Of a stretch of 64,000 nucleotides of DNA, positions 1 to 64,000 are shown in pieces. Each line of letters begins with the position of its first letter. Positions within the stretch are counted from its first letter, which is position 1. The position numbers were made by a program, and so were the translations under genes. The notes beneath the pieces are model-generated. The model ran no database searches. It worked only from the letters and a program-made list of their open reading frames with translations, and was not told where the DNA came from. Source of the DNA: a virus; the IMG/VR virus record IMGVR_UViG_3300032296_002405, positions 1-64,000 of that record, one strand, 5' to 3'.

Positions 1-90
1 ATCGGCACTACAAATCTTACATGGGTTCAGTTAAGTACTGGCCCATCTTTGACAATAAACCAGGTAATGGCACACATAGCAGCATACTAA
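1..90 (+). CDS. Fiber or tail protein, 3' end only
   Basis: An open frame enters from the left edge and ends at TAA 88-90, one base before the next start codon. Only 29 residues are visible (ending VMAHIAAY). The phrase TNLTWVQLSTG resembles a stretch near the start of the next protein, which suggests a related tail or fiber protein, but there is too little sequence to assign a function. The tight spacing to the next gene indicates one operon. Confidence 0.6.
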   Translation: MGTTNLTWVQLSTGPSLTINQVMAHIAAY

Positions 91-91
91 T

Positions 92-1324
92 ATGTATTTA
101 AGCTCAACAGATAAATTAGAGATAGTCCTTGGATCAAGTGTTACAACCAACCAGCTTGAATGGGTTGTTAGTTACCAAGACATCACATCCGCAGGAATGA
201 CCTTGCCGCAGTCAAGCTCTCAGGGTCTGACCAATGATACCACCACGGTTGATATGGTGACTGCTCCTGCTGCTTCTACCAATAGGCAGGTGGTTCATAT
301 ATCGGTATTTAACGATGATACAACTTCTGAAACTGTTATTATCAAAAAGGATGTATCAGGAACAGAGTATTTCCTTGTAGATGTATTGCTTCAGCCCAAC
401 GATACCTTGGAATGGTCAAGGGAAACAGGATGGAAGATAACAACTGGTACAAGTCAGGCGGCTTATACCTTTGATGTGTATAATACCGCTGGTTCATTTA
501 CATGGACAAAGCCAGCAGGATTAAAAGCTGCCTTTATCTTCTGCGGTGGGGCAGGTGGTGGGGCAGGTGCTGGTGCAAGGAACGCAGCTGGTTCAAACCG
601 CTTTGGTGGTGGTGGAGGTGGAGCAGGTGCAGGCGTTTGGCAGCTTGTCGATGCAGCTTCATTAACATCAACTGTAGCTGTAACTGTTGGAGCAGCTGGC
701 ACAGGAGCAGCAGGTGTTACCGCTGATAATACCAACGGAGGTTCTGGAACGGCAGGTGGTGATTCATCGTTTGGCTCCATTGTCATAGCCAAGGGTGGTG
801 GAGCAGGAGGTGGTGGAACTACCGCAGCAGGTGGGACAGCAGGTGCAGCAGGAACTGAAACAACTACTACCATTGCTTATGGTCCTTACTCGTTGCGAGG
901 TGGTGCTGGAACGGTTGGGACTACCAATACCGCATCATCATCAGGTGGTTCTGGTATGACTGGAACACAAATAACGGCAGGAGGTGCTGGAGGTTGTGGT
1001 ATAAACAGTGCCAACGTTTCAGCTACCACAGCTGGATCAGGTGGAGCTATCTACCAGAACGGTGTCTTGCAAGCAGGACCAACCGCAGGCGCAACACCCA
1101 ATGGCGTTAATAACAAATCCAACTTCCTACATTTTAGCAGCACCTTGACAAGTGGAACAGGACTTGGAACAGGTGGCGCAGGTGGATATCCAGCTTTTAA
1201 GGATGGTGGCAATGGAGGGTACTGTGCAGGTGGTGGAGGCGGTTCAGGTGTATTGAACGGAACCACATCTGGCAAGGGCGGTGATGGTGGAGTAGGATTG
1301 GTAATCGTAATGAACATATTCTGA
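92..1324 (+). CDS. Glycine-rich phage fiber/adhesin-like protein
   Basis: A 410-residue protein. Residues 1-125 look like a beta-rich fiber head or oligomerisation domain. From about residue 130 the chain starts with a FTWTKPAG motif followed by a hydrophobic strand and then long runs of glycine with alanine, serine and threonine up to the C-terminus (GVGLVIVMNIF). This layout is typical of phage glycine-rich tail-tip or receptor-binding domains that form stacked polyglycine-II-like helices. It should sit at the tail tip and contact the host surface; that role is inferred. The stop overlaps the next start (TGATG), so the two genes are translationally coupled. Confidence 0.7.
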   Translation: MYLSSTDKLEIVLGSSVTTNQLEWVVSYQDITSAGMTLPQSSSQGLTNDTTTVDMVTAPAASTNRQVVHISVFNDDTTSETVIIKKDVSGTEYFLVDVLLQPNDTLEWSRETGWKITTGTSQAAYTFDVYNTAGSFTWTKPAGLKAAFIFCGGAGGGAGAGARNAAGSNRFGGGGGGAGAGVWQLVDAASLTSTVAVTVGAAGTGAAGVTADNTNGGSGTAGGDSSFGSIVIAKGGGAGGGGTTAAGGTAGAAGTETTTTIAYGPYSLRGGAGTVGTTNTASSSGGSGMTGTQITAGGAGGCGINSANVSATTAGSGGAIYQNGVLQAGPTAGATPNGVNNKSNFLHFSSTLTSGTGLGTGGAGGYPAFKDGGNGGYCAGGGGGSGVLNGTTSGKGGDGGVGLVIVMNIF

Positions 1325-1644
1325 TGATGGTACTTGACGCTAACGAGAGGGAATGCACCTTCAGCACTGTGCTGAGGATTGACAACTTTGAAAGCTACAA
1401 CTTCAAAGGTGAGCCTGGTCATGTTCATTATGTCATCTGCGCCTATGTCGTAGAGCTTGGCTTTGATGAGGTGACTGGCAATCCTGTTCCGGATGGTCAA
1501 GGTGGTCAAGCTTATACGATATTTAAATATCCGATGCAATCAGGATCCATTGAATTGACTGATGCTGTTGTTAGTCAATGGGGTGCTGATGATCAGATTA
1601 TCTTTGATTATGTTGCTCAACAACTACAGCTGACATTGGTATGA
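1324..1644 (+). CDS. Hypothetical protein in fiber operon
   Basis: A 106-residue soluble protein with no motif I recognise. It starts by a one-base overlap with the preceding fiber gene, and its stop overlaps the next start (ATGA). A second ATG three bases downstream could also serve. A position directly after a fiber gene is often taken by fiber-assembly chaperones or small baseplate parts, but nothing in the sequence proves that here. Confidence 0.6.
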   Translation: MMVLDANERECTFSTVLRIDNFESYNFKGEPGHVHYVICAYVVELGFDEVTGNPVPDGQGGQAYTIFKYPMQSGSIELTDAVVSQWGADDQIIFDYVAQQLQLTLV

Positions 1645-2072
1645 TAAAAGTCATAATCTTAATTCTTTTATCGTTTCCATGCCATGCCCAGAAGTTCAAC
1701 CTCAAGCAGCATCGTACCAGCCTGGCATTCACCTTTGCCAGTGGCCTGTCTGATGGGACGCGTGACGCTGCCATGTTCCATATGAACGATGCCAGTTCCC
1801 GTTGGTGGAACTCGGACGAGTCGTGGGAGAACAAGTACAAGGACTATCCGAATGATATGAGACCAGCTTTCTGGGGTGCAACCAATGTATTCGTATGGAC
1901 CACGGACGCTCCTCATTTCTTCAACATGTTGTCCAACCAAGCCATGAGCTTTGCCATTGTAACCTATCCGGGTAACTCTGGAAAATTCAAGCATATAGTA
2001 AGGGATGCGATTATCTATAACTTGACCCGGCAGGCTGGACACAGTTTGATGTATAAAATAATATTAAAGTGA
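1641..2072 (+). CDS. Secreted protein of unknown function
   Basis: A 143-residue protein with an N-terminal signal sequence (MIKVIILILLSFPCHAQ), probably cut by signal peptidase I after the AHA/HAQ region; the cysteine is not in a good lipobox. The mature part is rich in tryptophan, phenylalanine and aspartate (RWWNSDESW, FFNMLSNQAMSF) with a possible short membrane-prone stretch. It is coupled to the previous gene by ATGA. A periplasmic or outer-membrane role during infection or lysis is possible, but the family is not recognised. Confidence 0.6.
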   Translation: MIKVIILILLSFPCHAQKFNLKQHRTSLAFTFASGLSDGTRDAAMFHMNDASSRWWNSDESWENKYKDYPNDMRPAFWGATNVFVWTTDAPHFFNMLSNQAMSFAIVTYPGNSGKFKHIVRDAIIYNLTRQAGHSLMYKIILK

Positions 2073-2093
2073 ACAAAAACATTGACTATTAAC

Positions 2094-2101
2094 TAACTTT
2101 G
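2094..2101 (+). promoter_or_regulatory. Bacteroidota-type promoter (-7 box)
   Basis: TAACTTTG matches the TAnnTTTG -7 consensus and lies 14 bases before the ATG at 2116. No clear TTG -33 box is present at the usual distance, so this is a moderate call. It would start a new transcript for the ejection-protein block. Confidence 0.5.
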
Positions 2102-2115
2102 TAAAAATCCGTATC

Positions 2116-2787
2116 ATGGCGTTAATTACAGCAGCAGCTATATCAACAGGCGTAGGTCTTGTTGATACTTTTGTTAGAGGTGGGAAAGCCGATAGGTTAT
2201 TGAAAAAGCTTCAGAGGCAAGGTATGCCTCAATACCGTACTGCCCAAGATATTCAGCGTGAAGCTCAAGCAACAGCAAAAGGTTTTTCTCCTGAAGAAAT
2301 GGCTAAGGCCAGGGGGGATATTGCCCGCCAAGCCCAAGCCGGTTATCAAAGATCTATTCAGACCAACCCTAATCTAGCCGGTGCGGTTCAAGCAGGTATA
2401 AACTATGGAACCATAACCCAATACGGTGATTTGGCCGCTAGGGATGCTATGATGCGTAGGCAGAGGGCTTCTGAATTGGCGCAGATGCTGACCGCAGCCG
2501 ATGTACGTAAGACTGGTGAAGAAAGACAGATAAAATTACGAGCCATTGAAGCGGCAGGTCTTGCCAAGCAACAAGCCGGACAACAAAGAATGGATTTGCT
2601 TCAAGGATTCACAGCTGCAATGGGTGCTGCCTATGCGGGTAAAAAATCCGGTGGTGACACAGAAGGTGGTGGTGGCACAGGTGGTGGTGGTGGCACAGGA
2701 GGTGGTGGTGGTTTTAGATCAGGTGGAAGTGGTTACACACCATACAAGTCTAATTTTGATATAGGTTACGAATTCTCAGGAGATTAA
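2116..2787 (+). CDS. Internal virion (ejection) protein-like
   Basis: A 223-residue protein. The N-terminus is a weak membrane helix (ALITAAAISTGVGLVDTF) followed by long, charged, alanine/glutamine-rich helices up to about residue 180, then a glycine-rich linker (residues 180-205) and a short tail. This helical, Ala/Gln-rich build, and its position just before two larger proteins of the same type, fit podovirus internal core proteins that leave the virion with the DNA. That is inference from architecture and gene order, not from a specific motif. Confidence 0.6.
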   Translation: MALITAAAISTGVGLVDTFVRGGKADRLLKKLQRQGMPQYRTAQDIQREAQATAKGFSPEEMAKARGDIARQAQAGYQRSIQTNPNLAGAVQAGINYGTITQYGDLAARDAMMRRQRASELAQMLTAADVRKTGEERQIKLRAIEAAGLAKQQAGQQRMDLLQGFTAAMGAAYAGKKSGGDTEGGGGTGGGGGTGGGGGFRSGGSGYTPYKSNFDIGYEFSGD

Positions 2788-2790
2788 CAC

Positions 2791-4146
2791 ATGGCAGCAG
2801 CATCAAGCATAGGCGAAGCTATTGCGCTTCAACGGACCGGAAGGGGTGACTATTGGTTACGCCGGTTGGCCGATGATATGCGTTTGGCCGCAGCGGAAAA
2901 GGCAAAGAAAAAGGAGAAGGAGGCGGAAGAACTCGCCACCTTGATGGATTTCAAGATTGACTACTCCAAATATCTTCCGGCATATGCCAAGAAGTTGACC
3001 GAGAAATATGCCGACATGATTAACAATGTCGCCAAGCTTAGACAGGATGATCCCAATGTAAGCCATTACGCGCTGAAGCGTGAGATTTTGAGAGCCAAAG
3101 ACGAGATGAATAGTTATGTCATTGGCAACCAAACGGCTATGGATTATTTGAAGGATGATAAGATAATGAAGGACTATGACTTTGCGACCGCTTTGAGAAG
3201 CAGCGAATCTACGCTGGAGTCATTGAGTCAAATGAGCAATCCCGGTTTTTACGTAATCAGTCCGACAGGTTCATTCAATTACAGGGTTGTGCCGAGTGAA
3301 ATGCAAAAAATCGAATGGGGTCAGCCTACCATAGAGAAACCGACCGGTCAATCAACGATGGTTAGTGGAACGAAATTTATTGAATTCCAAGATGATTATG
3401 ATCCACAAACAGTTGCTGCTGTGAAGCAACGTGCAAAAGACAACCCTGTTTTGCAAATGCAGACACTGTTTGATTTGTCCCGAATGAACCCCGAATACAG
3501 ACAAAAAATAGATCAGGGTGAAGATGATGTTTCATATGCTCAACGGATGGAGCCGATTGTAACGGCTGCCATTGACGAGTATGCCGAAAAGCAAAAGCCG
3601 GGTGGAAAATTGAAGTATGAGCGAGGTTACCAAGCCACTGGTGGTAGAGGAGTAACTCCTAAGAAGAAAAATTACAGATTGATGGATGGAACCATGAATG
3701 CAAGGAGTGCTACTACTGGTAAGCCAATAAAAATAAAGACCAAAGAAAAACCCCTATATTCACCACAGGATATAATAGTTGAAAGTAATGGGTCGTATAT
3801 AAACTATGGTGATTTCACTCAAATTCCTAGTACACATAAGAATAAAAATATTTCATTTTCATTTAAGCCAAATAAATTAATCATATTTAATGATAGAGGT
3901 GAATTTAAAAGATATGTAAGAGGAAATATAGTAAAATCAGATACCGGTGAACAATCTAGTTTATACGAAATATTAGGAATCAAACCTGAAGATAGGGAAA
4001 AATGGATGGAGGCAAGGAGTGTATTGATTCCATACGAAGAGGTAGAAAGTCTTGTTGAATACCATAATGTGATGGATGATGTGAACGAGTTTATAGGTTC
4101 TAGGTTTGAAGGAGAGGAACAAATTGATATAGAAGAATTTCAATAA
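2791..4146 (+). CDS. Putative internal virion protein
   Basis: A 451-residue protein. Residues 1-130 are strongly helical and charged, with a lysine/glutamate-rich segment at about 37-48; the centre is mixed; the end is acidic (GEEQIDIEEFQ). No catalytic motif is seen. Base composition drops sharply to AT-rich from about 3710 to the end, unlike the first two thirds, suggesting that the C-terminal part was exchanged. Its place between a small ejection-like protein and the giant polyvalent protein suggests an internal virion role. Confidence 0.55.
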   Translation: MAAASSIGEAIALQRTGRGDYWLRRLADDMRLAAAEKAKKKEKEAEELATLMDFKIDYSKYLPAYAKKLTEKYADMINNVAKLRQDDPNVSHYALKREILRAKDEMNSYVIGNQTAMDYLKDDKIMKDYDFATALRSSESTLESLSQMSNPGFYVISPTGSFNYRVVPSEMQKIEWGQPTIEKPTGQSTMVSGTKFIEFQDDYDPQTVAAVKQRAKDNPVLQMQTLFDLSRMNPEYRQKIDQGEDDVSYAQRMEPIVTAAIDEYAEKQKPGGKLKYERGYQATGGRGVTPKKKNYRLMDGTMNARSATTGKPIKIKTKEKPLYSPQDIIVESNGSYINYGDFTQIPSTHKNKNISFSFKPNKLIIFNDRGEFKRYVRGNIVKSDTGEQSSLYEILGIKPEDREKWMEARSVLIPYEEVESLVEYHNVMDDVNEFIGSRFEGEEQIDIEEFQ

Positions 4147-4163
4147 ACAATCAATATAAAAAG

Positions 4164-7100
4164 ATGCCTGCATCATCAAACAAGATACGTGTACGTACTC
4201 CCGGAGGACAGGAGGCTGATATCAATCCGGCAAAATGGGATAAGTTCCTTGAGAAATATCCCGGATCTCAAAAGGTCGAAAAAAAAAAAGAACCTACACC
4301 AAGCGTAAAACAACCTACTGGGGCCGTATCAGAGCGTGGCTTGCCTCCAACCCAACCTATAAGTGGATCAAAGCCTTCCCAAGGTAAAGGTTTTGAAGGA
4401 ATGCCCGGAGGATATGTTTGGGCTGGAGGTGCAGTCACACCACCACCAACACCTATTCCAACTCCAAAGAAAAAGAAAGAAATATACCAAGAGGATTCGG
4501 ACAATGTATTGATGAATGCCATCAAGAGGGGTCTGAATCAAGCGGATTTGGCTGCTCAAATGACAGCCACTGGTGGTGACCCTACCATGAAAATAAATGA
4601 GGAGATTGCTAGGATTCAAAGGGAAAATAGACAATTGAAATCCAGTGAAGCTTATCAGAAGTTCAATAATGCAACTACAACTAAGGAGGCTTGGGCTGCA
4701 TTAACCGAGTCTCCTACAAGTTTTGCAACCATTTTAGCGGAGTTGTCACTTGAAAGTCTTACTGCTCAAGCAAAACATGGACTTATTCGTGCTGGTGCGG
4801 GAGCTGCAACAGGAGCGGCTGTTGGTAGTGTTATACCTGGAGCCGGAACTGCGGCTGGGGCTGGGGTTGGTATATTAACAGGTCTTGGTCTTGCATCTTT
4901 GAATCTTGAGTATTCAGGAAAAATGCTTGAGGTTTTTGATGAAATGGGATTTGATACAACTAATCCACTAGAACTTGAAAAAGCGTTTTCAGATGAGAAA
5001 AAAGTAGATGAAGCTAGAAACACAGCATTAAGAAAAGGTATACCTGTAGCTGTTTTTGACATGGTTTCAGGAGGATTGGCCGGTAGGATAGCTACAAAAC
5101 CAGCAAAGAGTTTACTTGGAAAAGTTGCAACGGAGGCAACTGAAATTGGAACACAAGCTGGATTGGGTATGGCAGGCGAAGCTACTGGTCAGGTTGTAGC
5201 GGGTGAAAAGATAAATCCAGCAGCGATATTGGCTGAAGGTATAGGTGAATTAGGTCCTGGTACTGCTGAGATTATAGGAGGCCGTGTATATAGAAAGATA
5301 GCACAACCTAAAACTCCTAAAGAAGCCGTTTCCACCATAGTTGCTGCTGCATCTCCAAATGCCGATAAGGCAGCATTGGTAAAAGACCAGATTGATTTGT
5401 CATTGATGTCAGGTGAGATAGATGATGCGCAAGCTGTTGAATATGCCAACGAGGCAATAAAAGCAATTGAATCAGACAAGAGTGTTCCATTACAAATCGA
5501 AGGAATAAAAAGGGTTGATGTATTGCCGATAATCATTGACAAGTCTGATGTGCAAAATGAGATATCGCAACTTGAAAAACAGAAGGAGACTACGGATGCA
5601 GCATTCCATCCGATGATTGATACTGAAATTAATACAAGGAGAACACGTATTGATGAGTTGACAAGACAGATTCAATCCATATTGACAGCACCTACCGAGG
5701 TTGCACCCACCACAGCCCCGGCTGCTCCTGTTACCGAGACGGACCGTATACGTACCCAGATACTTGATGAGATATTCAAGGATTCCACCGCACAGAACAA
5801 GGCTGATGCGTTGGAGCAGCGTATGAACAACGCAGAGGAGATATCCATGACTGAAATCAATGATGTGCTTGACGGTCTTTACGGCCAGGTCGAGACAATC
5901 ATGGACAACTACTTTGACAACGAGGCGGGCAAGCAGTATGCACAGGCGTTATTGGATAAAATAGATAAAATCAAATCATATGAATTTGCAACAGACAAGG
6001 AAACTGCTGTCGTTACCGAAAGAAAAGCAGTTCAGACTGCTAGAGCTTCTCTCCAAGAAACAGCAAGCGTCATCAACCTCGCAAGGGCGCCAAGGGCAAC
6101 AGCAACAATCACAAGCGAAGATGGAACAACCGGAACCTACTCAATCGAAGTCGGTCCCGATGGAGCAGTCACCTTCGAGCAACCCAACACCGAACCAATC
6201 CGGATCGGAAATGTCAATGATGTAAACAAGACCGCTTCGATTGTAGAGACCGTGTTGAACGAGCAGGGTCTGCCTCAATCGGTGTCGTTCTCGATAACAG
6301 GTGAAGACGGACGCAAACATACCATTACGGTAGAGGCCGGTAAGAAACTAAAGCCACAGCAGTTGCTTGACCTGGCTATCAACATTAGGGCGAATGAACT
6401 TGGAACCGTAGACCCTGCGGATTTCGATACAGCGTATGAAGAAGTAACAAGAGAGATAACCACAACCAAACCCAAAACAGATGCCGTTCAAGTCGAAACA
6501 GCAGGTCAAGTACCTGTACAGCCAGAAGCCGGAACTCGCCAAGAAATGGCGGAAGGAAAGCCCCAAGCAGAACCTCAAGCGCCTACCAAAGAGGGTGTCA
6601 AGGAAGAAGTAACTGCACCGAAAAAGCAGTCAAAAGCAGACAAATTAAATGAACTGCAAAACCAACTGATCAGGGCCAAGATAAATTCAAGGATTCCGAA
6701 CATCTTGAAGGCGCTTCAGTCCGTAGGGGTAAAGATTGAAATCATCGAAGACCCTGCCGAGTATGACAGGATCATGCGTGATGAATATGGAAATAATTAC
6801 ATATCAGCCGGAGTGTATGTAGCTGAATCAGGAAAGATTTACTTGAATCCTGAAAGAATGATTGCTACCGGAGAGGGTGTTAAGATCCTATATCACGAAG
6901 CCACGCATCCTGTATTGAATATCATAAGGAACACGAATAAGCCGCTTTATGATAGGATGGTAAGGGCAATGGAGCAGGCTGAAAAGGCCAGCACAGGCAA
7001 AAACCGGGAGGCATTCAGCAAGCTCAAGAAATTCGGAGAGGCATATGAAGGCATCGGTTATGATGAATCGCAAGTGAATGATGAAAAGCTTACAGAGTTA

Positions 7101-10100
7101 TTGGCATTAATAGGCAATGGTGATATCGATTTGACCAAGTTGCCGAAGTCTTTCACTGACACTGTAATCGATTTCCTAAATCAGATAGCTAAATTCTTAG
7201 GTATAAAAGCCAGACTGACTCCTACAAGCGACATGGGTGCTTTGAGGCAGGTTGCAAAGGACATTAAGAACTCTTTTGACAAGGGGGTTGATATTGGCGA
7301 ATTCTTAGGATATGACAACAAAGGCAACATAGATGCCAAAGACCTGTTTGTTAACGAGGATGGAACACCTTTCAATCAGATGTCCTTGTCTAACAAGTTC
7401 GTTGATTTGATGAACGGTGTCGTGTTCGAGTATATAGAAGACACCGAGGATTTCAATAAGTTGAAAAGCCAAGGTATTATAACGGATGATAAGAAGTTGT
7501 CAGACTATGAAGGTTATTTCGCAGTGCTTCATATCCCTGACAATGCATTCACAGGAAAGGCATTCAAGGATAACGAATTGATACTTGATGGCAAGGGTGG
7601 GGTTTATTTTCCGATAAGGTTCAATGACAAAGGTTATTTTTGGGCATCAACCAGTAACGCAGCCAAGTCATTGGCTAATATATTGAATGAATCAAGAATG
7701 ATGAATCCTGATGGGAAGATTAGGATGGCATTGATATCTACCGAACCCAAAAAAATACTTTCATCATCTAATGCATCGACAGGTGTTATGGAGATTCTGT
7801 TTTCCAAAGCCTTCGATAAAAGGGCCAAATTGAAAGAAAGCAATGTTATAGACTCTTATGTTGAGGGAGTGAAAATAGCTAACATTGAATTCATTTCAAT
7901 GTTTGAGAAAAAGATAAAGGAAAAAATAGCTAATATAAAAAAGGCTAAAAGTGATGCGTCGCGCATGAAAATGCAGAAGAACCTTTCTGATTTCAAGAAA
8001 AAGGGTCCTACCAAAGCTCCAAAGTTGACCAAGTCAATGAGTGCCGATAATATAAAGGCAATCTTGAACGAATTCTTCAGTCCAGATAATTCATCTTTCA
8101 GGGAAAGGGAGGCGTTTAACACCATTGTACTGGATTTGATTGCACAAAAAGTAAACAATATCGATAAGGTGGCTTCAGAAAGGTATGGTAAGGAGTTAAG
8201 AATTGTGGCCACAGAGGTATTATCATTCCTAGGTATGACCAAGAATGCGGTTCGACTGAAGTCAACCGGTGGTAGGTTGTCTGCTGCTAATCTTGTACAA
8301 GGATTCTCCGATTTCATGATGGAGCCTATGTTGAAGGGTGAGGATAAGAACAAGGTATATGCAATATTGGAAGTTGATTCGGAAGTAGAAGCCGTATCGA
8401 TAGGTAAAGAGCATGGTTCTTATGATTATGCTGTAAAGCCTATTGATAAGAAAGCCAAGATTACCCTCAATATTTTACAAGATCGTCTTGATTGGAAGGA
8501 TAATGTGATTGACCCTGAGACAAACCAACCTATGGATCCTGAAAGGGCCAGTAATGTGTTACCTACATACGGTGTCTCTCCAAAACCTGTGAAACTTGCC
8601 GTTTCACAGATGTCGCTGTACACGGCAACCATAGACGGGGTTGATGTTGAGTTGAAAGGTATTGATGTGGATGTCGTGAACGGATTCTATTCCCCATTGG
8701 AACAAGAGGTGTTCGGCTCCAAACAGGACAAGATGCCTGCCAAGAAATGGCTTGATAGGTTCAAGGGTCGTGAAGAGGCGAAGTGGACCGGTCTGAATGA
8801 TTGGCTGGATTCACAGGAAGGTGCTGTTTCCAAACAGGACATCCTTGATTACATGAAGGAGAACCGTATCGTGGTTTCGGAGGTGGTGATGGGCGCAAAA
8901 GATTATAGTCAAAGAATAAAAGAAATAGAGAATGAAATAGATAAAGAAGGGTATTATTTTGAACTCGACATGGGTGGAGAAGGATATATGTTGCTTAATA
9001 AGGAAACTGATGATTTGGCGGAATATGAAGAATTGCCAGAACGAATACAAGACATGTGGAATGAATATAATGAAATTCAAGGACCTGAATTTAATGCCTA
9101 TTCAAATATTGGTGGTAAATACTCCCAGTACCAACTCGAAGGCGAGAAGGAGAATTACAGAGAGGTGTTGGTGACGTTGCCGAGTAAAATTAAACCATAT
9201 TCAGTTATTGATAATAGAGATAATTCAATTGTAAAAACATTTGATAAATATTCTGATGCAGTTGAGTTTATTGAATCAAGCAGATTTGGTGATAACTATG
9301 ATGTAAAAGAAGATAAGTCTACAACTTTTCAATCCTCCCACTTCGACGAACCCAACATCCTTGTGCATCTGCGTATGAACGAGCGTACCGATGCGGAAGG
9401 AAACAAGGTGTTGTTCCTTGAAGAGGTCCAGTCCGATTGGGCGCAGAAGGGAAGAAGGGAAGGGTTTGATTTAGATAAAAAACAAGTTGAAGAAAAATAT
9501 AATCAAGCACAATCTGCTTTATCACAAATTGAAAACAAAATTGAAAACAAATACGGAAAAGACTGGGATCTTCGTGGTGATATTGATGAAGTACTTTCAA
9601 AAGAAGATTATGAAAATTATCGAAAAGCAGCAGGAGAACGAGCCAAGTGGGGTAATTTATTAGGAAAAGAATATAAAACAGGAATCCCCACCGCCCCGTT
9701 CGTCATGAACACATCCGACTGGGTGAAGTTGGCGATGCGTGTGGCATTGAAGGAGGCAGTCAAGTCCGGAGCGAACAGCATCGCATGGACTACGGGCGAG
9801 CAGCAGAACGACAGGTTTGATTTGAGTAAGACGATTGATGAGTTGTTTTATCAACAATTGTCTGATGGTAAAGGGAATTTAATTGATAGGTATTATATAA
9901 GGGGTACTAAAAATCAAACAAGGTTAATTGAAAAAGATAATTTACAAGCATCTGAATTAGAACAATATGTTGGTAAAGAAGTAGCTGAAAAAATAATTAA
10001 TGGAGAAACTGAAGGTGTACTAAAAGGTATTGACCTCAAGGTCGGCGGCAAGGGCATGATTGGTTTCTATGGGACCGTAACCAAGCCCGGTATCGTAGGA

Positions 10101-13100
10101 CAGGTCGCATCCAAGCTGTTTGGACAGGAGGTAGTTGCGACTGAAATAAACGGTGTTGAGCAACCATCCGTTAAGGTCACTCCACAGATGAAAGCCGAAG
10201 TCAAAAGGGGACTGCCGCAGATGTCGCTGATGGGAACACGGATGGTAGTTGAGAAACCAAACGAGCCTACCCTCAAGGCTGCTGGTCTGACACCTTCCGA
10301 AGTGGAACAATGGAAAAAGAAAAACAAGGTATCACAGCGTGAGGGAAGGGTCACCGGTGTTCAGAAATCAGCACAAGATCTTTATGAGGGTAAGATAACC
10401 GTATACCAACACATAGCGAACGTAAGGAAAGAACAACCCGCTAGAACCTATCAGGCCGTTCCACAACTTCCTTCATACAAAGATGTGACATCTTCACTTG
10501 CTGAAAATCAAATGGAGACAGGTGTGGTGGGTCTGAACAAAGGCATAACACAAGGAACACAAGTAGGAGCAAGACTAGATATACCGTCATTCAATAATTA
10601 CGGCACTAATGTTGTTTCAATACACGAAGCTACGGGATCAGGAAAAGCCATAGGGTACGGTCGTACCGCATCATTATCCAATGTTAAATTCAAGACAAGT
10701 CCAAGTGCCGCATTGAAAGTAGCTATGGGCGAATCGAAAGGGACATGGGCTAGGATGATTGGTTCCTGGAATAACGAAAGCGACCAATCAGTAGTTGACC
10801 GTGCCAAGCAGGCTATCAGCAGTGGTGAATGGATACAAATCGGTATCAATCCGTTCCGACACAGTTGGTTTTACAATAGGGCCACTGGTATGCCGGTGAT
10901 GGAAGCTGCCGAGGTGTTACAGGTAGGCAATATGGTATTGGCTAGGGGTGCAAGGGAACTGAACCTGAACAATGCAAAGGACAAGGCTGAATTCGAGGAG
11001 ACATTCAAAGTTAAACTTAAAAGTGGTGCTATAGGTCAGTTCTCGCTGATGGGTGAGAGAGATGTCGCCAAGAGGTTGGAGGGGGTGGGCAGAAACAACT
11101 ATGATAAACTGATTGATATATATGTTAAAAACAGAATAAATGGAAGACCATTAAGGATATCAATTCAAGACATGATGAATGAAGAACCTTTGTCGTTAAC
11201 ATTCAACAATGTTGAACCATTTTCAAGGGAGCCATATGCGGTTCAATTTTCAGATGGATGGCCAATGGTTAGGTTAACTGATGGAAGATATACTGATGGC
11301 GATTTGATATATGAATCATGGGATCAATTAATTGAACTAAATAAGGATAATATTGATGAGTATTTTATGGATTTGGAAACAAATCGTGAAATTGATGTCA
11401 GGAATGATGTTCGAGTAAAACAAATTGAAAATAATAGTTATGATTCATTATCTGACATAGGATTTTGGAATAAAGCCACTAAAAATCTGTCAGAATATCT
11501 TGGGTATACATCACCTATGCAGATGCAAGAGGAAAGTCTGGAAGATGCTGAAATAGCAATGAATTTGACAGCAAAAGCGGTTGATTTATATAATGAAGGT
11601 AAAATAAAGACTGACATTGATTTTTACACAAAAGTTCTTGGTTTGACTAATGAAGAGGCTAAATCTAAAATAAAGAATGTCTCATTTGCAGATGCTTTGT
11701 CTCAAATGTATGTTGAATCAAAGAAAAGAGGCTCCAATCCTGAACTCGTCAAGGCCGTAGAGGATGCCATAGATAAACCCCGTGGCCAGGCATCGCTGGT
11801 CGGCACTCGTGGCATCCGACCTACCACTAGGGAGGATGTTGAGGCGGCATTGTCCCGTGGAGACAGGGTCATTGCAACACTTGAGATGGATGATGAGCCT
11901 ATAGAAATAACCAGCATGGCTATGGTTGACCGTATCGATCTCGATACGACCGTAATCATTCCGGATGTCAAGGGCAAGATGAAGAAGGCGTTCCCCAACG
12001 GTCAGATGTCGATATTCGCTCCAAGGGGTATGATGAATACCGCTGAAGAGGCAAAGAGGCAATATCCGTATCATCAAATATTGGTAGATATAGGTTTGGA
12101 TGCGTACCGGAACCAAGGCATCCGCAACTACGCTTCGTTCGTGACCTATGCGAAACAGTTTGATGCATCCATTAACAAGAACCCTTACATGAAAAGGGTT
12201 TGGGAGGATGTGACTCGTATCGTGAACGGCAAGAAACCGCTCATACAAAGCGAAAAAGACTATAGGGATTTCCTTATCAAGGAGAACGACGTACCCGTAG
12301 CCAATGCGGAAAGGTTGAAGAAACGCAACTACAAGAGCATGGTTACAAGGACCAAGGGCGCATTGCTTGATTCCAGGGCCGAACTATTCAAGGCGCTATC
12401 AGAATCCAGCAACAGGCTGTGGTCTATTGCCGCCAACTATGTAAATGTAATCGGTGGTATGGGAGCCAAGTCCATATATACTGCTAACTTTTTGGCTGAT
12501 GGTGTTTTCAAAGGATTAAGCACCAAGAAGGAATACCTAATAGGTGACCAGATGCAGTCCGAGAGTACGATATTCAACCATATGCTTGTCCGTATCCGTG
12601 TGCTGGAGATTCAGCGCAAGATGCAGGATAAGTTTGATGAGTTCATGGATGTTGATTCAAAAATAAAAGAAATAGAAACAGCCAGTAAGGACTTGAAAAT
12701 GTATGCCAGGGAAATGGATTCACTTGAGAAAAAATACAATAAACTCAAGGACAAGAATACCCAGGAGGCGATTGATATGCTTGATAAGATAAACGAGTAT
12801 ATGGATTCAATTAAGGTTACTCAAGATCTGATAAAAAAGGAACATGGTGACTTGAAAGTCGACAAGGATGGAAACTACATCGTTCCATCGGAGTATATAG
12901 ACACACGTGACAATGTACGCAGGTATCTTGACCGGAACAATATGCTTATTCAGGACTCAAATGGTAAGTATTCACTAGGAACATACCAATTCGCAAACAA
13001 CCTGAACGAACGCACCGCTTTCAATGAGAATGAGCAGGTGTTGGAACAATACCCAGAATTATACGAAAAACTGATGCAACGGGCCGATGCGTATCACCAA

Positions 13101-15527
13101 GCCTTCATAACCTTACTGGATATGCAGAAGGATGCCGGTATGCTATCCAAAGAGAGTTACGATGATATGGTAAAGTACAAGTATGTTCCGATGCGATATA
13201 TCGGACATATGATTGAGGATATTGTTGTGGGTGATGACTTGAAGATTAACTCCGAGCAGTCCAAACTTATCAAGAGGCTGACTGGTGGTAGCGAGGAAAA
13301 CATCGACATGGCTTTTGATGAGGCATTGAAGTTCCAAGCATATATGGTTGTAAGGGCTATAGCCAAGAACAACGCAATGCAGAAGATATATGAAGCCGCC
13401 AAGAGTGAGAACTTCCAAGGTCCGTTCTATGAGCCAGATGTGACAGGTGTGGATGCCGATGGTAACTTCAAGTATGGAAATTTGCCTGCCGAGGATGCCA
13501 TCATTTATTTCTTTATGGATGGAAAGAAAATGGCTCTTGCTACTTCCAAGGAAATAGCCTCGGCATTCAATGGGTCGAATATGCCCGATCTTGGAATATC
13601 AGATGAAGCACTTGGTTGGGCAATGATGACTATTCCGTTCCGTGCCGTTACAACCAATTTGAACCCTGGTTTCGGACTTGCACAGTTGATTCTTGATATA
13701 CCACAAGCTCTTCTTACAAACGAAGCATATTCAAATATAACCACCGGTCTTCCAAGAATCCTGTTCAGGGACTTGAAGCTTCTGACAGGAAAGGGTCTTG
13801 GGGAATTGTCAAAACTTCTTGGAATAGACATGGGATTTGACAAGGAATGGAATGAACTTGCAATGGAGGCAAGGGAGTACGGTGGTCTTATCACATTCAC
13901 AGGAATGGATAATGAAACCATGAGTATCACCCAAGCGGCTGAAAAGGCAATGGATAAGAAATCCAATATGCTTACCAATGCGTTTGCTGCATATAGGGAT
14001 AAGGTTGAGCAGTTCGGAACAACGATGGAGACAGTTACACGACTTGCGGTTTACCGTAAGATGCGTAATAATCTTATATCCGAATACAAGAAAGCCAATA
14101 ACGGCAAGGCTCCAACAGGAGAGGACCTTGACAATATCCGTACACAAGCCGCAGCAACATCTTTGAACGTACTTAACTACAATCGTGGTGGGGTAGTCGT
14201 AAAAGGATTAAACAGGGCCTTGGCATACCTCAACGTGGCGTTTCAAGTTCCTTATAGTGTTATCAAGTATGCCAAAAGAAAACCATTTGAAGCCTCTCTT
14301 AAGGCTATGGAGGTTGCCATGTGGCCTACGCTTGTTCAACTCTTATGCTACCTGTCAATAGATGATGATGATGACAAGGAAAAGTACCTTGAGATTTACA
14401 ACAACTACAATGAATACGAAAAGTTCAACTATTGGCACATGTATAATCTACTATGGGATGGTAAGGATCCGGAAACAATGATTGTCCGAATCAAAAAGCC
14501 GACAATCCTATTACCCCTTATCAACTCAACCGAGGTGGCTGTGATGTATGTAGCAACAGGTGGCAAGACCATGTCTCCAAAGGATTATAGTAAAAACCAG
14601 TTGCTATCCGACATAGTTGATATGCAGCCACTTGGTTGGAGTTTGATTTCATCCGTTCCTTTATTTAATGCTTTTGCTATATACGCACTTAACAAAGACT
14701 TGTATCGAAATATGGATGTTGTAAAGAACGAGAAGGAACTATTCAACTGGGAAGAAGGCCAAAACGATCCAAATGTGGGCAAGTTCTACAAGTACGTTGC
14801 GGAAAGGACAAAATACCTTGGCGATAATGACCGTGAGACCCTTGAAAGCATATCTCCAGCCAGGATGGATGCAGCGGTAAAGGCAGCTGTAGGTAACTAC
14901 GAAACCAACATAACCACAGCTTTGCCACTTCTTGGTGCTGAAGGATTGCTTTCCTGGTTATCATCAGACTATTCTGAATTCAAGGTCCCGGCACAGACCG
15001 ACGAAGAGACCAAGTCCATCATGGAAAAGGTGTGGGATGGCGTGGGCCTTAAGAAGAGGTTCTTTGCCAAGGTTCCAGAGGTTAACCCACAGATATACAA
15101 GAGCATGGAGTTTGAGAAGAAGATGAAGAATTATCTGAGGGAGGAGATTCGGAGCATGGTGGATGTCATCATCAGTGAGAAGAAAAGTATTGATGAAACC
15201 AAGCAGATGATACGTGAATACTATAAAATGGTTTCACAGGACAATCAGTATTACGATATCGAAAATCTTGATTCTGACCTAAAAAATGCTTTCAAATACG
15301 TAAATAATCAGAAATGGCTGAAAGACAAACCGAAATGGTATAGAACACTCATCTTCGCTCCCGATACGGAATCTAAAATTATGATATTCGATGTCAGTAC
15401 GGAAAACATGGATCGTGAGGGTAAGAGACAGGCACTCAAAGATTTGTATCTAAAAGGATTTGTCAAGGAAGGTGATGATGCGTGGATTAAGTATGTAGAA
15501 AAAGAATTCCCAAAACAGGGTAAATGA
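4164..15527 (+). CDS. Giant polyvalent ejection-type protein with zincin domain
   Basis: At 3,787 residues this is the largest gene here. Residues about 205-370 hold glycine/alanine-rich membrane-active segments. A zincin motif HEATH lies at 911-915 within a predicted metallopeptidase region. Modules typical of phage and mobile-element polyvalent proteins follow: SPLEQEVFG...EAKWTGLNDWL near 1505-1575, YSQYQLEG near 1651, SSHFDEPNILVHLRM near 1722, EVQSDWAQKG, AWTTGEQQNDRFDLSK near 1872, and HSWFYNRATGMPVMEA near 2232. The C-terminus carries an LPD38-like region (NPGFGLAQLILD near 3165; LNVLNYNRGG near 3330). Six copies of a QxS(L/I) linker separate the modules. The domains suggest a protein injected with the DNA that acts on several host targets; this is inference. 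No virion RNA polymerase motif was found. AT-rich islands interrupt the gene. Confidence 0.8.
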   Translation: MPASSNKIRVRTPGGQEADINPAKWDKFLEKYPGSQKVEKKKEPTPSVKQPTGAVSERGLPPTQPISGSKPSQGKGFEGMPGGYVWAGGAVTPPPTPIPTPKKKKEIYQEDSDNVLMNAIKRGLNQADLAAQMTATGGDPTMKINEEIARIQRENRQLKSSEAYQKFNNATTTKEAWAALTESPTSFATILAELSLESLTAQAKHGLIRAGAGAATGAAVGSVIPGAGTAAGAGVGILTGLGLASLNLEYSGKMLEVFDEMGFDTTNPLELEKAFSDEKKVDEARNTALRKGIPVAVFDMVSGGLAGRIATKPAKSLLGKVATEATEIGTQAGLGMAGEATGQVVAGEKINPAAILAEGIGELGPGTAEIIGGRVYRKIAQPKTPKEAVSTIVAAASPNADKAALVKDQIDLSLMSGEIDDAQAVEYANEAIKAIESDKSVPLQIEGIKRVDVLPIIIDKSDVQNEISQLEKQKETTDAAFHPMIDTEINTRRTRIDELTRQIQSILTAPTEVAPTTAPAAPVTETDRIRTQILDEIFKDSTAQNKADALEQRMNNAEEISMTEINDVLDGLYGQVETIMDNYFDNEAGKQYAQALLDKIDKIKSYEFATDKETAVVTERKAVQTARASLQETASVINLARAPRATATITSEDGTTGTYSIEVGPDGAVTFEQPNTEPIRIGNVNDVNKTASIVETVLNEQGLPQSVSFSITGEDGRKHTITVEAGKKLKPQQLLDLAINIRANELGTVDPADFDTAYEEVTREITTTKPKTDAVQVETAGQVPVQPEAGTRQEMAEGKPQAEPQAPTKEGVKEEVTAPKKQSKADKLNELQNQLIRAKINSRIPNILKALQSVGVKIEIIEDPAEYDRIMRDEYGNNYISAGVYVAESGKIYLNPERMIATGEGVKILYHEATHPVLNIIRNTNKPLYDRMVRAMEQAEKASTGKNREAFSKLKKFGEAYEGIGYDESQVNDEKLTELLALIGNGDIDLTKLPKSFTDTVIDFLNQIAKFLGIKARLTPTSDMGALRQVAKDIKNSFDKGVDIGEFLGYDNKGNIDAKDLFVNEDGTPFNQMSLSNKFVDLMNGVVFEYIEDTEDFNKLKSQGIITDDKKLSDYEGYFAVLHIPDNAFTGKAFKDNELILDGKGGVYFPIRFNDKGYFWASTSNAAKSLANILNESRMMNPDGKIRMALISTEPKKILSSSNASTGVMEILFSKAFDKRAKLKESNVIDSYVEGVKIANIEFISMFEKKIKEKIANIKKAKSDASRMKMQKNLSDFKKKGPTKAPKLTKSMSADNIKAILNEFFSPDNSSFREREAFNTIVLDLIAQKVNNIDKVASERYGKELRIVATEVLSFLGMTKNAVRLKSTGGRLSAANLVQGFSDFMMEPMLKGEDKNKVYAILEVDSEVEAVSIGKEHGSYDYAVKPIDKKAKITLNILQDRLDWKDNVIDPETNQPMDPERASNVLPTYGVSPKPVKLAVSQMSLYTATIDGVDVELKGIDVDVVNGFYSPLEQEVFGSKQDKMPAKKWLDRFKGREEAKWTGLNDWLDSQEGAVSKQDILDYMKENRIVVSEVVMGAKDYSQRIKEIENEIDKEGYYFELDMGGEGYMLLNKETDDLAEYEELPERIQDMWNEYNEIQGPEFNAYSNIGGKYSQYQLEGEKENYREVLVTLPSKIKPYSVIDNRDNSIVKTFDKYSDAVEFIESSRFGDNYDVKEDKSTTFQSSHFDEPNILVHLRMNERTDAEGNKVLFLEEVQSDWAQKGRREGFDLDKKQVEEKYNQAQSALSQIENKIENKYGKDWDLRGDIDEVLSKEDYENYRKAAGERAKWGNLLGKEYKTGIPTAPFVMNTSDWVKLAMRVALKEAVKSGANSIAWTTGEQQNDRFDLSKTIDELFYQQLSDGKGNLIDRYYIRGTKNQTRLIEKDNLQASELEQYVGKEVAEKIINGETEGVLKGIDLKVGGKGMIGFYGTVTKPGIVGQVASKLFGQEVVATEINGVEQPSVKVTPQMKAEVKRGLPQMSLMGTRMVVEKPNEPTLKAAGLTPSEVEQWKKKNKVSQREGRVTGVQKSAQDLYEGKITVYQHIANVRKEQPARTYQAVPQLPSYKDVTSSLAENQMETGVVGLNKGITQGTQVGARLDIPSFNNYGTNVVSIHEATGSGKAIGYGRTASLSNVKFKTSPSAALKVAMGESKGTWARMIGSWNNESDQSVVDRAKQAISSGEWIQIGINPFRHSWFYNRATGMPVMEAAEVLQVGNMVLARGARELNLNNAKDKAEFEETFKVKLKSGAIGQFSLMGERDVAKRLEGVGRNNYDKLIDIYVKNRINGRPLRISIQDMMNEEPLSLTFNNVEPFSREPYAVQFSDGWPMVRLTDGRYTDGDLIYESWDQLIELNKDNIDEYFMDLETNREIDVRNDVRVKQIENNSYDSLSDIGFWNKATKNLSEYLGYTSPMQMQEESLEDAEIAMNLTAKAVDLYNEGKIKTDIDFYTKVLGLTNEEAKSKIKNVSFADALSQMYVESKKRGSNPELVKAVEDAIDKPRGQASLVGTRGIRPTTREDVEAALSRGDRVIATLEMDDEPIEITSMAMVDRIDLDTTVIIPDVKGKMKKAFPNGQMSIFAPRGMMNTAEEAKRQYPYHQILVDIGLDAYRNQGIRNYASFVTYAKQFDASINKNPYMKRVWEDVTRIVNGKKPLIQSEKDYRDFLIKENDVPVANAERLKKRNYKSMVTRTKGALLDSRAELFKALSESSNRLWSIAANYVNVIGGMGAKSIYTANFLADGVFKGLSTKKEYLIGDQMQSESTIFNHMLVRIRVLEIQRKMQDKFDEFMDVDSKIKEIETASKDLKMYAREMDSLEKKYNKLKDKNTQEAIDMLDKINEYMDSIKVTQDLIKKEHGDLKVDKDGNYIVPSEYIDTRDNVRRYLDRNNMLIQDSNGKYSLGTYQFANNLNERTAFNENEQVLEQYPELYEKLMQRADAYHQAFITLLDMQKDAGMLSKESYDDMVKYKYVPMRYIGHMIEDIVVGDDLKINSEQSKLIKRLTGGSEENIDMAFDEALKFQAYMVVRAIAKNNAMQKIYEAAKSENFQGPFYEPDVTGVDADGNFKYGNLPAEDAIIYFFMDGKKMALATSKEIASAFNGSNMPDLGISDEALGWAMMTIPFRAVTTNLNPGFGLAQLILDIPQALLTNEAYSNITTGLPRILFRDLKLLTGKGLGELSKLLGIDMGFDKEWNELAMEAREYGGLITFTGMDNETMSITQAAEKAMDKKSNMLTNAFAAYRDKVEQFGTTMETVTRLAVYRKMRNNLISEYKKANNGKAPTGEDLDNIRTQAAATSLNVLNYNRGGVVVKGLNRALAYLNVAFQVPYSVIKYAKRKPFEASLKAMEVAMWPTLVQLLCYLSIDDDDDKEKYLEIYNNYNEYEKFNYWHMYNLLWDGKDPETMIVRIKKPTILLPLINSTEVAVMYVATGGKTMSPKDYSKNQLLSDIVDMQPLGWSLISSVPLFNAFAIYALNKDLYRNMDVVKNEKELFNWEEGQNDPNVGKFYKYVAERTKYLGDNDRETLESISPARMDAAVKAAVGNYETNITTALPLLGAEGLLSWLSSDYSEFKVPAQTDEETKSIMEKVWDGVGLKKRFFAKVPEVNPQIYKSMEFEKKMKNYLREEIRSMVDVIISEKKSIDETKQMIREYYKMVSQDNQYYDIENLDSDLKNAFKYVNNQKWLKDKPKWYRTLIFAPDTESKIMIFDVSTENMDREGKRQALKDLYLKGFVKEGDDAWIKYVEKEFPKQGK

Positions 15528-15539
15528 ACCCCCTAACCC

Positions 15540-15547
15540 TATCTTTG
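15540..15547 (+). promoter_or_regulatory. -7 box seven bases before start codon
   Basis: TATCTTTG fits TAnnTTTG and ends 7 bases before the ATG at 15555, which predicts a transcript that starts at or next to the start codon. No convincing -33 TTG is visible. It would drive the adhesin-like block. Confidence 0.55.
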
Positions 15548-15554
15548 TAAGGCT

Positions 15555-16184
15555 ATGGCACTAGAACTCAATGTAAAATTCACAAGGTCAAACGACTATC
15601 AGAGCATAGTCGCTACCGACCTGACCGGTGTGTACAACGCCTTGACCAATCCAGGCGGTTACGGAGCGCCCAATCCTACGGTTGGATCGTTCACTTCGTT
15701 CAACATCACCGTGACGCCAGCCGACCCGGTAACATTGTTACCAACCGGCACACCTGTAACAGTGAACGCCTATCCAAGCCTTCCCAGTTCCTCAAACGGA
15801 ACTTTTACTATCACCAATGTCGACTTGGGGTTGGCCGCTACCGATAACATCATAGACGGTGTGTATCTGTTCAATGTTTCAGCCGAGACAGCATTGGCCG
15901 AATACGAATACCAGCGATATGCCGTATTCAGTGATATCGTTGCATGTTGCATCAAGAACCTCACCTTGCAGGCCTTCGGATGCGATTGCAACGGAAAGAA
16001 CAAGAACCTTGTCAAGGCAAATATGTGGCTGTCTCTTTTGAAGCCATCGGTTGACGACTCAGGGGAAATCATCCCAAGCCAGGTAGAACTGTGCCAGCAA
16101 TGGAACCAGGCCGCCGAAATCATCAGGGAGCTTCAAAAAATATGTAACAACAATAACTGCAAGGGCTGTGGCGAATGTAAATAG
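15555..16184 (+). CDS. Cysteine-rich putative virion protein
   Basis: A 209-residue protein. Residues 1-120 are beta-rich with many Thr/Val/Pro and resemble an immunoglobulin-like or fiber-attachment fold. The C-terminal part has a cysteine cluster (ACCIKN, FGCDCNGK, ICNNNNCKGCGECK) suggesting disulfides or metal binding. It heads a run of overlapping genes of tail-adhesin type. The function is not recognised; a tail or tail-fiber attachment protein is the best guess. Confidence 0.6.
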   Translation: MALELNVKFTRSNDYQSIVATDLTGVYNALTNPGGYGAPNPTVGSFTSFNITVTPADPVTLLPTGTPVTVNAYPSLPSSSNGTFTITNVDLGLAATDNIIDGVYLFNVSAETALAEYEYQRYAVFSDIVACCIKNLTLQAFGCDCNGKNKNLVKANMWLSLLKPSVDDSGEIIPSQVELCQQWNQAAEIIRELQKICNNNNCKGCGECK

Positions 16185-17001
16185 CATACGTTGCTGCGGT
16201 TTCACCAAGGCATACAAGGTACTGACCGACTCAAGGAAGGGTTGCCTTTCCGATTGCGAACTTTACAAGAACGCATTGTTGCAGTACCAGATAGCCGCCC
16301 TCGCCGAGTATTCTTCGGAAGGGTGTCTAACTCAGGAGCAGTACGATTCATTATACCAAAAGTTAAAGTTGAATTGCAACTGCTGTTCTCCTGATATCGA
16401 ACTTGAGAATCCCGGAACGGAACAGACCGACCTGTGCTTCTTCTACGCCACATTCTCCGATGACAATTATTTCGAGGGATGGGAAATCGACAATCAGCCA
16501 TTCACTGCTAATGTCAACACAGTCATGAACTCCTACGGCGGAAGGGGTGATGTGTACAACGATGATGGCAATCCGATTGGAGCGATCATCACATACATGG
16601 GATCAGCATCCAGCACACCTCCCAATCCGGTTGTGGAGGACAGCAATGTTCCGGTTCCGTACACATGGTCAACACCGATATGCGAAACCTCTTGTTGGCA
16701 GCATATATTTATCAAGCCTGACTTCATTATGTCAAGTATCAACCTTGGGTTTACTCCTGCTATAAACTTCCTTCAGACGCTGACGCAGAACATAAATGTA
16801 TCTATCCCAGCTGATATCGTACTACTGCAAACATTCCTGCAAGGCATATACGGACCACAGGTTCAAGTACAATCAGTACAACAGCCAAGTACAGACTATC
16901 TGGTTACAATAACCGGAGTTTATATTGACCCATTGACATCCGTTACAGGCACTACGACAATCGTAGGTGCATTCGGATGGGAAAACATAGTATGCGAATA
17001 A
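16168..17001 (+). CDS. Adhesin-like protein with shared C-terminal domain
   Basis: A 277-residue protein starting at GTG inside the end of the previous gene (17-base overlap). Residues 1-75 are cysteine-rich and helical. Residues about 85-277 form a domain with the pattern CxxYA...F.GW.I...F, a CxxxC pair, N.SIP.D, LQ, and DYLVTITGVY. The same pattern recurs in the gene at 18603-19499, so the two C-terminal domains are paralogous. The likely role is a receptor-binding or fiber part; no catalytic motif is seen. Confidence 0.6.
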   Translation: MANVNSIRCCGFTKAYKVLTDSRKGCLSDCELYKNALLQYQIAALAEYSSEGCLTQEQYDSLYQKLKLNCNCCSPDIELENPGTEQTDLCFFYATFSDDNYFEGWEIDNQPFTANVNTVMNSYGGRGDVYNDDGNPIGAIITYMGSASSTPPNPVVEDSNVPVPYTWSTPICETSCWQHIFIKPDFIMSSINLGFTPAINFLQTLTQNINVSIPADIVLLQTFLQGIYGPQVQVQSVQQPSTDYLVTITGVYIDPLTSVTGTTTIVGAFGWENIVCE

Positions 17002-17002
17002 C

Positions 17003-18352
17003 ATGACCGCAGCACTTGAAAGATACATATCGACCGTACTGAAGATGCCCGCCAAGGCGGAGTTCATCACAAGGTTGAACAACCTGTCCGGCCTCAGCGG
17101 AACTCCAATGAGTCCACTGCTGACCAATTGGGTGAGGCAGAACTTCGGATTGTCTTCGGTCGCTGCCATACAGAACTGGTCATCTGGTAAGTTCAGTCCA
17201 GAGATGTTGTTGCGCTGGACGAGCGTGTTCCCAAGTTCGTTTGAGAACGGAGCCATCCGTGCCGATTTGTACGAGATACTGACCGGCGGTGGAGTGATTC
17301 CTCCCGTAGCGAACTTCAGCGGTAGTCCGACATCAATCAATATAGGTGACACCGTAGCGTTTACCGACCTTTCCACCAACACCCCCACATCATGGTCGTG
17401 GGCGTTCGCTGGCGGTACGCCCGCTACAAGTGTGACACAGAACCCATCGGTCGTGTACAATACGGCTGGGACATATAATGTTGACTTGACGGCTACGAAT
17501 TCAGCGGGTAGCGACTTGGAGTCGAAGCCGAATTATATTACAGTTACCAATCCATATCTTTTGGATAATTATTCGGGTGCAGGTGCTGCTTATAGTGTCA
17601 GGAAATTATCATCTTCATATACCGGTGCAGCTTTAAGGGTTCGCAGGTCTTCGGATAATGGCGAGCAGGATATTGGATTTATAGGTCTTAATCTTGATAC
17701 AACTGCATTGACATCATTTGTAGGAGCAGGTAATGGATTTGTAACTAAATGGTACGATCAAACAGGTAATTTAAGACATATGGCTGAAGTAAATGGATCG
17801 CAACAGCCATCTATCGTCTCAAGTGGAAACGTAATTACTAGAAATGGAATAATTTCATTGTTCTTCAATTCAAGCAGTTCAAACAAGATTACAAGCAATT
17901 ATGGTCTAACCAATGGGCCTATTTCGACTATTGGTGTTTTAAGCTTAAGTGGTACAAATGGAAATGCTTTTATTCAAAATAATTTTTTTGGAATTGGTGT
18001 TTTAGCTGATAATTTCTGGGGATATTTATCAGGTGCATCTGTATCAGCTGTAATAACTACAGTTCCTTCAATGGTTCAATATACTACTGGTTCTTTTGCT
18101 TTAACAAACAATGCTTCGTACTTGGTATATGGAAATTGGAATGGTAACTCTAATGTTGTAAAAAGTAGAAGAAACGGAATAGCTGCAGCTAATAGTGGGG
18201 TTTCTGGTTCAACAATAAGAAAAAATGATACTGGCCCTCAAAGTTACCTTATTGGTTATGCTAGTGAATTTATTATTTATCCATCAGATCAGGCTTCAAA
18301 TGTAGCAGGAATGGAAACGAATATAAACGGTTATTATAATATCTATCCATAA
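17003..18352 (+). CDS. Receptor-binding fiber: PKD plus arabinofuranosidase-like domain
   Basis: A 449-residue protein in three parts. Residues 1-95 contain the motif LSGTPMSP and are paralogous to the N-terminus of the protein at 18603-19499. Residues about 100-182 are a PKD domain (PVANFSGSP, SWSWAFAGGTP, YNTAGTYNVDLTATN). Residues about 186-449 begin YSGAGAAYSVRKL and include RVRRSSDNGEQDIGF and TKWYDQTGN, which resemble the AbfB-type (alpha-L-arabinofuranosidase B) catalytic-like fold used as a carbohydrate-binding head. Base composition shifts to AT-rich at about 17540, exactly at the start of this last domain, as in receptor-binding domains that are swapped between phages. Glycan binding is inferred. 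Confidence 0.75.
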   Translation: MTAALERYISTVLKMPAKAEFITRLNNLSGLSGTPMSPLLTNWVRQNFGLSSVAAIQNWSSGKFSPEMLLRWTSVFPSSFENGAIRADLYEILTGGGVIPPVANFSGSPTSINIGDTVAFTDLSTNTPTSWSWAFAGGTPATSVTQNPSVVYNTAGTYNVDLTATNSAGSDLESKPNYITVTNPYLLDNYSGAGAAYSVRKLSSSYTGAALRVRRSSDNGEQDIGFIGLNLDTTALTSFVGAGNGFVTKWYDQTGNLRHMAEVNGSQQPSIVSSGNVITRNGIISLFFNSSSSNKITSNYGLTNGPISTIGVLSLSGTNGNAFIQNNFFGIGVLADNFWGYLSGASVSAVITTVPSMVQYTTGSFALTNNASYLVYGNWNGNSNVVKSRRNGIAAANSGVSGSTIRKNDTGPQSYLIGYASEFIIYPSDQASNVAGMETNINGYYNIYP

Positions 18353-18606
18353 TGCTTTACCTAATCTTCCCCACCGAACAAGCCGCTAAAGACCGAACCT
18401 ATGAAATCGCTAGAAATCTTGGCTGTCAGCAAGGCTCAACAGAATATTGGTTCGGATGGATCGTATCGTATACAAACGCACCTGAATCAGCACTGATGGT
18501 TCCCGAAGATGAGACAGACAAGCTGACTCCAACAGAAGTAACAGAACTCAAAGACCAAGCATACATGGAAGCCAACGGATGGTTTCCTCCAACACAGAAT
18601 CCATGA
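18352..18606 (+). CDS. Small protein after fiber gene
   Basis: An 84-residue protein starting on the last base of the fiber stop codon. It carries aromatic residues (EYWFGWIVSY) and an acidic middle, and ends EANGWFPPTQNP. Small proteins placed directly after fiber genes often help fold or attach the fiber, which is possible here but not shown by any motif. Confidence 0.6.
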   Translation: MLYLIFPTEQAAKDRTYEIARNLGCQQGSTEYWFGWIVSYTNAPESALMVPEDETDKLTPTEVTELKDQAYMEANGWFPPTQNP

Positions 18607-19499
18607 ACCCAATCCTCATCGACTACATACTGAACTGGCTCGCTCCTGCTGAGTACAAACTTGAACTCAAAGACCGACTTGAAAACCTTTGCTACTTTTC
18701 AGGCACTCCGATGTCTCCCGGACTGCATCAGTGGGTAACGGACAAGTTCGGACTGGAGATGACCAAGGTGATCGAGGACTATTCGACCTTCGCCTCACCG
18801 AAACTTTCACCAGAGCTTCTATCGGTAGTGGACCGAATCGTGCCGTCCAACTACCAAGGGTATGATGCGAACCTGGGACTGAAGCAGTTGTTCGATGTGA
18901 GTTGTTGTGATAACTTCAGGTATGCTATAATTGGAAGTTATCAAGGAACTGCATCTGATTTCACTGGATGGACGATAAATGGTGTTGATTTTGAAACTAA
19001 CTATCAATCTGAATTCGCAAGTGCAGGATGTAATACCAATACGCCATATACAAACGATTCAGCCTTAGGAACTTCTTACGAGATAATCGTATGGTATTAT
19101 GGAACAAACGACCCTGTATTCAATATACTAAATGATTTAGCTGATCCTGTTATTCTGAATTGGAAGAGTTTGTGTACTAAAACATGCTATGAAACAATAG
19201 TGCCTCAGACGGATACGGTTATACCCACCTTTGATGTAATGGGTCCTGAATTCGTTGTAGCTGTAGATCCAAGATTTACATTTACGACAACAAATCCAGA
19301 TGTTTCAATTCCTGGTAATGTAGCCGCTATTCAAGCCTATTACAGACAGTGCTGTGGAGCGGCTACGACTGTCACATCTGTAACCGACATAAACGGAGAC
19401 TATGTGGTGACTATCAGTAATGCCTATGTGGCATTTCCACCAGTATGGTCAACCAGTGGCTCAGGCCAAGTATACTTTTACGAAATAACCTGCCCTTGA
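18603..19499 (+). CDS. Chimeric adhesin-like protein
   Basis: I place the start at ATG 18603, which overlaps the previous stop (ATGA) and gives the N-terminus MNPILIDYILNW, aligning with the paralogue at 17003; an ATG at 18579 would add eight residues. Residues 1-95 match the N-terminal domain of the protein at 17003-18352 (SGTPMSP, L..WV...FGL, SPE.L). The C-terminal part matches the C-terminal domain of the protein at 16168-17001 (F.GW.I, N.DVSIPGN, DYVVTISNAY). The gene thus combines halves of its two neighbours. A tail-tip or receptor-binding role is inferred. Confidence 0.65.
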   Translation: MNPILIDYILNWLAPAEYKLELKDRLENLCYFSGTPMSPGLHQWVTDKFGLEMTKVIEDYSTFASPKLSPELLSVVDRIVPSNYQGYDANLGLKQLFDVSCCDNFRYAIIGSYQGTASDFTGWTINGVDFETNYQSEFASAGCNTNTPYTNDSALGTSYEIIVWYYGTNDPVFNILNDLADPVILNWKSLCTKTCYETIVPQTDTVIPTFDVMGPEFVVAVDPRFTFTTTNPDVSIPGNVAAIQAYYRQCCGAATTVTSVTDINGDYVVTISNAYVAFPPVWSTSGSGQVYFYEITCP

Positions 19500-19502
19500 T
19501 AT

Positions 19503-19721
19503 ATGAAAACAGCAACCGACAAGGCCGAATCCTGGAGCAAGTCCATCATCACATGGGCGCTTCTTGGCATTGCCGCATCGCAGTTTATGGACCTGCGTGA
19601 CACCGTCAAAGAGATGCACAAGCTGGTCATCAAGCATGAGAACCAACTTGACAACAACAAGGACGAAATCAACCGCCTACGAGACCGAGTCGATAAAACC
19701 CAAATATCCGAGAAACGATGA
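19503..19721 (+). CDS. Small coiled-coil protein with one membrane-prone helix
   Basis: 72 residues: an N-terminal amphipathic start, a short hydrophobic stretch (ITWALLGIAASQFM), then a charged helix with heptad-like spacing (MHKLVIKHENQLDNNKDEINRLRDRV). This build is seen in small phage lysis or membrane-anchored proteins. The stop overlaps the start of the next gene, a lipoprotein. Confidence 0.6.
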   Translation: MKTATDKAESWSKSIITWALLGIAASQFMDLRDTVKEMHKLVIKHENQLDNNKDEINRLRDRVDKTQISEKR

Positions 19722-20266
19722 GAACACTTATCCCACTACTGCTTGTCTTCGCACTAGGATGCGAGGAACCAGAGGAAGTCAAACCGGTCAAGGTTAAACA
19801 GAAACAATCCAATGAACGCAGGGGTGGCAACGGCAACGGCAACGGCAATCAGAATACCAACCCGTGCGCCAACTATCCTGTATATCCCGTTGAAACCGTA
19901 ACAGACAAGGACTTCAACATAACCGTCGATACCACCCTGTGCGGTGCGGTTATATTCAGATGGGACGCACAACCCGGATTCAATCCGGTAACGGACACCT
20001 GCTTTACCATAGCGAGATACTACTACATCAGTTTTGACAATATCGGTCATACCAACGGATGTGAAACAGGTGGGTCGGTCAGTTCTACCAACGCTTACTA
20101 TTACACATTGGGATCAGGCTGTACCGTATGGCCCGGATACACCTACGACATATATGTAAGGTACATACAGCGGGATACCTTGCGACAAAAATCCATTTGG
20201 TATAACTCCAAGCCCGTAAGGTTCACCGCTGGAACCCGTGCGCCTTGGCTAAACAACTGCAACTGA
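19718..20266 (+). CDS. Phage-encoded lipoprotein
   Basis: A 182-residue protein with a clear lipoprotein signal (LLLVFALGC; the cysteine would be lipid-modified), then a basic and Gly/Asn-rich linker (GNGNGNGNQN) and a beta-rich, cysteine-containing domain (residues about 50-182) that resembles a fibronectin-like or carbohydrate-binding fold. It should sit in the outer membrane facing either side. Possible roles are outer spanin or superinfection exclusion; neither is proved. It lies between small membrane proteins, which favours a lysis link. Confidence 0.65.
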   Translation: MRTLIPLLLVFALGCEEPEEVKPVKVKQKQSNERRGGNGNGNGNQNTNPCANYPVYPVETVTDKDFNITVDTTLCGAVIFRWDAQPGFNPVTDTCFTIARYYYISFDNIGHTNGCETGGSVSSTNAYYYTLGSGCTVWPGYTYDIYVRYIQRDTLRQKSIWYNSKPVRFTAGTRAPWLNNCN

Positions 20267-20267
20267 C

Positions 20268-20432
20268 ATGAAAAACTGGTACGAATCAAAAACCATCTGG
20301 GCCGCAGCCGGCCTCACATTACTTGGTCTGATGCACTATTGGAAGACCGGTGACATTACCAAAGCCATAGAACTTATCCTGACAGCTATGGGTCTGGTCG
20401 GTATCCGAACCGGATGGCAGAAGATTTCATGA
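20268..20432 (+). CDS. Small holin-like membrane protein
   Basis: 54 residues (MKNWYESKTIWAAAG...GWQKIS). It starts one base after the lipoprotein stop (TGA C ATG). There are two hydrophobic helices (about 10-24 and 36-48) joined by a short polar loop. The SKTIW start is common in small phage holin-like proteins. The stop overlaps the next start (ATGA). Confidence 0.6.
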   Translation: MKNWYESKTIWAAAGLTLLGLMHYWKTGDITKAIELILTAMGLVGIRTGWQKIS

Positions 20433-20974
20433 AGTTCAACAACATTCTCGCCCTTGTCGCCATCGTTGCGTTCGTGGGCATATACATAGATCTCAGGAGG
20501 ACTGGAGTGCTGTTCGGTTCCGATACCGTAATATCGCAGGACACAGTCATTGTGAACCTACCGGCGCAGACATTCCAGCTTCCTCCTGGCCAACCCATCA
20601 ACATCGTGAACAACACCGTTCCAACCGATGTGGACACGGGAGCGATACTCAAAGCCTTCTTCCGCGAAGTGACATACCTTGATTCTCTTGACAACGACAC
20701 GGTCAAGATTGTACTGAAAGAAGTAATCAGCGAAAACGCAGTGCGGTCAAGGGAGATACTGTGGAAACTGAAGATGCCACTAACTACGGTCATACATACA
20801 CATGCGGAAAAACGAGGTCAAGTATTGTTTGGAGGTATTGCTACTTTTGGCAATGGCATTGGGGTTGCTCCTTCTATAGGTTACCGGAACAAAAAAGACA
20901 ATGTCATATTCGGATCATACGATCCGTGGAACAAGACCATCCAAGGCGGTTACTACATACCACTCAAGAGGTAG
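20429..20974 (+). CDS. Membrane-anchored periplasmic protein, spanin-like
   Basis: I choose ATG 20429 because it overlaps the previous stop (ATGA); an upstream ATG at 20414 would add five residues. The protein has an N-terminal transmembrane helix (ILALVAIVAFVGIYIDL), a basic turn, then a long extracytoplasmic region with a helical part (residues about 70-115) and a glycine-rich, beta-like end. One membrane anchor plus a periplasmic domain next to a holin-like gene and a lipoprotein suggests an inner spanin, but the coiled coil is short. It ends one base before the stop of a convergent gene. Confidence 0.6.
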   Translation: MKFNNILALVAIVAFVGIYIDLRRTGVLFGSDTVISQDTVIVNLPAQTFQLPPGQPINIVNNTVPTDVDTGAILKAFFREVTYLDSLDNDTVKIVLKEVISENAVRSREILWKLKMPLTTVIHTHAEKRGQVLFGGIATFGNGIGVAPSIGYRNKKDNVIFGSYDPWNKTIQGGYYIPLKR

Positions 20975-21139
20975 TCAATCCTCAGGAGGACTGATCCAGT
21001 GCAGGAATGCAATGACTGTTCCGTAGAAGCCAATCACCAGTCCTACATACCACCATCTGCTGTAGCCAAGGATAATCATCGCCGTTGACAAAGCCAACAA
21101 CAGGGCAAAGAAAATAAGGATATAAGGTTGTTTAATCAT
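20975..21139 (-). CDS. Small two-helix membrane protein
   Basis: 54 residues on the minus strand from ATG 21139 to TGA 20975-20977. Hydrophobic segments lie at about 6-23 (YILIFFALLLALSTAMII) and 30-48 (WYVGLVIGFYGTVIAFL). It ends acidic (PPED). The start overlaps the stop of the preceding minus-strand gene (ATGA). Holin-like in shape; the function is unknown. Confidence 0.55.
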   Translation of the reverse strand: MIKQPYILIFFALLLALSTAMIILGYSRWWYVGLVIGFYGTVIAFLHWISPPED

Positions 21140-21402
21140 AGTATCGCGGTTATGAATGATTCAGACCATATGCCTGACAAACTACCAAAGGCAGCACCCA
21201 ACGAATAGGATACCCGGTCCAAGGTTGAACCGAATACAATTTTTTTCACATTGAAAGACCATATGAAACTTATCATAAATGAAGCCAACAGGACTCCTAT
21301 GTACATCCTATTGATAAGGAAACATAAGTTCAGTGATACAAAGAATACCTGAATATAACCTGTAAAAAACAGATGTAAAGAGTTCTTATTCCTCATAGTC
21401 AA
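21136..21402 (-). CDS. Membrane protein of unknown function
   Basis: 88 residues with about two to three hydrophobic stretches (LFFTGYIQVFFVSLNLCFLI, IGVLLASFMISFIW). A second possible start lies at 21396. It overlaps the end of the PAPS-reductase-like gene upstream and the start of the small membrane gene downstream, so the three form one operon. Confidence 0.55.
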   Translation of the reverse strand: MTMRNKNSLHLFFTGYIQVFFVSLNLCFLINRMYIGVLLASFMISFIWSFNVKKIVFGSTLDRVSYSLGAAFGSLSGIWSESFITAIL

Positions 21403-22240
21403 AGTTCAATTGATATGTGGTTTCATTCTTTGGATTCATATCGTTCACACCGCAAAATCCATTGCATTCCATAAGAGGTTGAACCTTTCGTTCTGGCATG
21501 TCATCAATACACTTCAAGTCTGGATACGATGGATGTTTCTTGAGGAAGACAAGCTTGTTTCCTGTCTCTACAGCATGATTGCTCTGATCCTTTAGCATTG
21601 TCACAGGCTGTCCTTTGGCATCGGTAAGTTCATGTTCAAGCAACGCCATCCTATCGAACTTGTCCGGGAATTCCCGTCTCATCTTCTGCCAGTAACCTAT
21701 CCCTCCTTGAATACATCCGGTCTTAAAGCAATTGTTGTTTTGGAACCCATACATGTACATTCTGGGTATTTCAATTCCGACATTTTTGACGTATTCGATA
21801 CAATCGGTTTTGTCCATACCCATCATGATCAGCGGAAACACAGGTTTGGTCTTGGGATGATTAAGCTTCATGGACATGGCTCGATTGAACTCCTTCTTTT
21901 CAAACTCGAAACCGAATACCTGATAATCGTATTGGTTTTCCCTCTGCCACCTTTCCCTTACAACCCTCTTCAATTCATAACTGCATATCGCACCGGTTGC
22001 CACATTAAGAGAGTTGAACTTCCTCCATACGGATTCTATTGAATCGAACTTGCCGGTCTTTATGACTTGGATGGGTTTGCCATACCACTTCTCGCAATCA
22101 GACTTGAACCTATAGGTATCATCGTCCTCATTCATGGTATCCATCATGATGAACTCACAAGCATCGCCCCATAAGTCCTGCGCTATCTTACAAGCAACTG
22201 CCGAGGTTATGCCTCCACTCCACCAACAAATAACCCTCAT
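21386..22240 (-). CDS. PAPS-reductase-like PP-loop protein
   Basis: A 284-residue protein of the adenine-nucleotide alpha-hydrolase (PP-loop) superfamily. The P-loop is WWSGGITSAV with S8-G9-G10. FGFEFEKKEFNRA follows in the centre, then cysteine pairs NNNCFKTGC near residues 170-178 and ECNGFCG near 259-264, which could bind a metal or cluster. Members are annotated as phosphoadenosine phosphosulfate reductases; phage versions are thought to act on sulfur or on nucleotide/base modification, and the true substrate is unknown. It leads a minus-strand operon with two membrane proteins. Confidence 0.75.
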   Translation of the reverse strand: MRVICWWSGGITSAVACKIAQDLWGDACEFIMMDTMNEDDDTYRFKSDCEKWYGKPIQVIKTGKFDSIESVWRKFNSLNVATGAICSYELKRVVRERWQRENQYDYQVFGFEFEKKEFNRAMSMKLNHPKTKPVFPLIMMGMDKTDCIEYVKNVGIEIPRMYMYGFQNNNCFKTGCIQGGIGYWQKMRREFPDKFDRMALLEHELTDAKGQPVTMLKDQSNHAVETGNKLVFLKKHPSYPDLKCIDDMPERKVQPLMECNGFCGVNDMNPKNETTYQLNFDYEE

Positions 22241-22306
22241 ACCGAGGTCGGCCTCCCCACCTCAGTCATTGTCTTGATTCGCTCCGATTCAACGAAGTTG
22301 AGCCAC

Positions 22307-22624
22307 TTATAAGCCCGGAAGAATAGTTTCAGTACCATTTCTAATGCGTTTAGACCACTCTTCGATGGTCTCGTTGTCTACAAATTCAATTGTGGAGAAC
22401 TCCTCGATCCGCTCGTTGTTGTCCTCAAGCCACCTGTTGACCCTTCGCATCTCATCGAGACACTTCTTCTGCCACTTCAACTTTTGACCGGGAGACTTTC
22501 CCATCAGCAGTGGATCGTTCATAGCCATCACAGCGGCGTACTGGCTCTTGCGAAGCGATTCTGCGAGTTCCTTGTAGGTTATCTCCGTGGGAGATGGCTT
22601 CTTGCTTTTTGCTATTACAAACAT
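22307..22624 (-). CDS. Hypothetical protein next to repressor
   Basis: A 105-residue charged, helical protein (LKWQKKCLDEMRRVNRWLE). It overlaps the end of the repressor gene upstream by 10 bases and is probably co-transcribed with it. No domain is recognised. Being coupled to a repressor, it could be a partner or accessory immunity factor. Confidence 0.55.
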   Translation of the reverse strand: MFVIAKSKKPSPTEITYKELAESLRKSQYAAVMAMNDPLLMGKSPGQKLKWQKKCLDEMRRVNRWLEDNNERIEEFSTIEFVDNETIEEWSKRIRNGTETILPGL

Positions 22625-22818
22625 CTTATCAGTGATATTATATGTCTTGGCGATTTGTTAAGTATCTGTGCCAATTGCAACATCTGGTCTATCCGCATCC
22701 TTTTTGGATTGGTAAGCAACCTGTACAATTGCATCCTTGTAATACCCATCTTCAGGGCAATCTCGTCTCTGGTCCGACCGCTTCGGGTCACCAGGTTATT
22801 CAATACGCTTGTTCTCAT
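22615..22818 (-). CDS. Cro/CI-like helix-turn-helix regulator
   Basis: 67 residues forming almost only a DNA-binding domain of the XRE/Cro-CI type: RDEIALKMGITRMQLYRLLTNPKRM is the helix-turn-helix with its recognition helix, followed by MLQLAQILNKSPRHII. There is no room for a large oligomerisation domain. It is divergent from the early plus-strand genes across a 129-base gap full of repeated GTTACA elements, so it should repress one or both promoters there. Confidence 0.75.
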   Translation of the reverse strand: MRTSVLNNLVTRSGRTRDEIALKMGITRMQLYRLLTNPKRMRIDQMLQLAQILNKSPRHIISLIRCL

Positions 22819-22825
22819 AGTGGGG

Positions 22826-22858
22826 CAAATATATACAAAACAATCAAATGTGTAACAA
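22826..22858 (-). promoter_or_regulatory. Leftward promoter of the repressor operon
   Basis: On the minus strand the -7 box TATATTTG (22826-22833) lies 7 bases before the ATG at 22818. A TTG (22856-22858) stands 22 bases upstream and overlaps one GTTACA-type repeat (22851-22860). The geometry predicts a near-leaderless transcript. Confidence 0.65.
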
Positions 22859-22938
22859 ATTATGTGATATAAAAATAATCAACCTATAAATCAATATGTT
22901 ACATTTTACCTTGCTGAAACATAACTTTATTTGTTACA
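22851..22938. repeat. Three operator-like repeats (ATTTGTTACA)
   Basis: ATTTGTTACA occurs at 22929-22938, in inverted orientation (TGTAACAAAT) at 22851-22860, and as ATATGTTACA at 22894-22903. The outer copies overlap the -33 region of the leftward promoter and the -7 box of the rightward promoter; the middle copy lies between them. This is the usual layout for operators of a Cro/CI-type switch. Binding by the adjacent repressor is inferred. Confidence 0.6.
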
Positions 22939-22942
22939 TTTG
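22911..22942 (+). promoter_or_regulatory. Rightward early promoter
   Basis: TTG (22911-22913), a 21-base spacer and TACATTTG (22935-22942) fit the Bacteroidota -33/-7 consensus. The start codon at 22948 follows after 5 bases, so the mRNA is predicted to be leaderless. The -7 box overlaps an operator-like repeat. Confidence 0.75.
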
Positions 22943-22947
22943 CCGAC

Positions 22948-23148
22948 ATGAGTATTGAAGACTACAACCGCAAGATCATGCAAGGTCGCATGGTCAAGGT
23001 GGAACGGAACGAAACGATCCGTGGAAGCATCAACCATATGTTGATAGCATCGTTGAAAGAGTATTGGGCGGAAAACGGATACCCTAGCGAAGAGGACTAC
23101 ATCAGACACACCAAACACATAAGGAAACATGAGAAAGCAAACTGCTAA
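22948..23148 (+). CDS. First early gene, hypothetical
   Basis: 66 residues, charged and helical (MSIEDYNRKIMQGRM..., ending KHIRKHEKANC). It is the first gene of the rightward early operon, in the place where phages often keep a Cro-type or anti-repressor protein, but no helix-turn-helix is evident. Confidence 0.6.
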   Translation: MSIEDYNRKIMQGRMVKVERNETIRGSINHMLIASLKEYWAENGYPSEEDYIRHTKHIRKHEKANC

Positions 23149-23353
23149 CATATTCGTACACGACCCTGACAAAAACTTCACCGTAGACATGCAGGCCGAG
23201 TTCATCATCCATGACGATGACCAAGTCAACCACCACGAAGCCGAACTGGTTTCCTATACCATCACCAACATGAAGGAACTCCGTGACGAAGACCTTTCGT
23301 TCATGGATATTGAATATGTATCAAACAATTATCAATTAGACAATGGAGAATAA
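23129..23353 (+). CDS. Hypothetical early protein
   Basis: 74 residues, strongly acidic (FIIHDDDQVNHHEAELV). It overlaps both neighbours (20 and 11 bases), so it is translated from a polycistronic early mRNA. No family is recognised. Confidence 0.55.
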   Translation: MRKQTANIFVHDPDKNFTVDMQAEFIIHDDDQVNHHEAELVSYTITNMKELRDEDLSFMDIEYVSNNYQLDNGE

Positions 23354-23840
23354 ACTCACACACTGGAGGGTCTACAAGAACCCGAACTACCTAGGGGCAT
23401 ATGTGCTACAACCGGGAGAAGAACTGATACTAACCATCAAATCCGCCGGAATGGAAACAATCGTGAACGCGGAAGGCAAGAAAGAAGATGAACTGGTCAT
23501 CCACTTCAAAGAGGATTACAAGCCGATGATCGTCAACTCGACCAACGCAAAGACCATCAGCAAACTGCTCAAGACACCATATGTGGAGCAATGGAACGGA
23601 CACAAAATCCAAATCTACGCCCGTCGCATCCGTGCTTTCGGTGAAGAAGTCGATGCACTACGCATCCGGGACTTCCTACCCAAGGTAGAACAGATAGACC
23701 CGGCAAAAGCCATTGCATCCATCATGGCGTGTGCCTCGTTGGATGAACTAAAGAAAACATATTCTAGCCTGACCAAGGAAGAACAAGGACACCCCGATGT
23801 GGTAAAGGCAAAGGACAAAAGGAAAGGAGAGGTAAAGTAA
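23343..23840 (+). CDS. Conserved phage protein paired with YqaJ nuclease
   Basis: 165 residues beginning with the pattern HWRVYKNPNYLGAYVLQPGE, followed by a beta-rich core with KEDELVIHF, PMIVNSTNAKTISKLL and DALRIRDFLP. From memory this family stands beside YqaJ/RecT-type recombination genes in Bacteroidota phages; I do not know an assigned activity. It could be a DNA-binding partner of the nuclease, which stands two genes downstream. The last third is helical and lysine-rich. Confidence 0.6.
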   Translation: MENKLTHWRVYKNPNYLGAYVLQPGEELILTIKSAGMETIVNAEGKKEDELVIHFKEDYKPMIVNSTNAKTISKLLKTPYVEQWNGHKIQIYARRIRAFGEEVDALRIRDFLPKVEQIDPAKAIASIMACASLDELKKTYSSLTKEEQGHPDVVKAKDKRKGEVK

Positions 23841-24064
23841 TGGCATTCGTATCATCACAATACTCCATCATCATCGAAGAGAAAATCTGCGAAGGAGATG
23901 CCGTATACATCATCGACCTTGACAAAATCGGCATCGTTGACGACCTGATATACCTTGAAGGTGGCATCGTAATGGTTGCCATCGAACTCGAAGACACATT
24001 CATATTGACACCGATAGACGACGAAAACCTGATAAACCTTGACTATGATCATACACGAAGTTGA
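23840..24064 (+). CDS. Hypothetical early protein
   Basis: 74 residues, acidic and beta-rich (IIDLDKIGIVDDLIYLEGG), lying between the paired conserved protein and the YqaJ nuclease and overlapping the latter. No motif is recognised. Confidence 0.5.
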   Translation: MAFVSSQYSIIIEEKICEGDAVYIIDLDKIGIVDDLIYLEGGIVMVAIELEDTFILTPIDDENLINLDYDHTRS

Positions 24065-24650
24065 GCAAGGCTCATACGAATGGCATCAGCTACGGCTGGG
24101 CAAGATAACATCCACACGACTGAAAAAAGTCCTTGCCAAAGACAACCTCTCCTTGGTTGACGAAATCATCGCGGAATCGGAAACGGGATTCGCCGACGAA
24201 GATGGTTTTGTCTCCGAGGAGATGCAACGAGGCATAGACCTTGAACCCGTAGCCATCAAAGAATACGAATCCCTTACCGGTACTACCGTGACCCGCTACG
24301 GCTTTCTCCAGTCAGACCGCCTACCCATCCTGTGCCAATCACCCGACGGCTATGTCGGAACGACAGGAGCAGTCGAGGTGAAATGCCCCAAGACCAAGAC
24401 GCATATCAAATACATCCGTCAAGGCAAAATACCAAACGACTACAAGGAACAGATATGGTGCTACTTCATGGTCAACCCTGCGTTGCAATGGCTTGACTTC
24501 ATCAGTTACGATCCACGGCTTGCGAAGAAACCGATATGGATTCTACGCATAAACCGCGGAGATATTGCCGAGGAACTCGATACGGCTTGGGCGGAACTGG
24601 AAAAGTTCAACGAGAAACTATTGAGTTACCAGGAGGAGTTGTTCTTCTGA
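24045..24650 (+). CDS. YqaJ-type viral recombinase/exonuclease
   Basis: About 201 residues from ATG 24045 (a TTG six bases earlier is possible but less likely, since family members start close to the motif MIIHEVEQGSYEW). It is a PD-(D/E)XK nuclease of the YqaJ / lambda-exonuclease family: the N-terminal W.QLRLGKITS motif, E67 in LEP, D101 in SPDG, and E111-x-K113 in EVKCPK form the expected active site. It should digest one strand of DNA ends to give 3' overhangs for single-strand annealing in phage recombination and replication. It closes an operon of overlapping genes and is followed by a tRNA-like element. Confidence 0.85.
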   Translation: MIIHEVEQGSYEWHQLRLGKITSTRLKKVLAKDNLSLVDEIIAESETGFADEDGFVSEEMQRGIDLEPVAIKEYESLTGTTVTRYGFLQSDRLPILCQSPDGYVGTTGAVEVKCPKTKTHIKYIRQGKIPNDYKEQIWCYFMVNPALQWLDFISYDPRLAKKPIWILRINRGDIAEELDTAWAELEKFNEKLLSYQEELFF

Positions 24651-24655
24651 TAGGA

Positions 24656-24745
24656 TGTCGGTTGGCGTAAACGAAAATGAATATCGTCTGAGGGTAACGC
24701 CCCTATTAACTTAGGGAGATGCGGGTTCGACTCCCGCACCGACAA
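24656..24745 (+). tRNA. tRNA-like element, non-canonical
   Basis: A perfect 7-bp acceptor stem (TGTCGGT 24656-24662 with ACCGACA 24738-24744) and a perfect T arm (GCGGG-TTCGACT-CCCGC 24721-24737) are joined by 58 bases in which a normal D arm cannot be drawn. Instead GGCGT (24664-24668) pairs with ACGCC (24697-24701), and CCTA/TAGG (24702-24705 with 24712-24715) forms a short arm with a 6-base loop where the anticodon should be. The anticodon cannot be assigned, and CCA is not encoded. It could be a degenerate or highly divergent tRNA, or a tRNA mimic. Confidence 0.5.
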
Positions 24746-24751
24746 CTAATC

Positions 24752-24782
24752 ATGCGGAGAATAATCATCGTATTCTACGCAT
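24752..24782 (+). other. Strong hairpin after the tRNA-like element
   Basis: ATGCGGAGAATA (24752-24763) and TATTCTACGCAT (24771-24782) form a 12-position stem with one mismatch and a 7-base loop. No T-run follows, so it is not a typical intrinsic terminator. It may define the 3' end of the tRNA-like transcript or serve as a processing site. The rest of the gap up to 24874 holds no gene, only a short ACCCA/TGGGT hairpin near 24846. Confidence 0.5.
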
Positions 24783-24874
24783 AACTACGATATTGGCGCT
24801 ACGCACCCTTTGGGGTATAATGAATGATAAATCAGCACTAACAGTACCCAAATGGGTGTAAAACCAATGCCCCT

Positions 24875-25075
24875 ATGACACCGCACCAAACAGCACAAAA
24901 ACTGTTCGACACACATACCGAGGCTTCCAAAAACGCCATCATCGGAACATACCTTGCACTCAAGGAAGTCAAGGACAAAATGGATTCCCTAATGGAAGAA
25001 AACAAACTAGAACAAATCGGATACTGGTACAAAGTACAATCGTTAATCAAAACCATATACAATGGAGACAATTGA
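24875..25075 (+). CDS. Hypothetical helical protein
   Basis: 66 residues, almost fully helical and charged (LKEVKDKMDSLMEENKLEQI). It overlaps the GIY-YIG gene by 14 bases. No function is recognised. Confidence 0.5.
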   Translation: MTPHQTAQKLFDTHTEASKNAIIGTYLALKEVKDKMDSLMEENKLEQIGYWYKVQSLIKTIYNGDN

Positions 25076-25712
25076 ATTCAAATACAAAAAACTTCGTGTC
25101 GCTCAAGACTTGAATAAAAGAACAATCGGTCAAATAGGTATGAGACTGCTTCGTAAAGGTGAAGATGGAACATTCATCATGCCCTCAGAAATTGAGATTG
25201 CCGCATACATAAATGATTTAGCTGAAAAAAGACTGATAAAGCACTATATCCTACAAGGAGAATACGAAAACATATACCTGTTTGACAACGATGAATTAAT
25301 TGCTGAGTTGGACATACAAGAGGTTGAAGCTAAAAAAACAACCGAGTTTGTGAAAATCCAGTGTTATGATAAGAAAGTAAGTCACTCCGACAATGTACCA
25401 ATTGAAATAAGCAAAATCGAAGAACTGTACCGTATACCTAAAACCTTGTTCCATTCCGGAACATGTATTTACTTCTTGTGCCGGGAGGGGAAAGTTGTAT
25501 ATGTCGGACAAGCCGAAAATGTACACTCCCGTTTAATAGAACATCATAAGACAAAAAACTTTGATGATGTTTTTTACATTCGTGTGTCAGCGAACAAAAT
25601 GAACAAGATTGAAAGCGCATTGATTGCCCACTTGCTTCCAGAGTACAACCAAACATGTCTATCGATGGATAATCAAAAACGGTCATTGGCAGAAGGTATA
25701 CTGAACATTTAA
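25062..25712 (+). CDS. GIY-YIG nuclease with N-terminal extension
   Basis: A 216-residue protein. Residues 1-130 are a helical/winged region (IGQIGMRLLRKG, MPSEIEIAAYINDLAEK) that may bind DNA. Residues 133-200 are a GIY-YIG endonuclease: CIYFL (135-139), YVGQ (147-150), arginine in SRL (157), glutamate in KIESA (184) and asparagine in EYN (196), the expected catalytic set. It could be a homing or repair-type nuclease, or act on host DNA. The gene is AT-richer than the YqaJ operon, consistent with a mobile origin. Confidence 0.8.
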   Translation: METIEFKYKKLRVAQDLNKRTIGQIGMRLLRKGEDGTFIMPSEIEIAAYINDLAEKRLIKHYILQGEYENIYLFDNDELIAELDIQEVEAKKTTEFVKIQCYDKKVSHSDNVPIEISKIEELYRIPKTLFHSGTCIYFLCREGKVVYVGQAENVHSRLIEHHKTKNFDDVFYIRVSANKMNKIESALIAHLLPEYNQTCLSMDNQKRSLAEGILNI

Positions 25713-25728
25713 TAACTTGATATATACA

Positions 25729-25968
25729 ATGAAAACAACAACTCTAATCGCAATCGCCCTATTGGGTCTGGCATCGTGCCGTAAATGTGAAACCTGTACC
25801 ACCAAGGTTACAACAGAGGCTCCCGGTACAATCTATGACAACACCGCCACATCAACGGCAGAAGTATGCGGATCGGATGAAATCAGAGCAGCCGAAGGAA
25901 CCGTCACATCAACCGCCACATCAGGATCGGTAACAGTTACAACAACATCGGTTACAACCTGCCAATGA
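25729..25968 (+). CDS. Small phage lipoprotein
   Basis: 79 residues from ATG 25729 (a TTG at 25717 is less likely). The lipobox is LLGLASC; the mature part starts CRKCETCTTKVTT and is nearly all Thr/Ser/Val/Ala with one more Cys pair. Similar small Thr-rich lipoproteins occur in Bacteroidota. Being expressed early and placed in the cell envelope, it could block superinfection; that is a guess. Confidence 0.65.
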   Translation: MKTTTLIAIALLGLASCRKCETCTTKVTTEAPGTIYDNTATSTAEVCGSDEIRAAEGTVTSTATSGSVTVTTTSVTTCQ

Positions 25969-26204
25969 ACTTCCCATACGATGCCAAAGTAAAAGTAACC
26001 GCCATCCAATACAGGATGGAGGTATACCACGAAGGATTCGTATTCCTTGTATTCATAGGCGAATACAACCACAGTCCGTTGATCGAAAACATCCGTATCC
26101 TCACCGACAAGGACGAGTGGAGAAAACTCAAATATTCAGTAAAGCATCACATCACAAACCAGGTCGAACAAATCGCACACGAATGGATGATGGTCAACCT
26201 ATGA
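25965..26204 (+). CDS. Hypothetical early protein
   Basis: 79 residues, beta-rich then helical (VFLVFIGEYNHSP...VEQIAHEWMMVNL). It starts by ATGA overlap with the lipoprotein and ends convergently, overlapping the last 11 bases of the metallophosphoesterase gene. No domain is recognised. Confidence 0.5.
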   Translation: MNFPYDAKVKVTAIQYRMEVYHEGFVFLVFIGEYNHSPLIENIRILTDKDEWRKLKYSVKHHITNQVEQIAHEWMMVNL

Positions 26205-27279
26205 CCCTTCCGTTCATAACCTTGCGCTGAACGACATTGAATGTGCCGTCATTGTCAAGCAACTCCACGGTCGCAAACCCATGACCGTGGTTGTTGTATG
26301 GCATATAGTCCGGATGCAAATCGCACAACGCACCGTTTATCCAACACGCATGGATCTCGTCAACCAAATTCTTCTTTTCATAGTAAGCCTGTTGATGCCA
26401 GTGGCCACACATCACATTCACACCCGACTTGCGTAACACCTTTTCGGCTACATTCATACTGCCACCAATACGCAACTGGTGTCCGTGCATGATGTACAAC
26501 TTTCCATACTTCACTACCCTGTCCTCTGGCAACCATTGGATACACAATTGCTCAAGTCCAAGCACCTTCTCCAACTCATAATCACCCGACAACTGAGGCG
26601 CTTGTCTGACCAAATACTGCTTCACCCAGTTCTCATGGTTGCCCTCAAGATACAATATCGGAATCTTGGGGAACAACACCCTCAGACTGCTGAAAAACGC
26701 CCTAGCCACCTCCAACTCCTGACCCCATGTGTAACGCATAGGCTTCCTCTGACTGTGCCGCGTCAGATTGGAACAGTCAAGGACATCACCGTTCAATATC
26801 AACGCATCTATGTTCCGATCCTTCAAGTACGATGCCGTAGCCATCAGAGCGGTCCGGTCATGCAACGGCAAGTGTATATCACTCATCACACCAACGAACT
26901 TACCGATACCAGACGCATCAAACATAGCCGGATGGTCAGCCAAGCTCTCAGGTATCTCAAAGAACACCTTGTTCAAATCCAACACACCAAGTGGATCGTT
27001 GTCCAACGGCTCATGAACGAACACCCTCTGAGCCTCCTCGATGTTACCCATCATGCTCTGGGCAATACCATCCAAATCAGGAGCGAACCTTGGCTTCAAC
27101 TTGCCAGACCTCGTATGTATGATGTATTTCTCAACGGTATATATCGAATGCTCCGTTTCAGGATGAACCTTCATAAACAACTCGGCAACATTCCAAGCCG
27201 TCAAATTGCTCAACGACCCATCGGCATCACCCTTGGTTACGAATTCGTAAATCCTATCCTTTATGCTTGGCAATCTCAT
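26194..27279 (-). CDS. Calcineurin-like metallophosphoesterase
   Basis: 361 residues. Residues 1-125 are a helical N-terminal region, perhaps a DNA-binding or regulatory domain. The phosphoesterase core carries all five blocks: D134-x-H136 (SDIH), GD165 (LNGDVLD), GNHE 213-216, H265-G-H267 (MHGHQ) and GHWH 292-295, which bind two metal ions. Phage members include nucleases and protein phosphatases; the substrate here is unknown. It overlaps the zinc-peptidase gene upstream by 26 bases, so the two are co-transcribed. Confidence 0.85.
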   Translation of the reverse strand: MRLPSIKDRIYEFVTKGDADGSLSNLTAWNVAELFMKVHPETEHSIYTVEKYIIHTRSGKLKPRFAPDLDGIAQSMMGNIEEAQRVFVHEPLDNDPLGVLDLNKVFFEIPESLADHPAMFDASGIGKFVGVMSDIHLPLHDRTALMATASYLKDRNIDALILNGDVLDCSNLTRHSQRKPMRYTWGQELEVARAFFSSLRVLFPKIPILYLEGNHENWVKQYLVRQAPQLSGDYELEKVLGLEQLCIQWLPEDRVVKYGKLYIMHGHQLRIGGSMNVAEKVLRKSGVNVMCGHWHQQAYYEKKNLVDEIHACWINGALCDLHPDYMPYNNHGHGFATVELLDNDGTFNVVQRKVMNGRVIG

Positions 27280-27631
27280 CGGTTATGTGTTGTATCAGGT
27301 AAGAAATCATATACGCATAGCTCTCCTCACTGCTCTTGGTCAACGGTTGGTTCACATACCGGAAATGCTGGGCAACCACATGGAACACCTCGTGTGCCAA
27401 AGTACCCACCTTTGGAACCTCCGTAAACTGTACGACGAAATGACCGGGAAGCGAATCCTCCAGGTTATAGGTCATAGCCTCATCGTTCTGATGCACGGAA
27501 AAATAATCCTTCGGAAATGTATGCAGTTTCTTCCTGTTCCGATTCAGCTTCTTGCTGATCTCTTTAGGCTCAACCCCTATGAAAATGTGTAACTTAAAAG
27601 GTCTTTCAGGATGGTCGATGTAAACATACAT
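27254..27631 (-). CDS. Small zinc metallopeptidase-like protein
   Basis: 125 residues. The motif H80-E81-V-F-H84 (HExxH), followed by about 20 residues and SEESYAYMISYL with a glutamate fit for the third zinc ligand, is typical of gluzincin-type peptidases. There is no signal sequence, so it should act in the cytoplasm. The target is unknown. It starts only 4 bases after a consensus -7 box. Confidence 0.7.
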   Translation of the reverse strand: MYVYIDHPERPFKLHIFIGVEPKEISKKLNRNRKKLHTFPKDYFSVHQNDEAMTYNLEDSLPGHFVVQFTEVPKVGTLAHEVFHVVAQHFRYVNQPLTKSSEESYAYMISYLIQHITDEIAKHKG

Positions 27632-27635
27632 ATTA

Positions 27636-27667
27636 CAAAAGTAACCTCACCATAGGGTCATATCCAA
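27636..27667 (-). promoter_or_regulatory. Promoter four bases before the peptidase start
   Basis: Minus-strand TACTTTTG (27636-27643) fits TAnnTTTG; TTG at 27665-27667 stands 21 bases upstream. The start codon follows after 4 bases, predicting a leaderless mRNA for the peptidase and phosphoesterase. Confidence 0.65.
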
Positions 27668-28330
27668 GGCTTCAGGGAAATTAACCATCAGCCAATCCCA
27701 ACCATCACCCATCTGATTACCCCTGTTCCAATACGCATCGAAACGATACGCACTTGTCCACTTATAATACGATATACCCATCACTGGAAAAGCAGTCTGG
27801 TCATATACCCTGATCCGATAACCCGAATCCTTTAAATTGGTCATAATAGACCACTCCAAATCCCCATCCATCGTCTCGTTGAACGGACACCCATCAAAAG
27901 CCCTTACAACAGCCCTTGTCAGCACCAAACCACTACTCCTTGGATTAGACCCCTTGTTATCCACTAAAAGCCTCCCATACCTTCCGTAATGCAGATAATA
28001 CTTGTTGCTCGGAGCGAACCCATCGTATGAACCCATGTTGGTACACGCATAATGCAGATACCCCTGACCATACCAGTCAGAGGCATTTCCCATCACATAA
28101 AAATCCGGATCGTACTTGTGCATCGCATACGACCATCCCACATTACACTTCATCCCCAATGGTCGGTTCGGATGATACACCCAATCCCCGCCCATACTCC
28201 TGACCAAATCCTCAGCCTCCGAATCCGACCCGACACATACCACCTTGCAACCTATCGCCAACAACCTGTCCATAGTCCAAGCCAAAAGGCTCAAACGACC
28301 ATGAACAGGTATGATGACACATAGATTCAT
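27647..28330 (-). CDS. GT-A type glycosyltransferase
   Basis: 227 residues. The start VIIPVHGRLSLLAWTMDRLL is the nucleotide-sugar-binding Rossmann-like entry of GT-A (family-2-like) enzymes; VVCVGSDSEAEDLV and YVMGNASDW (acidic region near 80-86) would complete the donor/metal site. No membrane segment is present, so it is cytoplasmic. Phages use such enzymes to glycosylate their DNA or modify host glycans; the sequence does not decide. Confidence 0.7.
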   Translation of the reverse strand: MNLCVIIPVHGRLSLLAWTMDRLLAIGCKVVCVGSDSEAEDLVRSMGGDWVYHPNRPLGMKCNVGWSYAMHKYDPDFYVMGNASDWYGQGYLHYACTNMGSYDGFAPSNKYYLHYGRYGRLLVDNKGSNPRSSGLVLTRAVVRAFDGCPFNETMDGDLEWSIMTNLKDSGYRIRVYDQTAFPVMGISYYKWTSAYRFDAYWNRGNQMGDGWDWLMVNFPEALDMTLW

Positions 28331-28335
28331 GGGAT

Positions 28336-28343
28336 CAAATGTA
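28336..28343 (-). promoter_or_regulatory. -7 box five bases before the glycosyltransferase start
   Basis: Minus-strand TACATTTG (28336-28343) fits TAnnTTTG and ends 5 bases before the ATG at 28330. No clear -33 box is seen. A leaderless transcript is predicted. Confidence 0.55.
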
Positions 28344-28344
28344 A

Positions 28345-29016
28345 CTATTCACGTTGTAATAACCTATAGACCGATCCGTTACTCCACCTACCCTTTCCAG
28401 ATGGAGTGCCAAATCCACCCTCGTTAAGCCTCTGAACAATCACACGAATCTTCGCTCCGTTCTGATGCAACTCACGGGCGTAGTTAATTGCCCTTACATT
28501 GTCAGGATTCTTTTTACTATCACGAATCCGCACTTCATTAGCCAACATCCGATACTCCTCAAGCCAAGGCTTTCTGCCACCATTGGGATTCGATACGCCA
28601 AGCATCTTACCCCTCTCCTTGGCACTCTTGAGCGCACCCTTGGTTCGTATGCTTATCAACTCCCTCTCCCTCTCGGCAAAGGCAAAGAACAATGTCAACA
28701 TGAACTTGTCAGGCTCTCCGGGAAGGTCGCAGAACCTGATCCTCCCCTTGAGCCTATCAAGTATGTCCAACCCATCCTTCGTGCTTCGTGTCAACCTATC
28801 AACCTTAGCCACCACCAAGACCATATCGTGCTTGAGACAATACTCAATAGCCTCGGCTAATATCGGTCTATCTTGGATGTTCTTGCCCGACCTCACCTCC
28901 ACAAACTCCCTATGGATGTCGGGATAAAAGTGCTTGACTATATCCCTCTGAGCCTGTAACCCCAGTCCCGAATCCCCTTGCCTTTTCGTACTTACCCTTG
29001 CGTAGAGACAATACAT
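28345..29016 (-). CDS. Serine recombinase (resolvase/invertase family)
   Basis: 223 residues. The catalytic serine is S9 in YARVSTKRQ; arginines lie in the region DRLTRS (73-78) and the dimer helix carries FAFAERERELISIRTK. The C-terminus holds a helix-turn-helix (RWSNGSVYRLLQRE). The length matches small resolvases/invertases and is far shorter than large serine integrases, so DNA inversion, genome resolution or mobile-element movement is more likely than phage integration. It overlaps the small helix-turn-helix gene upstream. Confidence 0.85.
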   Translation of the reverse strand: MYCLYARVSTKRQGDSGLGLQAQRDIVKHFYPDIHREFVEVRSGKNIQDRPILAEAIEYCLKHDMVLVVAKVDRLTRSTKDGLDILDRLKGRIRFCDLPGEPDKFMLTLFFAFAERERELISIRTKGALKSAKERGKMLGVSNPNGGRKPWLEEYRMLANEVRIRDSKKNPDNVRAINYARELHQNGAKIRVIVQRLNEGGFGTPSGKGRWSNGSVYRLLQRE

Positions 29017-29198
29017 ATCAAATCCTTTTTAGTTCCACTGGCACGAATCAACCTGATACGATACACCTTGCCATCAACCGATGTAAATTCAATAGTCCCT
29101 TGATGGTTCTGCCGTTTAATCTTGTCCGTTACCCAAGTTCTTGTTCTTCCAATAATACGGGCGAAATCCGCCCGTGTGCATATTATGTTATTCTCCAT
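28992..29198 (-). CDS. Small winged-helix/excisionase-like protein
   Basis: 68 residues. TRADFARIIGRTRTWVTDKI looks like a helix-turn-helix of the excisionase/MerR kind, followed by a beta wing (TIEFTSVDGKVYRIRL). It overlaps the recombinase start by 25 bases, so the pair probably acts together, for example as directionality factor and recombinase. That link is inferred from the overlap. Confidence 0.6.
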   Translation of the reverse strand: MENNIICTRADFARIIGRTRTWVTDKIKRQNHQGTIEFTSVDGKVYRIRLIRASGTKKDLICIVSTQG

Positions 29199-29352
29199 AG
29201 ACTGCCAAATTTATAATTTTAGTTTCAATTAACACTCCAGACTTATATCCATATCTCACCATGTGGATGCACCATCGCATCAACCTCGTAGTCGGTACAT
29301 TACCAATAGCCTTCTGATACTCCTCATAAGTCACCTTCCTTGTGAACGGCAT
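29188..29352 (-). CDS. Small hypothetical protein
   Basis: 54 residues from ATG 29352 (MPFTRKVTYEEYQKAIG..., ending INLAVYGE). A GAGGAGG sequence lies just upstream, a strong ribosome binding site. It is basic in the middle. Its 3' end overlaps the winged-helix gene by 11 bases and contains that gene's promoter. No function is recognised. Confidence 0.5.
   Translation of the reverse strand: MPFTRKVTYEEYQKAIGNVPTTRLMRWCIHMVRYGYKSGVLIETKIINLAVYGE
29206..29213 (-). promoter_or_regulatory. -7 box before the excisionase-like gene
   Basis: Minus-strand TAAATTTG (29206-29213) fits TAnnTTTG and ends 7 bases before the ATG at 29198. It lies inside the end of the upstream coding sequence and could start a separate transcript for the winged-helix protein and recombinase. 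Confidence 0.5.
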
Positions 29353-29495
29353 ACATACCTCCTCACTACTGCCTTGAGCAGTTTCCTTTCATATTTAGGA
29401 TGTTCATTAGCCACCATGTCAACGGCATGGTACTGGGTGTAAGCCAGTACCGAGCCGATGCGTCTGCCATCGTAGTAAATGTCATAGGTCTCCAT
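29331..29495 (-). CDS. Small hypothetical protein
   Basis: 54 residues from ATG 29495 (METYDIYYDGRRIGSVLAY...), with a basic end (KAVVRRYVCRSQGR). The ribosome binding site GGAGGTG is encoded inside the end of the upstream gene. It overlaps the next small gene by 22 bases. Confidence 0.5.
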   Translation of the reverse strand: METYDIYYDGRRIGSVLAYTQYHAVDMVANEHPKYERKLLKAVVRRYVCRSQGR

Positions 29496-29976
29496 GACCC
29501 ACCTCCTTCCGTATCAAGTCTGCAACCACCTTTGCCACACTCGGTGAATGACCTCCGATGTGCCATTCAATAGTCTCGTCCAAGTCCAGTACACGGTACT
29601 CCTTCCAATCGTATACCGTGAACACATCGCCATTGGCAGTCTCCATACACCACTCGAAATTGGTCTTGTCCTCCCCATCATTGGTCGCACACAATGGTTC
29701 ACCGAGGATACCGGTCAACTCGTTCACCGATGCCTTCACAATCGCTCCGTGCCAACTCGTACCGATGGCTTTGCTACCATGTACCTCCACGAATCCGATC
29801 CGTATCGGTTGGGTATGGATGGTATTGCTCGTATCGTCTGCGATGTACACACACACCTTATTGTAATCCTCGCAGTAGTGGTAGTCGAATGTCCCATCCG
29901 ACTCCCAACAATCAGGCTCTTGTGGGTTCATTTCGTACACAATCCACTCGCCTTGGTATCCGAATTCAATTGTCAT
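29482..29976 (-). CDS. Conserved acidic phage protein
   Basis: 164 residues, acidic, with EWCMETANGDVFTVYDWKEY and ETIEWHIGGHS. This pattern seems familiar from small phage proteins without known function. The upstream ribosome binding site AAAGGAGGTGACC overlaps the end of the preceding gene, and its own C-terminus (RKEVGHGDL) encodes the ribosome binding site of the next gene. Confidence 0.6.
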   Translation of the reverse strand: MTIEFGYQGEWIVYEMNPQEPDCWESDGTFDYHYCEDYNKVCVYIADDTSNTIHTQPIRIGFVEVHGSKAIGTSWHGAIVKASVNELTGILGEPLCATNDGEDKTNFEWCMETANGDVFTVYDWKEYRVLDLDETIEWHIGGHSPSVAKVVADLIRKEVGHGDL

Positions 29977-30193
29977 TGGTCACCTCCTTTCTCTTGTAAT
30001 CGTCCGAAGCATACGCCTCAATTACATAATGAATTGTCTCCATTACATGACTATTTGTCAATGCCCCGTTCAGCACCTCTTGTGCCTCTTGTTCGTTGCA
30101 CTCAAACCTATCCATCACATCATCAATGTGCCATAGGTTGTCCACATAATACCCTGCTTCACGCAGTACTTGTTTTGCTTGTTCAGTTGTCAT
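29966..30193 (-). CDS. Small acidic hypothetical protein
   Basis: 75 residues. TTEQAKQVLREAGYYVDNLWHIDDVMDRF is an N-terminal helical segment; the end KRKEVTNDN is encoded by the ribosome binding site of the following gene. Overlaps on both sides (11 bases) show one polycistronic transcript. The start MTTEQAKQVLREAGY... suggests a small helical adaptor, but the family is unknown. Confidence 0.55.
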   Translation of the reverse strand: MTTEQAKQVLREAGYYVDNLWHIDDVMDRFECNEQEAQEVLNGALTNSHVMETIHYVIEAYASDDYKRKEVTNDN

Positions 30194-30377
30194 TGGTAAA
30201 ATTGTTTATAAAGTTCAACATACACTCATATTCTCCTTGGTTCGGGTCATCATACTCCGATCCCTTGTAATCGTTGTACAATGTGGTCATGAATTCGTAC
30301 TCCACATCATAGGGCATATTCGTGCCACACACATCCACATACAACCTCGTAAAGAGGTAGAAGCTATAGTCCATCAT
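30183..30377 (-). CDS. Small acidic hypothetical protein
   Basis: 64 residues, very acidic and tyrosine-rich (TLYNDYKGSEYDDPNQGEYE). Coupled to both neighbours by short overlaps. Strongly acidic small phage proteins sometimes mimic DNA or bind host regulators; that is speculation here. Confidence 0.55.
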   Translation of the reverse strand: MMDYSFYLFTRLYVDVCGTNMPYDVEYEFMTTLYNDYKGSEYDDPNQGEYECMLNFINNFTNDN

Positions 30378-30757
30378 AGCACACCTCCCTTCTCCAAATT
30401 GGAACGCATATAGTACAACAAGTCATCGGTGACAACACCATCGCCTTCAAAGTTCTCAAGCAGATCAATCACATGGTCTATCATTTTCCTACTGGTATTG
30501 CTTACCTCCTTTCCTCCCAAGTCATCAACCAACAACACCTCGGATGGATCGTACTCATCATCCCCATCAATCTCGCAGATGAATTGTGGGATGTAACCAC
30601 ATCCATCGAATAACGATTCTACCGATAGTGTAACCTGGCCGTGTGCTTTCAGTTCGGTGATGACACGATAGGCAATGTCCCTCTCATCCATCGCATCGCT
30701 GAAATACCATGCGAGGAATGAACTCGCAGTAACCTTGTTCTTTATTAAGTTTGTCAT
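30374..30757 (-). CDS. Acidic hypothetical protein
   Basis: 127 residues with two acidic loops (EIDGDDEYDPSEVLLVDDL; ENFEGDGVVTDDL) and a helical end. The stop overlaps the next start (ATGA) and the last codons (KGGVL) encode a GGAGGTG ribosome binding site. No domain is recognised. Confidence 0.55.
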   Translation of the reverse strand: MTNLIKNKVTASSFLAWYFSDAMDERDIAYRVITELKAHGQVTLSVESLFDGCGYIPQFICEIDGDDEYDPSEVLLVDDLGGKEVSNTSRKMIDHVIDLLENFEGDGVVTDDLLYYMRSNLEKGGVL

Positions 30758-30788
30758 TTTGCTTATGCGTACCGACTCGCCAGTCTGC

Positions 30789-31016
30789 TTATTGTTTGAA
30801 ATCTTCGTAATAACACTTACCTAATTGAACCTCTTTCACACTACCACCATAATACTCAAAAGAGTCATCGAAATTGGTACTACTATCGGGTTGAAGTTTT
30901 TTCCACTCACGATATTCTTTTTTCAATGCCTTGTAACAAGATTCTTCGCTTAACTCCACCACACTTATTCCGTAACCGAATATTTCAGGAATAATACCTA
31001 TCCAAACGGTTTTCAT
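30789..31016 (-). CDS. Hypothetical protein
   Basis: 75 residues: a short hydrophobic start (WIGIIPEIFGYGISVVEL) and a charged, aromatic remainder. It starts by ATGA overlap with the small membrane protein upstream, preceded by AAAGGAGGTG. Function unknown. Confidence 0.55.
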   Translation of the reverse strand: MKTVWIGIIPEIFGYGISVVELSEESCYKALKKEYREWKKLQPDSSTNFDDSFEYYGGSVKEVQLGKCYYEDFKQ

Positions 31017-31183
31017 TGAACACCTCCTTTCTTGTTAAACTCTTCCCATTCATTACATCCATAAGCACTCAACACAACCGCCGTGAACATACACACAATG
31101 TGTCCAACGAATCCGATGTTGCCGATGAAGACCATAGCCACCAACACGATGGCTATGGACAAACTTATTACCGTTCCTTTCAT
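31013..31183 (-). CDS. Small two-helix membrane protein
   Basis: 56 residues from ATG 31183 to TGA 31013-31015. Two hydrophobic stretches (residues about 4-22, VISLSIAIVLVAMVFIG, and 24-41) are followed by NEWEEFNKKGGVQ; the last codons form the ribosome binding site of the next gene. It overlaps the upstream gene by ATGA. Confidence 0.55.
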   Translation of the reverse strand: MKGTVISLSIAIVLVAMVFIGNIGFVGHIVCMFTAVVLSAYGCNEWEEFNKKGGVQ

Positions 31184-32076
31184 ACGTTCTCCTCCCTAAC
31201 TTTTTGAATCAAGAAATTTAAACCATCGTAAACATAAGGCCCCCAAGGCAAATCAACCACATGCCCACTCACCTTCAAAGACATATTTGGGTCTACCCAA
31301 TCTTTGTTATCCATATCTTCCAAAACCTTGTCTATTACCTTGTCCATACCATCAGTAGTAACCTTGGTCACCTTGCGATAGCAGAACAACGAAATGTGCA
31401 AATCCACCACATAGCAAATCCGGTCAAACAACTGACGATGGTAGTCGGTAATGGTCTTGAACTCCGTAATCGGATTGTTGTAGATGAACTCATCCCACAT
31501 CGGATGGAACAACGAGTCCTCGTTTCCGTTCCAATCGGTCTCATCCGTTCCGTGATGGTAGTCAACCACCAATCGTTTCTTATAATCATCCCATCGGATG
31601 TAGATAGCCTGGTCGTAACCATTTGGTCTCTCTATACGGATGCAGTCGTGTCCACTATCGTACACGGCAGAATCGAATGTCTCTTGCATCAACTCAACCA
31701 CATCCTTGAGACTACGCAAGTACAAATCATAGTCCACGGTGTAGCATCCCTCGGTGTAGTCTTCCCACAACTCGTATGCCTTGGGTGTGGATAATCCGAA
31801 TGCGATAGCCTTGGAACGGAACAAACTACTATCATCGTTGTCGGCTGATGGTGGGATGTCAAAATTCGGATAGTCCACTCCGTGGAGTGCCGTGAAGTTA
31901 TCAATGACATCCTTGGGCAAATGGATGGTCACATCGTTACGCTGATCCATCAACGCTTTGAGTACATTCAAGTCGAACGAATCGTACTCGTTCAACGGTT
32001 CAGCCGATGGCTTCAAAGTTCGCTCAATGGCTTTGATGATTAAGGCTTGTTGCCCCTTTGGAAGGTGTTGTTTCAT
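31180..32076 (-). CDS. Hypothetical protein, largest of the small-gene block
   Basis: 298 residues. Basic helical start (MKQHLPKGQQALIIKAIER), then an acidic, aromatic body with IYIRWDDYKKRLVVDYHHG and two predicted helical bundles. Not recognised. No signal sequence or membrane segment. Confidence 0.55.
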   Translation of the reverse strand: MKQHLPKGQQALIIKAIERTLKPSAEPLNEYDSFDLNVLKALMDQRNDVTIHLPKDVIDNFTALHGVDYPNFDIPPSADNDDSSLFRSKAIAFGLSTPKAYELWEDYTEGCYTVDYDLYLRSLKDVVELMQETFDSAVYDSGHDCIRIERPNGYDQAIYIRWDDYKKRLVVDYHHGTDETDWNGNEDSLFHPMWDEFIYNNPITEFKTITDYHRQLFDRICYVVDLHISLFCYRKVTKVTTDGMDKVIDKVLEDMDNKDWVDPNMSLKVSGHVVDLPWGPYVYDGLNFLIQKVREENV

Positions 32077-32101
32077 TTTGTTTGGTTTTGGATTGTTTGG
32101 A

Positions 32102-32302
32102 TTATTGTGCGTTGTATCTGAAACCTTTTATTTCAGAAATATTGAAATCTACCTTTTGCAGTTTGCCATCTATTTCCACAAGGCAAGTTATTCGGTCATT
32201 CATCATTTCAGTTACTTGAAACCAGAGACCATTCAAGTTACGATAGTTTGATTTGGTTTGGATTTGTGCGGAAATTAAAGTTGTTTGTCTTTCGTTTAAC
32301 AT
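32102..32302 (-). CDS. Small hypothetical protein
   Basis: 66 residues, mixed beta/helical (NGLWFQVTEMMNDRITCLVEI). It lacks a strong Shine-Dalgarno sequence, unlike several neighbours. Function unknown. Confidence 0.5.
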   Translation of the reverse strand: MLNERQTTLISAQIQTKSNYRNLNGLWFQVTEMMNDRITCLVEIDGKLQKVDFNISEIKGFRYNAQ

Positions 32303-32312
32303 GGTTTTAGTT

Positions 32313-32576
32313 TTAGTTGTAGATTAATGATTGTATGAATTCTTGATTGATTGTTTCAACGGCACTCCGTAAGGATTCCGAATCGTTGGAACTGATGGCA
32401 TCCTCCAACCCATCCAACAAGTCAGCGACATCGGATGTGTCTGCCAGATCGGTAAGTCCGAATCCGGATAGCATCATCACCCTCTGATTGGCTACGGCAA
32501 ACGCAGTCTTACGGGCATTGCCACACTCGGAGTAGTGCTTCCATATCTTCGGAAAGTCTTGGCTTATCTTATCCAT
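32313..32576 (-). CDS. Small helical acidic protein
   Basis: 87 residues, all-helical, acidic in the second half (DTSDVADLLDGLEDAISSNDSE). Its ribosome binding site GAAAGGAGGTGACC is encoded by the end of the gene upstream (KGKEVTNG). Function unknown. Confidence 0.55.
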   Translation of the reverse strand: MDKISQDFPKIWKHYSECGNARKTAFAVANQRVMMLSGFGLTDLADTSDVADLLDGLEDAISSNDSESLRSAVETINQEFIQSLIYN

Positions 32577-32895
32577 TGGTCACCTCCTTTCCTTTCATAT
32601 CTTTAATCATCGCTTCGATAACCGATGCACCACTCGTACAATTGGACATAATGTTTTCCAATCGGTCTACCTTCTGACCATATGTGTCCGACTCATAAAA
32701 TTTATCCCACCTCTTCACCACTTCGGTTTGAGCCAACAACTCCTCACGATTGTTGCTGAATGCTACCGTTATTCTTTTACCATTTCGACTCGCATAATAC
32801 CTGAACGATGCACCCGTTGGAAACTTCACATCTATGGACAACCGATCGTGGCTGATACTTTTTCTGATGATTGCTTTTGTTGATACCTTACCCAT
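32569..32895 (-). CDS. Hypothetical KTSC-like small protein
   Basis: I start at ATG 32895 (MGKVSTKAIIRKSISHD), preceded by a GGAGGT motif, giving 108 residues; a longer frame to 32988 would lie inside the upstream gene. The pattern of short strands (RLSIDVKFPTGASFRYYA) recalls KTSC-type small domains that bind nucleic acid, but this is a weak likeness. It ends KGKEVTNG, which encodes the next ribosome binding site. Confidence 0.5.
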   Translation of the reverse strand: MGKVSTKAIIRKSISHDRLSIDVKFPTGASFRYYASRNGKRITVAFSNNREELLAQTEVVKRWDKFYESDTYGQKVDRLENIMSNCTSGASVIEAMIKDMKGKEVTNG

Positions 32896-33136
32896 TGGAT
32901 ACCTCCTTCCATATCTGCTCAAGACTCCATGTGTTGCCGTTCTCAAAAACCTGCAACCTATATGCAGTTCCGTTCTCTGCAATGGCACTAACCTTTATAT
33001 CCGATGACAATAGACCATGCCGATAGGATTGGTGGTAGTGCCTTTGGCAATACCGAAGAACTGCGATTTCCGTAGGTAGCAAATCGCTGACCTTTTCGCT
33101 GATAGTTACAATGTAACCGATGAATGTTGTTTCCAT
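32888..33136 (-). CDS. Small hypothetical protein
   Basis: 82 residues, mixed strand/helix (TTFIGYIVTISEKVSDLL, LQVFENGNTWSLEQIW). The C-terminus KEVSNG carries the next ribosome binding site. Function unknown. Confidence 0.5.
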   Translation of the reverse strand: METTFIGYIVTISEKVSDLLPTEIAVLRYCQRHYHQSYRHGLLSSDIKVSAIAENGTAYRLQVFENGNTWSLEQIWKEVSNG

Positions 33137-33178
33137 TTTGTCTGATTGGTTAGCCTATACACCATAAGGTTTTAGTTA

Positions 33179-33445
33179 TTATTTCGCTCTCACTATGTAT
33201 ATTAACTCTCCACTCTCCATACACTCACGATGATAATAGTACTCACCATCGCAGTAGAACTCACCTTGGCTCTGCATCGGCTCATCGGTAATCGGACATT
33301 CCCACTCCATAATCCCATCGTGTAAGTGACCAGAGTAAGTGCCATCATATACCAACGGCTCTCCATTGGCATCGCAGTTGTGATCCTTGAGCCATAGCAC
33401 ATATGCCTTGAATGACTCCCAATTGTTTTTGATACGGTTCTTCAT
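33179..33445 (-). CDS. Small protein with possible metal-binding cysteines and histidines
   Basis: 88 residues with DHNCDANG, MEWECPITDEPM, FYCDGEYYYHRECM: cysteines and histidines spaced as in a small zinc-binding module, though not a standard finger. It may bind RNA, DNA or protein. No family is assigned. Confidence 0.5.
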   Translation of the reverse strand: MKNRIKNNWESFKAYVLWLKDHNCDANGEPLVYDGTYSGHLHDGIMEWECPITDEPMQSQGEFYCDGEYYYHRECMESGELIYIVRAK

Positions 33446-33453
33446 CTTGTTTT

Positions 33454-33696
33454 TTATTTGTTAGAGTTTATATGTTCCACTATATCGCTGATCCGTTCGA
33501 CCGACATCCCAAAAACGAATTGCCCACTCTCGAACTCTCGTAGGTAACCGTATCGCATAACATCGGTAAGCACTTCGTATCTGCCACCATCTATGATGAT
33601 GCGATGGTTCTCTCTTTGGATATCCAAGTTCGGCAATGCCTTGCGTAATTCGATAACCGCATCCAACTCGTATCCTTTGCCTATGTACATACTCAT
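33454..33696 (-). CDS. Small hypothetical protein
   Basis: 80 residues, basic/acidic mixed (VIELRKALPNLDIQRENHRIIID). It starts by ATGA overlap with the gene upstream, whose last codons (GEVSK) again provide a GAGGTA-type ribosome binding site. Confidence 0.5.
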   Translation of the reverse strand: MSMYIGKGYELDAVIELRKALPNLDIQRENHRIIIDGGRYEVLTDVMRYGYLREFESGQFVFGMSVERISDIVEHINSNK

Positions 33697-34394
33697 TTCG
33701 ATACCTCCCCTCTCACTACAAAACCACTCTTGTCTGCCTTGGCTTTGCCCTTTGCCTTCAGTCCAATGATTACCCCATTGTTGTGCATCATAACATCATC
33801 GGCAATGTCCCCATCTATAACCTTGTAGCCTTGGTATTCACTCGGCAATGGCTTTGTATGGTCAAACACAACTGCGACATTCACTCCCATAGCAAGTGCC
33901 TTTTTGCAATCGCTCCAATTGTTCTCTGAACGAGAGAATGTTTGCACATACCGAGTGCCTTGGTATTTCTCAACCTTGCCGATTTGCTTTGTGTAGTCGT
34001 AAAACTGAATGTTGGTCATCTCTTGGAGCAAGTCCACATTCAGCCTCTGCTTAACGATTCCGAACCAATCCAAATCTGATGTGCCGTTCAGTCTAACTTC
34101 CACAGGCTTTCCCTTGGAGTTAATCTTGCGAAGTTCTGCTACGAGTTGATTCAGGAATTCCTCTCGTTTCAGAAGGTAGTAATCGCTCTTGGAAATCCTC
34201 GCCCTCTGCACCGAGTTGAATGCTCCTCTGCCACTTGTGTTGAGGCAAACCGAAATGCACCCTTGGGATGCTTTTGGGCATAAGTTCACACCCTTGGAAT
34301 TCAGAGTGAATGGTGCAAGGTAGAGAATGTAACTCTCCAATGTGTTCTTGCTTGTCTTGGCATTCGTAGTGCCTTTGCTGAGAATGGTTTTCAT
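33693..34394 (-). CDS. Conserved phage protein with CX6CX3C motif
   Basis: 233 residues. The N-terminal block GVNLCPKASQGCISVCLNTS with C39, C46 and C50 and the following SGRGAFNSVQRARI are typical of a widespread phage family of unknown function (DUF7227-like, from memory). The body resembles an alpha/beta barrel (VEVRLNGTSDLDW, QFYDYTKQIGKV, YVQTFSRSENN). The cysteines could hold a metal or iron-sulfur cluster. It is the first gene of the minus-strand block and lies directly downstream of the structured non-coding region. Confidence 0.65.
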   Translation of the reverse strand: MKTILSKGTTNAKTSKNTLESYILYLAPFTLNSKGVNLCPKASQGCISVCLNTSGRGAFNSVQRARISKSDYYLLKREEFLNQLVAELRKINSKGKPVEVRLNGTSDLDWFGIVKQRLNVDLLQEMTNIQFYDYTKQIGKVEKYQGTRYVQTFSRSENNWSDCKKALAMGVNVAVVFDHTKPLPSEYQGYKVIDGDIADDVMMHNNGVIIGLKAKGKAKADKSGFVVRGEVSK

Positions 34395-35140
34395 TTGTCT
34401 TGATTCGGTTCACCTACCCACCGAAAGGTTTAGTTGCCCACCATTGGCTGTCCGACAGCGTACACCTATAGCAATGAAATAGGTCACGGCTAGTGCCGTG
34501 TCTCGTTCGTAGGTTTCACCCTACAATGGTGGCTAATGATTGATTTTTCCAGAGCATAATTGCCACATACTATTGGGGACTGCTACCCAACATCCCCTCT
34601 CTCGCAGAGGGACATCAGAGGTGAAGTGTGTTTAGCCTTTCTACGATTCGTGCATCAGCCTTGTCCAATCTAACGGAATAGCGATTTCCGAGTGAGGGAT
34701 ATGGGATTCCCTCGTGGGGTGATGACTATCGGAACTACAAATTCCGAGCGTATTTATACCGACACAATGACTCCTACGGAGGGCAAGTAAGCATACACCT
34801 ATCCCTCTATGTTCATTGTGTCCACATCGAAGACACCTTGGTCAGTTCACAACAAGCCACACTAGACCGAACTAGGCATTTTAGCACTCTGCTTCCATTC
34901 GCTTCCTATCTCACGACAGTACCTTGGCAAATTACTCGCTTCCGAGTTGTGGCTATCATTTCAAATTACCCTAAAACACTCCTTGTGTGGTGGGTCGGCT
35001 TCGTTACACACATCTACGAGCGATGCGTAATGGTAACTACCTTATGCCATAGTTAATCCGATTGATTAACGATTACAAAGATGGGGGTATAAACATTTGT
35101 TAATACCCTATACATAAATTTTTATTTAATTGGTTTACAA
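34395..35140 (-). ncRNA. Candidate large structured RNA or 5' leader
   Basis: About 750 bases without a convincing gene but with many hairpins: GCTGT/ACAGC 34447-34459, ACCTAT/ATAGGT 34464-34484, CACGGC/GCCGTG 34485-34500 and GTAGG/CCTAC 34509-34524, all inside a closing stem 34438-34446/34524-34532; TTGGG/CCCAA 34573-34590; CCCTCT/AGAGGG 34595-34611; GAGGGA/TCCCTC 34694-34713; TCGGAA/TTCCGA 34729-34747; a 10-bp stem 34761-34770/34813-34822; ACTCG/CGAGT 34934-34947; TGTGTG/CACACA 34984-35012; GCGTAA/TTATGC 35025-35047; GGGTAT/ATACCC 35085-35108. The minus strand is favoured because unpaired parts are purine-rich there and all adjacent genes are on it. It could be a stand-alone RNA or a regulatory leader of the small-gene block. 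Confidence 0.6.
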
Positions 35141-35159
35141 CATATTACAAAGATGTTGT
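35137..35159 (-). promoter_or_regulatory. Promoter within a palindromic operator
   Basis: ACAACAT (35137-35143) and ATGTTGT (35153-35159) form a 7-bp palindrome with a 9-base centre. Within it the minus-strand CATCTTTG (35148-35155) differs by one base from TAnnTTTG. The same 12-mer ATTACAAAGATG recurs at 35072-35083, giving a second CATCTTTG. Transcription would enter the structured region. The palindrome is a good operator candidate for the nearby regulator. Confidence 0.5.
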
Positions 35160-35199
35160 CCCAATATAAAACATTATGTTAAATAGATTCGGCGTGAAT

Positions 35200-35616
35200 T
35201 CACCAAGAGTCATCCCAAACCGATTCAATATTGGGATGTATCATAACCCAAGTTGGGACTCGGAGAGCAATGGACATAGTGGTAAGATAAGTTAATTGAA
35301 CTGACCTTTTGTAGCCTCCGTATGTTATGCCCTTCCTACTTACATTGATGCCGACCTTTGCCAAGTCCCTAACCAATTGGGCAACATTAGAACCCCTTCG
35401 GTATGCAAGATACTTGATGTTGTAACGAAGTAATGCCATATTTGAATCTAGATGCTCTAAAACATCATCTCTCAAAGTGGGTGAAAGTTCAAAAGACTTT
35501 CCATTAGTGAATCTTGGAACTGCATTGGGTTTTCGGGTGAATCTTGCCTTTTGCCTATGCCCTCTTTTGCTCCCCAAAGTTTCAATTTTGGCACTAACTG
35601 CTTCGGCTTCGCTCAT
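35200..35616 (-). CDS. Putative helix-turn-helix regulator
   Basis: 138 residues. Basic N-terminus (RGHRQKARFTRKPN), then a region resembling an XRE-type helix-turn-helix: NIKYLAYRRGSNVAQLVRDLAKVGI followed by TYLTTMSIALRVPTWVMIHP, the usual last helix of such domains. The likeness is moderate. Its place between the origin and the palindrome-bearing promoter suggests it controls the minus-strand block. Confidence 0.55.
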   Translation of the reverse strand: MSEAEAVSAKIETLGSKRGHRQKARFTRKPNAVPRFTNGKSFELSPTLRDDVLEHLDSNMALLRYNIKYLAYRRGSNVAQLVRDLAKVGINVSRKGITYGGYKRSVQLTYLTTMSIALRVPTWVMIHPNIESVWDDSW

Positions 35617-35687
35617 GTTTCAACTTTGCCTGTACTGGTTTGTGTCATGTTCCATATCTCTAACCACCGATAGAGAATTGGAACAAG

Positions 35688-35695
35688 CAAATATA
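35688..35695 (-). promoter_or_regulatory. -7 box for the 35.2-kb regulator
   Basis: Minus-strand TATATTTG (35688-35695) fits TAnnTTTG. It lies 71 bases before the regulator's start; an 11-codon reading frame (MEHDTNQYRQS) sits in the leader and ends just before it. No clear -33 box. Confidence 0.45.
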
Positions 35696-35773
35696 ACTTC
35701 TTGATACATAACTTTTTGCATTGGATTTTCGCTTTCGGTTTGGGTTAGATTTGATTTTGTCAAAGATACGCAA

Positions 35774-35872
35774 ATACGCGCACATATACGCGCGTGTGTG
35801 TGTGCGTGATCGCGCGCGTACCCGGGGGGGTGTGCCTGGGCGCGCGTGTGCGTACCCGTGTGTGGTATGTGT
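35774..35872. other. Alternating purine-pyrimidine, Z-DNA-like tract
   Basis: About 100 bases dominated by CG, CA and TG steps (for example CGCGCACATATACGCGCG, then TGTGTGTGTGCGTG, CGCGCGCGTAC, GGGCGCGCGTGTGCG), interrupted by one CCCGGGGGGG block. Such runs readily adopt left-handed DNA under negative supercoiling. It lies beside the iteron region and differs completely from all surrounding sequence. It carries no gene. Confidence 0.65.
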
Positions 35873-35903
35873 CTCCACCTGTCCCCGGCAGAAAAAAAAT
35901 TTT

Positions 35904-36224
35904 GTGGTAACGTGGTAAGGTGTGGTAAGTAGAAAATGTTACATACTTACCACGCCAAACGCATTGATATGTAATATATTATATACTTTGTGGTAAGGTG
36001 GTAAGTAAAATTCATTAATTAGTATATATATATATATAAAATACGCATATATACATATATAGTTGATAATCAATAACAGTTGGATTTATTGAAAAAAAAA
36101 TATTTTGTTCCGGGTAATTTATAGGAAAGTACTTACCACATTACCACAAATTGGCTTTTTAGAACGGAGGTGATTGATTATCAGGCTGAAAAGTGTGGTA
36201 AGTGGTCTTACCACATCTTACCAC
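35904..36224. other. Probable replication origin: iterons and AT-rich segment
   Basis: The 8-mer GTGGTAAG or a near-copy occurs about eleven times: 35904 (one mismatch), 35912, 35922, 35990, 35998 and 36195 direct; 35946, 36132, 36140 (one mismatch), 36207 and 36217 inverted. The last three lie inside the end of the primase-helicase gene. Between the clusters is a very AT-rich stretch (about 36010-36120, including TATATATATATATATA), a likely unwinding element. The G/C strand bias changes sign around this point. Iterons, unwinding element and adjacent primase-helicase together make an origin likely. 35617-36158 contains no protein gene. Confidence 0.7.
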
Positions 36225-38333
36225 ATTATAGCACTTGACCATGGCTGGTCCTTTCCGTTTTGTTTTGGGATCGCCGAATAGTTTACGGAGTTCGATACCG
36301 AACTTGGCCATATGTCGTATTTGTTGTTTGGTATTGATTTCTATTTCATTTTTTATTTCGGTGGCGGTGAGCCAGTCGATGTGTCCTGATCCGTCGGGGG
36401 GGTAGAAGAATTGGAGGATGAGTTCTCGTTCGTAGCAGATGGAGGTAAAGTCATCGGACACATCTCCGAGTTGATTGACCTCGTCGGTGGACAGGAGCCA
36501 TGTTTCGCCTGATGCGTATGCGTGGTAAGCTTCCATGAAGAGTTCCACTCGGTCAATGGCATTGATACGATTGAAGTCTATCGACTCCACTTTGATTGGA
36601 AGGATACGGGTATTGCCGGTCGGGTCGGATATGACTTCGTTAGGGTTGGAAGTACCGCACAGGACGGCTAGGCGTTTGTAGTCCATGTTGTCCCGGCGGT
36701 ATGGCGCTCGGAGGGAGAAGGTGTCTTTGGAGGTAAGTTCTTTGAGGCGTTTCTCGTCTTGTTTGGATTTGCCACCCATTTCGTCGTCCATGACAATGAG
36801 TTTCTGGCACATGAGCAGTTCATCGTCTTTGCCTCGGTCGAGTTTGGATTCTGCGTAGTACGACCGAAGGGAGTTAGGCAGTAGCCGACGAAAGAACTCT
36901 GTTTTGCCGTTGTATTGGGGGCCGGTGAAAACGAGCATGGACCGCACGGGGTATCCGTCTATGGCGGCGTGTATGCCGATGAGCCACTTGCGTATCCAGT
37001 TGGCGGCGTGTGGGGTATTGGTACGAACGCAGGAGATGAGGGCATCGATGACACCGGTTGGTTGTACCGATTGGTGTTTGGCGATGAACTCCTTGATGGG
37101 GTGGTAGGTGGGGGTTTGGTTGGAGAACAGTATGGTCTGGACCAGGTCCTTGGTGACGTTGGGTGTGTTGAACACGGCTCTGGCGTTGAGGTAGATGTCG
37201 TTGATGTCTTCTTCGAGGAGGGCTTCGCCGGAGCGGGATTTCTCGAGTTTGTGGGTTACGGCGTTTCGTTTGACCGGGTACTTGGTCTTGATGAACATGA
37301 TAAGGCCTTCGATCAGGTGTTCGGGGTCTGAGGCGAGGGTGGCCAGGGTCACATCGGGTCGGGACTGTACGCTCCGTGCGATGGATTCGGCTTGTGTGGT
37401 TGACAGGTCGCCTCTGCTGGACAGTACGGATGCCACGTCTTCGCCCGATGCCTTGGCTGTTGCGGCCAGGGTTATGAGATCTCGGTTGGTCTTGGGCAGT
37501 GTCACGCCTGCCTGTTTGAGCATGTGGTAGAAGGTTCCGATGGTGACACGGCGTCCGGTGGTGTCACGGCGCAGTGCGATGGAGTACTGTCGGTCGGCCT
37601 GCTCGGTGGAGTACTTGGCACTCATGGAGCAGAGCGAGTGGAAGTGTGAACGGCCTGACTCGCCCAGTTCGTCGGCCAGGGCGAAGGAGAGGTTGAGGTA
37701 GTCTTCGTAGGATTCGGCGATGCTGACTCCGGATGCTACGGCGTCGGATACGAGTTGGCTGATTTGGTCACCGGTGTATACGATGGGTAGGGACTTGGGT
37801 ACTACTACACGGCGTGCCTTGGTCTTGGCTGTTCGGCTGGACTCGTTGACGACCAGGTCCGGGTCATACGATACGAACCGAAGTGATACGATGTTGCGTG
37901 GTTTGGAGTCGATGACTACGCCGTAGGTGTCGAAGTAGTATTGTTGGAGCCAGTCGAAGGATTCGTTGTGTTTGTCGGGTTTGACTTTGACCATGATGGC
38001 CACGCCTTGGCGGCTGACCGAGTCGAACAGGGCGTAGGTGTACGGGTCCAGTGCCAGTGCGGTTCGGTTGCATTCGGTGTCGATGTCGATGCAGATGAAT
38101 CCTGAGTGTTTGACCAGGGACGATTGGTTGCGTTTGGTGAACACGCCGCTGACGGTCACGCACGGTACGGATCGTTTGGCGGTGTCGCGGGAGTCCTTGT
38201 CCTCACAAGAGCGGACGGCTTCGACTTGTTCGGCCCATTTGCCGTTGCGTATGCCATCGAGCAGTTCGCTGATGGCGAGCATGGCTGATGGTTCGGTTGC
38301 GTATGCGTTTGGGAACAGGGATATTTGGCTCAT
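36159..38333 (-). CDS. VirE/VapE-type primase-helicase
   Basis: 724 residues. Residues about 60-160 form a BT4734/VirE N-terminal-like primase domain with SGFICIDID (D83 and D85, probable metal ligands). A middle helical region follows. Residues about 440-640 are the VapE-like P-loop ATPase: Walker A GPQYNGKT (471-478), Walker B LIVMDDE (512-518), and LCGTSNPNEVISDPTGNTR as sensor/arginine-finger region. The C-terminus is a winged-helix-like part. It should unwind and prime the phage origin, which lies at and just past its 3' end. On the coding strand the gene is C-rich, opposite to most genes here. Confidence 0.8.
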   Translation of the reverse strand: MSQISLFPNAYATEPSAMLAISELLDGIRNGKWAEQVEAVRSCEDKDSRDTAKRSVPCVTVSGVFTKRNQSSLVKHSGFICIDIDTECNRTALALDPYTYALFDSVSRQGVAIMVKVKPDKHNESFDWLQQYYFDTYGVVIDSKPRNIVSLRFVSYDPDLVVNESSRTAKTKARRVVVPKSLPIVYTGDQISQLVSDAVASGVSIAESYEDYLNLSFALADELGESGRSHFHSLCSMSAKYSTEQADRQYSIALRRDTTGRRVTIGTFYHMLKQAGVTLPKTNRDLITLAATAKASGEDVASVLSSRGDLSTTQAESIARSVQSRPDVTLATLASDPEHLIEGLIMFIKTKYPVKRNAVTHKLEKSRSGEALLEEDINDIYLNARAVFNTPNVTKDLVQTILFSNQTPTYHPIKEFIAKHQSVQPTGVIDALISCVRTNTPHAANWIRKWLIGIHAAIDGYPVRSMLVFTGPQYNGKTEFFRRLLPNSLRSYYAESKLDRGKDDELLMCQKLIVMDDEMGGKSKQDEKRLKELTSKDTFSLRAPYRRDNMDYKRLAVLCGTSNPNEVISDPTGNTRILPIKVESIDFNRINAIDRVELFMEAYHAYASGETWLLSTDEVNQLGDVSDDFTSICYERELILQFFYPPDGSGHIDWLTATEIKNEIEINTKQQIRHMAKFGIELRKLFGDPKTKRKGPAMVKCYNVVRCGKTTYHTFQPDNQSPPF

Positions 38334-38441
38334 GGTGTGTGTCCCTGCGAGACCGACCTGGCCGACATGGATGGGAAGGCTCGTTGGGGAAGGCGAATAT
38401 AATGTAACGCTACGAGTTACGAACCAATGTTGAAAACTTTC

Positions 38442-38690
38442 CTATGAGTACTTAAAAATAATTTCATTGTATTTTTGAAGGAAATCCTCAAAAGAGTTTA
38501 TATGGATAAAACTAACATTATCCATATTGTTTGATCCGTTATCGATAACCCAGTAAATTTCTATTGGTATATCTATTCCAGTAATCCTTACATTGATATT
38601 TGATACAACTTTATTACTATTTGAATTCCAGGCCGTGTGGCCATTATCAATAAGGTGTTTTATTATCGATGATTTTAGATTTTGCATCAA
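38442..38690 (-). CDS. Hypothetical protein behind HNH nuclease
   Basis: 82 residues, AT-rich, overlapping the HNH gene by about 44 bases; a start at the second methionine (38687) is equally possible. Asn-rich with a beta core (VVSNINVRITGIDIPIEIYWVI). It shares the low GC of the HNH gene and may have arrived with it. Confidence 0.5.
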   Translation of the reverse strand: MMQNLKSSIIKHLIDNGHTAWNSNSNKVVSNINVRITGIDIPIEIYWVIDNGSNNMDNVSFIHINSFEDFLQKYNEIIFKYS

Positions 38691-39369
38691 TTATAACTCT
38701 ATTTACTATTATTTTTTTCTTTCTTGCAATGTAATAACATTTAATACACCTAGTACTATTTTTATATATAATAGAATCGCAATCAATACATTTTTTAAAT
38801 ATAAATTCTCTAGTTTTTTTTCTAATATTTTTAAAATCTAATCCATGTACTTTACCATGGCAATTTATACATAATGTAATACCATTATCTATGTCAAATC
38901 TTTTTTCAATAGATACTGACCATGGTATTATATGATGAGCTTCAAGATTAATATTCGAGTTGCAATGTTTGCAATTATAATTATCCCTTTTTAATACAGC
39001 ATTCCTCCATTTGTATATTTCCCTTGAATATTTTGATCTTTTATTTGTATTGTATTTTCCTCCTTTCCAAAAATTAGACTTTTCCCCTTTTAATCTTTCA
39101 GATTGGGCGTCATTTTGACATTTTGATGAGCAGTATTTATTTCTATATCTTTTTTTTTCACCATTTAATTGCCATTGGTTTCCACATCTTTTACAGTTTT
39201 TATATCTGGGTTTTATATTGTGTTTTTTGCCTATCCTTTGATTAGATTTGTTTTTGTTTTGGCATTCTTTTGAACAAGTAAATACTCTGTTTTCTTTTGA
39301 TTTTTGTATATCAAAAGAGGCATTACATACCTTACAGTTTTTTATAATTCTGTTTTTTTTATTAAACAT
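38647..39369 (-). CDS. HNH endonuclease with zinc-finger clusters
   Basis: 240 residues. Three N-terminal Cys pairs (NCKVCNASF, TCSKECQ, NCKRCGNQW, YCSSKC) look like zinc-binding DNA-recognition modules. The HNH core is CKHCNSNINLEAHHIIPW...DNGITLCINCHGKVHG, with the zinc Cys pairs and the catalytic HH. Another Cys pair set follows (KKCIDCDSII, TRCIKCYYI). The gene is far more AT-rich than its neighbours and Lys/Asn-rich, as free-standing homing endonucleases often are. Confidence 0.85.
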   Translation of the reverse strand: MFNKKNRIIKNCKVCNASFDIQKSKENRVFTCSKECQNKNKSNQRIGKKHNIKPRYKNCKRCGNQWQLNGEKKRYRNKYCSSKCQNDAQSERLKGEKSNFWKGGKYNTNKRSKYSREIYKWRNAVLKRDNYNCKHCNSNINLEAHHIIPWSVSIEKRFDIDNGITLCINCHGKVHGLDFKNIRKKTREFIFKKCIDCDSIIYKNSTRCIKCYYIARKKKIIVNRVIIDAKSKIIDNKTPY

Positions 39370-39371
39370 TT

Positions 39372-39484
39372 AAAATACCCCCCAATCAAACAAAGGCTAC
39401 CCAGTGTCCGCTTATGCGAAAAATGGCAATGTTTGAAATAGGGGGATTTAAATATCATAGTAACTGAGTAGCATTACAAAAATA
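39372..39484 (-). promoter_or_regulatory. Promoter and leader hairpin of the HNH gene
   Basis: Minus-strand TATTTTTG (39477-39484) fits TAnnTTTG. The ~100-base leader contains a long inverted repeat: CCCCC..CAAAC (39379-39391) with GTTTG..GGGGG (39431-39445), extended by AAAT/ATTT. The HNH gene thus has its own promoter and a structured leader. Confidence 0.5.
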
Positions 39485-39486
39485 TA

Positions 39487-39936
39487 TTATGATTCAATAA
39501 ATTGCATATATTTTTCATAAAAATCATCGAATGTTTTCACAATCCAATATTGCGCTCCTGCTCGTTCAACCTTTTCCTTGAATTCATGTTGAGCTGTTGA
39601 CATTCGATCTTTTCCAATCTTTATTTCAATCCAAACCGCATGGGCTATACCGTTTTTATTGATGTTAGCCGATATGTCTGCAATACCTTTTGCTTGGGTT
39701 GATGGGCGGTAATATCCACCATTGACATGAGCTTTTTCTTTAACCCAAAGTCCAGTATTGTTTATGCGTGATGCAAAGTGTCCAGAGAAATTCAGAAAGT
39801 CGCATATTGCTGATGTACAGCCATTTGCAGTTGTTGTTTTATATTTTTTCACAGGCCTGTATGAATCTGGGAATTCTGGGTATTTACGTTTATTTTCCTC
39901 AATGGCAAGTGCTTTGAGTCTGTCGAGTGGTTTCAT
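39487..39936 (-). CDS. VRR-NUC-type nuclease
   Basis: 149 residues. The C-terminal half has the VRR-NUC (PD-(D/E)XK) pattern: GIADISANI (Asp), VWIEIKIGKDRMST (E-x-K) and AGAQYWIVKTFDDF. Such small phage nucleases act on branched DNA, for example as Holliday-junction resolvases before packaging. It is coupled to the conserved gene upstream by a 4-base overlap. Confidence 0.75.
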   Translation of the reverse strand: MKPLDRLKALAIEENKRKYPEFPDSYRPVKKYKTTTANGCTSAICDFLNFSGHFASRINNTGLWVKEKAHVNGGYYRPSTQAKGIADISANINKNGIAHAVWIEIKIGKDRMSTAQHEFKEKVERAGAQYWIVKTFDDFYEKYMQFIES

Positions 39937-40211
39937 ATGTCGTCTTTACACCATATCGGGGTTTTCTCTCCTACGTATGATCCGTGTACGTTGTAGTAGA
40001 AGTATTCGATTGCATCTTCCTGGTCCATATCACGGCAAAGGATTTCGATACATTTGGATACGCTATATATAAGGCGCATGCTGTTTTCTTCGATGCCGAT
40101 GATGGCTTCATTGAATCCGTCGGCTTTGAGTATCTCTTCTTCCGGAAACCATTCGAGTATGTACTCAAGCATTCCTTGTGGTTCGTCCGGTCCTATTTTG
40201 AATTGGTCCAT
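39933..40211 (-). CDS. Conserved phage protein of unknown function
   Basis: 92 residues. The phrases AIIGIEENSMRLIYSVSKCI and YFYYNVHGSYVGEKTPIW are highly conserved in many unrelated phages in my memory, always without assigned function. It is acidic and lies upstream of the VRR nuclease in one operon, which suggests a link to DNA processing. Confidence 0.65.
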   Translation of the reverse strand: MDQFKIGPDEPQGMLEYILEWFPEEEILKADGFNEAIIGIEENSMRLIYSVSKCIEILCRDMDQEDAIEYFYYNVHGSYVGEKTPIWCKDDI

Positions 40212-40227
40212 GTGTTTTGTTTAGTTA

Positions 40228-40283
40228 CAAAAATAAAAAAATCTTCCAATAAATTTGGAGTATCGAAAATTTGTTTATCTTCG
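40228..40283. promoter_or_regulatory. Divergent promoter pair
   Basis: Leftward: minus-strand TATTTTTG (40228-40235), 16 bases before the ATG at 40211. Rightward: TTTG (40254-40257), an 18-base spacer and TATCTTCG (40276-40283), one base off consensus, with the ATG at 40288 only 4 bases on. The rightward mRNA would be leaderless. The AT-rich gap holds no gene. Confidence 0.55.
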
Positions 40284-40287
40284 CATC

Positions 40288-40467
40288 ATGGTACTGATAA
40301 ACCTCACGGATGACCAGTCGATAGAGTTGAAGCATATCGAGAATCTGGGTCTTATTGCGTTGACCACGACCCAGTGGGGGAATGAAAGCACTACGGTGTA
40401 TCTGACCAAGGAGGAGGTGGTTTACGTCGCCGAATTTATGTTGAACTATATCGATTCGGTATCATGA
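40288..40467 (+). CDS. Small hypothetical protein
   Basis: 59 residues (MVLINLTDDQSIELKHIE...). ATG 40288 is chosen because it directly follows the promoter; an in-frame ATG at 40255 lies inside the promoter. It starts the rightward operon that leads to the packaging genes. Function unknown. Confidence 0.55.
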   Translation: MVLINLTDDQSIELKHIENLGLIALTTTQWGNESTTVYLTKEEVVYVAEFMLNYIDSVS

Positions 40468-40628
40468 GGAAGGAGTTGCGCATATTGATACCGGTGACGA
40501 TGCACGAAATGATTCGCATATTGGCACGAAGGAACAAAAGGACTATTACCAAGGAAGTGGAATTACTAATCGAAAATCATATAAGAAATGGAAATCAAAG
40601 GAAGAGTGAAGACAATCCTGCCTATTGA
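40464..40628 (+). CDS. Ribbon-helix-helix-like small protein
   Basis: 54 residues (MRKELRILIPVTMHEMIR...). The strand ELRILIPV followed by two helices (MHEMIRILARRNKRT, ITKEVELLIENHIRN) has the shape of an Arc/CopG-type ribbon-helix-helix DNA-binding protein. It overlaps the previous stop (ATGA) and the SSB gene by 41 bases. It may regulate this operon. Confidence 0.6.
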   Translation: MRKELRILIPVTMHEMIRILARRNKRTITKEVELLIENHIRNGNQRKSEDNPAY

Positions 40629-40893
40629 GCAGGGAGAGAGTAAGAACGGAAAAGGATGGAAGCGTCGTGACTTCATCGTGGAGTTCAAGGATGGCAGTTA
40701 CGACAAGCTTGCGGCGTTCACGGCCCGTACTGATGCGGCGCTTGAGCGTGTAGGCAACTTGGCTGAAGGGGCTGAGGTGAACGTGGCTTTCAATGTGGAG
40801 AGCCGTGAGTACAACGGAAAGTATTACACGAACCTGAACGCTTGGAAGATTGAGTTGCTTCAGTCTGCACCGGCTACCGACTTGCCGTTCTGA
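40588..40893 (+). CDS. DUF3127-type single-strand DNA-binding protein
   Basis: 101 residues with an OB-fold pattern (IKGRVKTILPIEQGESKNGK, RRDFIVEFKDG, VNVAFNVESREYNGKYY, LNAWKIE) typical of DUF3127, a Bacteroidota and phage SSB-like family. The C-terminus ATDLPF resembles the acidic, Phe-ending tip by which SSBs recruit partners. It should coat single strands in replication and YqaJ-dependent recombination. Confidence 0.75.
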   Translation: MEIKGRVKTILPIEQGESKNGKGWKRRDFIVEFKDGSYDKLAAFTARTDAALERVGNLAEGAEVNVAFNVESREYNGKYYTNLNAWKIELLQSAPATDLPF

Positions 40894-41180
40894 TGAGAAA
40901 CAAGTTGGCTGGAAAGTTCAAGGGTAAGAGCAAATCGGCTCGTTACTTCGCATTGAATCCTGATTCGAGGGAGAAGAAGAACGAGTACAACAAGGAATAC
41001 CACAGTACCGAGGAGAGAAGGAGGTATCGGTCCCGGCTCAACGGGGCGAATCGTACCTCCGGCTCCAAGGTCGGTGACGGCAAGGATGTGAGCCACACCA
41101 AGGATGGTGGAACCACGCTTGAGAAGGCCAGCTCGAACAGGGCTAGGAATGGAAGAGGTAACAAGCCAAGACTTAAATAG
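40893..41180 (+). CDS. Basic conserved phage protein
   Basis: 95 residues, very basic (GKFKGKSKSARYFALNP, ERRRYRSRLN). The end GKDVSHTKDGGTTLEKASSN is strongly conserved in many phages. It probably binds nucleic acid. It overlaps the SSB stop (ATGA). Confidence 0.6.
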   Translation: MRNKLAGKFKGKSKSARYFALNPDSREKKNEYNKEYHSTEERRRYRSRLNGANRTSGSKVGDGKDVSHTKDGGTTLEKASSNRARNGRGNKPRLK

Positions 41181-41382
41181 GTATTACATTGAGGGGATTG
41201 ACCACATGTTGACTGCCAGGGTATGCAAGATGTTGAAGCATAAATGGCAGAACCTGAACGACTGTAGTGTGGACATGCCCAGGATGATACAGTACTACGG
41301 CTCTGATCGGGAGACGTTGATTAAGATAATAAAATGGTATGAATCGAACCTGCTTGTTACTACCTTTACCATTAATGGTTGA
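41149..41382 (+). CDS. Small hypothetical protein
   Basis: 77 residues from ATG 41149 (MEEVTSQDLNRYYIEG...), starting inside the end of the preceding gene; a frame opening at 41104 is less likely. Helical, with a cysteine/lysine segment (VCKMLKHKWQNLNDC). Function unknown. Confidence 0.5.
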   Translation: MEEVTSQDLNRYYIEGIDHMLTARVCKMLKHKWQNLNDCSVDMPRMIQYYGSDRETLIKIIKWYESNLLVTTFTING

Positions 41383-41599
41383 GTTGGTGATATTCAGGGT
41401 CAAGGACTTCTACTGCGGTTATGTCAGGGGCAAGGTTTATTTGTGTGCTTTTGGCGAAACTGTTGAGGATGTGGCGGAGGAACTGTTGCATAATATAGAG
41501 GTATACGAGTTCATACAGATGGAACTTGCTTTGAATGACTTATTGAACGAACTACAAATATCAAGACCCAATGAACCTGACGAATCAACAACTACTTAA
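41375..41599 (+). CDS. Small hypothetical protein
   Basis: 74 residues from ATG 41375 (MVELVIFRVKDFYCGYV...), overlapping both neighbours; an upstream ATG at 41339 would overlap more. Strand-rich start, helical acidic end. Function unknown. Confidence 0.5.
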   Translation: MVELVIFRVKDFYCGYVRGKVYLCAFGETVEDVAEELLHNIEVYEFIQMELALNDLLNELQISRPNEPDESTTT

Positions 41600-41900
41600 C
41601 TGCTACGAGCAGCTTATCGACATGAAGCGCAACGGCTCCATTGTTGCGTATTTATTGAAGGGCAAGATTGCCCAGTGGGAGAAGGATAACATGGTCCGTA
41701 TCAACTCCATTCTTGAGAAGATGAAGGAGATTGACATGGAGTATTGGCAGCATACGGCCATTGATGGTCGTGTGGAGTACAAGATGGTTGACGGAGAGGA
41801 TGGCAAGCGCGAACCTGTATTGATTGAGGGTAAGACCCGTGAGGAGTTCGAGGCTAAATATAAGGAGTTGCTGTCCACCGAGACAACTATGATACTATGA
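41571..41900 (+). CDS. Hypothetical helical protein
   Basis: 109 residues, mostly helical (LLNCYEQLIDMKRNGS, NSILEKMKEIDMEYW), ending in a lysine/glutamate-rich helix. It overlaps the sulfotransferase-like gene by ATGA. Not recognised. Confidence 0.5.
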   Translation: MNLTNQQLLNCYEQLIDMKRNGSIVAYLLKGKIAQWEKDNMVRINSILEKMKEIDMEYWQHTAIDGRVEYKMVDGEDGKREPVLIEGKTREEFEAKYKELLSTETTMIL

Positions 41901-42406
41901 TTATAACCGTTACGGGACTTCCAAGGAGTGGTACGGCATTCGTGTCGATGCTGCTGAACATGCACCCTAGCTGTGTGGCTTATCATGAATTGGCTGCATA
42001 CGACAGGAATTGGAGGGAGACTATTGTGGACAGTTATTGGGATATCGTGGCTGACTGCAACACATATGGGTTCATGCCTGAGGCTTGGATTCGTTCGGAG
42101 CGCAGGATTATGATTGACAGTGATGTTGTCCAGAGCCATGTTAGTTCGGAGATAGCTTGCCGTAAGTTGATTGATCCGGATTTGATGCCTGCTTTGCGAA
42201 TCATGCTGGAGGACTGGCGAGACCGGTACGATCCGATGGTGATACACCGTAACGAGGTGTTTACTTTCGATGGGTGTGTGGCGATATGGGAGTATTGTTT
42301 TGGGAAGCCTGTTCCGTATATGAAGATAGAGCAGTTGATAAAGTTGAATGTACAACATAAGGATCCGCACATCAAGTTCGGACCGGAAGTGGAGTTTATA
42401 TTATGA
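41897..42406 (+). CDS. Sulfotransferase-like P-loop protein
   Basis: 169 residues. The start ITVTGLPRSGTAFVSMLLNM is the 5'-phosphosulfate-binding P-loop typical of sulfotransferases (PRSGT), followed by HPSCVAYHE. The rest is shorter than most family members (usually about 250 or more residues), so it may be a reduced enzyme or a kinase-like relative. If active it would use PAPS as sulfate donor; the acceptor is unknown. It lies just upstream of the packaging module. Confidence 0.65.
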   Translation: MIITVTGLPRSGTAFVSMLLNMHPSCVAYHELAAYDRNWRETIVDSYWDIVADCNTYGFMPEAWIRSERRIMIDSDVVQSHVSSEIACRKLIDPDLMPALRIMLEDWRDRYDPMVIHRNEVFTFDGCVAIWEYCFGKPVPYMKIEQLIKLNVQHKDPHIKFGPEVEFIL

Positions 42407-42795
42407 GGTTGACGGAAGAACAACACAGCCACCTCGAGGGGTTGGCCAAGGATGATAAGAACATCAAGGTTCTATTGGATTGGTACGATTCGGTGGTTAA
42501 CAACAGTGCTTATGAAAGTTATGTTGCCAGGAAGGTGACGCTTGACCATTGGAACGCGGATTTGATTAATTTCAAGCCGTCGTTGTTCAGCAAGGATGAT
42601 GATGACGAGGAGAAGGCGAAGGCCAGGGACAAGGAGGTTGACAGGGTGTTGAAATACCTGGAGAAGCAGACTGATTTGTACGAGCAGACCGAAGGGTTGT
42701 TGACTAAGCTGACCGGTGAGGAGCAGGAGGCGTTGAACAAGGACACCAGATTAAGGCAGAGTACGGACAGGGCGTTCAGGGCAAAAACGAGTTGA
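42403..42795 (+). CDS. Hypothetical coiled-coil protein
   Basis: 130 residues, highly charged and helical (DDDDEEKAKARDKEVDRVLK). Its place two to four genes before the terminase might suit a small terminase or head-assembly factor, but no DNA-binding domain is seen. Confidence 0.5.
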   Translation: MRLTEEQHSHLEGLAKDDKNIKVLLDWYDSVVNNSAYESYVARKVTLDHWNADLINFKPSLFSKDDDDEEKAKARDKEVDRVLKYLEKQTDLYEQTEGLLTKLTGEEQEALNKDTRLRQSTDRAFRAKTS

Positions 42796-42796
42796 G

Positions 42797-43042
42797 ATGG
42801 AACACAGTTATGATTTGAAGATATACAACGGACGGGTCAAGGTTTATGTGGATGGATATGTGATGTTCACGTTCAACCAGATTGACTTCAAGGGTTATTA
42901 TTCGTACAAGGATGATACGGATCTGTATGGTATTGATGTGTATTTGATGAATGAGAAGGGTGGTGCTACCACGATGGAGGTATACTTCAAGACCAAGCAC
43001 AATTGGTTGAATATATTGGCACTGTTGGATAAGCACCTATGA
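42797..43042 (+). CDS. Small beta-rich hypothetical protein
   Basis: 81 residues made of short strands (LKIYNGRVKVYVDGYVMFTF, GGATTMEVYFKT) with a helical end. It overlaps the next gene by ATGA. Function unknown. Confidence 0.5.
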   Translation: MEHSYDLKIYNGRVKVYVDGYVMFTFNQIDFKGYYSYKDDTDLYGIDVYLMNEKGGATTMEVYFKTKHNWLNILALLDKHL

Positions 43043-43233
43043 TGAAGCAGACGGCTGTTGAATGGATGATAGAGCAGTTGGACAATCCCACTAGGGAGAC
43101 TTCGTGGCCGAAGGTGAAGGAGAATGCGTTGAAGATGGAGCAGAGGCAGATGATGGAGGCTTATGTGAAGGGATTGAGATGTATTACATACGATGATTAC
43201 AATGATATGAACCATAAAACTAAAACAAAATGA
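43039..43233 (+). CDS. Small conserved phage protein
   Basis: 64 residues. The pattern KQTAVEWMIEQL...ALKMEQRQMMEAY recurs in Bacteroidota phages and hosts; no function is known. It overlaps the inner-spanin-like gene by ATGA. Confidence 0.55.
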   Translation: MMKQTAVEWMIEQLDNPTRETSWPKVKENALKMEQRQMMEAYVKGLRCITYDDYNDMNHKTKTK

Positions 43234-43571
43234 TTTACAAGATTTCGACAGTGGCGTTGGGGCTTGGTTGCATTTTCCTTGGTACACGCATGAAGGTGGT
43301 ACAGGAGAAGGTTGACCAGGTTGACCAGGCCGTAACCGAGCAGAGTGAGTCGGTGGTTTTGCTGACTGACCGCAACGAGAAGCTCAATGCGATGAACACG
43401 TATCTCCTTGAGGAGAATGCGAGGTTAATCAACCAAGTGAACGAATTGAAATTTATTAATGACAAAAAACCCTTAATCATCTACAAAAATGAAAAGACTA
43501 CTCCTATCAATGACAATGCTTCTGAGTTGTACAATGAGTTACTCTCAAAGCGTTACGGAACAGGTGAATGA
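43230..43571 (+). CDS. Inner-spanin-like membrane/coiled-coil protein
   Basis: 113 residues: an N-terminal transmembrane helix (TVALGLGCIFLGTRM) followed by a long coiled coil (VQEKVDQVDQAVTEQSESVV...LEENARLINQVNELKF). It overlaps the next gene, a putative lipoprotein, by 83 bases in another frame, which is the layout of Rz/Rz1-type spanin pairs that fuse the inner and outer membranes at lysis. Inferred from architecture only. Confidence 0.55.
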   Translation: MIYKISTVALGLGCIFLGTRMKVVQEKVDQVDQAVTEQSESVVLLTDRNEKLNAMNTYLLEENARLINQVNELKFINDKKPLIIYKNEKTTPINDNASELYNELLSKRYGTGE

Positions 43572-43923
43572 TACATTGGTTTACACGCCGGCCTATCTTA
43601 TGGAGGCTTTGATGAGCGATTTGAACCAATGCGATTTGGACCGTATTGAATTGAAGAAGGCCAAGGCGGAGTTGGCGTTGATATACATTGACCTTGCCAA
43701 GCACAGCAATACGATATCCTCGTTGAAAACCGATTTGAAGTCCCTTCGTTCGGAGCGTGACACTTTGGAGGCGCAGAACATGCAGATGGCCATTGACAAC
43801 ACGAAGGCTATGAAGCGTGTGAAGAAGAGCCGCAACGGGTGGTTTGTCACGGCTGTGATGGCTACGCTTGGTATGGTAGGCATTCATTACAATTGGAAGG
43901 AAAGCTGGGTTGATGTGAAGTGA
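43489..43923 (+). CDS. Lipoprotein/coiled-coil protein, possible spanin partner
   Basis: 144 residues. The start MKRLLLSMTMLLSC forms a lipobox-like signal, although cleavage after YSQ is also possible. Next comes a long coiled coil (LDRIELKKAKAELALIYIDL, LKSLRSERDTLEAQN), then a C-terminal hydrophobic helix (WFVTAVMATLGMVGIHY). The overlap with the previous gene suggests an outer spanin, but a C-terminal membrane helix is unusual for one. Confidence 0.5.
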   Translation: MKRLLLSMTMLLSCTMSYSQSVTEQVNDTLVYTPAYLMEALMSDLNQCDLDRIELKKAKAELALIYIDLAKHSNTISSLKTDLKSLRSERDTLEAQNMQMAIDNTKAMKRVKKSRNGWFVTAVMATLGMVGIHYNWKESWVDVK

Positions 43924-43924
43924 G

Positions 43925-45922
43925 ATGCGAAAACCGAACTATTCTGAGGGGTTTGACCCTCCACCGCCCAAGTGGGTATACGAGCCGGTTCCGGACTTCG
44001 CTTCCATGAAGCATCCGAAGTTGGAGGAGGACAAGTATTGGGAGGAGCAGAACCGTAGGTGGATTGAGGGTCATGCTGGTCTTACCGGGGCGCATTACTT
44101 CTATTTGCAGGAGTGTTTCCTGAATGATATTGATGGAAATGTTTTTCGTCCTGCGTGGAGGGATGTGGATGAGTTGATGTTCCAGTGGGTGGATGAATGT
44201 ATGGAGTCCGGCCAGAGTCTGCTTGTATATAAGCGGAGGGAAGTCGGGGCGACTTCGGTATTTGCGAATCTGCCGTATTGGTTCATGAAGGTGTATCCCG
44301 GATGCAGGATTGGACTTACCAGTGGTAAGGGTAACGACGGTATCAACGGTATGTTCAACGACAAGGTGCTGTTCAGCTATAATAGGTTCAATCCGATTGT
44401 ATTTAACACCAAGCCTGTGCAGATGAACAATACCAAGAATGTAACGAGCTTGGAGGTTAGTCTGAAGGTGTGGAACGAGAACATCAGTACCGAGGAGTTA
44501 AGGACGAGTGTGTTGTTCTGTAAGGAGACGAGCGAAAAGCCGGACAGTCCTACGAACTTGTCGGGTCGAAGGTATAAGTATGTGTATGTGGACGAGGGTC
44601 CGCTGCATAGCAGGGTTGAGGATTTTTTGGGGTCTATCTTTCCTGCGATCAGTAAGGGGATTGACAGGACGGGATTGTTGGTGATTGCAGGTACGGTTGA
44701 GCCGAAGTTGACTCCGAACCAGGTTGCTGCGTTTTACGATTTGATTGAGAGGAGTAAGAATCTGAATGTGCGTAGCGAGATGGTTCCTGTGTGGATGGGG
44801 TTGATCAGCAAGAACGGATGGAGCGATGAGAAGGCTGGTATGGATTGGTATTGGGAGAACTACAAGCGTTTTGAGGAGAGTGGTGATGTGAAGGGGTTGA
44901 GGGATTTTCGGATGCAGTATCCAAAGGACGAGCAGGATATATTTGATTTGTCGCAGGGTGGATTTTTCGAGCCTGATGTGGCCGATTTGCTTGGACATAC
45001 ATATAAGCAGTTGTTATCGGAAAGGAATCCTGAGGTTGCCTACAGGATGATAAATACGGGTTCGGGTGTCGAGGCCGTTCCTGATTCGGTGAAGAGGGCC
45101 AAGGAAAAGGATGGGGGTCATTGGATCATTGAGATGCCTAAGAAGGGTGTTATGTATTACCAGGCCATTGACGGTATCGGTACAGGCAGGAGGGAAGGTG
45201 GAGAGAGGGGGTCTTGGATAGGTTGTATCATATTCAAGGGTTGGGATCCGGATGGTGGTTCGTTCACTCCGGTTGCCATATATTATGAGAGGCCCAATAC
45301 GATTGAGGATGGTTATAGGCAGATGGCTATGCAATGGAATTTCTACAATCAATATGGTGGTGGGAAGGAGATAAATTACGAGGTGAATGCTTCAACGGGC
45401 GACCACTTCGGTACTTTTTTGGAGAAGAACAATCTGTACCAGTATGCGTATAAGAGAAAGGATTTGTCCGGAAAGGGTTATATCAATACCAAGAAGAGGG
45501 GCAGTGCCATCAACGAGCATACAAGGGAGTGGCAGGTTCGTCAGGCGAATATGTTCCTTCGTCAGCATGGTGCGAATATCAAGAGCAGGTTGTTGTTGGA
45601 ATCGTTGTTGATGGGTGAGAATGAAAACGCGGATTTGCGAGATGCGTTTTTGATATTCATGATAAGCGTTCCCAATTTCGACAAGCCTGTGGAGAGGAAG
45701 GAGAAGGTGAGGTATAGGAGCAAGGTTATTCTTACCAAGAACAGTGATGGTTCGTATGGATATAAGACCATTCAGGAGAAGATTGCCAACAAGGGTGAGC
45801 AGGTTCGCAGTGAGACCAAAGACCAGTATATAGACAACTTAAAGAAAAAATACGGACATTATTGGTGGCAGAAGGCCAGTGGTAGTGAAAGGGAAAAACT
45901 AAGCGAATATGACAAGGGATGA
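43925..45922 (+). CDS. terL: Terminase large subunit
   Basis: 665 residues. The packaging ATPase carries a deviant Walker A (VYKRREVGATS, about 101-111), Walker B YVYVDE (219-224) and a coupling motif VIAGTVEP (253-260). The nuclease domain starts with QAIDGIGTG (D417 as metal ligand) and continues through NYEVNASTGDHFG and the later acidic region ENADLRDAF. It cuts concatemers and pumps DNA through the portal, encoded just downstream. The start follows the previous stop by one base. Start and length agree with the family. Confidence 0.85.
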   Translation: MRKPNYSEGFDPPPPKWVYEPVPDFASMKHPKLEEDKYWEEQNRRWIEGHAGLTGAHYFYLQECFLNDIDGNVFRPAWRDVDELMFQWVDECMESGQSLLVYKRREVGATSVFANLPYWFMKVYPGCRIGLTSGKGNDGINGMFNDKVLFSYNRFNPIVFNTKPVQMNNTKNVTSLEVSLKVWNENISTEELRTSVLFCKETSEKPDSPTNLSGRRYKYVYVDEGPLHSRVEDFLGSIFPAISKGIDRTGLLVIAGTVEPKLTPNQVAAFYDLIERSKNLNVRSEMVPVWMGLISKNGWSDEKAGMDWYWENYKRFEESGDVKGLRDFRMQYPKDEQDIFDLSQGGFFEPDVADLLGHTYKQLLSERNPEVAYRMINTGSGVEAVPDSVKRAKEKDGGHWIIEMPKKGVMYYQAIDGIGTGRREGGERGSWIGCIIFKGWDPDGGSFTPVAIYYERPNTIEDGYRQMAMQWNFYNQYGGGKEINYEVNASTGDHFGTFLEKNNLYQYAYKRKDLSGKGYINTKKRGSAINEHTREWQVRQANMFLRQHGANIKSRLLLESLLMGENENADLRDAFLIFMISVPNFDKPVERKEKVRYRSKVILTKNSDGSYGYKTIQEKIANKGEQVRSETKDQYIDNLKKKYGHYWWQKASGSEREKLSEYDKG

Positions 45923-46235
45923 GCAGGTGGCGCACTTCAATGCGTTTGTGATGAAGATGGCTGATACGATGTTGAACAAGGGGGATGACTATGCGAATAA
46001 GGACAGGTTGAGTAATTTCAAATTGGCTGGTAGTATTACCGGTATTGGTGCGAAGTTGAATTGTTTGAATATGATAGCTACGAAGGTCGCAAGGTTGGGT
46101 GTGCTGTTTAGCAGCGACCAGCGGCCCAAGCATGAGAGCATACACGACAGCATACTTGACCTTGCTTGTTATGCCACTTTGTTGTCACAGATTTTGGAAG
46201 ATGAAAATAAAGTCGATTCAGAAGGGGCAGGGTGA
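45909..46235 (+). CDS. DUF1599/Nmad1-like protein
   Basis: 108 residues with NKGDDYANKDRLSNFKLAG, GIGAKLNCLNMIATKVARL and HDSILDLACYATLL. This matches, from memory, the DUF1599 family (named nucleotide-modification-associated domain 1), helical MazG-like proteins found near base-modification genes in phages. If so, it may handle modified nucleotides. It overlaps the terminase stop by 14 bases. Confidence 0.55.
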   Translation: MTRDEQVAHFNAFVMKMADTMLNKGDDYANKDRLSNFKLAGSITGIGAKLNCLNMIATKVARLGVLFSSDQRPKHESIHDSILDLACYATLLSQILEDENKVDSEGAG

Positions 46236-46416
46236 GTACGCCATGTGGTTCAAGGTTGGTGAACGCTATGCCCGTATCCAAGAGGAGTTGAAGCCGATCC
46301 GTTGGGGTGAGGGTACTAAATATGAAATGGTCGTATATAGGGTATACGACCATGACGGGAATATTGTTGCAGAGATAGAGAGTAACAGCAGTTTGCTGAT
46401 TACTTACACCAGGTGA
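46201..46416 (+). CDS. Small hypothetical protein
   Basis: 71 residues from ATG 46201 (MKIKSIQKGQGEYAMWFKVG...), overlapping the end of the previous gene. Beta-rich. It ends one base before the stop of the convergent minus-strand gene. Confidence 0.5.
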   Translation: MKIKSIQKGQGEYAMWFKVGERYARIQEELKPIRWGEGTKYEMVVYRVYDHDGNIVAEIESNSSLLITYTR

Positions 46417-46680
46417 TTATTTGTTGGATGGTTTGGTGCATCCGTCTGGGCCGCACGACCAGCTTCCTTGCTTGAATGTTTTCCTTGGACTTTTGTCTGA
46501 GCCTCTTGGTTTCCCATCGCCTCTTGTAGCGAATTTGGTTTTGGGTTTTTCATAAACGCGCTCATATGCTGATTTCCCTCCTGCCAATGTCGCAGTTTTC
46601 TTCATAGTGATTGTTTCGTTGGGATTTTCAGGGTTTAGGTATCTGTATTTTTTTGGGGGTTTTGGACCGGAGATGGGCAT
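46417..46680 (-). CDS. Basic hypothetical protein on opposite strand
   Basis: 87 residues, basic and proline-rich (PKPPKKYRYLNPENPNE, ending SWSCGPDGCTKPSNK with two Cys). It is the only minus-strand gene in the 40-64 kb block and sits exactly between the terminase and portal operons. Lone genes of this kind are often late additions (morons); no promoter is obvious. Confidence 0.5.
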   Translation of the reverse strand: MPISGPKPPKKYRYLNPENPNETITMKKTATLAGGKSAYERVYEKPKTKFATRGDGKPRGSDKSPRKTFKQGSWSCGPDGCTKPSNK

Positions 46681-46749
46681 TGTATGTATATTTTTTTCTA
46701 AACTACAAAATAATTTATCGGATTCATGTCTATTTGAAAACTAATCAAT

Positions 46750-46757
46750 TACTTTTG
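46750..46757 (+). promoter_or_regulatory. -7 box five bases before the portal start
   Basis: TACTTTTG fits TAnnTTTG; the GTG start at 46763 follows after 5 bases. A TTTG at 46733-46736 is too close (13 bases) to be a normal -33 box. A leaderless mRNA with a GTG start is predicted. Confidence 0.55.
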
Positions 46758-46762
46758 TAATC

Positions 46763-49159
46763 GTGGCAAAGCAGACTTGGACACGTCCCTCGGCTGGGAT
46801 TTTGTTTTCACCTCCTAATGATTTTGTTAAGGAGAGCGAAAAGACCGTTGACTGGTTCACCCAGTATGCGAGATGGGCTGTGGCTACTTTTTACAACCAA
46901 CCCAGGCAAGCGTTTTATAGCGGAGATATCGTAGACAAAGGTATCGCTCAGGAGGCCATTGAGAACTGGTCATACGTATTTGGTAATCAGAACAATTACC
47001 GATACAAATATATGACTACTGATTTCAGTGGGAACCAGTTGCCTGTGCAATGGATTCCCGGTGGAAAGATTGGGTCTTTGGTTGACCACATGAAAGGTAT
47101 TTTATTGAGCAGTGTGGAGAACATTGAGGTTACGGCTAAGAATCTGAGTCGTGATGTGGCCAGTAAGCGGGCTAAGATGTTGGAGAAGTTGATGATACAA
47201 TACGAGTTAAGGGATTTGGTGAAGGGTGAGATGCCTGAAGGCATTGAGTTTACGCCGGTTAACGACCCTGAGGCTGTGTTGGACACAAGGGAGGACATTG
47301 CCAAATATGTAGACAAATGGCAGGACAAGTACAGTATTGTTGCTGAGAAGATAGGTCGCAGTCAGATATTCATGGACAGTCTGAAGGAGAAGTTCTTACA
47401 GGATGGAGCCAATCAGATTGTTGGTGGAATCAGCGGCATGTTGACCGAGGTTCAGAATGGTCGTGTTGTTAATACGGTTATTCCTGATTATGAATTGATT
47501 TGGGATAACAGGGATAATGATCCGTTTAACAAGCAGGCTTATTTGTGTGGCTATGTTAAGCACAATGTTCCTTATCAAGAGGTTATCCGTCGTTATAAGC
47601 AATGGTTGACTCCTGAGGAGATGGAAGAGATTCGTTTGATTGCTTCCAGCGGGTATGACAACATGGAGGATTTCCTGTTCTATTATAATGTTGGATTCGG
47701 TGTTGACAACAGGTTCAACTGGTGGCATAATGCAGGAACGAGCAATATGACCATGAGCCTTGCCACCGTATATTGGATTGCTCCCCGTGATTGGAGATAC
47801 CGTCAGTTGCCTAACAGGTATGGTGTGGAGCGTGTGTTGCCGATAAACGACAACGAGACATATTCCGTTGATGGGAAGTCCGTCAAGGGCAAGGACATGT
47901 CCGGTGATTTTGATGGGTGGGACATCCACATGGCTACTTTGATTGGAAACAAGTACATCGTGAATTACGGTTACATGCCGAATGTGTTGCGTGATTTTGA
48001 CAAGAAGGGTCGTCCGATGTTGCCCATTACGATATTCTGTTCTGGTATGGCCATCAACCAGGGTAAGTCCTTGGTGAGAAAGCTGGTTCCTTATCAGGAT
48101 GAGTTGGACATGTACGCATATAAGATAAAGGAGAAGGTTGCCAAGGATGTGGGCAAGGTATATGTGTTCAACGGAAACAAGTTCAACGGCATTACATCCA
48201 CGGAAATCATCAACGACTTGAAGTCGATTGGTGTTTTTGTTTCCGATGGTGGCAGTGGCGAGGTTGATGATCCGCAGAACAACCAAAGGATGGTTGAGGC
48301 TGTTGACATGACATTGGATGCGAACATCATCAGGTATGTTGAGTTGAGGCGTATGCTTGAGACCGAGATGGAGACGATTTGTTCGGTCAGTAAGATTGCT
48401 TTGGGTCAGCAGGGTGCTGTGATTGGAAAGAGTGTCCAGGAGCAGACCATCAACCAGAACAGTTACGGAACGGCCACTTTGATGTGGGGTTTGATGAAGC
48501 ACTTCAACCAGGTGTTGCAGTACAATGTGAATTTGAAGCAGATGTTGTATCAGTTCGAGGATTCGGTTGAGGAGTCCTTGGTGATAGGCGAAGAGGGAAG
48601 TTTCCTTTTGAAGATTGTTGATCCGAAGGAGTTTGGCACACAGCCATTGATGGTGTTCATGGATATAGCAAGCACTTTGGATCCGCAGCAGAGGTTGGAG
48701 TTGAAGAGCATTGCATTGAGTGAGGCTCAGAACGGAAGGCTTGACACGGTTGATTATGTTGAGCATATCCTGATGGCTCCTACTTTGAACCAGGCTGTGA
48801 AGGGATTGAAGTATAGCAAGAACAAACAGATAAAGGAGATGCAGGCACAGGCAAGTGAGCAGCAGATGATGCAGATGCAGCATGAGGCGAATCTTGCCCA
48901 GCAGAAGGCATTAAATGAAGCTGCTTTGGTACAAGTCAAGGAGGACAATGCTAACTTTAGGGCTGAGTTGCAGGCGTTGAGTAAGAATCTGGATTTGTTG
49001 TTACAGAAGTTGCAACAAGGGCCTCCGAGTGTGAGTCCATTGACCATGCAGATGGCACAGATGGCACAGGGTCCGAGTCCGGAGGAATTGGCGATGATGC
49101 AGCAACAACAGCAGGAACAGCCTCCGATGGAAGAAGAACCACAACAAGAACCTATGTAA
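46763..49159 (+). CDS. Portal protein
   Basis: 798 residues from GTG 46763 (MAKQTWTRPSAGILF...). N-terminal wing and stem regions, then a long helical barrel-like C-terminus that is very Gln/Met-rich (HEANLAQQKALNEAALVQVK; MMQQQQQEQPPMEEE). Size, position between terminase and capsid genes, and the helical Gln-rich tail are as in podovirus-like portals. It forms the ring through which DNA enters and leaves. The start right after a promoter box supports the GTG choice. Confidence 0.75.
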   Translation: MAKQTWTRPSAGILFSPPNDFVKESEKTVDWFTQYARWAVATFYNQPRQAFYSGDIVDKGIAQEAIENWSYVFGNQNNYRYKYMTTDFSGNQLPVQWIPGGKIGSLVDHMKGILLSSVENIEVTAKNLSRDVASKRAKMLEKLMIQYELRDLVKGEMPEGIEFTPVNDPEAVLDTREDIAKYVDKWQDKYSIVAEKIGRSQIFMDSLKEKFLQDGANQIVGGISGMLTEVQNGRVVNTVIPDYELIWDNRDNDPFNKQAYLCGYVKHNVPYQEVIRRYKQWLTPEEMEEIRLIASSGYDNMEDFLFYYNVGFGVDNRFNWWHNAGTSNMTMSLATVYWIAPRDWRYRQLPNRYGVERVLPINDNETYSVDGKSVKGKDMSGDFDGWDIHMATLIGNKYIVNYGYMPNVLRDFDKKGRPMLPITIFCSGMAINQGKSLVRKLVPYQDELDMYAYKIKEKVAKDVGKVYVFNGNKFNGITSTEIINDLKSIGVFVSDGGSGEVDDPQNNQRMVEAVDMTLDANIIRYVELRRMLETEMETICSVSKIALGQQGAVIGKSVQEQTINQNSYGTATLMWGLMKHFNQVLQYNVNLKQMLYQFEDSVEESLVIGEEGSFLLKIVDPKEFGTQPLMVFMDIASTLDPQQRLELKSIALSEAQNGRLDTVDYVEHILMAPTLNQAVKGLKYSKNKQIKEMQAQASEQQMMQMQHEANLAQQKALNEAALVQVKEDNANFRAELQALSKNLDLLLQKLQQGPPSVSPLTMQMAQMAQGPSPEELAMMQQQQQEQPPMEEEPQQEPM

Positions 49160-49160
49160 T

Positions 49161-49337
49161 ATGAAAACAGAAAAGGAAATGAAAGAGAAGTGGGAGATAT
49201 CCGACGCTCTTGAAACTCTACAGAAGGCCGAAGAGATTCGTGCCAATCGTGCTTTGATGGCGAAGGTTGCCAAGGCGGCAGCCAGGATTCAGAAAGTTGT
49301 AACGATGCCTAAGGCAAAAACATCAAAAAAGAAATGA
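49161..49337 (+). CDS. Small basic helical protein
   Basis: 58 residues (MKTEKEMKEKWEISDALETL..., ending KAKTSKKK). It starts one base after the portal stop and overlaps the next start (ATGA). Charged helix with a lysine-rich tail. Function unknown; perhaps a DNA-associated virion protein. Confidence 0.55.
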   Translation: MKTEKEMKEKWEISDALETLQKAEEIRANRALMAKVAKAAARIQKVVTMPKAKTSKKK

Positions 49338-49525
49338 AAGCAAAACTAGGATCAGGCGAAAGGTTCGCCGCTATCGAGGCAAAGGCCGAGAAGTTCTACG
49401 CTAAAAAAGGTAAGTCAGCCAAGCAGGCTAAGGCTATCGCTGGTGCGATTGCGGCCAAGGTTGGCATGAAGAAATACGGTAAAAAGAAAATGACAGCTAT
49501 GGCTGTAAAAGGAAAGAAGAAATGA
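49334..49525 (+). CDS. Small basic conserved phage protein
   Basis: 63 residues, 17 of them lysine or arginine (GSGERFAAIEAKAEKFYAKK, KKYGKKKMTAMAVKGKKK). Similar short sequences ending KKYGKKK are common beside virion genes in phages. Probably a DNA-binding or head-associated protein. It overlaps the endolysin by ATGA. Confidence 0.55.
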   Translation: MKAKLGSGERFAAIEAKAEKFYAKKGKSAKQAKAIAGAIAAKVGMKKYGKKKMTAMAVKGKKK

Positions 49526-50019
49526 ACCTTACACCTCACTTCACTTTAAAGGAGCTTACTGATAGTCCTACGGCTAAGGCGAAGGGTATTGACAATACTC
49601 CTACGGCAGAGCATTTGGCTAACATGAAATATGTATGCGAAAAGATTCTTGAACCAACTAGAGCGTTTTTCGGCAAGCCTGTTCAAGTGAACAGTTCGTA
49701 CAGATCGCCTGCTCTGAACCGTGCTGTTGGTGGGAGTTCTACCTCTCAGCATGTTAACGGTGAAGCGGTTGATTTTGAGATACCCGGTATTTCAAACAAG
49801 ACTGTTGCCGATTGGGTTTCCGAGAACTTGGAGTTTGACCAAATCATATTGGAGTTCTTTAAGCCTGAAGAGGGCGTTAACTCCGGATGGGTGCATGTTT
49901 CGTTGAAAAAGAGTGGTAATAGAAAGCAGAAGTTGGTGGCATTGAAGGATGGAAGCAAGACTGTATATAAGCCTGTAACTGATTTTGACCCAAACAACGA
50001 CTATGAACAATACAGATAA
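49522..50019 (+). CDS. M15-type peptidase endolysin
   Basis: 165 residues. LTPHFTLKELTDSPTA starts the family; SSYRSPALNRAVGG, H77 in SQHVNGEAVDFE, D84, and H125 in WVHV give the zinc-binding site of M15 (D-Ala-D-Ala carboxypeptidase-like) enzymes. It should cut the peptide part of murein at lysis. No signal sequence, so export depends on a holin; a holin-like gene follows immediately. Confidence 0.85.
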   Translation: MNLTPHFTLKELTDSPTAKAKGIDNTPTAEHLANMKYVCEKILEPTRAFFGKPVQVNSSYRSPALNRAVGGSSTSQHVNGEAVDFEIPGISNKTVADWVSENLEFDQIILEFFKPEEGVNSGWVHVSLKKSGNRKQKLVALKDGSKTVYKPVTDFDPNNDYEQYR

Positions 50020-50272
50020 GATGATAAATTTCCTTGGCAGCCTACTTGTATTGGGTGTGGCTATCGGCATATTCATAATGCTGATGAGTACGGTCATGCC
50101 TGATGAGAACAGGGAGTTGCTTATTGCATTCGTTTCGGTACTGTTCGGAGCGATGTCCGGTTCTTTGAAAAAGATAACCGGTGATGAGAGTTTACTTATC
50201 GATGAATTGTCAAGGAAGAACAAGGAATTGGAGGAGAAACTTAGTAAAATGACACCAAAGGATGAACAGTAA
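50003..50272 (+). CDS. Holin-like membrane protein
   Basis: 89 residues from ATG 50003 (MNNTDKMINFLG...). Two transmembrane helices (LGSLLVLGVAIGIFIMLMS; LLIAFVSVLFGAMSGSL) and a charged C-terminal coiled helix (SRKNKELEEKLSKM). It overlaps the endolysin gene, the usual place for a holin. Confidence 0.65.
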   Translation: MNNTDKMINFLGSLLVLGVAIGIFIMLMSTVMPDENRELLIAFVSVLFGAMSGSLKKITGDESLLIDELSRKNKELEEKLSKMTPKDEQ

Positions 50273-50555
50273 GGTTTCCATAGGCATAATAGTTGTGGCT
50301 GTTGTTGGACTGCTTTCTTTCATGGTTTCCGTGATTCAGGATTTCAATGAGGCAAGTTTTGTCCGTAGTAGTGGTATGGTTACTGCTAAGGATAGTTTGT
50401 TATCAGCCAGACTTGATTCATTGTATGCCAAGGATTCCATTCTTACGGCTATGGTTTTAGAACAGAATAAGAAAATCGAATCAATGGGTAATTCCATTGT
50501 CAATATAAAAAGCAACATAACCACCATTGGTAAAATAATAACCGAAAACAAATGA
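50262..50555 (+). CDS. Single-pass membrane protein, spanin-like
   Basis: 97 residues: a transmembrane helix (IGIIVVAVVGLLSFMVSV) followed by an extracytoplasmic helix with heptad-like repeats (DSLLSARLDSLYAKDSIL, MGNSIVNIKSNITTIGKI). It follows the holin-like gene by overlap. A second possible inner spanin. Confidence 0.6.
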   Translation: MNSKVSIGIIVVAVVGLLSFMVSVIQDFNEASFVRSSGMVTAKDSLLSARLDSLYAKDSILTAMVLEQNKKIESMGNSIVNIKSNITTIGKIITENK

Positions 50556-51055
50556 AAAACGAACCTAAAGTACGCACCAAGGTACTCACACGCCGAGGTG
50601 GAGATATTGTAAAAACTAAGACCGTAACCAAGGGTGACGGCATGAAGCGTGTTGAAAGAACCAAGACCAAGATTGGTCAGGCTGGTGTTTATACAGGCAA
50701 GTCTGTTGTTGAAAAAGGTCCGATGGGCAAGTCAATGACCGGCTCTTTCTCTTATAAATCAAAGGATGGCGGGTCATATGGTGGTGCTATCGAGAAGATA
50801 AAAGCTGGTGGTATGAAGACCAAGCGTACCAGTTCATATGATACATTCAGCGAACCCGCTGCTACATATACCATGAGTGGTGGAAAAAAGGTTAATGTAC
50901 CTGCTTACACCTCCACTGATAAGACCAGTATGGTTAAGAGAAAGGGTATGGGTATGAAGTCAAAAGTTGTCAAAAGAACAATGGGCGAGAGTTACGATGC
51001 CTATGGCAACAAGGTTCCTTCAAGAACGATTATTAAATCCAAAAAATCTAAATAA
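50552..51055 (+). CDS. Basic Gly/Lys-rich protein, probably virion-associated
   Basis: 167 residues with many short repeats of basic and threonine residues (TKTVTKGDGMKRVERTKTK; GGMKTKRTSS; KRKGMGMKSKVVKRT). Low complexity, no catalytic motif. With the next four genes it forms a run of basic proteins before the scaffold and capsid genes; such proteins may sit in the head or bind DNA. Confidence 0.5.
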   Translation: MKNEPKVRTKVLTRRGGDIVKTKTVTKGDGMKRVERTKTKIGQAGVYTGKSVVEKGPMGKSMTGSFSYKSKDGGSYGGAIEKIKAGGMKTKRTSSYDTFSEPAATYTMSGGKKVNVPAYTSTDKTSMVKRKGMGMKSKVVKRTMGESYDAYGNKVPSRTIIKSKKSK

Positions 51056-51056
51056 C

Positions 51057-51428
51057 ATGGCATACGGAACAAACAAGAAAAAGGCTGTTGCTAAACCCAA
51101 GCCTAAGGCTCAACCAAAGCCCAAGAAGGGTTATATTGAATCATACATGGATCTTCCTATGTCTGAAAAGATTATGAAGGCTCCAGGTTATATTGTTGGT
51201 GCGCCTATCATGGCTGGCAAGGCTCTTGGTGAAAAGGCTTCTCAAATTAAGTCTGATTATGAAAAGGGCAAAAGAATGCGTTTGCGTGAGGAGTATAAGG
51301 CTGCTGGTGGCAAGACCATCCGTGAAAAAATATCAGAAGCTAAAAAGATTTATGAGCAAATGCAGAAATCAAAGAAGACTGCACCTAAGGCTCCAGTTAA
51401 AAAAGCACCTATTAAAAAATCTAAATAA
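51057..51428 (+). CDS. Basic lysine-rich protein
   Basis: 123 residues from ATG 51057. Both ends are Lys/Pro/Ala-rich (KKKAVAKPKPKAQPKPKKG; APKAPVKKAPIKKSK), histone-H1-like in composition, with a helical middle (MRLREEYKAAGGKTIREKI). Likely nucleic-acid binding. Confidence 0.55.
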   Translation: MAYGTNKKKAVAKPKPKAQPKPKKGYIESYMDLPMSEKIMKAPGYIVGAPIMAGKALGEKASQIKSDYEKGKRMRLREEYKAAGGKTIREKISEAKKIYEQMQKSKKTAPKAPVKKAPIKKSK

Positions 51429-51429
51429 C

Positions 51430-51531
51430 ATGAAATCAAACTGCTCATCCAAGAACATGCCAGCACCGAAGCCAACCAAGGCAAAGCGTAGCGGATATCC
51501 TAAGTTGTCTCCTCGTAGGGGTAATAAGTAA
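51430..51531 (+). CDS. Very small basic protein
   Basis: 33 residues (MKSNCSSKNMPAPKPTKAKR..., ending LSPRRGNK). The start follows the previous stop by one base and its stop overlaps the next start. Short, but the tight packing and basic composition match its neighbours. Confidence 0.45.
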   Translation: MKSNCSSKNMPAPKPTKAKRSGYPKLSPRRGNK

Positions 51532-51671
51532 TGGCCAAGGTTAAAGCACAGACCGCCAGCAAATACAAGTCTCGACCCAAGGTCAAGCGGCCAGGTGTGC
51601 ATGCCAAGACCAAGAGTAGCCAGGTCAAGGGTTCCAAATTCTATCAGAAACTATCAAGAGGACAAGGATGA
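51531..51671 (+). CDS. Small basic conserved protein
   Basis: 46 residues (MAKVKAQTASKYKSRPKVKR..., ending FYQKLSRGQG). The pattern KRPGVHAKTKSSQVKGSKFY seems common beside capsid genes of Bacteroidota phages. Overlaps on both sides. Probably nucleic-acid binding; may be packaged. Confidence 0.55.
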   Translation: MAKVKAQTASKYKSRPKVKRPGVHAKTKSSQVKGSKFYQKLSRGQG

Positions 51672-51997
51672 TTCCAGATCGCATAAAGAACGCAATGGCC
51701 AAAGAGGGTCTGTCTGGGGTGAATAAGCCCAAGAAGACCCCATCCCATCCTACCAAGAAAGGTGTTGTGATGGCGAGCGAGGGTGGCAAGTACAAGCTCA
51801 TCAGGTTCGGTGACCAGAAGATGGGTCATAATTACTCACCTGAGGCTAGGAAGTCGTTCAAGGCTAGGCATGGCAAGAATATTGCAAAGGGCAAGATGTC
51901 TGCTGCGTATTGGGCTAATAAAAGTCTATGGTCTGGACCTACTGGTGATAAAAAAATGCCACCAAAAACTCAAAAGTATACTCGTGGATTAAAGTAA
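51668..51997 (+). CDS. Conserved basic phage protein
   Basis: 109 residues. The central block GGKYKLIRFGDQKMGHNYSP and KSFKARHGKNIAKGKMSAAY are strongly conserved in many marine and Bacteroidota phages, always near head genes and without known function. Starts by ATGA overlap. Confidence 0.6.
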   Translation: MIPDRIKNAMAKEGLSGVNKPKKTPSHPTKKGVVMASEGGKYKLIRFGDQKMGHNYSPEARKSFKARHGKNIAKGKMSAAYWANKSLWSGPTGDKKMPPKTQKYTRGLK

Positions 51998-52001
51998 TTT
52001 A

Positions 52002-52481
52002 ATGGGAAAACGTAAAGATATAGTTAAAGAAAGGTTCTATAAAAAATGTCCAATATGTAACAAAGATCAATCTTATGGAAGATTAGATCATTTTAAAATG
52101 GCATTAAAGTCAAATTGGACTTGTGCAAAATGTGGCCAAATAAATAAGAAAGATATTAAATGGTATAACGACATTAGAATTTCTTGGTGGCAAAAAACAG
52201 AAAAGAATGCAAAATATAGAAATATTGATTTTCTAATTACGCCGAAATTTATTTGGGATTTATACTTAATACAAGACAAAAAGTGTGCTTTGACAAAATT
52301 AGATATAGGGTGGGCAAAAATTGGACAAAACCATACAGCTTCAATTGATAGGATTGATAGTTCAGTTGGGTATATTGAGGGAAATGTATGGTTAGTACAT
52401 AAAGATATAAATATGATGAAACAGTCTTTTGACGTAATTGATTTTATAGAATATTGTAAATTAGTTTCATATAATAATTAA
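52002..52481 (+). CDS. HNH-type homing endonuclease-like protein
   Basis: 159 residues, AT-rich and Lys/Asn/Ile-rich unlike all neighbours. N-terminal zinc-ribbon cysteines (KKCPICNKDQ, TCAKCGQI) and a C-terminal nuclease-like block (TASIDRIDSSVGYIEGNVWL) seen in many free-standing phage HNH enzymes. It is inserted cleanly between two conserved basic genes, overlapping the next start by one base. Confidence 0.75.
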   Translation: MGKRKDIVKERFYKKCPICNKDQSYGRLDHFKMALKSNWTCAKCGQINKKDIKWYNDIRISWWQKTEKNAKYRNIDFLITPKFIWDLYLIQDKKCALTKLDIGWAKIGQNHTASIDRIDSSVGYIEGNVWLVHKDINMMKQSFDVIDFIEYCKLVSYNN

Positions 52482-52873
52482 TGGCATCAGCTGTAAAGAA
52501 AGATCCCGCTAAATGGAAGCGGATAGTTGCCAGGGTTAAGGCCGGTACAAAAGGCGGAGACCCAGGCGAGTGGAGTGCGAGAAAGGCCCAACTTGCCGTA
52601 TCTTTGTATAAGAAATCGGGAGGGGGTTATGTGGGGCCTAAGAGTGAGACGAGCCTTTCCAAGTGGACCAAGCAGGATTGGACAACATCCAGCGGCAAGC
52701 CATCGGAAGGGAAAAGGAGATACCTACCCAAGGCGGCATGGTCTGCGTTGAGTCCATCTGAAAAGAGTGCGACCAACAAAGCCAAGGCTGAGGGAAACAA
52801 AAAGGGAAAACAATTCGTCAAGCAGCCAAAGTCAGTTGCTGCGAAGGTGAAGCGTTTTAGGAACGGGAGCTAA
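52481..52873 (+). CDS. DUF5872-like basic protein
   Basis: 130 residues. VKKDPAKWKRIVARVKAGTK, GEWSARKAQLAVSLYKKSGG and LSKWTKQDW are the hallmark of a small family found in phages and bacteria (DUF5872 in memory). Basic, probably nucleic-acid or virion associated. Function not known. Confidence 0.65.
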   Translation: MASAVKKDPAKWKRIVARVKAGTKGGDPGEWSARKAQLAVSLYKKSGGGYVGPKSETSLSKWTKQDWTTSSGKPSEGKRRYLPKAAWSALSPSEKSATNKAKAEGNKKGKQFVKQPKSVAAKVKRFRNGS

Positions 52874-52888
52874 CTTAAAAAACAAAAT

Positions 52889-53869
52889 ATGGAAGAGAAT
52901 CAAAACAATGATGTGGCGAACATGCCAAGTATTGGAAATCATTTAAGAAACATTGTATCACAACAGCAAGAATCTGCACCTACGCAGGAAACTGCTCCTG
53001 AGGCAGTTGAAAGTCAGCCGGAGCCGCAAGTCGAGTCGGTCCCACAGGTTGAATCCACTCCTGTCATGGAGTCGGAGCCTGATACCTCATGGCTTGACCT
53101 TCCTGCACAAGGTAGTGAGTCTGTTAAAAAGGATGAAGGTCCTAGCGCCGAAGAGAAGCTAAGGTTTTACGAGGCGTTGTTACAGGACAAGGAGGCTCAA
53201 CTTTTCATTGAGGCGAAGAAGGCCGGGAAGTCCTTGCTGGACATATCAAAGGAATATCAAGTGATTGACTATGACAAGATGAGTGCTGAGGACCTGGCTA
53301 AACACTATGGGCAGCACCTTGGTCTTAGTGAAGATCAGATAGAGGAGTCGATAGACAGCATATCGTCTATGAATCCGATTCAGAAGTTTGAAATGACTAA
53401 CTCTTGGAAGGAGAAGCTTAATGCGGTTCAGGCTGGCAAGATTGAACAACTTGCTGGGAACTACAAGCAATCCTATGAGGAGCAGGCGTGGATACTTCAA
53501 AAGGCTTCCTCCGATTTGGAGCGGGAGGCGGCTACAATAGTGGACAAGGAGATATTCTCCACGAAGTTTACCCAGAAGGATGCTGAGGATTTTAAGAGTT
53601 TTGTACAAAACTTCAACACACTCAACTCTGACGGAACTTTGAACATGGCTGCGATGAAACAATATTGGATAGGGACGAAGATTTCGGCCATCCAAAAGGC
53701 TAATTTCGCAAGAGGTGCTTCAGAGGGAAGGAAGGAGATCCTGAAGGAGATTCATCGTCCAAGTGATTCAAGCTCCGTTGCAACCAAGTTGCCAGAAGTA
53801 AAGTCTAACCAATCCGACGCAGAGAAGGCTCAAAAAGCATTGAGGGCCATGATGTCGGGAAAATTCTAA
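52889..53869 (+). CDS. Scaffold-like protein
   Basis: 326 residues. A Gln/Glu/Pro-rich unordered start (residues 10-75), an acidic helical centre (EKLRFYEALLQDKEAQLFIE) and a helical end (DAEKAQKALRAMMSGKF). Acidic, helical, located directly before the capsid gene: the classic place and shape of a scaffolding protein that is removed after head assembly. No protease motif is seen. Confidence 0.65.
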   Translation: MEENQNNDVANMPSIGNHLRNIVSQQQESAPTQETAPEAVESQPEPQVESVPQVESTPVMESEPDTSWLDLPAQGSESVKKDEGPSAEEKLRFYEALLQDKEAQLFIEAKKAGKSLLDISKEYQVIDYDKMSAEDLAKHYGQHLGLSEDQIEESIDSISSMNPIQKFEMTNSWKEKLNAVQAGKIEQLAGNYKQSYEEQAWILQKASSDLEREAATIVDKEIFSTKFTQKDAEDFKSFVQNFNTLNSDGTLNMAAMKQYWIGTKISAIQKANFARGASEGRKEILKEIHRPSDSSSVATKLPEVKSNQSDAEKAQKALRAMMSGKF

Positions 53870-53891
53870 CTTAATTTAACAATCTAAAAAA

Positions 53892-55253
53892 ATGATTACA
53901 CCAAATAACCCCCAATATAACCCGTTGTTCGCTACGATTGTGAACAACCGTAACTGGGCGTCCGGAGTACAAGATCTCGCCCGTGGTTGGGCCAAGCCGT
54001 TGATGCTTGTTGACGCTTTGAACCCATCCGGTTCTTATTCAATCGAAGGTCCTGATGGACAGTTGCGCGTTGCTTTCCAACCCCGTCAAGAGGTTGTTGC
54101 AACCGTTGCTACCGTTACACAGTCAGGTGCTAACCTGGTTGTTACCTGGGTTGATCCTACTTACAACGCCTTCCGTGAGAAGATGATTGTCCGTGATTCA
54201 AACGGTAACCAAGCTTATGTATTGGCTGCTGCTCCCGGTACTGTTACCTTGGCTCCTGCCACCAACCCTGCTGCTCTTGTAGCTGCTTCTCACTTCGTTG
54301 CTGGTCGCAGCGTATTGGAGATGGGTTCTGGTTCCGGTAACCACTACTCTACTGGAGTAACCAACCTGTACAAGGAGAACTCTGTCCGTTACAACTGGAC
54401 TGCTGTTACCCGTGAGTCTTTCACCATGAGCCGTCGTGAGAAGTTCATCAGCTACAAGTTCGATGAGACTTTCTACTCTTACACTCAAGGTGAATTGGAC
54501 ATGATCCAGCGCTTCATGAAGAACAAGGTTAAGAACATGTTCTACTCTGAGCCTGGTCAGTTCGTATCTCCTACTGAAGGTACTGTTAACCGTTACGAAG
54601 GTCTTCGTGCCGCTGTGCGTAACCAGGGTGGTTCTTTCACTTCATCCACTACATTGTTGACTCAAGCCGGTTTCGAGTCTTTGCTTGATTTCATGGCTAT
54701 CAACGATCCTGCTCAAGAGCAGAACTATTTGTGGATCGGTGGCCGTCGTGCTTGGGCCAGAATCAACGACCTTTATGGTGGTGCTAACATCCAGTTCACC
54801 GTTTCCAAAGCTGTCATCAACGGTAACGAATTGAACTTCGATGTAACACAAGCTACCATCAACGGTGTTACCATCAAGTTTATGGTTATGTCCATCTTTG
54901 ATGATGTTTACTCTTTCCCAACCATTTCCACTATCGCTGGTGCTGGTTACAAAGAGTCTAACACCTTCTGTATCCTTAACCTGAACCCTGTTCCAAACAA
55001 GCTTGGCGGAATGATTCCTTCGGTTCGTAAGTTCCACTTCGGTTCATCTGATTTGACCGGTGGTGCTGAGACCTTGTATCGTTTCATCCCAGGTATGGTT
55101 GGCCCTGGAACTACCAACTCCACCGGTGGTGGCATGTTGAACGGTTACCAGATGGGTGCTTCCGCTACTGACGGTGGACAGTTCGAGATCCTCGAAGACG
55201 CTGGTGTTGACTTCACTGCTGACGCTTGCGTATGGTGGGAACTTGCCGCTTAA
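53892..55253 (+). CDS. Major capsid protein
   Basis: 453 residues. The position after a scaffold-like gene, the size, and the beta-rich body with an N-arm-like start (ITPNNPQYNPLFATIVNNRN) fit HK97-fold capsid proteins of Bacteroidota phages. Codons are strongly biased to a few choices (GCT, GTT, AAC, AAG, CGT), unlike neighbours, as in very highly expressed genes. The leader is A-rich (TCTAAAAAAATG), with no Shine-Dalgarno, as usual in this host group. Confidence 0.75.
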   Translation: MITPNNPQYNPLFATIVNNRNWASGVQDLARGWAKPLMLVDALNPSGSYSIEGPDGQLRVAFQPRQEVVATVATVTQSGANLVVTWVDPTYNAFREKMIVRDSNGNQAYVLAAAPGTVTLAPATNPAALVAASHFVAGRSVLEMGSGSGNHYSTGVTNLYKENSVRYNWTAVTRESFTMSRREKFISYKFDETFYSYTQGELDMIQRFMKNKVKNMFYSEPGQFVSPTEGTVNRYEGLRAAVRNQGGSFTSSTTLLTQAGFESLLDFMAINDPAQEQNYLWIGGRRAWARINDLYGGANIQFTVSKAVINGNELNFDVTQATINGVTIKFMVMSIFDDVYSFPTISTIAGAGYKESNTFCILNLNPVPNKLGGMIPSVRKFHFGSSDLTGGAETLYRFIPGMVGPGTTNSTGGGMLNGYQMGASATDGGQFEILEDAGVDFTADACVWWELAA

Positions 55254-55288
55254 TCTTAATTAATTAACCTTTAAAAAAAATCTAAAAC

Positions 55289-56029
55289 ATGTCTATCGTA
55301 TCAACATATCCAAATAAGACCTACATCGTTGCCGATGTATACACAGCTACCTCTTGGGCTATGGCTGCTGGTGTTATCACTTGGAGTGACCCCCTTGCTA
55401 CACAAGGTCAGGTTATCACCAAGTACAACGCTATCACCAAGGCTAGCATCACTGCTGCCGTTGCTGAAACCCTACAGGTTACAACCTTGACCCCTGTTGC
55501 GGCAAACAACAGTGTGTATCAGTTCATCATCCAGCAGTACAACTTCAGTACTGGTAAGACCTACACAGGTACTTATACCTACACTACCGCTGCTTCCGGT
55601 GATACTGCTACCACTATCGGTGATGCGTTCCGTAGTCAAATCAACAATGACCAGAACATCAAGATTGCTGCCACTGGTACAACCACTTTGGTTCTGACCG
55701 CTGAAGCCGGATTCCCAGTGTTTACCGTGACTATCTTGCAAGTTGGTGGTGGTTTGACACAAGTTACCGGTACTCCTGGTGTAGTTGCAGTTGGTACTCC
55801 TGCTGCTTTGGCATTGCAAGGTATCACTGTAGGTGCTGCAAACACTTACACTACCGTTCACATTGAGTACTCTCCTGTTACAGGACAGAACATCAAGGAT
55901 GGTGTGTCAGTAGCAAGCGTACTGGATCTTTACCTTGAAGAGGGCGAAGCTGATTACGCAGCCGTATTGGCTGACATCACTGCCGACCTCGATGGTACTG
56001 ATGCAGCTGACGCTATCGCCATTATCTAA
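55289..56029 (+). CDS. Probable capsid decoration or head-fiber protein
   Basis: 246 residues, Ala/Thr/Val-rich and beta-rich (TGTYTYTTAASGDTATTIGD), with an acidic end (EEGEADYAAVLADITADLDG). It shares the A-rich leader and the extreme codon bias of the capsid gene, so it should be made in similar amounts. A strong terminator follows. It is probably a decoration or head-fiber protein. Confidence 0.6.
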   Translation: MSIVSTYPNKTYIVADVYTATSWAMAAGVITWSDPLATQGQVITKYNAITKASITAAVAETLQVTTLTPVAANNSVYQFIIQQYNFSTGKTYTGTYTYTTAASGDTATTIGDAFRSQINNDQNIKIAATGTTTLVLTAEAGFPVFTVTILQVGGGLTQVTGTPGVVAVGTPAALALQGITVGAANTYTTVHIEYSPVTGQNIKDGVSVASVLDLYLEEGEADYAAVLADITADLDGTDAADAIAII

Positions 56030-56052
56030 TCCCCGTTTCCTCCTTTGCGAAG

Positions 56053-56081
56053 ACCTCCCTGATTACCGGGAGGTTTTTTTT
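56053..56081 (+). terminator. Intrinsic terminator after the capsid operon
   Basis: ACCTCCC (56053-56059), an 8-base loop and GGGAGGT (56068-56074) followed by a run of T (56075-56081). A classic Rho-independent terminator that ends the capsid/decoration transcript. Confidence 0.85.
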
Positions 56082-56083
56082 AT

Positions 56084-56091
56084 TATATTTG
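56084..56091 (+). promoter_or_regulatory. Promoter directly after the terminator
   Basis: TATATTTG (56084-56091) fits TAnnTTTG and lies 27 bases before the ATG at 56119. The upstream T-run occupies the place of a -33 box. It re-starts transcription for the next gene. Confidence 0.55.
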
Positions 56092-56118
56092 CCGATGTAA
56101 CGTCTAAACTGTACTAAC

Positions 56119-57405
56119 ATGAAAGAAAAGCTCAGAATTACGAGCAAACTCCAAAACACGGAGTTTGTCGCACAAACCATCATTAATGGCACATGGTATG
56201 TCCTTACAGAGGACTTCATCATGATGACCTCTGCGGAATTTGAAACCAATCCGCAGTACCGAAACATGGATATCCTTCGCGTCAAGTTCACTCCCTTGAA
56301 CAAAACATGGGAGTTTGAATATGACACCGAGGACAAGCCGCTTCCTCCACGTCCCAAGTTCGACGAGAACAATCCGGACACATACGAGGAAATGAACCAA
56401 TACGAACAATTGCGTGAGATGAATGAGATGAACAGGCGCAAGCGTATCGCTGTGCGTGAGTTCTTTTCCCGTCATATGCAGTTGGAGCATGGAACCGATT
56501 TCCAAAACGGACACGCTCCAAGTACCGAGCCTATCGGAATCGTAGAGATTGTAACGCAAAGGTCTAGGTTAATGCACCTTGCGGATCGGAAGAAAACGCA
56601 TGTGTTCACCATCGTTGATGGCATGACATGGCAGGAGCAGTATGATTTAGCTTTATACTATGCCCCCGAATTGGCCGGCAAGAGAAGGAGTGAGATTCTC
56701 CACGGCTTGATTGGTTTAAAGGGTATCGGAACAAGGGAATCCCATCTTGGTGGAAAGTTGTGGCAGAAAGCCTACAACGGTGTTATGACCTATGCCGATG
56801 ACTTCCTTGCCAATTACAGCAACAACCCAACCGTTGTTATGAAGATATATGTCAATAAGGCTATCGCATTGGGCATTATTGTAAAGAACACCAACGGATT
56901 GTACCTGCAAGGAAACACTTTCGTAGGTCGTGATTCGGATGATGCTGTGATATATTTCTCTAAGGATATTGATTCGTATGTGAATGTCGTACAGCCTGAG
57001 GTAAACCGCATGAGTAATCTTCCCGAAGATGATTTGAGGGATGAGAAGCTGGAGGCATACACCAAGAGCAAGTTCGCAACCAAGAAGCAGAACCAAGAAA
57101 GCACTGCATCTTTTAATGAGCATTACAAATTGCTGAAGAGAGACTATAAGGAACTCACGGGCAAGGAGGCTCCTAACAATATCAAGTACGAAGAAATCAA
57201 GGAAATCATCGAGGCTTTGAAAAACGAAGTATCTTTGGGTAAGTCACAAACCAAGGAGCTTCAGGATTCAGTAAACATAATTGATACACAAGACCTTGAA
57301 AAATTAAAAGAATATGCCAAGGAACTGGGTGTTCCTGGATATCAAGCTTATAAATCCGTATCGGCTTTGAAGGAGAAAATCAAGACGGTACTGGAAGTGG
57401 AATAA
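56119..57405 (+). CDS. Conserved phage protein with SAP-like C-terminus
   Basis: 428 residues. The first half is mixed and charged; the C-terminus (LEKLKEYAKELGVPGYQAY...SVSALKEKIKTVLE) resembles a HeH/SAP-type nucleic-acid-binding motif. It has its own promoter and terminator, so it is expressed separately from both the capsid and the connector genes. A virion cargo or assembly role is possible; unproved. Confidence 0.55.
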   Translation: MKEKLRITSKLQNTEFVAQTIINGTWYVLTEDFIMMTSAEFETNPQYRNMDILRVKFTPLNKTWEFEYDTEDKPLPPRPKFDENNPDTYEEMNQYEQLREMNEMNRRKRIAVREFFSRHMQLEHGTDFQNGHAPSTEPIGIVEIVTQRSRLMHLADRKKTHVFTIVDGMTWQEQYDLALYYAPELAGKRRSEILHGLIGLKGIGTRESHLGGKLWQKAYNGVMTYADDFLANYSNNPTVVMKIYVNKAIALGIIVKNTNGLYLQGNTFVGRDSDDAVIYFSKDIDSYVNVVQPEVNRMSNLPEDDLRDEKLEAYTKSKFATKKQNQESTASFNEHYKLLKRDYKELTGKEAPNNIKYEEIKEIIEALKNEVSLGKSQTKELQDSVNIIDTQDLEKLKEYAKELGVPGYQAYKSVSALKEKIKTVLEVE

Positions 57406-57426
57406 GTTGTTTGATTGTTTAGTTTG

Positions 57427-57457
57427 CCCCCTTGGTGTTTGGCCGAGGGGGTTTTTT
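57427..57457 (+). terminator. Intrinsic terminator
   Basis: CCCCCTTGG (57427-57435), a 7-base loop and CCGAGGGGG (57443-57451, one G-T pair), then six T (57452-57457). Strong Rho-independent terminator of the preceding single-gene unit. Confidence 0.85.
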
Positions 57458-57490
57458 ATTGGAAATGAGGCATAATGGCTATGTGTTACC

Positions 57491-57498
57491 TATTTTTG
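57491..57498 (+). promoter_or_regulatory. -7 box four bases before the connector operon
   Basis: TATTTTTG fits TAnnTTTG; the ATG at 57503 follows after 4 bases, predicting a leaderless mRNA. No -33 TTG is found at the usual distance. Confidence 0.55.
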
Positions 57499-57502
57499 TA
57501 CT

Positions 57503-58363
57503 ATGCCGATATTTGGAACAGACTTTAATAATATCCTAGATCTAAAGACAGATCAGGCGTATACCGGATATTTCACAACAGCCAAGAAGAACAGGTTTGT
57601 AAGGGAAGCCACCAACAAGGGTGTTGAGCTGAAGGTTGCCACCAATGACCGCATACAGGTGCAGGATGATTTGTTTGGAATCTTCAAAACCAATGCTACT
57701 TTCACTCCTACATCGAATACATTGGATTTGATTCCTGGTGGTGCGGGCATGACCGATTACCACCATGTGATGAATGTCAAGGCTCAGTATATCATGCCTC
57801 TTGGTGTGAATATAACATCGGCTACGGCTACTACTCCCATCAGAATCACATTGGCCGGTGAAGTTAATTTGCGTAATGGAGAGGCTGTTCAGATAGCCAG
57901 TGTGAACGCACAGGCGAACGGTACGAGATATGTAAAGCGTCTTCGTAACGACTTGTTCGAGTTGTATTCGGATAAATACCTCATCACACCCATAGTAGGT
58001 GTTACGGCTTTTAGTGGAACGGGGCTTATCAACAGGATCATCTACAACGATGCCTATGATATGAAATCGAATAGGAAGTTCAGCAATCTGAACGCACCTT
58101 CGGTTTACGATCCGTACTATGAAATTGCCAATACGGTTATGAAGATATATCCGATTGATTTGACATGTACACAGATCACGATGGATTATGTTTCCATTCC
58201 GGTTTATATAGATGTGACTAACGCAAGTACAGACCTCCTTACTATTTACTCTGAGAGGTTCATATATTTCATTGCGGATGAGACAGCAAGATTGATGGCG
58301 ATGTCCATGAGGGATGATAATTTGATGATACAGTCGCAATCCGAGATAACAAACCAGCCATAA
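57503..58363 (+). CDS. Putative head-tail connector/ring protein 1
   Basis: 286 residues, beta-rich with a helical end (YSERFIYFIADETARLMAMS). The middle has the strand-turn pattern of phage virion proteins (PIRITLAGEVNLRNGEAVQI). It is the first of three co-transcribed genes between the capsid and the large tail protein, the place of connector or ring proteins. Assignment rests on order only. Confidence 0.55.
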   Translation: MPIFGTDFNNILDLKTDQAYTGYFTTAKKNRFVREATNKGVELKVATNDRIQVQDDLFGIFKTNATFTPTSNTLDLIPGGAGMTDYHHVMNVKAQYIMPLGVNITSATATTPIRITLAGEVNLRNGEAVQIASVNAQANGTRYVKRLRNDLFELYSDKYLITPIVGVTAFSGTGLINRIIYNDAYDMKSNRKFSNLNAPSVYDPYYEIANTVMKIYPIDLTCTQITMDYVSIPVYIDVTNASTDLLTIYSERFIYFIADETARLMAMSMRDDNLMIQSQSEITNQP

Positions 58364-58364
58364 G

Positions 58365-59018
58365 ATGACGCTTCCTGAACTATATGAACGCATAGGTTCC
58401 CTGCCAAGCGGTGGATATCTGACTGTTGACACAAGGTTTGACAAGGGTTATATCTATTCATTGATTCATACTGCTCGGGCATTCATTGTTTCGGAGCGTT
58501 GGAAGCAGAATGGACTTGTTCCTCCTGTTTATTATCAAGTATACAAGCCGGAGTATGTAATCCTTTCTCAAGACGAAGACACTTGTTACAGCAAGTTTTA
58601 CAATGTTCCCGACCTTATTTCACTTGATGGTCGTGCAACGGGTCTTGGATATGTCGGAGCGAACGGACAGTTATGCCAGTTTCGTGAGGTGAACAACAGG
58701 GCGCAGATGGCATCTATGATGAACAATCGTATCATAAAGAAGATGCGTAAGCCTATGGTGTTAGTGCTTGGAAACGGAGAGATAGAGGTTTATTCAAACG
58801 ACAGCATAGAGAACATGCGTATGGAGGCGATATTCGCAGACCCAACTAAGGTTCCTTCGTATAATGTGGACTTCGATCAATATCCAATCGAAGCATCCGA
58901 TATCAGTAAGATGGAATTGTACATACTTCAGGGAAGCATGAATATGATTTCAAGAACTCCGATGGATAGGATAAATGAGCAGAGGGATACAACCATACCA
59001 CCACAACCTAGAATGTAA
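58365..59018 (+). CDS. Putative head-tail connector/ring protein 2
   Basis: 217 residues, starting one base after the previous stop. TLPELYERIGSLPSGGYLTV begins the family; the centre is beta-rich and the end (SMNMISRTPMDRINEQRDT) probably helical. It has no motif for an enzyme. Connector role inferred from order; it overlaps the next start by one base. Confidence 0.55.
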   Translation: MTLPELYERIGSLPSGGYLTVDTRFDKGYIYSLIHTARAFIVSERWKQNGLVPPVYYQVYKPEYVILSQDEDTCYSKFYNVPDLISLDGRATGLGYVGANGQLCQFREVNNRAQMASMMNNRIIKKMRKPMVLVLGNGEIEVYSNDSIENMRMEAIFADPTKVPSYNVDFDQYPIEASDISKMELYILQGSMNMISRTPMDRINEQRDTTIPPQPRM

Positions 59019-59752
59019 TGAAAGTCTGTATTGATTCCGTAATAGATTCAACGAAATTCAGGCTTGGCTTGAGGGATACGACCTTGGCCGATGCCGATTT
59101 GGAAAGGCTCATAAATGAGGGGGCGATGCACCTTGATGCGATTGAGACCTATGTTGTTTCGTGCGAGACATTGGATGTGGATTGCCACAAGGCTAAACTT
59201 CCAGAAGGCTTCCTTGAATTGATTTGCATCAAGCCGGAGGGGGATAGTTGCAGCGGATCGTGTGGTTGTAATTACAATTTCAATCCGGAGACCGACCAGA
59301 ATCCCACCAATATCGTTTGCAATTGCAGCGCCTATTATGCCATCGACCGCAATGTCTTGACCGAGTTTTGTGGACAAGGTTACAATTGCGGCAGTGGATT
59401 GAATGTGTTTGATGTACAGAACGGATATCTTGTGTTCTCAAGCAGTTTCACTGCTACGAGTGTGAAGATATGGTTCCGCAGTTATAACATGGATGAGAAC
59501 GGACTCATGTTCCTTGACGAGTATTGGCAAAGGGGACTCAGCGCTTATGCGGCATATCAATATGCTATGAGTGGTATGAACTATAAGATGTATCCTCAGG
59601 CACAGGCATGGCAAAGGGAATGGGTTGCCCAGTTGAACAAGATACGCGGCAAATCGGCCCAGCGCGACCATCGTCAGCATAAGGGTATTTTCTCTGCAAT
59701 AGCCCGTGCTATCATGATTAATCCGGCATCCGTACTAAACCATAACATATAA
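59018..59752 (+). CDS. Putative head-tail connector protein 3, cysteine-rich
   Basis: 244 residues. The N-terminus FRLGLRDTTLADADLERLIN with EGAMHLDAIETYV resembles gp10/gp11-type podovirus adaptors. A central cysteine cluster (GDSCSGSCGCNYN, IVCNCSAYY, FCGQGYNCG) could bind metal or form disulfides. The C-terminal half is helical and basic (AQAWQREWVAQLNKIRGK). Connector role inferred. Confidence 0.55.
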   Translation: MKVCIDSVIDSTKFRLGLRDTTLADADLERLINEGAMHLDAIETYVVSCETLDVDCHKAKLPEGFLELICIKPEGDSCSGSCGCNYNFNPETDQNPTNIVCNCSAYYAIDRNVLTEFCGQGYNCGSGLNVFDVQNGYLVFSSSFTATSVKIWFRSYNMDENGLMFLDEYWQRGLSAYAAYQYAMSGMNYKMYPQAQAWQREWVAQLNKIRGKSAQRDHRQHKGIFSAIARAIMINPASVLNHNI

Positions 59753-59754
59753 CC

Positions 59755-62700
59755 GTGGCTCAACCTCAAATCAATAAAACCAAATGGTCACCACAGCAGG
59801 GTGGTCTTAACTCAGACATAGACCCGAAAAACATCGGAAACGGAGATTTATTGGTGAACGGTGTCAACACGGGTGGTATGAACATACGATCTGTAGGCCG
59901 TGGTGCTAATGTTTCGCCCGATTACGAGCCGATGTATGGGAATGAATATGTTTACAAGCCTGATGCGCTGACCGTACAGAATAAGAAATTCAGGATATAT
60001 GTTGACACCTCTGACCAGCCTGTTCTTGTTGGTCAACCTGATATTGTTTTGAATGGTGATTTTTCAGCAGGTTCAACAGACTGGACGCTTGGTACGAATT
60101 GGAGTATTGTAGGTTTGGCCGCTGCACATGCGCCAGGTGTGGCAAGTTCGTTATCTCAAACACAGACCGGAATCGTACCCGGAATGTACGGAGTGACATT
60201 TACAATCAGTGGTGTCACGGCAGGTTCAATAACGATACCTTCGGATCAGTTTTCCGGAACTGCATATTCAACGAACGGGACTTTTTATGCACCATACGCC
60301 GTTTATGTAGATACTTTGGGAAATTTCAATCTTGTTTTTGACGCATCTAGTTCATTCGATGGGTCGATAGATAATATAATCGTTACAAAAACAGCTGATA
60401 TTTTCGTATTTACCCCTTCGCTTACCACTCCTTCCGGGATTAGTTTGATTACACAAACGGTATCTTATTGGCCTATATCAAGCAATGTAACAGACACCCT
60501 TACAGCCATAGAGGATTGGTTTGCCAATGAGACATCAAATGGATTTCCTGCAAGACTGCCCGTTACATCGCAAGTTGCGACCGGAGCCTATACAGGATAT
60601 GTAGAGGTTGAATTCACAGACTTCCCGAATTTTGATTATTTCTTTTCCATAGAATATGATGAAATATTATCGAGTTTCAAATTCGGTGATAAGATTCAGG
60701 TTATCATATCACAAGAAGCCATAGATCCGGGTTGTCTTGGTGAATGGAATTTGATTGGAAGCGATGACAAGCCGACTGATTCGTTCCAGTTTTGGACTAC
60801 CAGAAGGACGCTCCCATCCGAATTGGAGATTTGGAACATATCGAATTCTTTGGGAGTTGTAAGAATAACAACATTGAATCCTCATGGTCTTGTAAACAAC
60901 CAAGCCGTTAGGATATCCAATGTGGTTGGTGTTCCAGAAGCCATAGGAATATGGACCGTTACCGTTATCGATGCTTACAATTTCGACCTTAACAATTCCG
61001 CATTCATTGGCCCTACATATGTTTCCGGGGGGCTTGTTGGAATAAACATATATGGTGTTGGTGAAATCGGTGTTGCCGTACAGGATGACCAGGGTGTCAT
61101 ATCATATACCAGACTTTTAAGGTCGAAGGAGTTTAACTTTTCCACATTAAAGCAGATCGATTGCCGCGCAAAGAGGAAGCAGGATACTCAAAAATTCTCT
61201 GTTTACTATACCGACAATTTTAATTTACCAAGGGTTTTTTATTATAAGGGAGCATATATCACCGATGGCGGTCTGACCATAGTTGACTCAAACAACATAT
61301 ACCAATATGGCAATATTGATTTAGAATCCAAATGGATTATAAACAATGAAAAATTCAGAATTGAAGTCATAAGCCAAACAACAGGTGGTGGTGCAGTCAA
61401 ATCCGGTTTGTGGAGGTATTCTGCAAGGCTTCTTACATCTGATTTCTCAGCAACGAATTGGAGCCAGCTAACGGAAGGCATACCTGTTTTTGCAAATGAC
61501 AATAATTATGTAGGATTGATAGGCAGTCTTCCTGATGTTGTATGTAACAAAGTCAATCAGCTTAAACTTACCAATGAGGTTTCTGGCATATTCACCTATG
61601 TGGAAATAGCCGCCCTGAATTATTTCAACACAGCGGCTCCATCAGGATTCATCATAGGAAGATATGTGCTGGATGGAAATCTGGAGCAGTTCTTCTCACA
61701 TAACGGGTACGAGAACAATGTTCTGGACCTTGATGTCGGTTCTTTGAATGACTTTTCTCAATCTTTCTATCTTGCTCAAAATGTGGAACTTCTTGATGGA
61801 AGGGCCATATTGTCGAATCTTACTCCTAATCAGACATATGATTTCCGCGAGTGGGTTTCGACTTTTGAATATAGTTTAAACTACAGAGAACTAATATCCG
61901 TAGGTTCTTGGGGGTTGAACCAATTATCTGTTGGAGAATACCAAGTCCCAATGAATGTCTATAGTTACAAGAGCCATATGATGATGGAGACATATAGATA
62001 TGGCTTTATGTTCAAGTTGAAATCGGGTGCATTGACGCCTGTTTTTTATCCAGGGTATGATATAAAAATAGACCTTCCTGCAACATTGCCTTTGGAAAGA
62101 AGGCCCGGCACATTTGTTAATTTTGATCTTACACGCGGTGGTTCTGGACCTACTCCCGCCCGGGCGCTTTCCATATATATAACATGGGAGAATATAGACT
62201 TGGCTTTTTTGATTGATGGAACACCGGCATATGAGCTGATAGATGAGATTATACCTTGCAGGGCAACTGTAGTTCCTGAGGTGCTAGCTCATGGGATGTT
62301 GGCACTGGGTGTTTCGGGTCAGGCTGGTAATATAGACAACCAACCGGCTTTGACCAATTCGGATTTCATAAGGCCTGATGAGGCAACCATTTCTACTACG
62401 ATTCCAGATGGCATCATACCATATCCATTTGCTTTCGGAGGTGGTGGAGATGGATGGAACCCTAGAAAAATTGACCTTACAAACGATATATATCCAGGAA
62501 CTGTCAATGATGTCAGTTTTGGATCGCAAAGGACAGCTTATTATTTTTATTCACCTGAAATATATTTCAATCTTACTGAATTCGGATTTCAAACAGGAGA
62601 CGAACTTTATGTATTTGGAAGTCCTTTAAGATATGGAGGGTATAGTTTTAGAGAAGGTGGTGGTGGTACAAATGGAGAATATCTTTCCTATTATTTTGAT

Positions 62701-64000
62701 TGGGATGGAGAGACTGGAGTATCTCAAAATCCAACTCCTATACCCGTTGGTGCTGCCGAGAATGTTTTAAGTCCTGCCGCTGGTGTTAAAGAGACTCGTT
62801 CAATAGCTGGTACAAACCATAGGAATTTTACAGTATATGCCATAAGTAGGTTTACTGGTCCAATTTCAGATGATTTGTACCCATTATTGTTTCAAAATGA
62901 AAAAGCTGTTTTGGGAATTACAAATTTTGCTACTACAATAAATGACAACAATACCCTTGGTAATGCAGATTATGGTTTTTACAGGGCTATATATTACCGT
63001 CCTATACCAAACAAATATGGTGATCCTGCATCGACACAGTATACTGAGTTTCTTCCACCATTTGTAGTCGGAAGTCAAATAGCAACCATAACTTTTGACA
63101 CATATGGTGATTGCTTCACACAGAAGTCATATATGAAGCAGAGGTATCCGGCCAAGTGGGATTATGCTGCCGGCACACCAACTCCATCTTGGAATGCGGC
63201 TGGTACTTGGGGAGGATGGGGCGCGGCTCTTGGATTCTATGGTCAGAACAGAAGCAACATACAGCTTAGGTGTTTAATAGACAATAATTTCAATGATGAC
63301 CTGCTTCCACCGAAAGACATAAATGCATATATTTTTTATGGATATACGGATAATGGGAATCCTACTGCTTTCAATATTTCAAGAAGATTATATGTAATAC
63401 CAGATGGAAACGGTAGAGATGCACAATCGTTTTACAACAATGGATATACGCCTACAAACAATGTCATCTCGAAGAACACATTCAATCCACTTTTGGAATA
63501 CCAAACAGATTGGGGAAATGCCATAGCTTGGAGCAATCCTGAGTCAGAAGGTTCCAACACGGATAACCTTCGGGTGTTTCCTCCATTGAACTTGAAGTTC
63601 CTTGACTATACACAGGGTTCCATTACGGAGGCAAAAGCGTTGAACGGAGAGCTTGTAACCATACAACCAAGGGAGGTTCAAAGGCAGTATTTCAACAGTA
63701 CGGCGATGATATCGACACAGAACGGTGGAGACGTATATCTTGGCTCCGGTGCTGTATTATCCAGAAGGGGTACTACCATGAACAAGTTTGGAAGCAAGCA
63801 CAAGTGGTCGGTCATTGTCGGACTTTCGGATAAAGGTAGCGATGTGATGTATGGTATTGATGATATCAACAAGACCGTATGGCGTATCGGGTACGATGGA
63901 ACGAATGCCTTGGAGGAGATTCAAGGAATGAAGTCATTCTTTGCAAACAACCTTGAATGGATTCGTGGGAAATATACACCGGCGCATGATGAAGGAATAA
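59755..64000 (+). CDS. Very large tail protein (muzzle/nozzle-like), 3' end missing
   Basis: An open frame from GTG 59755 (MAQPQINKTKWSPQQGGLNS) runs for 1,415 codons without a stop to the window edge. The start GGLNSDIDPKNIGNGDLLVNG, then RKQDTQKFSVYYTDNFNLPR near residue 475 and repeated beta-rich domains, is typical of podovirus-like tail tube-end or stabilisation proteins with a propeller. Near the end VFPPLNLKFLDYTQGSITEA, QPREVQRQYFNST, VLSRRGTTMNKFGSKHKW and IDDINKTVWRIG recall crAss-like tail/muzzle proteins. It likely closes the tail and positions the fibers. The product is over 1,415 residues. Confidence 0.7.
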   Translation, partial: MAQPQINKTKWSPQQGGLNSDIDPKNIGNGDLLVNGVNTGGMNIRSVGRGANVSPDYEPMYGNEYVYKPDALTVQNKKFRIYVDTSDQPVLVGQPDIVLNGDFSAGSTDWTLGTNWSIVGLAAAHAPGVASSLSQTQTGIVPGMYGVTFTISGVTAGSITIPSDQFSGTAYSTNGTFYAPYAVYVDTLGNFNLVFDASSSFDGSIDNIIVTKTADIFVFTPSLTTPSGISLITQTVSYWPISSNVTDTLTAIEDWFANETSNGFPARLPVTSQVATGAYTGYVEVEFTDFPNFDYFFSIEYDEILSSFKFGDKIQVIISQEAIDPGCLGEWNLIGSDDKPTDSFQFWTTRRTLPSELEIWNISNSLGVVRITTLNPHGLVNNQAVRISNVVGVPEAIGIWTVTVIDAYNFDLNNSAFIGPTYVSGGLVGINIYGVGEIGVAVQDDQGVISYTRLLRSKEFNFSTLKQIDCRAKRKQDTQKFSVYYTDNFNLPRVFYYKGAYITDGGLTIVDSNNIYQYGNIDLESKWIINNEKFRIEVISQTTGGGAVKSGLWRYSARLLTSDFSATNWSQLTEGIPVFANDNNYVGLIGSLPDVVCNKVNQLKLTNEVSGIFTYVEIAALNYFNTAAPSGFIIGRYVLDGNLEQFFSHNGYENNVLDLDVGSLNDFSQSFYLAQNVELLDGRAILSNLTPNQTYDFREWVSTFEYSLNYRELISVGSWGLNQLSVGEYQVPMNVYSYKSHMMMETYRYGFMFKLKSGALTPVFYPGYDIKIDLPATLPLERRPGTFVNFDLTRGGSGPTPARALSIYITWENIDLAFLIDGTPAYELIDEIIPCRATVVPEVLAHGMLALGVSGQAGNIDNQPALTNSDFIRPDEATISTTIPDGIIPYPFAFGGGGDGWNPRKIDLTNDIYPGTVNDVSFGSQRTAYYFYSPEIYFNLTEFGFQTGDELYVFGSPLRYGGYSFREGGGGTNGEYLSYYFDWDGETGVSQNPTPIPVGAAENVLSPAAGVKETRSIAGTNHRNFTVYAISRFTGPISDDLYPLLFQNEKAVLGITNFATTINDNNTLGNADYGFYRAIYYRPIPNKYGDPASTQYTEFLPPFVVGSQIATITFDTYGDCFTQKSYMKQRYPAKWDYAAGTPTPSWNAAGTWGGWGAALGFYGQNRSNIQLRCLIDNNFNDDLLPPKDINAYIFYGYTDNGNPTAFNISRRLYVIPDGNGRDAQSFYNNGYTPTNNVISKNTFNPLLEYQTDWGNAIAWSNPESEGSNTDNLRVFPPLNLKFLDYTQGSITEAKALNGELVTIQPREVQRQYFNSTAMISTQNGGDVYLGSGAVLSRRGTTMNKFGSKHKWSVIVGLSDKGSDVMYGIDDINKTVWRIGYDGTNALEEIQGMKSFFANNLEWIRGKYTPAHDEGI

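What the first reader, a model, noticed from the sequence alone, without database searches (positions are those of the whole stretch)
34395..35140. Candidate ~750-nt structured non-coding RNA in front of the small-gene operon
The interval has no convincing gene, yet it holds at least a dozen hairpins of 5-10 bp, packed end to end. One sub-domain (34438-34532) is a 9-bp closing stem around four adjoining hairpins, a five-way junction rarely formed by chance; another is a 10-bp stem at 34761-34770/34813-34822. Large ornate RNAs such as GOLLD and ROOL are known from phages, but I could not match this sequence to any of them from memory. It may be a stand-alone RNA or a regulatory leader for the genes below 34394.
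Basis: partly seen in the sequence, partly recalled or inferred. Interest (0 to 1): 0.85.

Follow-up and report, generated by a model that had tools for sequence, protein, structure and literature searches.

The report
Orphan hairpin-dense RNA in Bacteroidota phage
In front of an early gene cluster, a phage of Bacteroidota carries about 640 bases that code for no protein but hold three times more hairpins than chance allows; this probably makes a large folded RNA of a kind not seen before, but no relative was found anywhere, so neither its fold nor its job can yet be confirmed.

Summary
34395-35140 has no convincing reading frame, and its hairpins are real: 15 perfect hairpins with stems of at least 5 bp against 4.9 expected (0 of 300 shuffles), and 8 with stems of at least 6 bp against 1.3. 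Of 28,263 windows of 650 nt from this and related phages it ranks first, tied only with a protein-repeat gene. The five-way junction (34438-34532) and the 10-bp stem are present and better than chance. The likely transcript is on the minus strand, body about 34434-35070, behind two promoter-like boxes. The last ~39 nt before the gene are a separate translation leader that recurs before another gene.

No relative was found in Rfam, IMG/VR, phage or plasmid records, or sampled Bacteroidota genomes, so covariation could not be tested. A ~97% identical sister phage lacks the whole 2-kb block (RNA, GP88 gene, two small genes) and carries an ArdA anti-restriction gene in its place: an accessory in a swappable early slot next to a probable origin, not a core leader. 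Best reading: an orphan large structured phage RNA, probably trans-acting; a cis leader is the main rival. Membership in GOLLD, ROOL, HEARO or introns was tested and not met.

The parts
34434..35070 (-). probable structured RNA body (~637 nt)
   Evidence: non-coding; MFE -206.7, z -3.0, 1 of 200 shuffles; 94 confident pairs (p>0.9) vs 49+-25 in shuffles, 6 of 80 reach it
35052..35070 (-). 7-bp hairpin GTTAATC-AATCG-GATTAAC at the expected 5' end of the transcript
   Evidence: pairing probability 0.97
34562..34953 (-). large central multi-branched domain closed by GCCACA/TGTGGC; inside it GTTCGGTCTA/TAGATTGGAC (34863-34872/34663-34672, p 0.99, with G-U pairs)
34761..34822 (-). 10-bp stem GACACAATGA/TCATTGTGTC with an inner hairpin 34779-34807; its 5' arm can instead pair in a GTGTC/GACAC hairpin (34818-34836), so two exclusive folds are possible
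   Evidence: 34750-34835 z -2.9
34438..34532 (-). five-way junction at the 3' end of the body: 9-bp closing stem and four hairpins
   Evidence: z -4.2, 1 of 500 shuffles; structure
34395..34433 (-). translation leader of the GP88 gene (AACCTT..GGTG..TAGG..AACC..AATCA..GACAA), a diverged copy of 33130-33171
35072..35083 (-). promoter-like -7 box CATCTTTG (in CATCTTTGTAAT), proximal copy
   Evidence: consensus TAnnTTTG from PMC7366714; one mismatch at the T; no clear -33 element
35144..35155 (-). second identical box CATCTTTGTAAT
33693..34394 (-). GP88-family protein (PF17338, 233 aa), first gene after the RNA
   Evidence: phrog_1617
33178..35211 (-). block absent from the near-identical relative L067 (RNA, GP88, 80-aa and 88-aa genes), where ArdA lies instead

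Best explanation
The interval encodes a large structured non-coding RNA of about 640 nt on the minus strand. It is the first element of an early, swappable gene block next to the phage's probable replication origin. It is probably transcribed from the Bacteroidota-type promoter boxes at 35072-35155, starts with a stable 5' hairpin, folds into a central multi-branched domain followed by a five-way junction, and is read through into the GP88 gene, since no terminator separates them. The sister phage carries an ArdA anti-restriction gene at the same site, so the block most likely serves the first minutes of infection, and the RNA most likely acts in trans (cut from the operon transcript or ending by itself) to block or distract a host defence or host machinery. 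Shown: non-coding status, hairpin excess, absence from the sister phage, ArdA in its place. Inferred: transcription, strand, trans action, anti-host role.
For: Hairpin excess 15 vs 4.9 and 8 vs 1.3, 0 of 300 shuffles. First of 28,263 windows in hairpin density (the tie, L140, is a leucine-rich-repeat gene). Five-way junction z -4.2. Minus strand folds better relative to shuffles (z -3.3 vs -2.5) and its confident pairs include 9 G-U against 1 on the plus strand. Promoter-like boxes just upstream and all neighbouring genes on the minus strand. The sister phage lacks the block and has ArdA (PF07275, E 5.5e-30) behind a box TATCTTTG that fits the consensus exactly.
Against: No homologue, hence no covariation. 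Folding energy is only moderately unusual, and most 200-nt pieces are not. Strand evidence is weak once controlled (strand energy difference reached by 13.5% of shuffles; G-U difference by 7 of 80). Perfect hairpins serve DNA as well as RNA. No intrinsic terminator ends the RNA. The promoter boxes deviate from consensus by one base and lack a clear -33 element. The anti-defence idea rests on one relative.
Confidence: 0.48

Rival explanations
1. Long cis-acting 5' leader: the structured RNA regulates transcription or translation of the GP88 gene and the genes after it, for example by alternative folds or by binding a phage protein.
For: No terminator between the RNA and GP88; the RNA is present with GP88 and absent with it; two exclusive pairings of GACAC exist.
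Against: About 640 nt is far longer than usual leaders. A separate 39-nt leader, shared with another gene, already sits before the GP88 start. GP88 genes of other phages mostly have small genes, not such an RNA, in front. Nothing in the fold masks the start codon in an obvious way.
Confidence: 0.27
2. DNA-level element: the hairpins form in single-stranded DNA and serve replication, priming or entry (single-strand origin or single-strand promoter) beside the origin.
For: Hairpins are nearly equally good on both strands. GTGGTAAG-type repeats (35279-36228) and a cumulative GC-skew minimum lie next door. Leading-region genes of plasmids include diverse anti-defence systems (PMC11541004).
Against: The sister phage keeps the neighbouring repeat region but lacks this stretch, so it is not needed for replication. 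Long-range helices with several G-U pairs are better explained by RNA.
Confidence: 0.12
3. Decayed protein gene or chance hairpin cluster in junk DNA left by cassette exchange.
For: Non-coding in a variable block; no homologue of any kind found.
Against: Hairpin excess reached by 0 of 300 shuffles; five reading frames give no PHROG below E 0.02; phages rarely keep 640 nt of junk in an early operon (general knowledge).
Confidence: 0.1

Closest known systems
GOLLD RNA
   Same: large (often over 800 nt), multi-branched, non-coding, phage-encoded, with a distinct 3' domain; first known from lake and Lactobacillales sequences (PMC12286853)
   Different: no match to its Rfam model even at E 10; no tRNA island here; it forms a nanocage, untested here
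ROOL RNA
   Same: large ornate RNA of phages and prophages, no known protein partner (PMC12286853)
   Different: no Rfam match; not beside tRNAs; sequence unrelated as far as tested
HEARO / omega RNA (guide RNAs of IscB-type nucleases)
   Same: structured RNA directly upstream of a gene it may serve
   Different: no Rfam match; the downstream gene is GP88, with no nuclease domain detected
ArdA slot / leading-region anti-defence genes
   Same: same genomic position in the sister phage, next to the probable origin
   Different: ArdA is a protein; this is non-coding

Membership tests
GOLLD | match to the Rfam covariance model | tested here: not met
   no match at gathering score nor at E 10
GOLLD | often encoded near tRNA islands | tested here: not met
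   one tRNA-Gln in the window, at 24656, about 9.7 kb away
ROOL | match to the Rfam covariance model | tested here: not met
GOLLD / ROOL / OLE | homo-oligomeric RNA-only complex | not testable with these tools
   needs cryo-EM or native gels
Large ornate ncRNA as a class | extensive secondary structure supported by covariation | tested here: inconclusive
   structure predicted and above chance, but no homologue found for covariation
Group I / group II intron | match to the intron models and an interrupted gene | tested here: not met
   no Rfam match at E 10; the stretch lies between genes
HEARO / omega RNA | Rfam match and an IscB-type nuclease gene next to it | tested here: not met
cis-regulatory leader (riboswitch and the like) | match to a known leader family, or terminator or start-codon masking | tested here: inconclusive
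   no Rfam match; no intrinsic terminator found; regulation not testable here

The most novel reading that the evidence does not exclude
A new class of large ornate phage RNA, unrelated to GOLLD, ROOL and OLE, that phages of Bacteroidota exchange for ArdA at an anti-defence locus: an RNA, rather than a protein, doing counter-defence work.
Probability: 0.22. Interest if true: 0.88.

Novelty: new variant of a known kind. Interest (0 to 1): 0.55.

Why it matters
Only a few large structured phage RNAs are known, and the functions of GOLLD and ROOL are not established. One that sits at the site where a sister phage keeps an anti-restriction gene would give such RNAs a testable role. It would also show that some are too rare or too divergent to be found by covariation screens.

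Tried and rejected
Relatives by DNA: blastn against phages, plasmids, 50 related viral records, six Bacteroidota genomes and 398 genomes of one order: none. A 27/28-nt match in Pollutibacter lies inside a sulfatase gene and is taken as chance. Relatives by translated 24-mers of all three minus-strand frames in IMG/VR and one frame in genomes: none. Single-sequence covariance models of the five-way junction (R1) and the central helix (R2) over 99 loci, and R1 over 44 records and genomes and 395 Bacteroidota genomes: only itself; such models find close relatives only, and no positive control other than the window was available. Neighbour genes as bait: the 138-aa, 80-aa + 88-aa and 298-aa genes found nothing. 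Non-coding gaps beside GP88 in other phages turned out mostly to hold small genes. A tRNA-like reading of the junction was rejected: ARAGORN does not call it and loop sizes do not fit. GP88 fold: AlphaFold pLDDT 86 but no solved structure below E 0.04, so GP88 gives no clue to the RNA. Literature searches for ornate RNAs of Bacteroidetes phages found nothing.

Full report
What is there. The window is 64,000 of 68,218 bases of an IMG/VR virus record. Its primase-helicase (36159-38333, minus) is closest to phages of Cellulophaga, Nonlabens and Flavobacterium and to copies in Chitinophagaceae and Pedobacter genomes, so the host is very probably a member of Bacteroidota. The main genes from about 30 to 40 kb lie on the minus strand. 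Between the 138-aa gene (35200-35616) and the GP88 gene (33693-34394) lie 805 bases without a plausible gene.

Is the structure more than chance? Yes. Perfect hairpins with stems of 5 bp or more: 15 against 4.9 expected; of 6 bp or more: 8 against 1.3; none of 300 dinucleotide shuffles reaches either. A hairpin-density scan of 28,263 overlapping 650-nt windows from the window and 145 related loci puts 34451-35100 first, tied only with a leucine-rich-repeat gene whose repeats explain its score. The 34438-34532 junction alone is at z -4.2, 1 of 500 shuffles. The overall energy is less striking: z -3.3 on the minus and -2.5 on the plus strand, -3.0 and -2.2 for the trimmed body, and most 200-nt pieces are ordinary.

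Anatomy on the minus strand. Two identical boxes CATCTTTGTAAT at 35144-35155 and 35072-35083 differ by one base from the Bacteroidota -7 consensus TAnnTTTG (PMC7366714). The proximal one is followed at once by a 7-bp hairpin (35052-35070), as one expects at the 5' end of a stable RNA. A multi-branched domain follows, closed by GCCACA/TGTGGC (34948-34953/34562-34567). It contains the helix GTTCGGTCTA/TAGATTGGAC (34863-34872/34663-34672, p 0.99, with G-U pairs), the perfect 10-bp stem GACACAATGA/TCATTGTGTC and several hairpins. The five-way junction comes next, with three junction strands of zero length. The predicted minimum-energy fold has four multi-branch loops. The segment GACAC can pair in two exclusive ways, so a conformational switch is possible.

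Where the RNA ends. The 39 bases before the GP88 start codon (34395-34433) are a diverged copy of the leader before the gene beyond the block (33130-33171) and of the same leader in the sister phage. I read this as a translation leader, separate from the RNA body. No intrinsic terminator lies between body and GP88, so the RNA is either cut out, ended by another route, or read through.

The sister phage. L067 (IMGVR_UViG_3300008117_000215) is 97-99% identical over 3.7 and 4.7 kb on the primase side. Its alignment stops at window 35212 and resumes at 33177. The 2,034 bases between, that is the RNA, GP88, and the 80-aa and 88-aa genes, are missing; in their place are 701 bases with an ArdA anti-restriction gene (PF07275, E 5.5e-30), behind a box TATCTTTG that fits the consensus. 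ArdA was not found in the window's record or in the 38 other related records and genomes searched. The RNA is thus an accessory of a swappable early slot. Beside the slot lie repeated GTGGTAAG units and the cumulative GC-skew minimum of the stretch profiled, which suggest the replication origin. The slot thereby resembles the leading regions of plasmids, where anti-defence genes gather (PMC11541004); that parallel is inference.

Relatives. None were found by any route (see Tried and rejected). So the covariation test that would settle the matter cannot be run, and the fold rests on one sequence. Strand evidence: G-U pairs among confident pairs are 9 on the minus and 1 on the plus strand, but 7 of 80 shuffles show such a difference. 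The promoter-like boxes and gene direction are the better reason to choose the minus strand.

What it most likely is. A large, orphan, structured phage RNA, first in an accessory early block; a trans-acting role against host defence or host machinery is the reading I prefer (0.48). A cis leader for GP88 is the main rival (0.27), then a DNA-level element (0.12), then junk (0.10). It looks like, and may work like, the ornate phage RNAs GOLLD and ROOL (PMC12286853), but it fails the tests for membership: no Rfam match even at E 10 and no tRNA island.

Noticed in passing
35279-36230: Repeats of GTGGTAAG/CTTACCAC (35279, 35905-35930, 35987-36007, 36130-36228) and the cumulative GC-skew minimum near 35.6 kb (28-42 kb profiled): probable iteron-type replication origin at the 3' end of the primase gene.
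   Followed up: partly
35770-35860: Alternating purine-pyrimidine tract (GTGTGTGTGCGTGATCGCGCGCG...) next to the probable origin, of the kind that can form Z-DNA; hairpin-rich as well.
   Followed up: no
33154-33171 and 34413-34430 (minus); L067 10829-10846: Repeated leader AACCTTNNGGTGNNTAGG..AACC before start codons, perhaps an H-type pseudoknot (CCU/AGG with GGU/ACC); the direct copies flank the GP88-80aa-88aa genes and may have guided cassette exchange.
   Followed up: partly
30757-30790 (minus); L067 ~10247-10275 and ~13030-13070: Second family of leaders, CTGGCGAG..GTACGC, before the 127-aa gene here and before ArdA and another gene in L067: short structured translation leaders seem to be reused in this phage.
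   Followed up: no
38442-39369 (minus): HNH endonuclease gene of about 27% GC inside DNA of 40-59% GC, also present in L067: likely a homing insertion next to the primase gene.
   Followed up: no
22858 (-) and 22911 (+): Back-to-back promoter-like pairs (TTG..TATATTTG and TTG..TACATTTG) that fit the Bacteroidota consensus well: probable divergent control region.
   Followed up: no
L060 and L058, 700 nt upstream of GP88: Folding z -5.0 (20 shuffles) in a stretch with small frames of 59 and 68 aa; may hold another structured RNA.
   Followed up: no
35200-35616 versus L067 9717-10139: The 138-aa gene upstream of the slot is strongly diverged between two phages that are ~97% identical around it: fast-evolving or exchanged.
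   Followed up: no
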